This document shows, in pieces, positions 1-35,957 of a DNA stretch of 35,957 nt; the first letter of the stretch is position 1, and each line of letters starts with the position of its first letter. A model generated the notes under the pieces. It saw only the letters and a program-made list of their open reading frames with translations. It was not told the origin of the DNA and did no database searches. The DNA is taken from the NCBI GenBank assembly GCA_947378425.1, contig CANCJV010000040.1, positions 1-35,957 of the forward strand, given 5' to 3'. The stretch is from Synechococcaceae cyanobacterium. Its GTDB lineage: Bacteria > Cyanobacteriota > Cyanobacteriia > PCC-6307 > Cyanobiaceae. The position numbers were made by a program, and so were the translations under genes.

Positions 1-565
1 GATATCGAGGACATCCCCGCCGCAGAGGAGATTCAATCCGGAATCGAACTGAGACAGAGGAGGGCGGATCTCGACGCGCCGACCCACCCAGATCCATGGC
101 ACCGCAATCGATCTCGAAGGCTTGACATGCCCGAAGGATGGGCCAGGCGAGATCAGCTTGAGACCCTTTGGACGCTGGCCTGGGGCGCGTGCGGACTTTT
201 CATTCGGAGCAGGCGATGCCCAACACGCTCATGGCCCAGTACTGTCACGCCCAATCAGTGATCGCGCGGAATCACATTGAATATGCTGCGGTCAGGCCGA
301 CCCAGGGCCAGACCCAAGGTTGTTTTGGCATCAGGTCTGTTGCGGTGGCCTGCCCGGCTCCCCTGCCGAGCCATGGGTGCCTTCCGCTTGCGTCCCAGCG
401 GGCTTCAGGCCTGGCAGCCTGGCCATGGGAAGCCTCGCCGGCCCCCAACCCGCCCAGGCCGCTGCTCCGAGCAAAGCCATGGCCAGCCAACCAGCCCGGG
501 GCTGTCCAGCTCAGCGCCTGGAGGCCAGAGCCGTGCCCACGAGCTCCGCTCGGCGCCCTGGGGTG
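1..565. other. left-edge region, no firm gene; possible 3' end of an unknown ORF
   Basis: Forward frame 1 is open from the window edge to a TGA at 256-258, about 85 codons. Its first ~27 residues look protein-like (acidic and Gln/Arg-rich, near EEIQSGIELRQRR), but the rest is Arg/Trp/Pro-rich in the way non-coding GC-rich DNA reads. It could be the tail of a gene that starts outside the window; I do not recognise it. From 259 to 565 I see no convincing gene. Open frames there are upstream extensions of the TolC frame or shadows. A TTGACA-like hexamer at 122-127 has no matching -10 element. No Nif11-like or nitrile-hydratase-like leader peptide for the downstream exporter is visible here. Confidence 0.25.
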
Positions 566-2125
566 ATGGATAACTCGCCTTACTGGGCCAGATACCTTGA
601 ACCCGCTGCGGTGTTCCTGCCCTCCCGAGCCCTCGCCAGCCTGATCGGCGTGTTCCTGCTGCTGCCAGGGACATCCCTGGCGGGATCGCAACCTGGGGCA
701 GAGGGCACCCTGCCTGCGGAACTGCGCGACGCCCGCAGCCTGCTCCGAGGAGCCCAGAGGCTGACCCTGACGGAGGCGGTGGGATCCAGCCTGCGCCAAA
801 ATCCCACGCTGCAGGCCTCCTTCGCCACGATTCAGGCGAGCGAATGGGAACTGATCGCCAATCAACGCCGCTGGCTGCCGACGGCCTCCGTGCAGGCCAG
901 CCCGGGCACCACCCTGCTGGGCCAGGTCTTTGACACGACCGTTGCCAACTATCCAAACAACACCAGCACCTCCTTCGCCACCAGCACGTACAACAGCAGT
1001 TACAACAATTTCAGCAACTACAGCAATGCATCCCTGGGCCTGAGCCTCAGCTGGAGCTTCTTCGATCCCAGCCGACAACCCGCGATCAACACGGCTGACG
1101 CCACTCTGAAGGCCCAGAAGCTGACGTTCAATGTTGTGGCACGAAGCCTGGTACTCAACACGGAAACTCTTTACAACACGCTCAATGAAACCCAGCAACT
1201 GATCAACGCCTATGAGCAGATCTATCTTCAGAACCAACGCCAATTGAATCTTGTCAATGCTCAATTCAAAGCTGGCATGACCAACATTGGCGATGCCGAA
1301 CAGAAGAAAACCCAGCTCCTGAACCAACTGAACCAACTTATCCTTTTATACCGGCAGCAAGCCCGCGACGCCTCCGAGCTGGCCGCCGCCGTTGGAGCCG
1401 AGCCCGGCAGCGCCGTGCTGCCGGCCGAGCAGCCCCCAGAGCCACCCGCCTGGCCCCTCAGCCTGGAGGCCACAGTGCGGGAAGGCCTACGACTGCGGGA
1501 AGAAATCCAGGCCAGTCTGGCGGAAGCCGCCGCGGCCCAGTGGGATGCCCGGCGCCTGGTCAACACCTATCTGCCGGTGCTGATGCTGACCGGCACGGCC
1601 TCTGGCTACCGATGGCGAGGGACCTTCGGCGCCAACGTGGGCCAGGATTCCTCTCCTTACTACAGCCGACAGTACGCGGCAGATGCCAGCGTCGGGCTCG
1701 GGCTGCGCTGGGATTTCCTTGATGGCGGCATCCGCGGAGCCCAGGCGAAACAGGCTGACTTCCAGGCCAAGGCGCTGCAAAGTCAGGCCCAGCAGGATCG
1801 CCTCAGTGTGGGCAATCAAATACGCAGCAGCTACGCCACTTACGTAACAGCCAGAGTGGGCCTGCCGGTGGCTCAGCTTGCCTACGCCAGCTCCCAGAAG
1901 GCCGTGCTGGTGGCTGGCAAACGTTATGAAGTGGGCATCGGCACCATGAGCGACCTGATTCAGGCCACCACGCAGCTGGGGGAGGCCGCCAGCAATCTGA
2001 GTGCGATGCGGCTGAGCTACAGCAATGCCATTGCTGAGCTCTATCGCTATTCAGCCCAGTGGCCGACCGCCAACCGGAGCGAAATCGTCCGGGGGCTCCA
2101 GGCCCTGCAGCAGAAGAATCGATGA
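566..2125 (+). CDS. TolC-like outer membrane efflux protein of the secretion cassette
   Basis: This is a predicted outer-membrane channel of a type I secretion system, the exit duct for substrate pumped by the two ABC proteins downstream. The frame is open further upstream, but the ATG at 566 places a hydrophobic signal segment (ASLIGVFLLLPGTSLAGS) close to the N-terminus, so I chose it (about 519 residues). The mature part begins with the typical OEP opening LTLTEAVGSSLRQNPTLQAS and carries two long Gln/Ala/Asn-rich helical repeats, as in TolC family members. An Asn/Ser/Tyr-rich stretch around residues 130-155 may be an extracellular loop. The stop overlaps the next ATG (ATGA at 2122-2125), so adaptor translation is probably coupled. 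The family is clear; assignment to this particular exporter rests on gene order. Confidence 0.85.
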   Translation: MDNSPYWARYLEPAAVFLPSRALASLIGVFLLLPGTSLAGSQPGAEGTLPAELRDARSLLRGAQRLTLTEAVGSSLRQNPTLQASFATIQASEWELIANQRRWLPTASVQASPGTTLLGQVFDTTVANYPNNTSTSFATSTYNSSYNNFSNYSNASLGLSLSWSFFDPSRQPAINTADATLKAQKLTFNVVARSLVLNTETLYNTLNETQQLINAYEQIYLQNQRQLNLVNAQFKAGMTNIGDAEQKKTQLLNQLNQLILLYRQQARDASELAAAVGAEPGSAVLPAEQPPEPPAWPLSLEATVREGLRLREEIQASLAEAAAAQWDARRLVNTYLPVLMLTGTASGYRWRGTFGANVGQDSSPYYSRQYAADASVGLGLRWDFLDGGIRGAQAKQADFQAKALQSQAQQDRLSVGNQIRSSYATYVTARVGLPVAQLAYASSQKAVLVAGKRYEVGIGTMSDLIQATTQLGEAASNLSAMRLSYSNAIAELYRYSAQWPTANRSEIVRGLQALQQKNR

Positions 2126-3528
2126 CGAAGTCTGCCGATCCCTTGACGCCTCACACCGGTGGCGCCAGGCCGGGTGCCGTGGAGCTGATCTCTGCACCCC
2201 TGCGCCTCGCGATTGCGATCGCCTTGCTGATCACCGGCGGCGGCGTGGCCTGGACATGCCTGGCGCGAATCCCTGTCTATGTCAACGGCACGGCCTACAT
2301 GATCAGGCTGGGGGACATCGGCGGCCTCGCAGCCCTCACGGATGGGCAGATCCACTATCAATTCTCCGCCTCCCAGCTGATCCGCCGACCTCTCTTCGAG
2401 CGGCTCTATGCCCTGATCCAGACTCCGAAAGCCCTGAGCGGCGAACAGGCCACGACCCTGTCCAGAGAACTGCTGAACACGCGCCCCGCAGGTCCCCGTC
2501 TTGACGTCAGTCGCACCTATCCAGGCCTGGTCCCGCAGGGACAACTGCTGGCCTGGATTGATTCGCCCCTGGATCGCAACAACCTGGAGTCCAGCCTTCA
2601 ATCCTACGATCAGGCCAACAGAGACCTGAGCAGCCAGCAAGCCGAGCTGACAAAACTAAGCAAAAAGATCAACCTAAAACTCCAACTCCTCAAGCAACAA
2701 CTTAAATCCGAGACGGACTACCTGAACGACATCAATAGCTTGTTTAAAATACATTACGCCAGCCGCGCCAACGTACTGGCCCAGAAATCGAAAGTCGACG
2801 ACATCAAAACAAACATCATCAGCGAGCAAGAGGAACTCACCGCCAACGCCCAGAAAGCGATTGAGGCCCAAACAACTCTGCAGCAGGCCCTGGTCAACCT
2901 GCAGACCCAACTGAACGATTATGTGGCTCGTAATTTTATTTTTGCCACTTCTCCGCTCTACATCGTTGACATCACGACGCCACAGTTTGGCCTTGCCAGA
3001 AGACTGGACAATGTCTTGCATATCTCCAATCAAAAGCTCAACTACTTGCCTGCACATGTCCCTGGCTTCCTGAGCCAGAGCGATGCCAATCAGGTTTCCA
3101 GAGGCATGAAGGTGATGCTGACACCCGTGGGCATGGATCGAGCCCAGTTCGGCGGCATCGTCGGCACCGTGCGACATGTCAGCACTCTGCCCTCCAACCT
3201 GGATCAGATCGCCGAACGCAGTGGATCCCTGGCCATTGCCCAGGAGGTGACGTCGATGATTCCCGACCCGGTCAGGGTCGATCTGAGCCTGGAGCGCAAT
3301 CCCCGGGACAGGGAACCGAATCATGGCGGCTTCCGCTGGTCGTCCCCAGGTTCACCGCCCTTCGCCATCGGTGTCGGCGGCCAGTTGAGCCTCCAGGTCA
3401 CCACCCAGCGGATTCGCCCGATCAGCCTGCTGATTCCCTTTGTGCTCAAGGTCTCGGGCGCCAGTCCTCCCTCGATTCCGCCGCAGCAGACCCGCAGCTA
3501 CCAACCCACTCCCCCTCCGAGCCGATGA
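2122..3528 (+). CDS. HlyD-like periplasmic adaptor, NHLM bacteriocin secretion type
   Basis: This is a membrane fusion protein expected to bridge the inner-membrane ABC pumps and the TolC-like channel. About 468 residues from the ATG that overlaps the tolC stop. One transmembrane helix lies near residues 27-46 (LRLAIAIALLITGGGVAW). A first half-barrel/lipoyl-like segment ends in GQLLAWIDSPLDRNNLESSL, followed by a coiled-coil hairpin of about 120 residues (roughly 160-280, rich in Gln, Leu and Lys) and a C-terminal beta domain with SRGMKVMLTP. This resembles the NHLM secretion-protein branch of the HlyD family more than classical HlyD. The coiled-coil DNA (about 2650-2880) is clearly more AT-rich than the surrounding genes. 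The last 4 bases overlap the next gene. Confidence 0.8.
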   Translation: MTKSADPLTPHTGGARPGAVELISAPLRLAIAIALLITGGGVAWTCLARIPVYVNGTAYMIRLGDIGGLAALTDGQIHYQFSASQLIRRPLFERLYALIQTPKALSGEQATTLSRELLNTRPAGPRLDVSRTYPGLVPQGQLLAWIDSPLDRNNLESSLQSYDQANRDLSSQQAELTKLSKKINLKLQLLKQQLKSETDYLNDINSLFKIHYASRANVLAQKSKVDDIKTNIISEQEELTANAQKAIEAQTTLQQALVNLQTQLNDYVARNFIFATSPLYIVDITTPQFGLARRLDNVLHISNQKLNYLPAHVPGFLSQSDANQVSRGMKVMLTPVGMDRAQFGGIVGTVRHVSTLPSNLDQIAERSGSLAIAQEVTSMIPDPVRVDLSLERNPRDREPNHGGFRWSSPGSPPFAIGVGGQLSLQVTTQRIRPISLLIPFVLKVSGASPPSIPPQQTRSYQPTPPPSR

Positions 3529-5726
3529 TGCGGTGGCGCCGATCACGACAGGGCGGCAGGATTGATGGGATCCTGGAGACCGAGGCCAACGAATCCGGAG
3601 CGGTCGCTCTGGGGGTCGTACTGGCGTTCCACAGGCGATATCTGGGGCTGACCAAACTGAAGAACGACTGTGGCGTCACCCGTGATGGCACCACCGTCAA
3701 CAAGTTGCTGGCGGCGGCCGCCCTGCATGGCCTCGAGGGCGCCATTCAAGCGGACACCCAACCCCAGGCCTTGCTGGAACTGGAGCGCTCTGGCCGCCTG
3801 CCGGCGATCGCCGTCACCGACGACAACCGCTTTCTGGTGCTGTTGCGCTGGAATCGCCAGGGCCTGCAGGTGTTCGATACGGCCCGCGGCCCCCTGCGCC
3901 TGCGCCCCGACCAGCTGCGGGCTCGTGAGCTCCTGCTGCTGGAGCCCGGCCCGGACTTCCAGCCCTTCGGCAAACCCGCCTCGATCTGGGCCGCGTTGCT
4001 GCGACTGCTGTGGCCCCTGAAAGGGGAGCTGGCCCTGATGGTCCTGATTGCCAGCGCCTCTGTGGTGCCGCTGCTGATGATCGCCGGCTGCACCTCCCAG
4101 TTCATCGATGCCTTTCTGCAGCAGCAGCGCTTCTCCTTCGGCATTCCGATTGCCTGGCTGGTGTTGATCGCCGTGGTGGTGGGGCTGCTGCTGAACCTGT
4201 TTCAGGACCTGCTGGAGCGACGCCTGGAATATGTACTGACGCGCAGTTTTGCCGCCGACATCTTTGAATTTGCCTTCTCCGCCGATTACCCCTACTACCT
4301 GCAGCGTCGCAGTGCGGAACTTGCGGGGAGGCTGAACTTTGCCATGTACATCCCTAATCTGGTCATCAGCCAGTTCAGCTCTGCCTGCCTGGGACTGTGG
4401 ACAGGGATACTGCTGGTGGCGTTTTCCTTTCTGATTTCGCCGATTCTTTTTGCCCTTTTGCTGGCCGGCTTCATCCTGGCAATCGCTTACAACGCCTGGA
4501 TTGCCTCAAAACTATCGATCAACAATCATATCCTGACGGCCGAAGGAAACCAGGCCGCCGGCATCGGCGTGCAGGCCATCACCAACATCGAATCAATAAA
4601 ATCTTCAGGACTTGAATACAGCTTCTTGCGCGATTGGCAGAATCACTATCTTGAAAGTATTCGCCAACGCCAGATTGTCGGCAAGGATTTGATCAAGTCG
4701 GCTATTTCTGTCAATGGCTCGATCTTCGCTATTACGGCAACTCTGCTGGGCATCGGTGGCCTTTTGATCATGAATGGCAGCCTTTCCCTCGGCGCCCTGC
4801 TGGCCTTTCTGTTCCTGCAATCGCAGATCAACAACGCCATCTATCAGATTCCGAACATCAGCAACAGCTGGCAGCAGACACAAGGCATGATGCGGTGCCA
4901 CCACGGCCTCACCGCTGCACCCCGCGATCCCTACCAGAGGGCTTTTGAGCGGGTCTCTGATCTACCGATGGAATCGGAAAAGCTGGCTGGAACGATTGAG
5001 CTTGTCGGCGTGAACTACGCCTTCAGCCCGGTGGATGATCCCTACATCTTGGATCTCAATATTCAGGTCAAGCCAGGTGAGCATCTCGCCCTGGTTGGCA
5101 GCAGCGGGTCTGGCAAATCAACGATCATCCGCATGCTGGCTGGATTTTATCGACCCAGCTCAGGTCAATACCTGGTTGGAGGCAGGGAATGGCTATCGAT
5201 TCCCGATGCCACCATTCGCACATCTCTTGCCTACGTGCCTCAGGATGTCTTCATCTTCAATACATCCTTCGAAGATAACATCAAACTTTGGCAGCCAGGT
5301 TATCGGCATGCCGATGTCGTGGCAGCGGCCCAGGCCGCGAACCTACACGAAGAAATCATGAATTACAGCGAGTCTTACAACACCCTGTTGATGGACATGG
5401 GTGCCAATATCAGTGGTGGCCAACGGCAGCGCCTGGAGATTGCCAGGGCCCTGATCAAGAAACCGACGATCCTGCTGCTCGATGAAGCCACCAGCGCCCT
5501 CGACAACAATTCTGAGAAGCAGGTTCTCGCTGCCGTCAAGAAACAAGGCATCACCGTGGTCAGCGTCGCCCATCGCCTCACGGCTGCCCTGCAAAGCGAT
5601 CAGGTGGTGGTGCTGGACCAGGGCAAGGTACTGGAACAGGGGCACCCCCAGGAACTGCTGGCTCGCCACGGTGCCTTCCATCGCTTGGTGATGGCCGAAG
5701 CCCAGCCGCAGAGCCAGGATTCCTGA
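3525..5726 (+). CDS. NHLM-type ABC exporter with degenerate C39 peptidase-like domain
   Basis: This is an inner-membrane ABC permease/ATPase of the peptidase-containing exporter type, 733 residues. Residues ~12-125 align by motif with the C39 bacteriocin-processing domain. The catalytic Cys of the usual E-C-G motif is Ser24 (ANESGAVAL), and the catalytic His of the H-F/Y-V-V-L motif is Arg102 (NRFLVLL). The Asp-containing FDTARGPLRL segment is kept. A six-helix permease region follows (~160-430). The ATPase has Walker A GSSGSGKST (525-533), signature NISGGQRQRL (~628), Walker B ILLLDEAT (~649) and an H-loop VAHRL, so transport should work. Leader cleavage by this domain should not, which makes it like the non-cleaving C39-like domain of HlyB. 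The ATG overlaps the adaptor stop. Function is inferred from family and operon. Confidence 0.85.
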   Translation: MMRWRRSRQGGRIDGILETEANESGAVALGVVLAFHRRYLGLTKLKNDCGVTRDGTTVNKLLAAAALHGLEGAIQADTQPQALLELERSGRLPAIAVTDDNRFLVLLRWNRQGLQVFDTARGPLRLRPDQLRARELLLLEPGPDFQPFGKPASIWAALLRLLWPLKGELALMVLIASASVVPLLMIAGCTSQFIDAFLQQQRFSFGIPIAWLVLIAVVVGLLLNLFQDLLERRLEYVLTRSFAADIFEFAFSADYPYYLQRRSAELAGRLNFAMYIPNLVISQFSSACLGLWTGILLVAFSFLISPILFALLLAGFILAIAYNAWIASKLSINNHILTAEGNQAAGIGVQAITNIESIKSSGLEYSFLRDWQNHYLESIRQRQIVGKDLIKSAISVNGSIFAITATLLGIGGLLIMNGSLSLGALLAFLFLQSQINNAIYQIPNISNSWQQTQGMMRCHHGLTAAPRDPYQRAFERVSDLPMESEKLAGTIELVGVNYAFSPVDDPYILDLNIQVKPGEHLALVGSSGSGKSTIIRMLAGFYRPSSGQYLVGGREWLSIPDATIRTSLAYVPQDVFIFNTSFEDNIKLWQPGYRHADVVAAAQAANLHEEIMNYSESYNTLLMDMGANISGGQRQRLEIARALIKKPTILLLDEATSALDNNSEKQVLAAVKKQGITVVSVAHRLTAALQSDQVVVLDQGKVLEQGHPQELLARHGAFHRLVMAEAQPQSQDS

Positions 5727-5730
5727 GCCG

Positions 5731-7923
5731 ATGGAACAGTCCCAATCCCGCCCCGATCCCTCTGCCTACCGGGGCCCATCGCAACAGGTGCTCGCCAACC
5801 TGGATCGCACGCTGTACCGCCTGCAACGTCGCAAATCCTGGGAGGGTCTGGGCGATGACAATCTGCTGCTGCTCAGCCAGGCCCTGAGGCTGCTGGGCAT
5901 GACAACCCAGCGGCTCTACCCCCATCCCGGCAGTTTTCAGGATCTGCTCGAACACAATGACATCTACAATCGCAGTATCGCCCTTCCCGAAGATTTGGGA
6001 AAGGGGGAATACCAGCTGCTGATTCTGTTTGACGCTGCCGATGGCAAGCCCTTCCTGCTGAGCCGCAGCCGCCGTCTCAACCAGATCCTCACGGTGGAGA
6101 AGGGCCAGGTGGTGCCTATTGCCAACGGACTGCCCAGCCTGCAGGACAGGGCAATCGAGATCTACCCGATGATGCCGGCAGCGCTGCACAATCCCCTGGA
6201 TGTGCTGTTCTTCACCTACAGCTCCGAGCTCGGAGCCCTGGCGGCTCTGGGAGTGATCTGCCTGGTGGTGGTGGCCTTCAGTCTGTCAATTCCGATCCTG
6301 ACCAACATCCTCGTTTCGAGGGTGTTGCCCGAAACCGACTACAGCCTCCTGCTGGAGAGCCTGGTGGTGGTGATCCTGATCATCACTGCCTCCGTGACCA
6401 GTCAGTACCTGCAGGGATTGATGACCCTCAGACTGGAGACCATTTCCGATCTACGGCTACAGACTGCGCTCTGGGACCGGTTCACGAAACTACCGCTACT
6501 TTTCATCAGAAACTATAGCGTCGGCGATCTAAACAGTAGAGTTTCAGCAGTTTATCGAATCCGCAGACTGATCAATGCCGATTCCCTGACCAGTCTTCTG
6601 GCGGCCATCTTTTCGCTCACGTTTTTCATCCTGATGTTTACTTATAAACCTCAGCTTGCGATCTGGGCCGCGCTTCTTGTCGTCGCCGTATATGCAGCCA
6701 TCTTCCAGCTGGCCCGCTCAGCGATTGTGATTCAGGACACCATCAATCCGATCATGGCAAGAATCTCCAACTTTGCCTATCACTCGATCTGCGGCGTCGC
6801 CCAGATCCGCACCCTGGGCAACGAAGCTTTCATCCTCAATCGCTGGATGGGTCTGTTCACCGAATTCGCCCATGCCAGCCTGCGAGCCAATGCCCTTGAC
6901 CAACTGATTGATCTCTTGACGGATCTGCTGGGCACCGCCGGCTCACTGCTGATGTTCAGCGTCGTGATCATTCAGGTGCTGGCCTTTCCGGCTGATTTTT
7001 CCAGTCCTTCCTCCATTGCCAGTTTCGTTGCCTTCTATGCGGCCTTCATCGCTTTCTGCGCTGCCATGTCTTCGGCCACCACATCCCTCGCCGATGTGTT
7101 CGCCAGTGCGGCCTCACTCTGGAAACGCTGCGAGCCGATCATCTATGAACCGGTTGAATCTGGCTATAGCCCCGAAGCGATCCATCATGAGGTTGAGGGC
7201 AACTATTCCATCTCCGGTCTTTGCTTCCAATTCCCCGGCAGTGCACAAAAAACCTTTGACAATCTCAACTTCGAGGTCAAAGCCGGCTCCTATGTGGCCA
7301 TCACCGGCCCCAGTGGTGCCGGTAAATCCACCCTGCTCAAGCTGATCACTGGCCTGGTGCCCCCCAGCAGCGGCGAGATCCTGGTGGACAACGTGCCCCT
7401 ACGCCTGCTGGCGATCCGCGCCTATCGCCGTCAGCTGGGCATCGTCATCCAGGACGCCCGGCTCGACAACGGCACGATTCTCGAGGTGGTGCGCGGCGGC
7501 CGCAACGATTCGGAGCAAGCGGTCTGGCACGCCCTGGAGATGGCCTGCGTCGCCGAGGAAGTGCATCGCATGCCGCTGGGCCTCCAGACCCAGATCCTCA
7601 ACGGAGGCAGCAACATCTCCGGCGGCCAGCGCCAGCGCCTGGCCCTGGCCCGGGCGCTGCTGCCCGAGCCGCGGGTGCTGCTGCTCGATGAAGCCACCAG
7701 TGCGATCGACAACCTCTCCCAGCAGGCCATCTCCGACACCATCGATGGCCTTGGGATCACCCGCATCGCCATCGCCCACCGTCTCTCCACCCTGCGCAAC
7801 GCCGACCAGGTGCTGGTGATCGAGAACGCCACCATCTCCCAGCGCGGCAGCTTCGACGACCTGCTGCAGCAGGAGGGCTATCTGCGCCGCATGGTGGCCC
7901 TGGAATCCCGCAGCAGCGGCTGA
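5731..7923 (+). CDS. NHLM-type ABC transporter, second permease/ATPase subunit
   Basis: This is the second inner-membrane ABC protein of the cassette, 730 residues, beginning 4 bases after the previous stop. The N-terminal ~150 residues are a soluble domain without peptidase motifs, as in the second ABC component of NHLM systems. Transmembrane helices run from about residue 165 to 450. The ATPase domain has Walker A GPSGAGKST (~526), signature NISGGQRQRL (~628), Walker B VLLLDEAT (~649) and H-loop AIAHRLSTL. It likely forms a heterodimer with the upstream C39-like ABC protein. The permease DNA around 6480-6660 is more AT-rich than the ATPase part. The substrate is unknown, and no precursor peptide gene is adjacent. 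Confidence 0.85.
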   Translation: MEQSQSRPDPSAYRGPSQQVLANLDRTLYRLQRRKSWEGLGDDNLLLLSQALRLLGMTTQRLYPHPGSFQDLLEHNDIYNRSIALPEDLGKGEYQLLILFDAADGKPFLLSRSRRLNQILTVEKGQVVPIANGLPSLQDRAIEIYPMMPAALHNPLDVLFFTYSSELGALAALGVICLVVVAFSLSIPILTNILVSRVLPETDYSLLLESLVVVILIITASVTSQYLQGLMTLRLETISDLRLQTALWDRFTKLPLLFIRNYSVGDLNSRVSAVYRIRRLINADSLTSLLAAIFSLTFFILMFTYKPQLAIWAALLVVAVYAAIFQLARSAIVIQDTINPIMARISNFAYHSICGVAQIRTLGNEAFILNRWMGLFTEFAHASLRANALDQLIDLLTDLLGTAGSLLMFSVVIIQVLAFPADFSSPSSIASFVAFYAAFIAFCAAMSSATTSLADVFASAASLWKRCEPIIYEPVESGYSPEAIHHEVEGNYSISGLCFQFPGSAQKTFDNLNFEVKAGSYVAITGPSGAGKSTLLKLITGLVPPSSGEILVDNVPLRLLAIRAYRRQLGIVIQDARLDNGTILEVVRGGRNDSEQAVWHALEMACVAEEVHRMPLGLQTQILNGGSNISGGQRQRLALARALLPEPRVLLLDEATSAIDNLSQQAISDTIDGLGITRIAIAHRLSTLRNADQVLVIENATISQRGSFDDLLQQEGYLRRMVALESRSSG

Positions 7924-7990
7924 TCGCCGCCCCGGCGACGACGCCGGTGACCTCTAGGGTCTGGAGAACGGTGCTGGCAGAGCGATCGCG

Positions 7991-8491
7991 ATGGCGAAGG
8001 GTCCGGGCAGGAAAGGGAACGGCACCAAAGCACAGGATCCCGCCCACAAGCTGCTGGCGGACAACCGCTTCGCCCGTCATCAGTACGAGATCCTCGAGAC
8101 CCTCGAATGCGGCATCGAGCTGCTGGGGACGGAGGTGAAATCAATCCGCGCCGGCCAGTGCAACCTGCGCGATGGCTTCTGCCTGATCAGAAACGGCGAG
8201 CTGCAGCTGCACAACGTGCACATCTCGCCCCACAGTCACGCCGGTCGCTTCTTCAACCACGAGCCATTGCGGGTGCGCAAACTGCTGGCCCATCGCCGCG
8301 AGATCGACAAACTGCGCATCGCCCTCGAGCAGAAGGGCCTCACCCTGATTCCTCTCAATGTCCATCTCAAGGGCTCCTGGATCAAGGTGAGCCTGGGCCT
8401 GGGCAAGGGCCGCAAGCTGCACGACAAGCGCCACGAGGAGAAGCGCAAAACCGAAGCCAAGGAGGCCCGCGCCGCCATTGCCCGGCTGTAG
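7991..8491 (+). CDS. smpB: SsrA-binding protein SmpB
   Basis: SmpB binds the tRNA-like domain of tmRNA and delivers it to stalled ribosomes for trans-translation. The 166-residue length fits the family. Visible family motifs are [40 protein letters not shown] and the basic C-terminal helix [16 protein letters not shown]. The N-terminal ~20 residues are a Lys/Gly-rich extension. The palindrome GCGATCGC (7982-7989) sits one base ahead of the ATG, and I see no clear Shine-Dalgarno sequence. It lies 67 bases downstream of the secretion cassette and converges with the kinase-like gene, so it is probably functionally independent of both. Confidence 0.95.
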
Positions 8492-8607
8492 GGAAAGGCC
8501 TCGATGCCGCCGGAAGTCGTGCCGAGGCGGCCATGGAACTTCAGGCCACCCCCTGAAAGCGACTGAGGCCAAAGCGCCCTGGACCAGGCCAGTGGCCCGG
8601 ACCTTCC

Positions 8608-10878
8608 TCAGAGGGAAGGGGATGGCTGGGGGGGCTGGGGAGCCTCAGCGGCTGGAGGTGCCGTCGTCGAGCCTCCGGACGGCGCCGTATCCGGAGCTGA
8701 ACCCGCCGGAGTGGAGGGCGAGGCTGGCTCTGGCTGGGGCGCACTGGCCCCGCCGGCGGCACCGGGCAGGCTCGTCGGGGCCGGTGAAGCCGGCGGATCG
8801 GCCCGCAGCGACAGCCGGATCATCGCCGGCGCCACCCCTTCATTGGTGACCAGCAGCTGCACGGGGGAAGCCTTCTGGGAGCCGAGCGTGACCACCCGCA
8901 GGGGCCCCTTCGGCTCCAGCACGGTGCCATCGGCCCCATAGACACTCATCTGCAGCAACGGCGTGCCATTGACCCCGAGCGCCAGGCCATGGGCCGCAGG
9001 CAGGCGGATGGCGAACAGACGCGCGCCGCTGGCGGGCACGTCGGCGGACAGCACCTGGGTGGTGCCCGAGGCCGCCTCGATCGGATCGATCCTGACGTTC
9101 TCCAGCACCTGCTCGGCGGCGGCATACCAGAGCTGGCGGTAGGGCTCCTCGGGGATGTCCTGGCCGGAGCGTCCCGGCAGCAGGTTCTGGGCGCTGGCGG
9201 AAACCAGGTGCAGCAACACCTCGGAGCTGAGACCCTGGCGCAGCAGGGTCTGCTGGCGTTCTTGCCAGTCCCCCTGGCTGAAGCTGCCCAGCCGGCGGCG
9301 GATGGCCAGGGGCAGCTGCTCAACCCGGGCCAGCCAGTCGCTGGCCTGTTCGTTCCAGACCTTGCGCAGCGGCGCATCCTCCAGGCTGTCGTTGGGCAGC
9401 CGACCGCGCCGTTCGGGGTACTGGGCCAGCAGGCTGGCATCCACCAGCTGCTGGAACCAGCTGCGATCCACCTGAATCGCCCGCAGCCGATCCAGCAGTT
9501 GCTGGCGCTGATCCACCTCGGCCGGCGGCAACGAGCTGGGCTGGTCGCTGGTCTGCTCGCTGCGGGAAGCCGGCAGCTTGTCGCGACCCAACCACCACCA
9601 ACCCAGGGAGGTGCCCACCACCGCCGAGATCACCAGAGCGATCAGCACCGGCCAGAAGCCCCCCTCCACCGCCTCCTCGCGCTCCTCATCGCGGCGGCGC
9701 GCCTGGGAGGGCAGGGGACGGGACAGGGGAACGGCCGGGGGTGCGGCCGGAACGAGTGACGGCAACCCCACCAGCGCAGCCTTCTTCTGCCCGCCTGGAG
9801 CAGGCTGCTCATCCGGCGACTCCTGCTCCCCCGCGGCGGACGCCGGCGCCGGCGCCACCTCAACGGCGCCGTCCTCCTGGGGAGCTCGCGCCGCACGATC
9901 TTCAGGCGGGGCTGGGGCTTGCTCGGCGGCCACCGGCGCCGGTACCTGGGGCGCTGGCGCCTGGGGCACCAGCGCCACGGTGCGATCGGCCCGCGCCACC
10001 GGGCCGGTGCTGTCCGGCATCTCCAGGGCCTGGAAGGCCACCAGGGCCTGGCCGGCCGAAGCGAAACGGCGGGCGGGATCCCGCTCCAGCAGCCGCTGCA
10101 GCTGGGAAAGCAGGGCGGGCTCCGGCTCCAGAGCCGCCGGCCAGCGCCAGTCGAGGGTGACCGGATCCAGCAGGTTGGCCGGCGGTTCGCCGGCCAACAG
10201 CACCAGCGCCACCACCCCCAGGGCATGGAGATCCATCCAGGGCTGGGCCGGCTCTCCCCTCAGCAACTCGGGGGGGGCATAGCCCGGTGTCGCCCCGCGG
10301 CCGCTGGCCCCTCGGGGGCTGGCCTCGCCGGCGCCAGCCCCCGAGGGGCCAGCGGCCGCCAGCCCCCGAACCAGGCCGAAATCGAGCAGCACCGGCAGGC
10401 CGTCACTGTCGCGCCGCAGCAGGTTGTCGGGGCTGAGATCGCCGTGCAGCAGATCCTGACTGTGCAGGGCCGCCAACACCGGCAGCAACTGGCGCAGCAG
10501 CAACAGCACCTCGCCGGCGCCGAAGACCATCTGGCGCTCATGGCGGGCCTCCAGCAGCTGGCCATAGGTGCGGCCGCTCTGCCATTCGCGCACCAGCCAG
10601 AGCTGTCCCTGCTCCTGAATCACCGCCCCGAAGCGGGGCACCTGGGGATGCAGCACGCCCTGCAGCCGGCTCCAGAGCTCCCGGGCCCGGGCCTGGTCCG
10701 CTTCGGCCCCCAGCCGCCGCAGGGCCACCGGGGCCTCCGCCGCCAGCTGGTCCCGGGCCTGCCAGAGCTCACCCTGAGCCAGCACACCCGCCGGATCGCC
10801 CGCCGGCGCACTCAGCTGTCGCTCCAGCCGATAGCGAGAGCCGATCAGTTGGCCCGAAGCAGGCAGGGACGAGGTCAT
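8608..10878 (-). CDS. membrane-anchored Ser/Thr protein kinase-like protein, possibly pseudokinase
   Basis: 756 residues. The N-terminal ~280 residues have a Hanks-type kinase fold: catalytic loop HGDLSPDNLL (145-154, normally HRDLKPEN) and DFG (166-168) are present. The usual VAIK lysine position reads VALR (Arg54), and the glycine-rich loop is hard to recognise. ATP binding may therefore be altered or lost. The activation segment (~173-194) is Gly/Ala/Ser-rich and is encoded by a perfect inverted repeat. A Pro/Ala/Glu-rich linker leads to one transmembrane helix (~408-430, PVLIALVISAVVGTSLGWWWL), an extracytoplasmic domain and a Pro/Ser/Ala-rich tail. The start ATG overlaps the stop of the upstream Cds1-like gene (4 bases), implying co-transcription. 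The target is unknown. Confidence 0.8.
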   Translation of the reverse strand: MTSSLPASGQLIGSRYRLERQLSAPAGDPAGVLAQGELWQARDQLAAEAPVALRRLGAEADQARARELWSRLQGVLHPQVPRFGAVIQEQGQLWLVREWQSGRTYGQLLEARHERQMVFGAGEVLLLLRQLLPVLAALHSQDLLHGDLSPDNLLRRDSDGLPVLLDFGLVRGLAAAGPSGAGAGEASPRGASGRGATPGYAPPELLRGEPAQPWMDLHALGVVALVLLAGEPPANLLDPVTLDWRWPAALEPEPALLSQLQRLLERDPARRFASAGQALVAFQALEMPDSTGPVARADRTVALVPQAPAPQVPAPVAAEQAPAPPEDRAARAPQEDGAVEVAPAPASAAGEQESPDEQPAPGGQKKAALVGLPSLVPAAPPAVPLSRPLPSQARRRDEEREEAVEGGFWPVLIALVISAVVGTSLGWWWLGRDKLPASRSEQTSDQPSSLPPAEVDQRQQLLDRLRAIQVDRSWFQQLVDASLLAQYPERRGRLPNDSLEDAPLRKVWNEQASDWLARVEQLPLAIRRRLGSFSQGDWQERQQTLLRQGLSSEVLLHLVSASAQNLLPGRSGQDIPEEPYRQLWYAAAEQVLENVRIDPIEAASGTTQVLSADVPASGARLFAIRLPAAHGLALGVNGTPLLQMSVYGADGTVLEPKGPLRVVTLGSQKASPVQLLVTNEGVAPAMIRLSLRADPPASPAPTSLPGAAGGASAPQPEPASPSTPAGSAPDTAPSGGSTTAPPAAEAPQPPQPSPSL
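10297..10359. repeat. perfect 27-bp inverted repeat with 9-bp loop inside kinase-like gene
   Basis: The left arm is 10297-10323, the right arm 10333-10359 and the loop 10324-10332. The arms are exact reverse complements and begin and end with GCGGCCGC. The right arm's first 12 bases recur directly at 10358-10369. The element is in frame and encodes Ala/Gly/Ser/Pro-rich sequence between the DFG motif and the APPEL motif of the kinase domain. I saw no second copy in the window. It could be a small inserted palindromic element or a locally amplified hairpin. Confidence 0.9.
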
Positions 10879-11879
10879 CAGCCGCTCACCACCGGGAAAC
10901 GCTGGGGTTGGTTCAGACCGCGGCCAGCGAGCCAGTCCCGGTCGTAAAGGCGGGATCGATAGCGATCACCGCCGTCGCACAGCACCGTGACGATCCGATG
11001 ACCCGGCCCGAGGCGGCGGGCCGTCTCGACCGCCGCGGCCACATTGATCCCCACCGAGCCCCCCATGAACAGGCCCTCCTTCCACAGCATCTGGTAGATG
11101 GTGCCTAGCGCCTCCTGGTCGTCAATGCGCACGGCGTCGTCGATGGGGGCATCGGCAAGATTGGCGGTGACTCGGCTATTGCCGATGCCTTCGGTGATCG
11201 AGTTGCCCTCGGCGTGCAGAGCGCCGCTGGTGGCCCAGTTGTAGAGAGCGCTGCCATGGGGATCGGCCAGGACGCAGCGCACGGAATCGCGGCGCTCCTT
11301 CAGGAACAGGGCCACACCGGCATAGGTGCCACCCGTGCCGGTGGCCGCCACCCAGGCGTCGATGCGGCCGTCGCACTGCTCCCAGATCTCGGGCGCGGTG
11401 CTGTTGTAATGGGCGCGGCGATTGGCGAGGTTGTCGAACTGGTTGGCCCAGAGCGCGCCGGGGATCTCGGCGGCGATGCGACCGGACAGGCGCACGTAGT
11501 TGTTGGGATCGGCGTAGGGAACGGCCGGCACCGTGCGCACCTCGGCCCCCAGGCTGCGCAGCAGGCCGATCTTCTCCGCCGACTGGGTCTCGGGGATGAC
11601 GATCAGGGCGCGATAGCCGCGGGCATTGCAGAGGTGGGCCAGGCCGATGCCGGTGTTGCCGGCGGTGCCCTCGACGACCGTGCCACCGGTCCGCAGCTCC
11701 CCAGAGGCCTCAGCTTCCATCAGAATGCCCAGGGCAGCCCGATCCTTGACCGAACCGCCCGGATTCATGAACTCGGCCTTGCCGAGGATCTCGCAGCCGG
11801 TGAGTTCACTGAGGGCCCGCAGCCGGATCAAGGGTGTGTGACCCACGGCCTCGCTGAACCCCTCGCTGATGGCGCCCAT
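10878..11879 (-). CDS. PLP-dependent cysteine synthase / cysteine desulfhydrase family protein (Cds1-like)
   Basis: A fold-type II PLP enzyme of the CysK superfamily, 333 residues from the ATG chosen so that the protein opens at MGAISEGFSEAVGHTPLIRL; an upstream extension of 35 residues is not homologous. The PLP Schiff-base lysine is Lys45 in NPGGSVKDR. The substrate loop reads EGTAGNTG (~70-77). This wording and AEFMNPGGSVKDR resemble the Cds1-type cysteine desulfhydrases more than housekeeping CysK (which has TSGNTG). The likely reaction is release of sulfide from cysteine, or synthesis of cysteine from O-acetylserine; sequence alone does not separate these. It is divergent from egtB (79-bp gap) and overlaps the kinase-like gene by ATGA. 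Confidence 0.85.
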   Translation of the reverse strand: MGAISEGFSEAVGHTPLIRLRALSELTGCEILGKAEFMNPGGSVKDRAALGILMEAEASGELRTGGTVVEGTAGNTGIGLAHLCNARGYRALIVIPETQSAEKIGLLRSLGAEVRTVPAVPYADPNNYVRLSGRIAAEIPGALWANQFDNLANRRAHYNSTAPEIWEQCDGRIDAWVAATGTGGTYAGVALFLKERRDSVRCVLADPHGSALYNWATSGALHAEGNSITEGIGNSRVTANLADAPIDDAVRIDDQEALGTIYQMLWKEGLFMGGSVGINVAAAVETARRLGPGHRIVTVLCDGGDRYRSRLYDRDWLAGRGLNQPQRFPVVSG

Positions 11880-11958
11880 GGAGCCCGCCTGCCAAATCGA
11901 CGTGTGTGGGCGGATCGTAGAGAACATCCCTAAGGTCAGCCCCAGAGAGCGCGACGTC

Positions 11959-13290
11959 ATGGGCTTGCAGACCGATGCCGGCACCGACTGCGTCGCCGCT
12001 GATTCCGACGTCGTCGCCAGTGAATCCGCCTTGCTCGAAGGCGCTGATGCTCATGGCCGGGACAGCCCCGCGACCCTGATCGCCGGCCTGCGGGCCCGGT
12101 TGCGGCAGGTGCGCCGGCGCAGCGTCACCCTGATCGAACCCCTGCAGCCGGAGGACCTCTGCCTGCAGGGCATGGCGGATGCCAGTCCGCCCAAATGGCA
12201 TCTCGGCCACAGCAGCTGGTTCTTCGAGACCTTTCTGCTGACGCCGCACCTGGCCGGTTGGCAGGGGGCGGACCCGCGCTGGGGCTACCTGTTCAACTCG
12301 TACTACGACGCCGTCGGCGCCCGCCATCCGCGGCCCCAGCGGGGCCTGCTCAGCCGCCCCCCGATCGAGGCGGTGCTGGCCTGGCGCCAGCGGATCGATC
12401 AGGGCCTGGAGGAGCTGCTCAGCCAGCTTGAGCAGCAGCCCCCGGAGCGGGCCCAACCGCTGCTGGCGTTGCTGGAGCTGGGTCTTCAGCACGAACAGCA
12501 GCACCAGGAACTGCTGTTGATGGACCTGCTCGACGGCTTCAGCCGCAACCCACTCGAGCCCACCTACCTCGACGGAAGCGACGGGCCTGAGGCGATCTAT
12601 GCGGCGGCGATCGGCGAGCCGTCGGGCGCTGGCGCGACCGGAGCGAGCTGGCAGACCCACGAGGGGGGCCTGGTGGAGATCGGCCATGGCGAAGGCGATC
12701 CCGCCTTCCACTTCGACAACGAGGCACCGCGCCATCGCCAGTGGCTGGAGCGCTTTGAAATCGCCCCGACCCTGGTCCGCAACGGCGAGATGGAGGCCTT
12801 CATCGCCGACGGCGGCTACCGCCGGCCGGAGCTGTGGATGAGTGAGGGCTGGGCCACGGTGCAGCAACGGCTCTGGCAAGCGCCCCGCTACTGGCGTGGC
12901 GCTTGCGAATTCACCCTGGCCGGCCTGAGGCCACGCCGACCCGAGGCGCCGGTGCGCCATCTGAGCTGGTTCGAGGCCGATGCCTTCGCCCGCTGGGCCG
13001 GCGCCAGGCTGCCCAGCGAGGCGGAATGGGAACATGCCAATCGGAGCGAGCCACTGCCCCAGGCCTTCGCCGCCCTTTGGCAGTGGACCTCCAGCCCCTA
13101 CCGTCCCTATCCGGGCTTCAGCCCCGCCAGCGGCGCCGTCGGCGAATACAACGGCAAGTTCATGTCCTCCCAGTTCGTGCTGCGCGGCAGCGCCTTTCTC
13201 ACCCCAGCCGGCCACGCCCGGCTCACCTACCGCAACTTCTTCCCGCCGGCGAGTCGCTGGATGGCGGCGGGCCTGCGCCTGGCCCGCTGA
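11959..13290 (+). CDS. egtB: ergothioneine biosynthesis protein EgtB (iron-dependent sulfoxide synthase)
   Basis: EgtB joins hercynine to a cysteine-containing thiol using Fe(II) and oxygen, the central step of ergothioneine synthesis. About 443 residues from ATG 11959; the first ~35 residues are poorly conserved in appearance, so the true start could be slightly later. The N-terminal DinB-like domain gives the three-histidine iron site: WHLGHS (80-85) and HEQQHQE (178-184). The C-terminal formylglycine-generating-enzyme-like domain shows VRHLSWFEADAFARWAG, RLPSEAEWE, ALWQWTSSPYRPYPGF, GEYNGKFMSSQFVLRG and TYRNFFPPASRW. The stop overlaps the egtD start (TGATG), giving coupled translation. No egtA, egtC or egtE is in the window, so the sulfur donor (cysteine or gamma-glutamylcysteine) is not decided. 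Confidence 0.93.
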   Translation: MGLQTDAGTDCVAADSDVVASESALLEGADAHGRDSPATLIAGLRARLRQVRRRSVTLIEPLQPEDLCLQGMADASPPKWHLGHSSWFFETFLLTPHLAGWQGADPRWGYLFNSYYDAVGARHPRPQRGLLSRPPIEAVLAWRQRIDQGLEELLSQLEQQPPERAQPLLALLELGLQHEQQHQELLLMDLLDGFSRNPLEPTYLDGSDGPEAIYAAAIGEPSGAGATGASWQTHEGGLVEIGHGEGDPAFHFDNEAPRHRQWLERFEIAPTLVRNGEMEAFIADGGYRRPELWMSEGWATVQQRLWQAPRYWRGACEFTLAGLRPRRPEAPVRHLSWFEADAFARWAGARLPSEAEWEHANRSEPLPQAFAALWQWTSSPYRPYPGFSPASGAVGEYNGKFMSSQFVLRGSAFLTPAGHARLTYRNFFPPASRWMAAGLRLAR

Positions 13291-14321
13291 TGGCCAGCCC
13301 CCTCGCCATCGCGGCCCCCCGGTTGATCGATCTGCATCCGCCCGCCGCCGACCTGCGGCGCCTGGTGGTGGCCGGCATGCAGCGCCAGCCCCGTCAGCTG
13401 CCGGCCTGGCTGCTCTACGACGACCGGGGCTCCCAGCTGTTCGACGCCATCTGCCAGCAGCCGGAATACGGCCTCACCCGCACCGAAACGGCCCTGCTGC
13501 AGCAACGGGCTCCCGAGCTGGCCCGGGCCCTGGGACCCGGGGTGCTGGTGGAGTTCGGGGCCGGCAGCGCCAGAAAGGTGAGCCCCCTGCTGCAGGAACT
13601 GAATCCCCACGCCTACGTGGCCCTGGACATCAGCGCCGGCCATCTGCTGGCGGCCTGCCAGGCGCTGCAGCAACGCCATCCGACGACGCCGGTGCTCGGC
13701 ATCTGCTGCGACTACAGCGAGCTCCAGCGCCTCCCCACCCACCCCTGGCTGGAGCAGCGACGGCTGGGCTTCTACCCGGGCAGCTCGATCGGCAACTTCA
13801 GCCCTGAGGAAGCCGTGACCCTGCTGCGGCAGTTTCTACGGCTGCTGGGGCCGGACAGCCGCCTGCTGATCGGCATCGACCAACCCAAGGCGGTGGAGCG
13901 ACTGGAGGCGGCGTACAACGATCAAGCCGGCTACTCGGCCGCTTTCGCCCTCAATCTGCTGAGCCGGCTGAACCGCGATCTGGAGGGCGATTTCCGCCCC
14001 GAAGCCTTCCGCTACCGCGCCTGGTGGCAAGCGGACTCCAGCCGCATCGCCATGGCCCTGATCAGCCGCGAGCCCCAGACCGTGTCCCTGGCGGGACAGC
14101 AGTGGGCCTTCGCGGCCGGCGAACCGCTGATCACCGAATACAGCGTCAAATACACCCCGGACACCTTCGGCCAGCTGGCGCTACGGGCAGGCTGGCGCAG
14201 CCTGCAGCGATGGAGCGATGGCTCAGACGACCTGAGCCTGCATCTGCTGGCACCAGCCGAGGATCGGGCCTCAGGGACTGATCTGGAGCCAGACTCAAGC
14301 CACCAGCACAGCGACCGATGA
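13290..14321 (+). CDS. egtD: L-histidine N-alpha-methyltransferase EgtD
   Basis: EgtD trimethylates the alpha-amino group of histidine with S-adenosylmethionine to give hercynine, the EgtB substrate. 343 residues from the ATG overlapping the egtB stop, close to the family's usual length. Visible motifs are LLYDDRGSQLFDAICQQPEY near the N-terminus, SAM site VEFGAGSARK (~86-95), GICCDYSEL, and FYPGSSIGNFSPEEA (~161-175), then the C-terminal part EYSVKYTPDTFGQLALRAGW. It is the second gene of a four-gene coupled operon. S-adenosylhomocysteine from this reaction would be handled by AhcY, encoded about 12 kb away. The gene looks intact. Confidence 0.95.
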   Translation: MASPLAIAAPRLIDLHPPAADLRRLVVAGMQRQPRQLPAWLLYDDRGSQLFDAICQQPEYGLTRTETALLQQRAPELARALGPGVLVEFGAGSARKVSPLLQELNPHAYVALDISAGHLLAACQALQQRHPTTPVLGICCDYSELQRLPTHPWLEQRRLGFYPGSSIGNFSPEEAVTLLRQFLRLLGPDSRLLIGIDQPKAVERLEAAYNDQAGYSAAFALNLLSRLNRDLEGDFRPEAFRYRAWWQADSSRIAMALISREPQTVSLAGQQWAFAAGEPLITEYSVKYTPDTFGQLALRAGWRSLQRWSDGSDDLSLHLLAPAEDRASGTDLEPDSSHQHSDR

Positions 14322-14575
14322 GCCGGGAAGAGCAACGCCAGGCGATGCGCCAGGTGCGCGAAGACCTGATCGAGGAACTGGAGCAGCTCTACCGCCGGGC
14401 CTTTGATCGCATCGGCGACCAGGATCTCGGCGAGGGCGCCATCGCCCGGCTCACCCAGCTGCTGCTGCGCTCCCGCGAGGCCGCCATCACCCCATTGCAA
14501 CAGGAAATCGAAGCGCCGCTGATCACCCGGGCCCCTGGCTGGGTCGCCGCCCCAGAAACCCCCAGCGAGCCATGA
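14318..14575 (+). CDS. hercynine metabolism small protein-like (cyanobacterial egt operon)
   Basis: 85 residues, mostly predicted helix: SREEQRQAMRQVREDLIEELEQLYRRAFDRIG, then a second helix and a Pro-rich tail. Its ATG overlaps the egtD stop and its own stop overlaps the next start, so it is embedded in the ergothioneine operon. From memory, cyanobacterial egtD genes are often followed by a small protein annotated as 'hercynine metabolism small protein' (TIGR04375); I infer this is it from position and size rather than from a motif. No catalytic residues are evident. A role as partner or stability factor for EgtD/EgtB is only a guess. Confidence 0.75.
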   Translation: MSREEQRQAMRQVREDLIEELEQLYRRAFDRIGDQDLGEGAIARLTQLLLRSREAAITPLQQEIEAPLITRAPGWVAAPETPSEP

Positions 14576-15108
14576 GCTGGCTGGACGACCTGGAAAGCCG
14601 GCTGGAGAACCAACTCGAAGCTTTCCTGCGCTCCAGCCCGGCCCAGGAGGCCCTGCTGGCCGAGCAGGAGCGGCAGGACCGGTTGAGCCAACTGCGGCGC
14701 CAGCGGCTGGAGCTGCAGCAACAGGCCGAGCAGCAGCGCCAGGAGCTGCTGCAGCTGGCCGTGGAGATTCGCCAGTGGCAGGAACGGGTGCAGCGGGCCC
14801 GGACCGCCGGTGCCAGCGAGCTGGCCAGCCGGGCCGAAGCCCATATCGCCGGCCTGATGGAGCGGGGACGCCTGCTCTGGCAGGGCCTGGCGGAACTGGG
14901 CCAGCAGTTCACGGCGCTGGAATGGGAGCTGAGCGAACTGGGCCGCCGCCGCTCCGGTGACGCCAGTGCCGCCCGGGAAAGGGGCCCGGCCGACGGCACC
15001 AGCCCGGAGGCCGCCGCCCCGGAGCAACCCGCCAACCTCGAGGGCGACTGGGCCGCCTTCGAGGCCCAACAGGAGCTGGAGGAGCTCAGGCGCCGGATGC
15101 GGCGCTGA
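14572..15108 (+). CDS. hercynine metabolism protein-like coiled-coil protein
   Basis: 178 residues. An N-terminal helix (MSWLDDLESRLENQLEAFL) leads into a long Gln/Glu/Leu-rich coiled coil (~25-130). A flexible Ala/Pro/Glu-rich linker and a short charged C-terminal helix (AAFEAQQELEELRRRMRR) follow. No enzyme motifs, signal peptide or membrane helix are visible. Its start overlaps the preceding stop, making it the last gene of the coupled egt operon. Position and composition match the cyanobacterial TIGR04376 'hercynine metabolism protein', as I recall the family. The biochemical role is unknown. The resemblance to phage-shock PspA-like coiled coils is only compositional. Confidence 0.75.
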   Translation: MSWLDDLESRLENQLEAFLRSSPAQEALLAEQERQDRLSQLRRQRLELQQQAEQQRQELLQLAVEIRQWQERVQRARTAGASELASRAEAHIAGLMERGRLLWQGLAELGQQFTALEWELSELGRRRSGDASAARERGPADGTSPEAAAPEQPANLEGDWAAFEAQQELEELRRRMRR

Positions 15109-15532
15109 GCGGGATCTCGCCTGCCACGGAGGTCGTTGCCCTGCAACCCTCGAGCCAGATTCGCCCTCCTGCTCCCATCGATGAAACGACAGCGTCGTGC
15201 TGGGATTGCTCCTGCACGGACGCTTGCTGCCCCATGGAGCGCCGCGACGCCCACTTCAAGCGCCCCGGAGCTGGTGGAGCACCGCCCGATTCGGACCGGA
15301 CATGGGCGAGCGGCTTCACGGAGCCAGGGAGATCTTCAAGGGCATGGAGCCGGTCTTGCACGGGATTACCGGAGTCCGAGCGTTGGTGTCCACGGGCAGT
15401 GGCCAACAAGGCCATGGCTGGGGCACCTGTGCAGGCTTGCAGCCGTCTGTGGGTTCTGATGGACGCCGCCTGGCTCCCCGCAGGCCCCTTGGGCTCCCGG
15501 TGGACCAACGGCCACGACAAACCCTGGAGTCG
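15109..15532. other. 424-bp region without recognisable gene
   Basis: The region lies between the egt operon and the ElyC-like gene. Several frames are open on both strands, including an upstream extension of the ElyC frame, but their translations are Arg/Pro/Ser-rich and match nothing I know. I checked for tRNA T-loop signatures and hairpins followed by T-runs and found none. It probably holds the promoter of the downstream gene and possibly decayed sequence. Confidence 0.4.
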
Positions 15533-16438
15533 ATGGAATTTCTGCTCTCCAAACTGCTGCCCCTGGCCCTCTATCCCCTGGGCCTGGCTCTGCTGCTGCA
15601 GATCCTGGGCCTGCTGGGCCGGCGGCGCCGCTGGCCCAGCGGCTGCGGCAGCGCCGGGGTGGCCCTGCTCTGGCTGGCCGCCATGCCCCTGGTCAGTCGC
15701 CAGCTGGTCTGGGGTCTGGAGGAGCAGGCCAGCCGCCTGACCCCGGAGCCGATCCCCCGGGCCGATGCCGTGCTGGTGCTGGGGGGCGGCCTGCGGCCCG
15801 CCCAGGCGCCCCGCCGCAGCGTCGAGGTGGGTGAAGCGGGCGATCGGCTGCTGATGGGCGTGGATCTGCTGCGCCGCGGGCGTGCCCCCTGGCTGGTGGT
15901 CTCCGGTGGCCGGGTCGCCTTCACCGCCAGTGCCCGGGCCGATGACCCTGCCCGCGCTTCAAGGGGAGAAAAGCCAGGTGGAGCCCCTTCCAAGGCGACG
16001 CTGTCCGAGCAGAGACAGCCCAACCCGATGCTGCCCGACCAGACCCCGCCGAGCGAAGCCGCTTCCGCCACCCGACTGGCCCTCTGGCTGGGGGTGCCGG
16101 CGGCCCGCATCCTGCGCAGCGACACACCGCGCAACACCGCCGAGGAGGCCACAGCCATCGCCCGACTGGCCCAGCAACGGGGCTGGCACTCGCTGCTGCT
16201 GGTTACCAGTGCCACCCATCTGCCGCGCGCCCTCGCCACCTTCCGGCGGCTGACGCCGCTGCACATCATTCCGGTGGCCTGCGACTACCAGCTTCCCGCC
16301 AGGCGACTCTATGGCCGCCCCACGCCGGCCAGCCTGCTCCTGAGCCTCCTGCCCGATGCCGACGCCCTGGCGACAAGCACCACCAGCCTCAAGGAACACC
16401 TGGGGCTGTTGATCTACCGCATCAGGGGCTGGAGCTGA
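15533..16438 (+). CDS. ElyC/SanA/YdcF family membrane protein (DUF218)
   Basis: 301 residues from ATG 15533, chosen because it puts the first membrane helix at the N-terminus (LLPLALYPLGLALLLQILGLL); a second helix follows (VALLWLAAMPLVSRQLVW). The DUF218 domain starts at ADAVLVLGGGL and shows the family blocks SATRLALWLGV, SDTPRNTAEEA and LLLVTSATHLPRALATFRR. E. coli ElyC and SanA relatives are linked to envelope and peptidoglycan-precursor maintenance; the exact reaction is unsettled. Between VVSGGR and the SEAASATRLA block lies a ~40-residue Pro/Ser/Arg/Gln-rich segment (about 15930-16060) that I believe is an insertion relative to the family. It converges with the small gene at 16485-16748. 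Confidence 0.8.
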   Translation: MEFLLSKLLPLALYPLGLALLLQILGLLGRRRRWPSGCGSAGVALLWLAAMPLVSRQLVWGLEEQASRLTPEPIPRADAVLVLGGGLRPAQAPRRSVEVGEAGDRLLMGVDLLRRGRAPWLVVSGGRVAFTASARADDPARASRGEKPGGAPSKATLSEQRQPNPMLPDQTPPSEAASATRLALWLGVPAARILRSDTPRNTAEEATAIARLAQQRGWHSLLLVTSATHLPRALATFRRLTPLHIIPVACDYQLPARRLYGRPTPASLLLSLLPDADALATSTTSLKEHLGLLIYRIRGWS

Positions 16439-16484
16439 ATCCCCAGCCCTGGCCCGCTCAGGCCATGGCCCGATCAGGCGGGAT

Positions 16485-16748
16485 TCACTTCTTCGGAGCC
16501 GGCGGCACCAGGCTCACCCCTTCCGGCGGCGGGGTGGGGTCGGGATCGGCGATCAGCATGTGCTGCAGCACAATCTCAGGACGTTCGCTATCCCGCCAAC
16601 GGATGCGGTAGGCGGGCATCTTGGTGCCCCGGCTGGTGGTCTGCTCCACTGGCTCCATCACCCAGCCACGGCGCGAACGCCCCTGGGGGTTGCGCTTCAC
16701 CACGGCATCAGCGTGTTGGAAGCGAAAACCGACGCGCTCGCCACTCAT
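16485..16748 (-). CDS. small conserved-looking protein of unknown function
   Basis: 87 residues. The middle part (GFRFQHADAVVKRNPQGRSRRGWVM, MPAYRIRWRDSERPEIVLQHMLI) reads like a compact beta-barrel or SH3-like fold, and the last ~20 residues are Pro-rich and disordered. No signal peptide or membrane helix. It lies 42 bp downstream of lysS on the same strand, so it may be co-transcribed. A 12-bp perfect palindrome (CCCCGATCGGGG, about 16769-16780) lies just upstream of the start. I do not recognise the family with certainty; I believe similar small proteins occur beside lysS in picocyanobacteria. Confidence 0.65.
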   Translation of the reverse strand: MSGERVGFRFQHADAVVKRNPQGRSRRGWVMEPVEQTTSRGTKMPAYRIRWRDSERPEIVLQHMLIADPDPTPPPEGVSLVPPAPKK

Positions 16749-16790
16749 GTCAGAGGTGCCCCGATCGGGGAGATTGTCTACTAGGAACCA

Positions 16791-18311
16791 TTATCCCATT
16801 GCGTCGGATCCCGCCTCGAGCCGGCCCTCGGGACGCAGCAACGGGAAGGCGATCACATCGCGGATCGAGGGACTGTCCGTCAGCAGCATCACCAGGCGAT
16901 CGATGCCGATGCCCAGGCCGCCGGTGGGGGGCATGCCCACCTCGAGGGCATGGAGGAAATCCTCATCCACGGTCTGAGCCTCGGGATCACCGGCGCGGCG
17001 GCGCTCCTGCTGGGCCTCCAGGCGACGACGCTGATCCACCGGATCGATCAGCTCGCTGAAGGCGTTGGCGGTTTCACGGCCGACGATGAACAGCTCGAAG
17101 CGCTCCACCAGGCCGGGCTTGCTGCGATGGGTCCGGGCCAGAGGCGAGTTCTCCACCGGATAGTCGAGCACGAAGGTGGGCTGGATCAGGGAGGTTTCGA
17201 CCCGCTGCTCAAACGCCTCCACCAGCAGCCGACCGACACTGTCGGCGGTCTCAGGCACCACCAGATCGTGGGCCTCCATCGCCGCAGCCGCCTCGGCACG
17301 ACTGGTGAAGGCATTGAAATCAATGCCGGTGGCCCGCTGCACCAGCTCATGCATGGTGGCGCGGGTCCAGGGGGGCGTGAGATCGATGCTGGTGCCCTGG
17401 TACTCGATCACCGTGCTGCCGCACACCACCTGGCAACAGGTGGCGATCAGGTCCTCGGTGAGCGCCATCATGTCGTGGTAGTCGGCGTAGGCCTGGTAGA
17501 TCTCCACCGAGGTGAATTCGGGGTTGTGGCGGGTGCTCACCCCTTCATTGCGGAAGATGCGGCCCAGCTCGTAGACCCGCTCGAACCCGCCCACCACAAG
17601 ACGCTTGAGATGCAGTTCGGTGGCGATGCGCAGGGTCAGCGGCAGATCGAGGGCGTTGTGATGGGTGGCAAAGGGGCGGGCATCGGCGCCACCGGCCTGG
17701 CTCTGCAGCACCGGTGTCTCGATCTCGAGGAAATCCCGGTCGTCCAGCCAGCGGCGCATGGTGCTCACCAGCAAGGCACGGCGCCGGAAGGTTTCGCGCG
17801 TGTGGGGCGAGACAATCAGATCGAGATAGCGCTGGCGGTAGCGCTTCTCCACATCCGCCAGGCCGTGCCACTTGTCGGGCAGGGGCTGGAGCGACTTGCT
17901 CAGCATCCGCCAGTCGCCCACCTTCACCGACAGCTCACCGCGATCGGTGCGCTTGAGGGTGCCCTGCACACCGATCCAGTCCCCGGCATCGGTGAGCGTG
18001 GTGATCTGGCTGAACACCTCCGGGTTGTCGGGATGGGCCGCCTCCAGGCTGGCCTTGTCGATGTAGAGCTGGATCGTGCCGGTTTCATCGGCCAGGGTGA
18101 AGAAGGCGAGTTTGCCCATCACCCGCCGGGTCATCAGCCGGCCGGCCACCGCCACGGCCTCGGCCCGCTCCTCCCCCTTGCCCAGATCGGCGTGGGCCTG
18201 CTGCAGCTGGGCCGTGCGATGGCTGGGGGCGAAGCTCAGCGCATAGGGGGGCTGGCCCAGGGCCTCCAGGGCCCGGGCCTTCTCCAGACGGGTCTCGCGC
18301 AGATCCGACAA
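16791..18311 (-). CDS. lysS: lysyl-tRNA synthetase, class II
   Basis: LysRS charges tRNA-Lys. Class II motifs are visible: anticodon-binding OB domain ([24 protein letters not shown]), motif 1 region ([18 protein letters not shown]), motif 2 ([15 protein letters not shown], then [14 protein letters not shown]) and motif 3 ([13 protein letters not shown]). I place the start at a TTG codon (18311), which reads [12 protein letters not shown], the expected LysRS opening, and gives 506 residues, the normal length. The first ATG in frame (18449) would add 46 residues of low-complexity sequence and overlap the divergent FkbM gene. I see no strong Shine-Dalgarno sequence at the TTG. Identity is certain; the start is moderately sure. 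Confidence 0.93.
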
Positions 18312-18447
18312 GGCAGGCGGGTGGGGATGGGGACAGAGGCCATCCTGCAGGACCGACGGAGCCGAGGCGGACGCCAGGCCCTCGGCCCGAGCACAATCAA
18401 GCCAGAGCCGCCGACCGACAACGATGCCAGCGCAGGAGTCCAGCCCC

Positions 18448-19287
18448 ATGAGCAGCGACCCTGGGGCCGATGTCTGCCGACTTCGTTACGACTTCCGGGG
18501 CAGGTCAACCCCCCTATGCATGAATCGCTGCGGCGGCAAAGACCAGGTCGTCCGCCAGATCGAGGCCCAGGGATGGCGGAGCTATGAGGCGCCGCTGCCG
18601 GTGATCCTCAGCCAACTGGTGAGCTGCCGGCCGAGCGTGTTTCTCGACATCGGCGCCAACACCGGCTTCTACAGCCTGGTGGCCGCCCTGGCCGGCGCGA
18701 CCGGGATCCGGGCCTTTGAGCCGGTGCCGTTCATCGCCGATCTGCTCGAAGCCAATATCGGCCACACCCTCCTGGACGACCGGCAGCGGATCAGCGTGCA
18801 GCGTGAGGCCCTGTCCGATCAGGAGGGAGAAGCCTCCCTGCACATGCCCGATCAGGGGCATGGCTTGATCGAAACCTCCGCCTCCCTCGATCCCAGCTTC
18901 CGCCGCCACCACTCGGATGTCTTTCCTGTCTCAGTGACCACGCTGGATCGCCATCTCGAACGCAGCCCCCTGCCACCGCAACACCAGCTGGTGTTGAAAA
19001 TCGACGTCGAGAACTGTGAGGACAGGGTGCTGCGGGGCGGCGAAGCCAGCATCGCCAGGCTGCGCCCGCTGATCGTGGCGGAGATCCTGCCGGGCGCGGA
19101 TCTGGCCTTCTATGAGGCCTTCCTGAGCCGTCAACGCTATCGGCACTTCGCCCTGAAAGCCCCCAGCGAGCTGGTGTCCATGGAGCGGATTGAACCCAGC
19201 CTGCAGTTCCGCGATCACCTGCTGCTGCCGCTCGAAGCGGATCCCCGGGCACTGCTGGCAAGCGGAGAACCCCAGCGGCAGGGCTGA
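18448..19287 (+). CDS. FkbM family SAM-dependent methyltransferase
   Basis: About 279 residues. The SAM-binding motif [17 protein letters not shown] is followed by [18 protein letters not shown] (motif II with acidic ribose contact), [18 protein letters not shown] and [19 protein letters not shown], all typical of FkbM O-methyltransferases that often modify sugars or lipids. The ATG at 18448 is preferred over 18424 because AGGAG (18434-18438) lies 9 bases ahead of it. It diverges from lysS and converges with rpaA, so it is probably monocistronic. The substrate is unknown. Confidence 0.85.
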
Positions 19288-19334
19288 CTTTAGGCCGGCC
19301 GGCCGATCGGGCTTCAGCCGGGGTGCACCGGATT

Positions 19335-20177
19335 TCAGCCGGCGGCGGCCAGGGCCGCATCCCCGAGGCGCTGGGAGGCGTAGCCGGTGCCCCGCACCGT
19401 CAGGATCAGCTCGGGGTTGCGGGGATCGGGCTCGAGCTTGCCCCGCAGCCGTGCCACATAGACATCCACCACCCGCAGATCGGCGGCCCGCCGCGGCGGA
19501 TAGCCCCAGAGCTGCTCGAGGATCTCGGCCCGCGGCACCACCCGACCCGGCTCGCGGAACAGCAGCTCCAGCAGGCTGAACTCCGTATAGGTGAGGGCGA
19601 TGCGCTGGCCATCGCGATTGACCTGACGGCGATTGGTGTCGACCACCAGATCACCCACCCGCAGGACCCCCGTGCCGGAGGCCGTCTCCAGGGGCTCAGC
19701 CGCGCCCGAACCACGGCCCACCCGCCGCAGGATCGTGGCGATGCGGGCTTCGAGTTCCTTGGGGCTGAACGGTTTGGGCAGGTAGTCATCGGCGCCGAGA
19801 TCCAGGCCGGCGACCCGCTCGGCGATGGCATCGAGAGCCGAGAGAAAGATGATCGGCACACAGGATTCAGCCCGCAGCCGCCGGCAGACGGCGAAGCCAT
19901 CGAGCTTCGGCATCATCACGTCGAGCACCACCAGATCGGGCTGCTCCTTGTGGAACAGGGCCAGGGCCTCCTCACCATCTTCAGCGCAGAGCACCCGGTA
20001 GCCCGCCATCTGCAGGCGCATCACCAGCACCCGACGGACGGCCGGCTCGTCGTCGACCACCAGCAGGGTGGCCCGGGGATCGGGAGTCGAGGAGGAAGGG
20101 GTGGAGCCTTTGGGGAGTCCCTGAAAAGGACTCAGATCCGACGACTCGGACGTTTGAGACAGTTCCTCCAGGGGCAT
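19335..20177 (-). CDS. rpaA: OmpR-family response regulator, RpaA type
   Basis: A two-component DNA-binding regulator. The receiver domain has LLVVDDEPAVRRVL, phosphoacceptor Asp in LVVLDVMMPKLDG, the switch residue region IIFLSALDAI and the conserved Lys in YLPKPFSPKELEARI. The winged-helix domain ends RVVDVYVARLRGKLEPDPRNPELILTVRGTGY. IFLSAL-x-A-x-x-ERVAGLDLGADDYLPKPFS wording points to RpaA (circadian output and phycobilisome-related regulator) rather than RpaB, which in my memory reads IVMLTALGDVADRI. About 280 residues from ATG 20177; an in-frame TTG at 20186 is an alternative. A Ser/Pro-rich N-terminal extension of ~35 residues precedes the receiver. It lies 171 bp downstream of the solute-binding protein gene on the same strand. 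Confidence 0.8.
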   Translation of the reverse strand: MPLEELSQTSESSDLSPFQGLPKGSTPSSSTPDPRATLLVVDDEPAVRRVLVMRLQMAGYRVLCAEDGEEALALFHKEQPDLVVLDVMMPKLDGFAVCRRLRAESCVPIIFLSALDAIAERVAGLDLGADDYLPKPFSPKELEARIATILRRVGRGSGAAEPLETASGTGVLRVGDLVVDTNRRQVNRDGQRIALTYTEFSLLELLFREPGRVVPRAEILEQLWGYPPRRAADLRVVDVYVARLRGKLEPDPRNPELILTVRGTGYASQRLGDAALAAAG

Positions 20178-20348
20178 CGAGACCAAGTCCTATGAACACG
20201 ACCCCGGAGCCAGCCGGGTGAAGAATCGCAACCATACCGCCTGAACCGACGCCCAGTCAGCCCCCGAATCGCCTCCGGCGCGGTCGATCTGGGCAGATTT
20301 AAGGATTTCCTTGGAAGCCGACGAATCGGGTAGCCGCTGGTAGGGAGC

Positions 20349-21725
20349 TCAGGGCCAGCGGGCCTCGGCGTAGCGATTCCATTGGCGGGCCGCTTCCGCC
20401 AAAGCCCGATCACTGTCGAGTTCGCCGAGCATGGCCCGCTGGAGCTGGGTGTAGAGAATCGCCTGGAGCCGCTTCACCCCCGGGGTGGCCGGCACCAGCA
20501 CCCGGGCGTCTGCCAGGGTTTTCGCTGACAGGCTGCGGGCCTCCTGCACCAGGGCATCGTCGGCACGGCTGGCGCCGGTGCCTTGCCGCAGCCCCTGCTC
20601 CAGCTGTTGCAGGGCCTGGCGCGACGACGGCAGCACCCGGGCCTCCTCGGCGAAGGCCAGCTGGTTGCGGGCATCGGTGAGGAACAGGGCGAAATCCACA
20701 GCCGCCGCGGCCTTGGCGCTCTGGCGGGGCACCACCAGATTCATCACGGCCACGTTGCTTTCAGAGCCGACACCGGTGAGGGCAGGCCAGGCGCGGGTGT
20801 GGGCGGCGATGCCAGGGGCATTGGTCTGGAGATTGCGCAGAAAATCGGGACCGGTGGCCACCTGGGCCAGATCGCCCGCCTGGTAGAGCTCGATCGCCCG
20901 CCGATAGCCCTGGCTCACCACCTCCCGGGGCAGCAGGCCGCGGCGGTAGAGATCACTCCAGAAGGCAAAGGCGCGGCGACCCACGGGTGAGTTGAACGCC
21001 GCTCGCTGGCGGCCATCCAGCAACTGCACCCCCATCTGCACCATCGACTCCAGCAATTCGGCCGAGTCGTCCGGAACCACGGTGACGAACAGGGCATAGC
21101 GACCGGTGCGGCGCTTCACCGCCTCGGCGTAGGCGGGCACCTGCTCCCAGCGCCGCGGCGGCGCGCTGTAGCCGGCCCGACGCAGCAGGTCCCCATTGGC
21201 CATCGTCACCCGGGTGGTGAGATACCAGGGGATGGCGAACTGCAGCGAGCCCTGGCGGCCGGCCTGCCAGATGCGCGGCAGATAGGTGTCCTCGGCGCCG
21301 GCGGGGAGCAGCCCGCTCAGGTCGCGCAGGCCCCCCTTGCTGGCCAGGTTGGCGGCGAAGGGAGGATTGAGATTGACCAGATCCGGCGCCGTGCGCGCGA
21401 ACACGGCGGCCAGCAACTTGCGCTCCACCGAACTCCAGGGCACGTCCGTCCAACGCACCGTGTAGCCGGGATGGAGCCGCTGCCAATCCTGGATCACTCG
21501 CTGCATGAAGGGGTTGAAGCGCGGCGCCAGATCCAGGGTCCAGACACTGATCTGGCGTTCCTGGGCGCCGTTGTGGGGAGAGCGGCCGCCGCAGGCGGCC
21601 AGGCCGAAGGCCAGGGCCAGGCCCGGCAGCAGGGCCAGCAGCCGGCGACGCCCGAATCCCGAACGGCCTGGGCCTCGGCCGCCAGAGACATGCAGCTTCA
21701 AATGGTGGCGCGGCAACCAGCTCAT
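20349..21725 (-). CDS. ABC transporter solute-binding lipoprotein, sugar type
   Basis: An extracytoplasmic binding protein of the SBP family 1 (maltose/glycerol-derivative type), 458 residues. The N-terminus has an Arg-rich segment (GRRRLLALL, possibly Tat-like) followed by a hydrophobic stretch and lipobox LAAC, so it should be a lipoprotein. Further on are ISVWTLDLAPRFNPFMQRVIQDWQRLHPGYTVRWTDVPW, PDLVNLNPPFAANLASKGGLRDLSGL and an N/C-lobe pattern (AAAAVDFALFLTDARNQLAFAEEARVLPSSRQAL) typical of these proteins. The ATG overlaps the mreD stop (ATGA), so it is probably the last gene of the mre operon. No permease or ATPase partner is in the window. The ligand is unknown. Confidence 0.85.
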   Translation of the reverse strand: MSWLPRHHLKLHVSGGRGPGRSGFGRRRLLALLPGLALAFGLAACGGRSPHNGAQERQISVWTLDLAPRFNPFMQRVIQDWQRLHPGYTVRWTDVPWSSVERKLLAAVFARTAPDLVNLNPPFAANLASKGGLRDLSGLLPAGAEDTYLPRIWQAGRQGSLQFAIPWYLTTRVTMANGDLLRRAGYSAPPRRWEQVPAYAEAVKRRTGRYALFVTVVPDDSAELLESMVQMGVQLLDGRQRAAFNSPVGRRAFAFWSDLYRRGLLPREVVSQGYRRAIELYQAGDLAQVATGPDFLRNLQTNAPGIAAHTRAWPALTGVGSESNVAVMNLVVPRQSAKAAAAVDFALFLTDARNQLAFAEEARVLPSSRQALQQLEQGLRQGTGASRADDALVQEARSLSAKTLADARVLVPATPGVKRLQAILYTQLQRAMLGELDSDRALAEAARQWNRYAEARWP

Positions 21726-22348
21726 GCCGACAACCCTCGCCATCCGGCCCCGACCTGGCGCCAGAAGATCAACTGAAGAGAACAGAGCATGGGAGCCAGC
21801 AAGGCGGTCAACAGCGTCTGGGCCAGCAGGACCTGAACGCCGGCCTGGGACAGATCTTCCCAGCGCCAGAGCGGCATCGCCAGCAGAGCGGCCTGGGGGC
21901 CGGCCTGGCGCAGGGCCTCGGCACCACCGGCCAGCCCCTCCACGCTCCCCTGCAGCGAGGCGGCCCCCCGCCAGGACAGGAGCAACCACTGCAGCATCAG
22001 GCTGACATTGAGCAGGGCGGTGCCCACCAGAGCCAGCAGTCCGAGGCTGAAACTGCGCTGGATCAGGGGCGCCTGCCGACCCATCTGCCCCCACCACCAG
22101 CCCAGCAGCACCAGGCCGGGCACCAGGCTGACGGCACCGGGATGGAGCCCATCGAGCAGCAATCCCAGCCCCAGCCCGGCGGCGACACCAGCGAGGCGCC
22201 CCTCACTCAGGGCCCAGGGCAACAGCCAGATCACGGACCAGGCCGGCGGCACACCCGCGAGTTTCAGCCAGCCGGGGGACGCCAGCGTGAGCAGGGGCAC
22301 CAGCAGGCCGGTGGCCACCAACCAGGGCTGACGGGAGAGCACGGCCAT
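21722..22348 (-). CDS. mreD: rod shape-determining protein MreD
   Basis: MreD is a multi-pass inner-membrane partner of MreB and MreC in the elongasome, which guides lateral cell-wall synthesis. 208 residues from the ATG overlapping the mreC stop. Five or six hydrophobic segments are visible (for example LVATGLLVPLLTLASPGWLKLAG, AGVAAGLGLGLLLDGLHPG, FSLGLLALVGTALLNVSLMLQWLLL and LLAQTLLTALLAPMLCSLQLIFW). Sequence conservation in MreD is low; the assignment rests on topology, size and position directly after mreC. Its stop overlaps the next gene. Confidence 0.85.
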   Translation of the reverse strand: MAVLSRQPWLVATGLLVPLLTLASPGWLKLAGVPPAWSVIWLLPWALSEGRLAGVAAGLGLGLLLDGLHPGAVSLVPGLVLLGWWWGQMGRQAPLIQRSFSLGLLALVGTALLNVSLMLQWLLLSWRGAASLQGSVEGLAGGAEALRQAGPQAALLAMPLWRWEDLSQAGVQVLLAQTLLTALLAPMLCSLQLIFWRQVGAGWRGLSA

Positions 22349-23088
22349 CAGGGCAGCAACACCTGCACCCAGTCCACCGCATCCGCCGGCGCACTGAGCT
22401 GCACCAGGGCTTCCGGGGCGGGATCGGCATCGGCATTGAGCCGCTGGATCACCCCCACCGGCAGATTCGGCGGCACCAGGGTGCTGGCGGGGGAGGTGAA
22501 GATCACATCGCCGGGCCGGGCATCGGGATCCTTTTCCAGAAAGCGCAACAGCGGCCGGGCCGTGCCGATGCCGCTGAGCAGCCCCTGCTGGCGGCTGCGC
22601 CCCACCCAGACGCCGACGCGACTGCCGGAATCCGTGAGCAACCGCACCGTGCTGGTGGTGGGGGTGGTGGAGGCCACCAGACCGATCAGGCCGCCTGGCG
22701 CCACGATGGCGTCGCCGATGCCCACCCCCTGCAGACTGCCCTTGCCGAGCACCAACTGCTGCCACCAGCCGCCGGGTTCACGCGAGATCACGGCCGCCTG
22801 CAGACGGCGGCCTTGGACGACCGGCAGCTCCAGCAGCCCCCGCAGGCGCCGATTTTCCCGCTCCAGCTGATCCAGCCGGGCACGATCGCCGAGGCGCTGG
22901 GCAGCACTGATCCACTCCTGCTGGGCCGAGCCCGGCCAGAAGGGCCGGCTGATCAGGCCATAGGCATCGGTGAGCAGGGCACCCTTGCTGAGCCGCACAG
23001 CCACCAGGGCCAGCAGCACCAGCGACCAGGGCCAGACCCGCAGCAACAGCAGCAGGACACCGACACGCGGCAGGCGGACCGGCGCCAT
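22348..23088 (-). CDS. mreC: rod shape-determining protein MreC
   Basis: MreC is a periplasmic scaffold of the elongasome anchored by one N-terminal helix (VWPWSLVLLALVAVRLS). 246 residues. A short coiled coil (RLDQLERENRRLRGLLEL) precedes the beta domain with AAVISREPGGWWQQLVLGKGSLQGVGIGDAIVAPGGLIG, STTSTVRLLTDSGSRVGVWV-like blocks, and GDVIFTSPASTLVPPNLPVGVI, all family hallmarks. It begins 5 bases after mreB, and its stop overlaps the mreD ATG. The gene looks intact. Confidence 0.93.
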   Translation of the reverse strand: MAPVRLPRVGVLLLLLRVWPWSLVLLALVAVRLSKGALLTDAYGLISRPFWPGSAQQEWISAAQRLGDRARLDQLERENRRLRGLLELPVVQGRRLQAAVISREPGGWWQQLVLGKGSLQGVGIGDAIVAPGGLIGLVASTTPTTSTVRLLTDSGSRVGVWVGRSRQQGLLSGIGTARPLLRFLEKDPDARPGDVIFTSPASTLVPPNLPVGVIQRLNADADPAPEALVQLSAPADAVDWVQVLLP

Positions 23089-23093
23089 CGGGA

Positions 23094-24140
23094 TCAGGAG
23101 ACCGGACGGGCGAAGTCGGGCGTATCGAGCACCCGCTGCAGGCGGGCGAAGTCCTCGAGGACCATGCCGCAGCCATTGACCACACAGAGCAGCGGATCCT
23201 CAGCCACGTGGGTGAGGATGCCGGTCTCGTGACTGATCAGGTCGCAGATGCCCCGCACCAGGGCACCGCCACCGGCCAGCATGATGCCGCGATCGACGAT
23301 GTCGGCGGCCAGCTCGGGCGGCGTGCGCTCCAGGGTGCGCTTGACCGCCTCGACAATGACGTTGAGGGGCTCGGCCATGGCCTCACGGATGTCGCCGGCG
23401 CGGATGTTGATCGTGCGCGGCAGACCGGAGAGCAGATGCAGACCGCGCACGTCCATGGAGGTCTCGTCGTGGGCGTCGTCGGGGAAGGCGGAGCCGATGC
23501 GGATCTTGATGTCCTCGGCGGTGCGCTCGCCCACCACCAGGTTGTGCACCTTCTTCAGATAGACGGTGATCGCCTCGCTGAGTTCATCCCCGGCCACGCG
23601 CACCGATTCGCTGAGCACGGTGCCGCCGAGGCTGAGCACGGCCACTTCGGTGGTGCCACCGCCGATGTCGACGATCATCGTGCCGACGGGCTCGGTGACC
23701 GGCAGTCCGGCACCGATCGCCGCGGCGACGGGCTCATCGATCAGATGCACCTGCCTGGCCCCGGCCAGACCGGCCTGGTAGACGGCCCGGCGCTCCACCC
23801 CGGTGACGCCGCTGGGGATGCCCACCACCAGCCGCGGCGCGATCACGCCCCGTCCCTCGTTGCCCTTCTGGATGAAGCTCTTGATCATCAGCTCAGCGGC
23901 ATCGAAATCGGCGATCACCCCGTCCCGCAGCGGACGCACGGCGCGGATGTTGCCGGGGGTGCGGCCGAGCATCAGCTTGGCTTCATCGCCGACGGCCATG
24001 GGGGTGCCCTTCTCCAGATCGATGGCGACCACAGAGGGCTCCTGCAGCACGATGCCCTTGCCGGAGATGTACATCAGGGTGTTGGCCGTTCCCAGATCGA
24101 TGCCGATATCACGTGAAAACTGGAAGCGACGAAAGAACAC
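23094..24140 (-). CDS. mreB: actin-like rod shape-determining protein MreB
   Basis: MreB polymerises at the membrane with ATP and organises cell elongation. 348 residues, normal length. Actin-fold motifs: phosphate 1 DIGIDLGTANTLMY, phosphate 2 TMIVDIGGGTTEVAVLSLGG and the adenosine motif GIMLAGGGALVRGICDLI. The N-terminus MFFRRFQFSRD has aromatic/basic character suited to membrane contact. The start is GTG (24140), and no clear Shine-Dalgarno sequence is seen. It is the first gene of the mreB-mreC-mreD-SBP operon and is divergent from ssb across 170 bp. Confidence 0.96.
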   Translation of the reverse strand: MFFRRFQFSRDIGIDLGTANTLMYISGKGIVLQEPSVVAIDLEKGTPMAVGDEAKLMLGRTPGNIRAVRPLRDGVIADFDAAELMIKSFIQKGNEGRGVIAPRLVVGIPSGVTGVERRAVYQAGLAGARQVHLIDEPVAAAIGAGLPVTEPVGTMIVDIGGGTTEVAVLSLGGTVLSESVRVAGDELSEAITVYLKKVHNLVVGERTAEDIKIRIGSAFPDDAHDETSMDVRGLHLLSGLPRTINIRAGDIREAMAEPLNVIVEAVKRTLERTPPELAADIVDRGIMLAGGGALVRGICDLISHETGILTHVAEDPLLCVVNGCGMVLEDFARLQRVLDTPDFARPVS

Positions 24141-24182
24141 GGGAAGGGTCGGCCGGCAAGGTCTGGGGATCCTAGGTGGGGT

Positions 24183-24201
24183 CGCTGCGGCGGCCGCAGC
24201 G
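24183..24201. repeat. 8-bp inverted repeat between mreB and ssb
   Basis: Arms CGCTGCGG (24183-24190) and CCGCAGCG (24194-24201) flank a 3-base loop. The hairpin sits 42 bp upstream of the mreB start and 110 bp upstream of ssb. It could be an operator or an RNA hairpin in the mreB leader, but it may be chance in GC-rich DNA. Confidence 0.5.
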
Positions 24202-24310
24202 GCAAACCAGCCAGGAGATGGGACAACCGCGACAAAGGGTGGAACTGCTCAACTGTGGCGCTCTGACCGGGTGCCGCATCATTAGTCCAACCGTTTCAGA
24301 TCAAACCCCC

Positions 24311-24712
24311 ATGGGCGTCAACTCCATCACCCTCGTCGGCCGGGCCGGCCGCGATCCCGAGGTCCGCTACTTCGAATCCGGCAGCATGGTGGCCAACCTC
24401 ACTCTGGCGGTGAACCGCCGCAGCTCGGGCGACGAACCCGACTGGTTCAACCTCGAGATCTGGGGCAAACAGGCCCAGGTGGCCGCCGACTACGTCCGCA
24501 AGGGCTCCCTGGTCGGCATCATCGGCTCCTTCAAGCTCGATCGCTGGACCGATCGCAACAGCGGCGAGGAGCGCTCCAAGCCCGTGATCCGCGTCGATCG
24601 CCTGGAACTGCTGGGCAGCAAGCGGGACGGCGACAGCAGCGGCGGCTTCTCCGGCGGCGGCGGCGGCAGCTACGGGGGCGGCGAACCCAGCGAAGAAGAC
24701 GTGCCGTTCTGA
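24311..24712 (+). CDS. ssb: single-stranded DNA-binding protein
   Basis: SSB coats single-stranded DNA in replication and repair. 133 residues from ATG 24311, where the OB-fold opens as MGVNSITLVGRAGRDPEVRYFESG. Further blocks are NLTLAVNRR, DWFNLEIWGKQAQVAADYVRKGSLVGIIGSFK and RVDRLELLG. A Gly/Ser-rich linker leads to the acidic tip EEDVPF, the protein-interaction tail equivalent to DDDIPF. The 45-residue upstream open extension is not homologous. A terminator follows. The length is short, as in other cyanobacterial SSBs. Confidence 0.95.
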   Translation: MGVNSITLVGRAGRDPEVRYFESGSMVANLTLAVNRRSSGDEPDWFNLEIWGKQAQVAADYVRKGSLVGIIGSFKLDRWTDRNSGEERSKPVIRVDRLELLGSKRDGDSSGGFSGGGGGSYGGGEPSEEDVPF

Positions 24713-24789
24713 GCCCCGGGGCAGACAAAAAAGACCAGGGGCTTGTGCCACTGGCCCAGCCGGGTTATCAAGTGCCACGAAGCCAGCCG

Positions 24790-24817
24790 AGGTGCCCTCC
24801 CCAGGGCGCCTCTTTTG
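24790..24817 (+). terminator. putative rho-independent terminator of ssb
   Basis: An 8-bp stem (24790-24797 with 24804-24811, one G-T pair), a 6-base loop TCCCCA and a short T-run (24813-24816). It begins 77 bases after the ssb stop and faces the convergent dedA gene. The T-run is short, so strength is uncertain. Confidence 0.6.
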
Positions 24818-24899
24818 CTGAGCACCTCGGGCGATCCCAGGCCAGAGCTGGAATCGCAGGAATCCTGGGCAGCTGGCCGAAGCCCTCCGAACCGAGCCC

Positions 24900-25541
24900 C
24901 TAGTCCGCAGATTGGCGGCGCTTCCAGATCCGCAGACCCAGCCAGACCCCGAAGGCCAGGATCAGCAGCAGCAGCAGCTTGTTGACCAGTCCTTCCACGG
25001 GCTTGACCGCAGCCAGAACCCGGCTCCAGTTGCTGCCCAGGGCCCAGCCGGCACCCGTGAGCGCTGCGGTCCAGATCAGACTGCCGGCAGTGGTCCAGAA
25101 CAGGAACGAGCCGAAGGGCATCAGCTCGATTCCCGCAGGCACCGAGATCAGGGTGCGGATCGCGGGGATCAGGCGGCCCCAGAACACCACCGCGGCGCCG
25201 TGGCGCTGAAACCAGCGGCGGGAGTTGGCGAGCTCATCGGTGGACACCCCCAGCCAGCGCCCATGGCGGCTGACCCAGTGCTGGAGTCGCTCCTCATTCA
25301 CCAGCCGTCCCACCCCGTACCAGGGCAAAGCCCCCACCACCGTTCCCAGGAGGCCGGCCAGCACCACCAGCAGCACATTGAGCTTGCCCTGGCCCACATA
25401 GAAGCCGGCCAGGGGCATGATCACCTCCGAGGGAATCGGCGGAATCACGTTCTCCAGCACCATGGCGCCGAAGATGCCCAGATAGCCCCACTGCTCCACC
25501 AGGCCTTCGACGAGGGTGTTCAGGGAACTGAGCATCGACAT
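24900..25541 (-). CDS. DedA family membrane protein
   Basis: DedA/VTT-domain proteins are polytopic inner-membrane proteins; recent work links the family to lipid flipping and proton-dependent functions. 213 residues. Family motifs: WGYLGIFGAMVLENVIPPIPSEVIMPLAGFYVG near the N-terminus, GTVVGALPWYGVGRLVNEERL, then WFQRHGAAVVFWGRLIPAIRTLISVPAG with the characteristic F/W-x-G-R-x-x-P-x-x-R-T/S motif. The last helix (LLLLLILAFGVWLGLRIW) ends in a basic tail. It lies 200 bp downstream of ahcY, separated by a strong terminator, so it probably has its own promoter. Confidence 0.92.
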   Translation of the reverse strand: MSMLSSLNTLVEGLVEQWGYLGIFGAMVLENVIPPIPSEVIMPLAGFYVGQGKLNVLLVVLAGLLGTVVGALPWYGVGRLVNEERLQHWVSRHGRWLGVSTDELANSRRWFQRHGAAVVFWGRLIPAIRTLISVPAGIELMPFGSFLFWTTAGSLIWTAALTGAGWALGSNWSRVLAAVKPVEGLVNKLLLLLILAFGVWLGLRIWKRRQSAD

Positions 25542-25656
25542 GGCTAGCCAGGCAGGGGGGAATCGGTTCCAGGGCGTGAGCGTAGGTGGACTGCACCCGA
25601 CCGCTCAGCGGCCCGCACCAGGACGCGAAGTCGATCGCGCTGGATCCGTCCTGCTG

Positions 25657-25717
25657 AAAAGCCGTGGCATGGGGCAATCCAGGATCCGCGAGGATCTGGC
25701 TTGCCCCATGCCACGGC
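25657..25717 (-). terminator. strong rho-independent terminator of ahcY
   Basis: A perfect 17-bp inverted repeat (25661-25677 with 25701-25717) around a 23-base loop, followed on the minus strand by TTTTC (complement of 25656-25660). It starts about 25 bases after the ahcY stop. On the plus strand there is no T-run, so it should act only on leftward transcription. Confidence 0.8.
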
Positions 25718-25741
25718 CCCTGAGGCCCTGAGCGAAGTCGC

Positions 25742-27184
25742 TCAGTAGCGGTAGTGCTCGAGCTTGTAAGGGCCCTGCACCGGCACGTTGATGTAGGCGG
25801 CCTGCTCAGGGCTGAGCTCGGTGAGCCTGGCGCCGATCTTCTCGAGGTGCAGGCGAGCCACGGCCTCATCGAGATGCTTGGGCAGCACATAGACCTGCTT
25901 GCCGTACTGATCACCCTTGGTGAACAGTTCGATCTGGGCCAACACCTGGTTGGTGAAGGAATTGCTCATCACGAAGCTGGGATGGCCGGTGCCGCAGCCA
26001 AGATTCACCAGCCGACCCTCGGCCAGCAGGATGATGCGATTGCCGCTGGGCAGGATCACATGATCCACCTGGGGCTTGATGTTTTCCCATTCGTACTGCT
26101 TGAGCGAAGCCACATCGATTTCATTGTCGAAATGGCCGATGTTGCAGACGATCGCCTGATTCTTCATCTGCAGCAGATGCTCGTGGCGGATCACCTGGAA
26201 GTTGCCCGTGGCCGTCACGAAGATGTCCACATCCCGCACCACCTCGTCGAGCCGCACGACGCGATAGCCCTCCATCGCCGCCTGCAGGGCACAGATCGGG
26301 TCGATCTCAGCGATCATCACGGTGGCGCCGAGCCCACGCAGCGACTGGGCCGAACCCTTGCCGACATCGCCGTAGCCCAGCACCAGGGCCACCTTGCCGG
26401 CCACCATCACGTCGGTGGCCCGCTTGATGCTGTCCACCAGGGATTCACGGCAACCGTAGAGATTATCGAACTTGCTCTTGGTGACCGAATCGTTGACATT
26501 GATGGCCGGGAACGGCAGCTCGCCGCTGTTCTGCAGTTGATACAGGCGGGCCACACCGGTGGTGGTTTCCTCGGTCACGCCCTGGATGTTGGCGTAGATG
26601 CGGGAATAGAAGCCGGGCTGCACCGCCAGCTTGGCGCGGATCGACTTGAACAGGGCGATCTCCTCCTCGCTGCCGGGATGATCCAGCACCGAGAGATCCT
26701 GCTCGGCCTTGGTACCGAGAATCACCAGGCCGGTGGCATCGCCGCCATCGTCGAGAATCATGTTCGGGGTGCCGCCATCGCCCCACTCGAGGATGCGATG
26801 GGTGAAGGCCCAGTACTCATCCAGGGTTTCACCTTTGTAGGCGAACACGGGGATACCCGCGGCGGCAATCGCGGCGGCGGCGTGATCCTGGGTGGAGAAG
26901 ATGTTGCAGCTCGCCCAGCGCACTTCGGCGCCGAGGGCCACCAGGGTTTCGATCAGAACGGCCGTCTGGATCGTCATGTGCAGCGATCCGCAGATGCGGG
27001 CGCCCTTGAGGGGCTGCTCAGCGCCGTACTTGGCCCGCAGCGCCATCAGGCCGGGCATCTCGGTTTCGGCGATGGCCATTTCCTTACGGCCGAAATCAGC
27101 CTGGGAGATATCGGCGATCACATAGGACGACGTGGACTGAAGACCGGCGAACTCAGCCGCAGGGCTGGAAGGTGCTGCCACCAT
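25742..27184 (-). CDS. ahcY: S-adenosylhomocysteinase
   Basis: AhcY hydrolyses S-adenosylhomocysteine to adenosine and homocysteine, relieving product inhibition of methyltransferases; this window alone encodes EgtD, an FkbM enzyme and a methyltransferase fusion. 480 residues. Motifs: [68 protein letters not shown] (catalytic Lys/Asp region), NAD-binding [13 protein letters not shown] and the C-terminal KLEHYRY with the conserved Lys-x-x-x-Tyr-Arg-Tyr end. Divergent from tsaE across 103 bp. A 5-bp hairpin is present in that gap (near 27193), but no S-adenosylhomocysteine riboswitch core was recognised. Confidence 0.97.
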
Positions 27185-27287
27185 GGTGCGGACACTCCCG
27201 ACTGGGAGGACGAATGGGATTGATGTGGACGGGAAGTTCTGCGGAGACGCCGAGGCTTCGGGCTCGCTTGGTCACGAATCTACAAGG

Positions 27288-27803
27288 ATGACGACAGACG
27301 ACGAGCCCGGGCCGCAACTGCTGCGAGACCCGGCGGCCACCGCTGCCCTGGGCCGGGATCTGGCCGCCGAGCTGCTGGCCTGGCAGCTCGGCGGCCAGGC
27401 CAGCAGCTCGGCCGCACCGCTTCTGCTGCTGAGCGGTGATCTAGGTGCCGGCAAGACCTGCCTGGTGCAGGGCCTGGCCGCTGGGCTGGGCATTGACGAG
27501 CCGATTACCAGCCCCACCTTCGCCCTGGCCCAGCATTACGAAGGCCGCCTCGCCGACGGCACCGCAACGGCCCTGGTGCACCTCGACCTCTACCGCCTGG
27601 AGGATCCCGCCAGCGCCGATGAACTCTTCGCCCAGGAAGAGGAGGAGGCCCTGGCCCTCGGAGCCCTGCTGGTGGTGGAGTGGCCCGGGCGGTTGAGTGC
27701 CGTGCCAACCCCCTGCTGGCAGCTGGAGCTCAGCCTCCGCAACCCCGGCGATCCCGATGCGGGCCGGTTGGCCTGGCTGTGGCAGCCGAATTCAGGGCCT
27801 TAA
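27288..27803 (+). CDS. tsaE: tRNA threonylcarbamoyladenosine biosynthesis ATPase TsaE
   Basis: TsaE is the ATPase of the TsaB-TsaD-TsaE complex that makes t6A in ANN-decoding tRNAs. 171 residues from ATG 27288. Walker A LLSGDLGAGKT, then ITSPTFALAQHY, LVHLDLYRL and LLVVEWPGR are all family blocks. An Ala/Leu-rich N-terminal segment (~40 residues) precedes the P-loop. Upstream in-frame sequence is not homologous. The last 12 bases overlap the 3' end of the convergent methyltransferase-glycosyltransferase gene. Confidence 0.93.
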   Translation: MTTDDEPGPQLLRDPAATAALGRDLAAELLAWQLGGQASSSAAPLLLLSGDLGAGKTCLVQGLAAGLGIDEPITSPTFALAQHYEGRLADGTATALVHLDLYRLEDPASADELFAQEEEEALALGALLVVEWPGRLSAVPTPCWQLELSLRNPGDPDAGRLAWLWQPNSGP

Positions 27804-29489
27804 CTCCGGCACCCGCTCCAGCAGGCGGGCTGTGAGTTCTTCCCGCCGGTCCCAGAGGCCGCGATACCAGGCTTCGCGATCCGGCGCCTGGTGGTGCTGC
27901 ATGCGGGAGGTGGCCACCCAGCGGCGGGCGCGATCCCCCAGCAGCCCTACGGCGGCGGGATCTGCCTGCCAGCTGCGCAGGATGGCCTCCAGCTCCGCGG
28001 CCGTGGTGAACAGCCGCCCCGTCTCCCCCTCCCGCAGGCTCTCGCCATAGACCACCGGGCTGGCCAGGATCGCCAGGCCGTGACCGCCGGCCTCCACCGC
28101 CTTCAGATCGGATTTGCAGCGGTTGAAGCGGGTATCGGCCAGGGGCAGGAAGGCGATGTCGCAGGAGCCCATCACCTGCCGGTAGGTGGCGTAATCACAG
28201 GTGGGGGTGAAGCGGCGGTTGGGGAGCTGCAGGGCGTCGAAGAAGGCCCGGTCATGCACCACCTCCACCTCCCAGCGCTCCGGCGCCTCCTGCAGCACGG
28301 CGTTGAGGCTGTCGATCCAGGGGGCCCAGTCGGCTTCGCGGTTGAGGGCCCCGAAGAAGAGGCGCAGGGGCTGGTGCGGTTCCCGGGGTGGCCGGGGGGG
28401 CGGCAGGGCATCGAGGGCATTGGCGAACACCGCCAGCTCCGGGTTGTGAGGCCGGATCGCCACCGCCAGCGGCTCGGTGGAAACCTGCACCGCGTGCACC
28501 CCCCGGAAGACCAGATGCCGATTGGTGGCGATGGAGGGCCAGCGGTCGGGGTCGTCGTCGTATTCGATCACGACCACATAGCCGTTACGCAGCAGCAGCC
28601 TCAGTTGCTCCAGGGAATCGGGCCAGATGAGGCTGGGCCGCTGCCAGATCAGCAGTCGCGGCAGCTGGGAGCTGGCCGGCAGCAGCTCCAGGGTGCCATG
28701 GGCCGCCCCGGCCGTGATCGAGGGCTGGCTGGTGAGGCTGCGCAGCGGCTGCAGGATGCGCACATCCACAATGCCCGCCTGGGGGCGCAGGGTCAGGCAA
28801 TCGAGATGCAGGGGAGGCCGAGGTCGGCGGCTGGCCCGCAGCACGTACTGCATGGGCGCGATCCCTTCGAGCAGCTTCTGGCGATCCACCCCCAGCCCAG
28901 CCAGGGCCGGTTCCAGCTGGGCCACGAAGGCCTCCGCCTGCTCGCGCTTAAAGATGCGCGGCTTCAGCTCCTGCAGCTGCAGGCCGCAGGAGGCCACCAG
29001 CTCCAGCAGGCTCTCGCGGGTGAACCAGCGCAGGTGGGTGCGGTCGAACAGGCCGTCCTCGGCCACCGGCCAGCGCCCCTGCAGCAGGTTGGCCAGCACC
29101 GACCAGTGCTGGACGTTCGGCACGCAGGCCAGCAGCACCCCCTCGTCGTGGAGCAGGGCGGCATGGCGGCGCAGAGTGGCCCAGGGATCCCGCAGGTGCT
29201 CCAGCACATCGCCATAGATCAGGCAATCCAGTGGCGGCAGCTCCGGCAGGGCCAGGTGGGGATCCTCGGCATCGGCCCTCAGCACGTGGTCCAGGCGGCC
29301 TGCGGCCACGGTGGCCGCCGCATCCACCTGCTCCAGCCCCACGTAGACCACGTCGGGATGGATCGCCTTGAAGGCGGCCCCGAGGGCGCCGGCGCCGCAT
29401 CCCACCTCCAGCACGGTGCGGGCGGTCACCGGAATGCGGCTCAACAGGTCGGGGTTGACGCGGTCGTAGTAGCCGCTGTCGGCGGTCAT
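27792..29489 (-). CDS. bifunctional class I methyltransferase - glycosyltransferase-like fusion
   Basis: 565 residues from ATG 29489. Residues ~1-190 form a SAM methyltransferase of the UbiE/Methyltransf_23 type: VLEVGCGAGALGAAFKAIHP, LRADAEDP, LIYGDVLEHLRDPWATLRRHAALL, then GVLLACVPNVQHWSVLANLLQGRW and LFDRTHLRWFTRESL, a wording common near polysaccharide loci. Residues ~240-560 resemble a GT-B glycosyltransferase: LLIWQRPSLIWPDSLEQLRLLL, VVVIEYDDDPD, FFGALNREADWAPWIDSLN, and CDIAFLPLADTRFNRCKSDLKAVEAGGHGLAILASPVVY near the donor site. It probably modifies a surface glycan. It lies 92 bp downstream of mutY on the same strand and overlaps the tsaE end. Confidence 0.8.
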   Translation of the reverse strand: MTADSGYYDRVNPDLLSRIPVTARTVLEVGCGAGALGAAFKAIHPDVVYVGLEQVDAAATVAAGRLDHVLRADAEDPHLALPELPPLDCLIYGDVLEHLRDPWATLRRHAALLHDEGVLLACVPNVQHWSVLANLLQGRWPVAEDGLFDRTHLRWFTRESLLELVASCGLQLQELKPRIFKREQAEAFVAQLEPALAGLGVDRQKLLEGIAPMQYVLRASRRPRPPLHLDCLTLRPQAGIVDVRILQPLRSLTSQPSITAGAAHGTLELLPASSQLPRLLIWQRPSLIWPDSLEQLRLLLRNGYVVVIEYDDDPDRWPSIATNRHLVFRGVHAVQVSTEPLAVAIRPHNPELAVFANALDALPPPRPPREPHQPLRLFFGALNREADWAPWIDSLNAVLQEAPERWEVEVVHDRAFFDALQLPNRRFTPTCDYATYRQVMGSCDIAFLPLADTRFNRCKSDLKAVEAGGHGLAILASPVVYGESLREGETGRLFTTAAELEAILRSWQADPAAVGLLGDRARRWVATSRMQHHQAPDREAWYRGLWDRREELTARLLERVPELRP

Positions 29490-29581
29490 GGGCGGGAGCA
29501 GGCGGGGCCGCAGAGATCGCCCCAACCTAGGCAGGGGCCCTTGCCGTTTCCGGCGGCCGTGTGGGGGCCGCCGTGTCCGCA

Positions 29582-30754
29582 TCAGGCCGCCCCGGCCGCC
29601 GCCAGATGCTCCAGCAGGGCCGCAATGATGCGGGCATTGGCGGCCGGGAAGGGGTAGTTGGCCAGATCTGCCGGCTGCACCCAGCGCACCTGCTGGGAGG
29701 CCAGGGGCTGGGGTTCTCCCGAGAGCCAGGTGCAGAGATGGACCACAAAGCGCAGACGCTTGTGGCTGTAGGCGTGCTCGATCACGATCAGCTCCTCGCC
29801 CACCGCCACCGCGATCGCCAGCTCCTCGGCCAGCTCGCGCTCGATCGTGGCGGCGATCGCCTCGCCCTCCTCCTGCTTACCGCCGGGAAACTCCCACAGG
29901 CCGCCCAGCAGTCCCTCGTTGAGCCGCTGATCGATCAGCACCCGACCGGCGCCATCGAGCACCACCCCCACGCCGACCACCTGGAACGGCACGGTGCGAG
30001 GGGCGTCCTTCACGGGGAAACGGGCGGGATCGCCGGCAGCGTAGGCAGCGCAGTGGCCCCTCCAGGGGCAGGTGCCGCAGGAAGGAGAACGGGGGGTACA
30101 GACGCCGGCACCCAGATCCATCAGAGCCTGGTTGAAGGCCCGGGGCCGCCTGGGATCGAGCAACAGCTCGCTCAGTTGCCAGAACCGGGCGAGCTCCCGC
30201 GCCGGTGGCCGCGGGCTGGCGGTCAGGCGCGCCAGCACCCGTTTGACGTTGCCATCGAGGATCGGCTCCGGCACATCAAAGGCCGAAGAGACAATGCTGG
30301 CTGCAGTGCTGCGCCCCAATCCCGGCAAGGCCTGCCAACCCTCGAGGCTGCGGGGCCATGACAGGGATCCGTCAGGGCCCGCGGCCAGCAGCTGACGGGC
30401 AGCCCGATGCAGGCGCCGGGCCCGGGAGTAGTAGCCCAGGCCCTGCCACAGCATCAGCACGTCGTGCTCGGCGGCGGCCGCCAGGGCCGCCAAGCTGGGC
30501 AGCGACGCCAGCCAGCGCTGCCAGTAGGGCAGCACCACCGCCAGCTGGGTCTGCTGCAGCATCACCTCGGCCACCAGCACCGGGTAGGGATCAAGCTCCT
30601 CGCCATCGGCGGGACGGCCGCCATCGGCGCGGAGCTTCCAGGGGATGGTGTGGCGGCCCTGGAGCTCCCACCAGGCCAGCAGTTGCTGGCGCAGCTCTGG
30701 CGTGCGGGCGGACAGCTCCGTGAGGTCGACGTCCAGCGCAGGGATCCGGGGAAT
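29582..30754 (-). CDS. mutY: A/G-specific adenine glycosylase MutY, probable ATT start
   Basis: MutY removes adenine mispaired with 8-oxoguanine. Motifs: VAEVMLQQTQ, ALPGLGRSTAASIVSSAF with helix-hairpin-helix, ILDGNVKRVLAR with the catalytic Asp, iron-sulfur cluster Cys-x6-Cys-x2-Cys-x5-Cys (CTPRSPSCGTCPWRGHC), and a C-terminal NUDIX-like domain (GGLWEFPGGKQEEGEAI). The homologous N-terminus (LRQQLLAWWELQGRHTIPWK, then DPYPVLVAEV) lies upstream of the first ATG, GTG or TTG in frame (GTG at 30580), and no standard start occurs before the in-frame stop at 30824-30826. The ATT at 30752-30754, with GGAGAG at 30759-30764 ahead of it, is the best start and gives about 390 residues. Otherwise the start codon is mutated. 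Confidence 0.85.
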   Translation of the reverse strand: MPRIPALDVDLTELSARTPELRQQLLAWWELQGRHTIPWKLRADGGRPADGEELDPYPVLVAEVMLQQTQLAVVLPYWQRWLASLPSLAALAAAAEHDVLMLWQGLGYYSRARRLHRAARQLLAAGPDGSLSWPRSLEGWQALPGLGRSTAASIVSSAFDVPEPILDGNVKRVLARLTASPRPPARELARFWQLSELLLDPRRPRAFNQALMDLGAGVCTPRSPSCGTCPWRGHCAAYAAGDPARFPVKDAPRTVPFQVVGVGVVLDGAGRVLIDQRLNEGLLGGLWEFPGGKQEEGEAIAATIERELAEELAIAVAVGEELIVIEHAYSHKRLRFVVHLCTWLSGEPQPLASQQVRWVQPADLANYPFPAANARIIAALLEHLAAAGAA

Positions 30755-30835
30755 GGTGCTCTCCGCAGCGCGGCGGAGTCTGGCGCGGAGGGAGGGAACG
30801 GCGAGAACGGGCGCAGGCAGCCCTCAGACCACTGA

Positions 30836-31242
30836 TCAGGCCCCGGAGCCGATGACTGATGCCACATGGTCCACCAGCTGCTCGGGGCGAACGAGCCAGT
30901 GGGCGCGATCCATCCCATCGGCTCGGGATCAGCGTCGTAGCGGAACTGCACCGCAAAATCCGTGAACCCTGCCAGCTCACGGTGGGCGTCGACATCCGCC
31001 CCGGCCCGCAACAACCGCTTGAACAGCCGCACGAGGTCGTGGGTGAAGGGAGGGGAATCACCCAGGTGATACAGCCAGGCCTACTGCTGCGCAGAAGCCT
31101 TCGGCTAGAGCGTCTTCTCCGCCACCTGCTGGACCTGGAATCCCCAGCTGGCCTCAGCGATGGAGGCCTCCTGCAGCCGCTGGGCTGCCCTCAGGTCGCG
31201 CCGCGCAATCGTCAGCATCGATCGGGCATCGGCCTCAGCCAT
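30836..31242 (-). pseudogene. HEPN-domain protein (toxin partner of MNT), disrupted
   Basis: The reading frame begins at ATG 31242, overlapping the MNT stop by 8 bases, and gives a HEPN protein: ARRDLRAAQRLQEASIAEASWGFQVQQVAEKTL. Two in-frame TAG codons (31105-31107 and 31081-31083) follow, 7 sense codons apart. The frame resumes as AWLYHLGDSPPFTHDLVRLFKRLLRAGAD and ELAGFTDFAVQFRYDADPEPMG. There a frameshift is needed to continue as DRAHWLVRPEQLVDHVASVIGSGA before a TGA (30836-30838). The shift fits a 5-base insertion in ATGGGATGGATCGC. In intact relatives KTL is usually followed directly by KAWL, so the stop-containing segment is an insertion. HEPN proteins paired with MNT are RNases or toxins; here it should be inactive. 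Confidence 0.85.
31082..31107. repeat. 26-bp inverted near-copy, HEPN insert copy
   Basis: The reverse complement of 31082-31107 matches 31482-31507 at 24 of 26 positions. This copy coincides with the stop-containing insert in the HEPN pseudogene. The partner lies inside the MNT gene, where it encodes part of the SCGEAFGYGS active-site segment. Both copies contain the short hairpin AGCCGAAGGCT. Confidence 0.85.
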
Positions 31243-31639
31243 CCAGCCGCACGCCCTCCAGATAGGCCTGACACACCACGCTGCTGCGCAGAGAGAGCCA
31301 TTGGCTCACCTGACTCTGGGAAAAGAGCAACAGATCGACGGGGATCTCTGGACTGCTGCACTGCCAACGCAGGCGATCCAGTACTGCCCAGCGGTCATGC
31401 TGCGCGAGCCAGGCATCCGGGGCGGTGCTCAGCAGGTCGACATCGGAATCGGGGCGAGCCTCGCCACGGGCCCGCGAGCCGTAGCCGAAGGCTTCTCCGC
31501 AGGAGTACAGGCGCACCTCCGCATCGGGGATCTCAGCGCGGATCGCCGCCGCCAACGCGCGGAACTGGTCCTCGCCGATTGCGGCCGGGCCGCTGGCGAT
31601 CGGGCCGCTGTCAGCCGTGGGTGTGGTGACTGAGGTCAT
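31235..31639 (-). CDS. MNT-family nucleotidyltransferase (HEPN-MNT antitoxin type)
   Basis: 134 residues. The minimal nucleotidyltransferase motif is intact: AFGYGSRARGEARPDSDVDLL, the G-S ... D-x-D arrangement that binds metal and nucleotide. The C-terminal part (IPVDLLLFSQSQVSQWLSLRSSVVCQAYLEGVRL) matches the usual pattern, including a third acidic residue in VDLLL. In HEPN-MNT modules this protein acts as antitoxin, in studied cases by adding AMP to the HEPN toxin. The HEPN partner downstream overlaps by 8 bases but is broken, so this gene may now lack its target. GAGG lies 7 bases before the ATG. An alternative is a stand-alone nucleotidyltransferase of unknown target. Confidence 0.85.
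   Translation of the reverse strand: MTSVTTPTADSGPIASGPAAIGEDQFRALAAAIRAEIPDAEVRLYSCGEAFGYGSRARGEARPDSDVDLLSTAPDAWLAQHDRWAVLDRLRWQCSSPEIPVDLLLFSQSQVSQWLSLRSSVVCQAYLEGVRLDG
31482..31507. repeat. 26-bp inverted near-copy, MNT-gene copy
   Basis: This is the partner of the repeat at 31082-31107, in inverted orientation with two mismatches. It lies in the coding sequence for the conserved nucleotidyltransferase motif, so it is presumably the ancestral copy and the HEPN insert the derived one. Confidence 0.8.
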
Positions 31640-32166
31640 GGGTGCACCTCAGCCCTCAGGATCACCCGAATGGCCAGCGGTGCACAAGCCGAGGGCGCTC
31701 TCAGCCGCGCCGCCTGGGCCCATCAGGAGCACACGCAGGGCTGGCTGATGTCCCTGCTCCAGTGACACTTCCACAGTCTTGAGCCGTCAAGGCGGCCACC
31801 CGCACGGGCTGGCGCCGACCCAGTCCGTCGCCGCGTCAGCGAATCCACATCGCCTCCCGCCCCCATTTGGGGCGGGAGGCGGGGGGCACCGGCTTTTCCC
31901 GGCACAGCCACCCAAAGAATGAGAAGGACCCTCTGAGCAGCTCGTCCGACAAGGTCCGGGCTGAGGTCCTCGATGAACCGGACGCAGGCCGAAGCCAGCA
32001 GTAACCCCAGGGCCTGGGCCGTCGGCCTCGAGTCGTGGCGACAGGTCAAGCAACGTCTTGCCGGCGTCCATGCCGCGGCGGCTGGGCCTCTCGGGCTCAA
32101 TGACGTGGGCTCCGGCATGGGCCGGTGCCGCCCGCACCCTGGGCCAGCTGGCGGAGGCCTGAGTCG
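31640..32166. other. 527-bp region without intact gene; possible degraded ORF on minus strand
   Basis: The region lies between the divergent MNT and TPR genes. No intact gene was recognised. On the minus strand two frames look partly protein-like and adjoin: a segment with GMDAGKTLLDLSPRLEADG (about 32000-32070), then a different frame with ALGLLLASACVRFIEDLSPDL (about 31940-32020). GKTLLDL plus LGLLLAS vaguely recalls an ankyrin repeat, so this may be a frameshifted remnant. A 13-bp hairpin lies at 31851-31881. The rest shows nothing I can name. Confidence 0.35.
31851..31881. repeat. 13-bp perfect hairpin in MNT-TPR intergenic region
   Basis: Arms CGCCTCCCGCCCC (31851-31863) and GGGGCGGGAGGCG (31869-31881) flank a 5-base loop CATTT. 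It has no T-run on either strand, so it is not a standard intrinsic terminator. Function unknown. Confidence 0.7.
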
Positions 32167-32694
32167 ATGGCGGTGAACAGCTCCAGGCCTGCGGCCCAGC
32201 TCGATTCGACTGTGGATTCCACCGCTCTGTTCAACCGCGGCGCCATCGAGGGCTGCCTGGGCCACTGGCAGAGCGCGCGCCGTTGCTTTGCCGCGGCGGC
32301 CCTGGCCAGTCCGGGGTTCACCCAGGCCCGCTGCAGTGCTGCCCTGGCCAGCCTGCAGCTCGGGGAGCTGGAGCAGGCGGAGGCCGAGATGCGCTCTCTC
32401 CTGCGCCGCTATCCCCTGCTGGCCGAGGCCCGCGCCGCCCTCGCCGCCCTGCTCTCCTCTCGCGGCAACCTGGCCGAGGCCAAGGCGCAGTGGAGTGCCG
32501 CCACCAGGCTCGACCCCCGCTGCCGCCAGCAAGACTGGCTGCTGCAGAGTCGCCACTGGCCGCCGCTGCCGCTGCAGGCCCTGGTACCGCTGCTCGCGCT
32601 CGCGCTGGTGGACGAGGCGTCCGCAGCGGGCATCCGAACCCGCCTGCAAGACGCGGGCAACGGGGAGCAACCTGGCCCTTCTCCGTTGCCGTGA
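32167..32694 (+). CDS. TPR-like repeat protein
   Basis: 175 residues from ATG 32167. Helical pairs read ALFNRGAIEGCLGHWQSARRCFAAAALASP, ARCSAALASLQLGELEQAEAEMRSLLRRYP and ARAALAALLSSRGNLAEAKAQWSAATRLDP. These are three successive tetratricopeptide repeats with the usual small and aromatic positions. The C-terminal part includes LPLQALVPLLALALVDEASA, which may be a further helix pair. No signal peptide is seen. It probably mediates protein interactions; the partner is unknown. I do not recognise a more specific family. Confidence 0.7.
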   Translation: MAVNSSRPAAQLDSTVDSTALFNRGAIEGCLGHWQSARRCFAAAALASPGFTQARCSAALASLQLGELEQAEAEMRSLLRRYPLLAEARAALAALLSSRGNLAEAKAQWSAATRLDPRCRQQDWLLQSRHWPPLPLQALVPLLALALVDEASAAGIRTRLQDAGNGEQPGPSPLP

Positions 32695-32834
32695 GGACCA
32701 AAGGCCAGGGTCCAGGGCACTGGGTCAGCAGATCCGCACCAAATTTCTACCATCAATTGATGGTGACGGGACCCCACTTGCCGCAAATCAGAGGCTGAAG
32801 CCATGCAGGCTTGCAGCACTTACACCACTTCTCC

Positions 32835-33404
32835 ATGATCAGCCTCCCGGCCGCCAGGCGCACCGGCTCAGGTGGGTCGTTGCCGCAACGGGCCCATGGA
32901 GCTGCGGTGGCCCTGGCAGCTCTGGCGGCCGTCAGCCTCGGCTCAGGCTCAGCCCAGGCTTATGTGGTAGCGGTGAACAGTCTTCAGTACGACGTGACGA
33001 CGTTCACGGGCTCGTATAGCGGAGACACCGCTCGCTTTTCCTCCACTTACATGCCTTGGTATACAGGAAACGGTAACGATAAAGCGCTGGCTACTGCGTT
33101 CGCGGCCGCTGTAGGAAACAATCTCGGCACAGGGCTTAATGGCGGCCAAGGCTTATACTTTGCTTACTACTCTACAGGCTCGAGGCCTTTTGATTCCGTA
33201 GGTATCTGCATTAATGGCGGGGGTTGCCCTACTGCAAGGAGCAATTCATCGTCCTATGTGTATGCCCAGGTGTTGCCTGCCGCACCTGTGCCCGCCCCCC
33301 TGCCGCTGTTCGGAGCCGGTGCCGCCTTCGGCTTCAGCCGTCAGCTGAGGAAGCGGATCAAGGAGTCACGCAACCTCTTGGCCTTAACCAAGCCTCTGGC
33401 CTGA
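32835..33404 (+). CDS. secreted protein with PEP-CTERM-like C-terminal sorting signal
   Basis: 189 residues from ATG 32835 (another ATG at 32811 adds 8 residues). It has a signal peptide with hydrophobic core GAAVALAALAAVSLG and likely cleavage after SAQA. The mature part (about 100 residues, Tyr/Ser/Gly/Asn-rich, with CINGGGC) is unlike anything I recognise. The C-terminus VPAPLPLFGAGAAFGFSRQLRKRI has the cyanobacterial sorting layout: a short Pro-rich motif, a hydrophobic stretch and a basic cluster, expected to be processed by a cyanoexosortase. The mature-part DNA (about 32970-33250) is less GC-rich than its neighbours. The HpsJ-like gene follows after 9 bases, suggesting an operon. Confidence 0.75.
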   Translation: MISLPAARRTGSGGSLPQRAHGAAVALAALAAVSLGSGSAQAYVVAVNSLQYDVTTFTGSYSGDTARFSSTYMPWYTGNGNDKALATAFAAAVGNNLGTGLNGGQGLYFAYYSTGSRPFDSVGICINGGGCPTARSNSSSYVYAQVLPAAPVPAPLPLFGAGAAFGFSRQLRKRIKESRNLLALTKPLA

Positions 33405-33413
33405 GGCCGGATA

Positions 33414-34484
33414 TTGGAGCTGTCCCTTTCGGGTGGCGAGCGGCAGCGGCTCGCTTCGTTGCTGGCGGCGGTGGCCACGCTGTTGCTGTTGTTCTTCGTC
33501 CTGGCGGTGGCTTTGCCGTTGTTGCCGCTCAAGTTGTCGGATCCGTTCTGGCAGCTGGCCTTCACCGCTGCGCTCTGCAGCAACGGCTTTCTGGCCTTAC
33601 TGGCGGCGCTGCTGCTCAATCTGGCGGAGGCACTGCTGCCGGAGGCCGATTGGCTGGTGGGGCGCCGCCAGCTGGTGGGGGCCCTGTGCCGCTGGGTGGC
33701 TTTCGGCTATCTGCTGCTGATTCCGTTGCAGGGTCTGGCGGCCTGGCGGGCCCTGGATTGGGCCGGTGCCGCCGAATCCCGTGGAGCCCGCCAGGAGCTG
33801 GTGCGCATCGCCCAGTTCCGCCAGGCCGTCGCCAGTGCCGGCAGCATGGCGGCCCTGCAGGCCAATCTGGTGGCGATCCAGGCCCCGCCACTGAGCCCAG
33901 AGGATCAGCGTGAGGGTCTGGCGGCGATCAAAGTCGGCCTGCTGGGCCAGCTGCAGGCCGCTGAGCAGCGGGCCGCGGCGGTGGCTGGTCAGGCGGGTGG
34001 AGGCGCAGGATCGGTGCCTGCCAAGGCCTTGGATCCAGCCCAACTCATCGCCCTGGGCAAGGACAGCCTGCGGGTGGTGCTGCTGTCGCTGGGCTTTGCC
34101 CTGGCCTTTGCTGCCGCTGCCCAGCGCAAAGGCAGTGAGCTCTCCTTGCGGGCTGAATGGTCGTTGGCCGCCGAAGGAGTGCTGGAGGCGGCTCTGCTCT
34201 GGCAGCAGGAGCGGCGGGAGAACCAGGAGGAGCGCCAACAGCTGCGCCAGGAGCAGCAACGCTCCCAACGGCTTCGCCAGCACCTGAAACGCCAACAGGA
34301 ACCCGGGGCCGAGCACCAGCAGCACCAAGGCTCGTCCCACCGCAGCCAAGCCAACGCCCAGGACAAGTCAAAGCCCAGGCCCCCAGCCGCTGCAGGCAGC
34401 CGCTCCAACACCCGCAACCGTGGCGCCGATGCTGACTACTTCGAAGCCCTGGCCGGTGAGCAGGGGGATCAGACTGATGGATGA
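33414..34484 (+). CDS. HpsJ-like membrane protein (exosortase-associated type)
   Basis: 356 residues from a TTG start (33414), 9 bases after the preceding stop; no in-frame ATG lies near the N-terminus. Three or four membrane helices: LLAAVATLLLLFFVLAVALPLL, FTAALCSNGFLALLAALLLNLAEALL, VAFGYLLLIPLQGLAAW and, near residues 220-240, VVLLSLGFALAFAAAA. Between them is a helical extracytoplasmic segment. The C-terminus is a long Gln/Arg/Glu-rich coiled coil with a polar tail (about 260-356). Topology and the LLIPLQG motif resemble HpsJ-like proteins found with cyanoexosortases and hormogonium polysaccharide loci, and the neighbouring PEP-CTERM-like protein supports that. The function is not established. 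Confidence 0.6.
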   Translation: MELSLSGGERQRLASLLAAVATLLLLFFVLAVALPLLPLKLSDPFWQLAFTAALCSNGFLALLAALLLNLAEALLPEADWLVGRRQLVGALCRWVAFGYLLLIPLQGLAAWRALDWAGAAESRGARQELVRIAQFRQAVASAGSMAALQANLVAIQAPPLSPEDQREGLAAIKVGLLGQLQAAEQRAAAVAGQAGGGAGSVPAKALDPAQLIALGKDSLRVVLLSLGFALAFAAAAQRKGSELSLRAEWSLAAEGVLEAALLWQQERRENQEERQQLRQEQQRSQRLRQHLKRQQEPGAEHQQHQGSSHRSQANAQDKSKPRPPAAAGSRSNTRNRGADADYFEALAGEQGDQTDG

Positions 34485-34550
34485 GGCCCAGGTTGCGGGG
34501 CCAAGCCATGCCAGGGTTCCTTCAAGTTCCGGCGTGGCTGGTCAGGCAGC

Positions 34551-35278
34551 GTGGATTATCTCAGCCACATCAAGCGATCCCGGTCGCAGTACGCCTCCGC
34601 TCTCACCTGGTTCCTGAGCAGCGACATTCGCCCCAGTGGAGGCTTCGCCTCCTCCCGCCGGGTGCTGCTCTACGGCCTCTTTCAAGCCTCTCTGAGCCGC
34701 CAGCGCGTGAGCTTCATGGTCACCACCGAAGCCGAAGCATTCGAGGCACTGGCCCCTGCCGGCCCGGCATGCTGCTCATCACCCCGAATCTGGAGGAGGG
34801 CGACTGGCTCCAGCTGATCGAACGGGCCCGTTCCATCGTCGATGACATCCGCACGATCGTGCTCTGCGACCTTTACCACGACGACCTGATCGCGGCCGGC
34901 CACTCCAGCGCCGATGCGATGATCTGCGAACAGGAGGTGAGTTCTGAGGCGCAGCCCCTCAAGTCGTTGGTGATCACTCTGTCCCTGGGCCGCCGCTACC
35001 GCTCCCCGGCCGTGGAGGCCGCCCTCCGTGCCGACCAGGCAGAGGTTGATAAGGGCTGGCGGGATGGGGCGCCTGCGCTCACCATCCGGGAACGGGAGTT
35101 GATCGATCTGTGGGTGGAGGGCCTGGGGGATCGACAGGCGGCCGAACGGCTCGGGGTCAGCTACGCCACCGCCCGCAGCTACGGCCACACGGTGCGCCGG
35201 AAACTGGGTGCCACCAGCCGCGCACAGGTGCTGCTCAAGGTGCTGAGCCTGGGCCTGGCCCGGGTGGCGGGCCGCTGA
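34551..35278 (+). pseudogene. LuxR-type response regulator, frameshifted
   Basis: An N-terminal half in one frame (from GTG 34551: SGGFASSRRVLLYGLFQASLSRQRVSFMVTTEAEAFEALAPA) and a C-terminal half in another (from about 34766: GMLLITPNLEEGDWLQLIERARSIVDDIRTIVL onward) together form a receiver-like domain. The LuxR helix-turn-helix is LTIRERELIDLWVEGLGDRQAAERLGVSYATARSYGHTVRRKLG, then SRAQVLLKVLSLGLARV. A single missing base near 34750-34770, in the run CCCCTGCCGGCCCGG, explains the switch. The C-terminal DNA-binding part could still be made from an internal ATG (34769). Alternatives are a sequencing error or a programmed shift. Next to the HpsJ-like gene, so it might once have regulated that cluster. 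Confidence 0.75.
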
Positions 35279-35363
35279 AGGCGGACAAAATGGCGGAGCT
35301 GGAGAATTCCTGAACAACCTTCCCGTTACCCGCTCCCGTGCCAGTCCTGGCCGCGCTTCGGGA

Positions 35364-35957
35364 TCAGAAGCCCCCGGGCCTGGGCCGAGCTGACGACAGC
35401 GACACATTCACCACCGACTGAGCCACCGCCGACCGTGCCGGATCAGGCAGCTGGGGGCCGGGGGGAGAAGACCGCGGCGCCTGGGGCACCGCCACCACGT
35501 TGAAGGCGATCGACCAGCGCTCCCCCTCACCGCGGAACGGGGCCACCGAATGGGGCTGCCAGGCCGGAAACACATAAAAGTCACCGGGCACAGGCAACAC
35601 GTATTCGGCCATGCCGGTGCGGAAACTCTGGATGTGCCATTCCTCCGGCCCGTGAAAACAGAGCTGGCCGTCGAAGCTCTCGCCGTTGATCTGGGGTGGC
35701 ACCTGCAGAAACAACACACCCGAGAAACTGCCGCCATGGGTGTGGGTGGGGTTGTAATCACCCTGGCGCTGCACATTGAGCCAGAGATCAATCATCTGCA
35801 GGTTGTAGCGCCCCTGCACCCAGGGACCCCGGCCCTGGGGGGGCTGCTTGTCGATCACATGGCGGATCCAGCGCTCACAGCCCGGCAGGATCAGATCGCG
35901 ACAGAGCTCGATCACCGCCGGCTGATCCGGCCGCAGCTCCCGCTGCTGAAACAGCTG
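35364..35957 (-). CDS. 2OG-Fe(II) oxygenase-like protein, 5' end outside window
   Basis: The frame is open to the right edge (it continues as QLFQQRELRPDQPA before the GTG at 35915), so the N-terminus is probably missing. Family pattern: LWLNVQRQGDYNPTHTHGGSFSGVLFLQVP, with a His-x-His typical of iron binding. Further on are GDFYVFPAWQPHSVAPFRGEGERWSIAFNVV, with the distal His and the Arg that binds 2-oxoglutarate. This matches the putative 2OG-Fe(II) oxygenase family TIGR02466 as I recall it. The C-terminal ~35 residues are Pro/Ser-rich. The substrate is unknown; hydroxylation of a small molecule or protein is the family expectation. Confidence 0.75.
   Translation of the reverse strand, partial: QLFQQRELRPDQPAVIELCRDLILPGCERWIRHVIDKQPPQGRGPWVQGRYNLQMIDLWLNVQRQGDYNPTHTHGGSFSGVLFLQVPPQINGESFDGQLCFHGPEEWHIQSFRTGMAEYVLPVPGDFYVFPAWQPHSVAPFRGEGERWSIAFNVVAVPQAPRSSPPGPQLPDPARSAVAQSVVNVSLSSARPRPGGF

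What the first reader, a model, noticed from the sequence alone, without database searches (positions are those of the whole stretch)
3525..3860. NHLM exporter whose C39 peptidase domain has lost both catalytic Cys and His
In the first ABC protein the C39 motif reads E-S-G (Ser24 for Cys), and the His of the H-F-V-V-L block is Arg102, while the fold-level motifs and the whole ATPase are intact. Family knowledge says NHLM peptidase/ATPases cleave double-glycine leaders. This one should bind but not cut, as in the C39-like domain of HlyB. It may export an uncleaved or large substrate, or rely on a separate protease.
Basis: partly seen in the sequence, partly recalled or inferred. Interest (0 to 1): 0.6.

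Follow-up and report, generated by a model that had tools for sequence, protein, structure and literature searches.

The report
Peptide exporter with a dead protease
This cyanobacterial gene set encodes a complete-looking peptide-export machine whose built-in leader-cutting protease has lost its catalytic residues yet has been kept, in altered form, by several related species, so it probably holds and exports a cargo without cutting it.

Summary
In ABC1 (3525-5726, +) the C39 domain has Ser24 for the catalytic Cys and Arg102 for the catalytic His; Glu18 also replaces the oxyanion Gln, and Asp118 remains. It is no sequence error: 5 of 42 genomes of the genus share these changes. Three of 31 genomes of a second genus carry a related operon with Ser24 and Cys102. 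A tree without the C39 columns groups these eight proteins (100/100; one loss); 28 of 28 compared relatives keep Gln/Cys/His. The domain is predicted to keep the C39 fold, has its own conserved signature and is under purifying selection.

The operon is TolC-HlyD-ABC1-ABC2. I found no precursor or modifying enzyme beside it, whereas three intact relatives lie near LanM, YcaO or a double-glycine Nif11 peptide. I judge it a non-cleaving NHLM-type exporter whose C39-like domain docks cargo. The cargo is unknown. It works like HlyB's C39-like domain but arose separately. Unexpectedly, the second-genus members have also lost key ABC1 ATPase motifs while staying under purifying selection.

The parts
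566..2125 (+). TolC-type outer-membrane channel; ATG at 566 preferred, the ORF is open from TTG 320
   Evidence: PF02321 137.6 bits; TIGR01844 101.7 bits, under its cut-off of 225; 44-87% identical in the 7 related operons
2059..3528 (+). HlyD-type membrane fusion protein; start uncertain (GTG 2059 or ATG 2122)
   Evidence: TIGR03794 NHLM HlyD, E 5.6e-22, 78.2 bits, under its cut-off of 156; no Pfam match
3525..5726 (+). ABC1, C39-like/permease/ATPase subunit, 733 aa
   Evidence: ATPase motifs intact
3564..3959 (+). C39-like domain, residues 14-145 as used here; Glu18, Ser24, Arg102, Asp118 at the oxyanion/Cys/His/Asp places
   Evidence: PF03412, LahT alignment, model and fold matches
3594..3596 (+). 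codon of Ser24 at the catalytic Cys position
3828..3830 (+). codon of Arg102 at the catalytic His position
5731..7923 (+). ABC2, permease/ATPase subunit without a peptidase domain, 730 aa
   Evidence: TIGR03797 504 bits, under its cut-off of 709; ATPase motifs intact

Best explanation
The four genes make an envelope-spanning exporter: an ABC1/ABC2 pair in the inner membrane, an HlyD adaptor and a TolC channel. The N-terminal domain of ABC1 descends from a C39 leader peptidase but should not cleave, since nucleophile, base and oxyanion residue are all replaced. It has been kept and remodelled, most likely as a docking or gating module that holds the cargo at the cytosolic mouth while ATP drives it out through HlyD and TolC uncleaved. 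The cargo is encoded elsewhere in the genome and is probably not a standard double-glycine RiPP precursor. Shown: loss of the residues, single origin, operon content, purifying selection. Predicted: the C39 fold. Inferred: no proteolysis in the cell, docking role, uncleaved export, assembly of the four proteins into one machine. Unknown: the cargo.
For: Active-site replacement against LahT in 5 of 5 members of the window's clade, and Ser24 in 8 of 8 of the wider clade. One origin, 100/100. C39 fold kept: pLDDT 81.6, pTM 0.81; Foldseek TMq 0.67 to LahT and 0.57 to HlyB CLD. Selection: pairwise dN/dS of the C39 part 0.11-0.37 in 9 of 10 pairs of the window's clade (the tenth pair has no amino-acid change in it) and 0.13 for L258/L259. 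Ten positions invariant in the dead clade but unlike the commonest residue of intact ones, plus one at the alignment edge. TolC-HlyD-ABC1-ABC2 present in all 8 loci with intact ATPase motifs in the window and in L030-L033. No precursor or RiPP enzyme found beside it, unlike the intact relatives L063, L065, L068.
Against: No cargo, binding, transport or expression was shown. C39 is the least conserved ABC1 domain in 7 of 10 pairs of the window's clade, which also fits relaxed selection. One of the ten Nif11 peptides of the own genome (L113, a weak hit) has a GG followed by six residues, and the best one (L104) keeps a leader-like DEELQRRAG-E stretch, so a leader-type cargo is not excluded. Double-glycine leaders of other families were not searched. 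Three members have damaged ATPase motifs, so energised export is doubtful for them.
Confidence: 0.55

Rival explanations
1. The exporter still handles double-glycine peptides, and another protease cuts the leader (an intact C39 exporter of the same cell, or a periplasmic or extracellular protease).
For: Six of eight genomes have another ABC1 with Q/C/H/D. Leader removal outside the transporter is known for other RiPPs (PMC10885120, abstract and passages). One weak Nif11 hit of the own genome has a GG (L113), and L104 keeps a near-leader stretch.
Against: In the window's genome PF03412 finds only this domain and one in a long-type exporter that has Ser at the His column; G178 shows no second ABC1 at E <= 1e-60. 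Nine of the ten PF07862 peptides of the own genome have no GG after the domain. No precursor lies beside the operon.
Confidence: 0.2
2. It is a HlyB-like exporter of a large, C-terminally signalled protein.
For: Dead C39 domains are typical of RTX exporters (PMC8277102, passages); the operon brings its own HlyD and TolC; HlyB's CLD is a fold match.
Against: TIGR01846 (HlyB) scores 279.8 bits against 512.3 for TIGR03796. The tree places the clade among NHLM-like exporters, but no HlyB was in it. The paired ABC2 is an NHLM trait. No large protein gene was seen beside the operon in the window; RTX genes elsewhere in the genome were not searched.
Confidence: 0.12
3. It is a decaying relic.
For: C39 has the highest dN/dS of the three ABC1 domains in most pairs of the window's clade. 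The second-genus members have also lost ATPase residues.
Against: No stops in the four genes of the five operons tested; dN/dS well under 1 in every gene of W/L030 and L258/L259; eight genomes in two genera; ATPase motifs intact in the window's clade.
Confidence: 0.06
4. It is still a protease, with Ser24 (or, in the second genus, a rearranged Ser/Cys pair) as the nucleophile.
For: Ser24 is invariant in 8 of 8, and a Cys stands at the former His in three.
Against: No base: Arg or Cys at 102. Asp118 is Asn in two of eight, and Gln18 is Glu in five of eight.
Confidence: 0.03

Closest known systems
NHLM export cassette TIGR03794/TIGR03796/TIGR03797 (Haft et al. 2010, PMC2887384, passages)
   Same: HlyD + C39-containing ABC + ABC without peptidase; best NCBIfam models for all three proteins
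   Different: Peptidase residues lost, scores under all three cut-offs, no precursor found beside the operon, TolC in the operon
HlyB C39-like domain (3ZUA, 7SGR)
   Same: Dead C39 fold on an exporter with HlyD and TolC
   Different: HlyB keeps His83 and stacks it on Trp77 (PMC8277102, passages); here His and the Trp of the intact relatives are gone, and the closest families are NHLM
LahT/PCAT1 type peptidase domains (6MPZ, 4RY2, 6V9Z)
   Same: Closest fold and sequence among solved structures
   Different: They have the catalytic Cys and His (LahT Cys27, His101); the window has neither
HetC of Nostoc PCC 7120 (PMC10986499, passages)
   Same: Cyanobacterial exporter with a C39 domain
   Different: HetC has a cyclic-nucleotide-binding domain and an active Cys347/His420 peptidase

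Membership tests
TIGR03796 NHLM peptidase/permease/ATPase (equivalog) | Score over the curated cut-off of 853.3 bits | tested here: not met
   512.3 bits, best of all NCBIfam models. The intact relative L063 also misses it (706.7 bits), so the failure is not special to the dead clade.
TIGR03796 NHLM peptidase/permease/ATPase (equivalog) | Catalytic Cys/His of the C39 peptidase | tested here: not met
   Ser24, Arg102
NHLM export cassette | HlyD, ABC with C39 domain and ABC without it, adjacent | tested here: met
NHLM export cassette | Linked NHLP or Nif11 double-glycine precursor | tested here: not met
   None found in the flanks read; in the own genome the two NHLP-model hits lie in one nitrile-hydratase-like ORF; 9 of 10 Nif11 peptides lack GG
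HlyB-type C39-like domain | Cys lost, fold kept | tested here: met
HlyB-type C39-like domain | His kept and stacked on a conserved Trp (as described in PMC8277102) | tested here: not met
   His is Arg102; Trp98 of the intact relatives is Thr or Asp in the dead clade. HlyB's own Trp column was not aligned here.
HlyB (TIGR01846) | Score over 725.55 bits | tested here: not met
   279.8 bits
C39-like domain exporters (functional sense) | Cargo binds the dead domain and is secreted uncleaved | not testable with these tools
   needs binding and secretion assays

The most novel reading that the evidence does not exclude
A lineage of peptide exporters has shed catalysis step by step: first the peptidase (all eight members), then, in one genus, canonical ATPase motifs (ABC1 loses the Walker B Glu, the H-loop His and the Q-loop Gln; the signature motifs of both subunits deviate), while all four genes stay under purifying selection. 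The result would be a non-cleaving, slow or barely ATP-driven gated conduit for uncleaved small proteins. One candidate cargo is the conserved Nif11 microprotein without GG that ends in GPHxLWEWxWI, present in all five genomes of the window's clade, though that link is confounded by ancestry.
Probability: 0.15. Interest if true: 0.75.

Novelty: new variant of a known kind. Interest (0 to 1): 0.5.

Why it matters
Dead C39 domains are described mainly for RTX-toxin exporters (PMC8277102, passages). Here one arose inside the NHLM-like peptide-exporter lineage and lasted long enough to appear in two genera. Paralogues with intact peptidases and the same four-gene layout live in some of the same cells (for example G181 and G170), a natural paired experiment on what a C39 domain does apart from cutting. 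A pipeline that names such a locus 'bacteriocin exporter with peptidase' would misread it.

Tried and rejected
Candidate cargo in trans: a 66-aa Nif11-leader peptide without GG (G000:C18:15165-15362) occurs full length in all 5 genomes of the window's clade and in 3 of the other 37 genus genomes; G161 has a partial copy with a stop. Control: the 8 genomes are exactly the 8 (the own genome included) with at least 93% identity to the window's class II tRNA synthetase (window 16791-18449), among the 41 of 42 with a match; the next is at 88%. So the link is not independent of ancestry, and I do not claim it.

NHLP precursor: both TIGR03793 hits of the own genome lie in one ORF that I read by eye as a nitrile-hydratase-like subunit (no family search of it). 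Rejected.

Nif11 peptides of the own genome: all ten PF07862 places were read. Nine have no GG after the domain; L113 (a weak hit, 23.9 bits) has GG followed by six residues, and L104 reads DEELQRRAGEE where a prochlorosin leader would have GG. A working note says that all ten lack GG; that is wrong and corrected here. My confidence in the best explanation is 0.55 for that reason.

Small conserved ORFs beside the operon: 231 small ORFs of 8 loci compared; the single between-group match lies antisense in ruvB. Rejected.

Viral contigs: 42 stretches matched a pattern, none encodes a relative. A comparison of whole gene contents was not possible.

Literature for a dead C39 in NHLM exporters: searches (open-access library only). 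I saw no such report in the listings or in the passages read; most listed papers were not opened.

Structure: only 5 sequences in the alignment; residues 1-16 have pLDDT under 50; side-chain geometry was not examined.

Rows dropped: one search left out L020 (short because of a stop) and 14 duplicate, partial or long-type loci before the 33-row alignment A1. The loci read overlap in part with each other and with A1.
Full report
WHAT IS THERE. The window starts at base 1 of contig C40 of a 3.6-Mb, 98.6% complete genome. Its nearest named relatives are a Synechococcus sp. UW140 MAG and two cyanobacterial MAGs at 72-73% identity in ABC1; a fourth record, at 90%, is titled Bifidobacterium breve but matches by coordinates a genome of the window's own genus (G180). 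I infer a picocyanobacterium. Genes on + are TolC (566-2125), HlyD (2059-3528), ABC1 (3525-5726) and ABC2 (5731-7923), then smpB (7991-8491). ABC1 has C39, transmembrane and ATPase domains. Its best NCBIfam model is TIGR03796, at 512 bits under the 853-bit cut-off; the intact relative L063 misses it as well (706.7 bits).

THE ACTIVE SITE. Against LahT (6MPZ) the window has Ser24 for Cys27, Arg102 for His101, Glu18 for Gln21 and Asp118 for Asp117 (roles of the LahT residues from section 9 of PMC6363468). In the alignment of 33 ABC1 N-termini all 5 members of the window's clade read E/S/R/D at the four places; the 28 others have Q, C, H and D there.

HOW WIDE. In the genus, 5 of 42 genomes hold an ABC1 of 72-100% identity. 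A profile of these five searched in 386 genomes of the phylum gave 62 places in 46 genomes. Of the 61 besides the window, 54 were read and 7 were already in the 33-row alignment: 60 have Q/C/H/D and one (G472) has Q/S/C/D. In the genus of G472, 3 of 31 genomes carry a dead domain (G472 QSCD; G538 and G553 QSCN); of the 30 places listed there 26 are Q/C/H/D, three are these, and one is Q/C/H/N. A profile of all eight searched in 400 genomes of the family gave 8 places at 253 bits or more, all already known; the next scored 87. The 17 further loci read from it are all Q/C/H/D. These surveys use profiles of this clade, so unrelated dead C39 exporters may be missed.

ONE ORIGIN. A tree from the TMD and NBD part only (36 rows, 573 columns) puts the eight dead proteins in one clade with 100/100 support; all 200 bootstrap trees need one change. 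The clade lies among intact relatives; its sister is not firm (86/89) and some branches are long. In L258 and L259 the operon lies between TPR/M20-like genes on one side and ruvB, smpB and a kinase gene on the other (labels by likeness to genes of the window and L030). The window has the operon before smpB and the kinase gene; L030 has M20, TPR, ruvB, then the operon. In L033 it sits elsewhere, after HPPK and FolB genes, and L031 is alike. A shared place in two genera suggests old vertical descent, or a repeated insertion site.

DECAY OR REUSE. No stops in the four genes of the five operons tested. Pairwise NG86 dN/dS of the C39 part is 0.11-0.37 in 9 of 10 pairs of the window's clade, the tenth having no amino-acid change there, and 0.13 for L258/L259. 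In the window's clade C39 is the least conserved ABC1 domain in 7 of 10 pairs (60-70% against 73-76% identity between the two subgroups); in 14 pairs of intact relatives it is the least conserved in only one, L011/L010. So selection on it has relaxed or shifted. Eight of eight dead domains share S24, V27, A28, G30, A34, T52, K60, L62, T119 and W155, where the commonest residue of intact ones differs (L165 at the edge too), and keep E23, G25, A26, R53-D54-G55, P93, N101 and G122. AlphaFold gives a C39 fold (pLDDT 81.6, pTM 0.81). By Foldseek, LahT and PCAT1 come first; by VIA-align, PCAT1 Z 19.3 (2.2 A, 134 residues), LahT Z 17.3 (1.9 A, 125), HlyB's CLD Z 13.3 (2.7 A, 118). I read this as a kept and altered domain, not debris.

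SURROUNDINGS AND CARGO. Intact relatives: L068 has LanM directly after ABC2 (TIGR03897, 737.9 bits); L065 has YcaO- and TfuA-related proteins upstream, the TfuA one under its cut-off; L063 has a Nif11 peptide with a double-glycine motif upstream of TolC. The intact loci L064, L066 and L067 showed no RiPP enzyme that I recognised in the ORF lists, without a family search, so the contrast is not absolute. Dead-clade flanks: the window, L030 and L033 were partly searched by family, L231, L258 and L259 only read as ORF lists; no precursor or RiPP enzyme was found, and no small ORF is shared across the groups. L033 has a sulfotransferase and a polyketide-synthase-like ORF, the latter by eye. In the window's genome PF03412 finds this domain and one in a long-type exporter that has Ser at the His column. 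The NHLP-leader hits lie in one nitrile-hydratase-like ORF. Of ten Nif11 peptides nine have no GG; one weak hit has. A Nif11 peptide without GG shared by all five genomes was tested as cargo, but its presence follows ancestry.

SECOND SURPRISE. The window's clade has intact ATPase motifs in both subunits. In the three second-genus members ABC1 keeps Walker A, but Walker B DE reads DV, the H-loop HR reads ER, the Q-loop Gln reads Glu and the signature SGGQ reads CNSQ or CSSQ. ABC2 keeps Walker A and DE, but its signature SGGQ reads SRGE or NSAE. Between L258 and L259 dN/dS is 0.08-0.14 for each gene and 0.15 for the ABC1 NBD. Heterodimeric exporters with one degenerate ATP site are known (TAP, TM287/288; recalled, no call), but here the better site also has a changed signature.

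MECHANISM. I take it as a non-cleaving NHLM-type exporter whose C39-like domain docks cargo. Not cutting is close to certain (about 0.95). A docking or gating role is likely (about 0.65). The cargo is unknown. It works like HlyB's CLD, where His83 is kept and stacked on Trp77 (PMC8277102, passages), but is not a member: TIGR01846 scores lower, the His is lost, and the relatives are NHLM-like.

KNOWN OR NEW. PMC2887384 (passages) defines the HlyD/peptidase-ABC/ABC cassette. PMC3140520 (passages) surveys cyanobacterial C39 exporters. PMC10783134 (passages) suggests that prochlorosins may leave without dedicated transporters. PMC10986499 (passages) divides exporters into those with active and with degenerate C39 domains. 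In the searches I saw no report of a dead-C39 NHLM clade; the library is open-access only. I rate it a new variant of a known kind.

Noticed in passing
L231:10379-14619, L258:8576-12813, L259:6737-10974: The second-genus relatives have ABC1 ATPase domains without the Walker B Glu, H-loop His and Q-loop Gln, and changed signature motifs in both subunits, yet low dN/dS between L258 and L259.
   Followed up: partly
L133 (G000:C18:15165-15362) and homologues in 7 other genomes of the genus: A 66-aa Nif11-leader peptide with a conserved tail GPHxLWEWxWI and no GG; its leader part is up to 73% identical to GG-type leaders.
   Followed up: partly
L104 (G000:C4:102834-103040) and L113 (G000:C47:13947-14057): Two other Nif11 peptides of the own genome: one reads DEELQRRAGEE where a leader would have GG, one has GG followed by only six residues.
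   Followed up: no
L039 (G000:C1:138302-138631, long-type exporter): The only other PF03412 hit of the genome, at 22.8-26.5 bits; Ser stands at the His column and the Cys region does not align.
   Followed up: partly
L030: A public MAG contig titled Bifidobacterium breve carries the 90% identical operon with ruvB and smpB and matches genome G180 of the window's own genus; the title looks wrong.
   Followed up: partly
L042:6152-8399 (G000:C1): Neighbouring ORFs that read as a nitrile-hydratase-like set; the alpha-like one caused both NHLP-leader hits.
   Followed up: no
L033:15965-22133: A sulfotransferase gene and a polyketide-synthase-like ORF (by eye) downstream of the exporter in L033.
   Followed up: no
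window 11869-14321: Overlapping ORFs with DinB_2/FGE-sulfatase and histidine-specific methyltransferase domains, like an EgtB/EgtD pair (name recalled).
   Followed up: no
L237 (G544:C24:14695-15147): A C39 domain with Gln, Cys and His in place but Asn at the catalytic Asp position.
   Followed up: no
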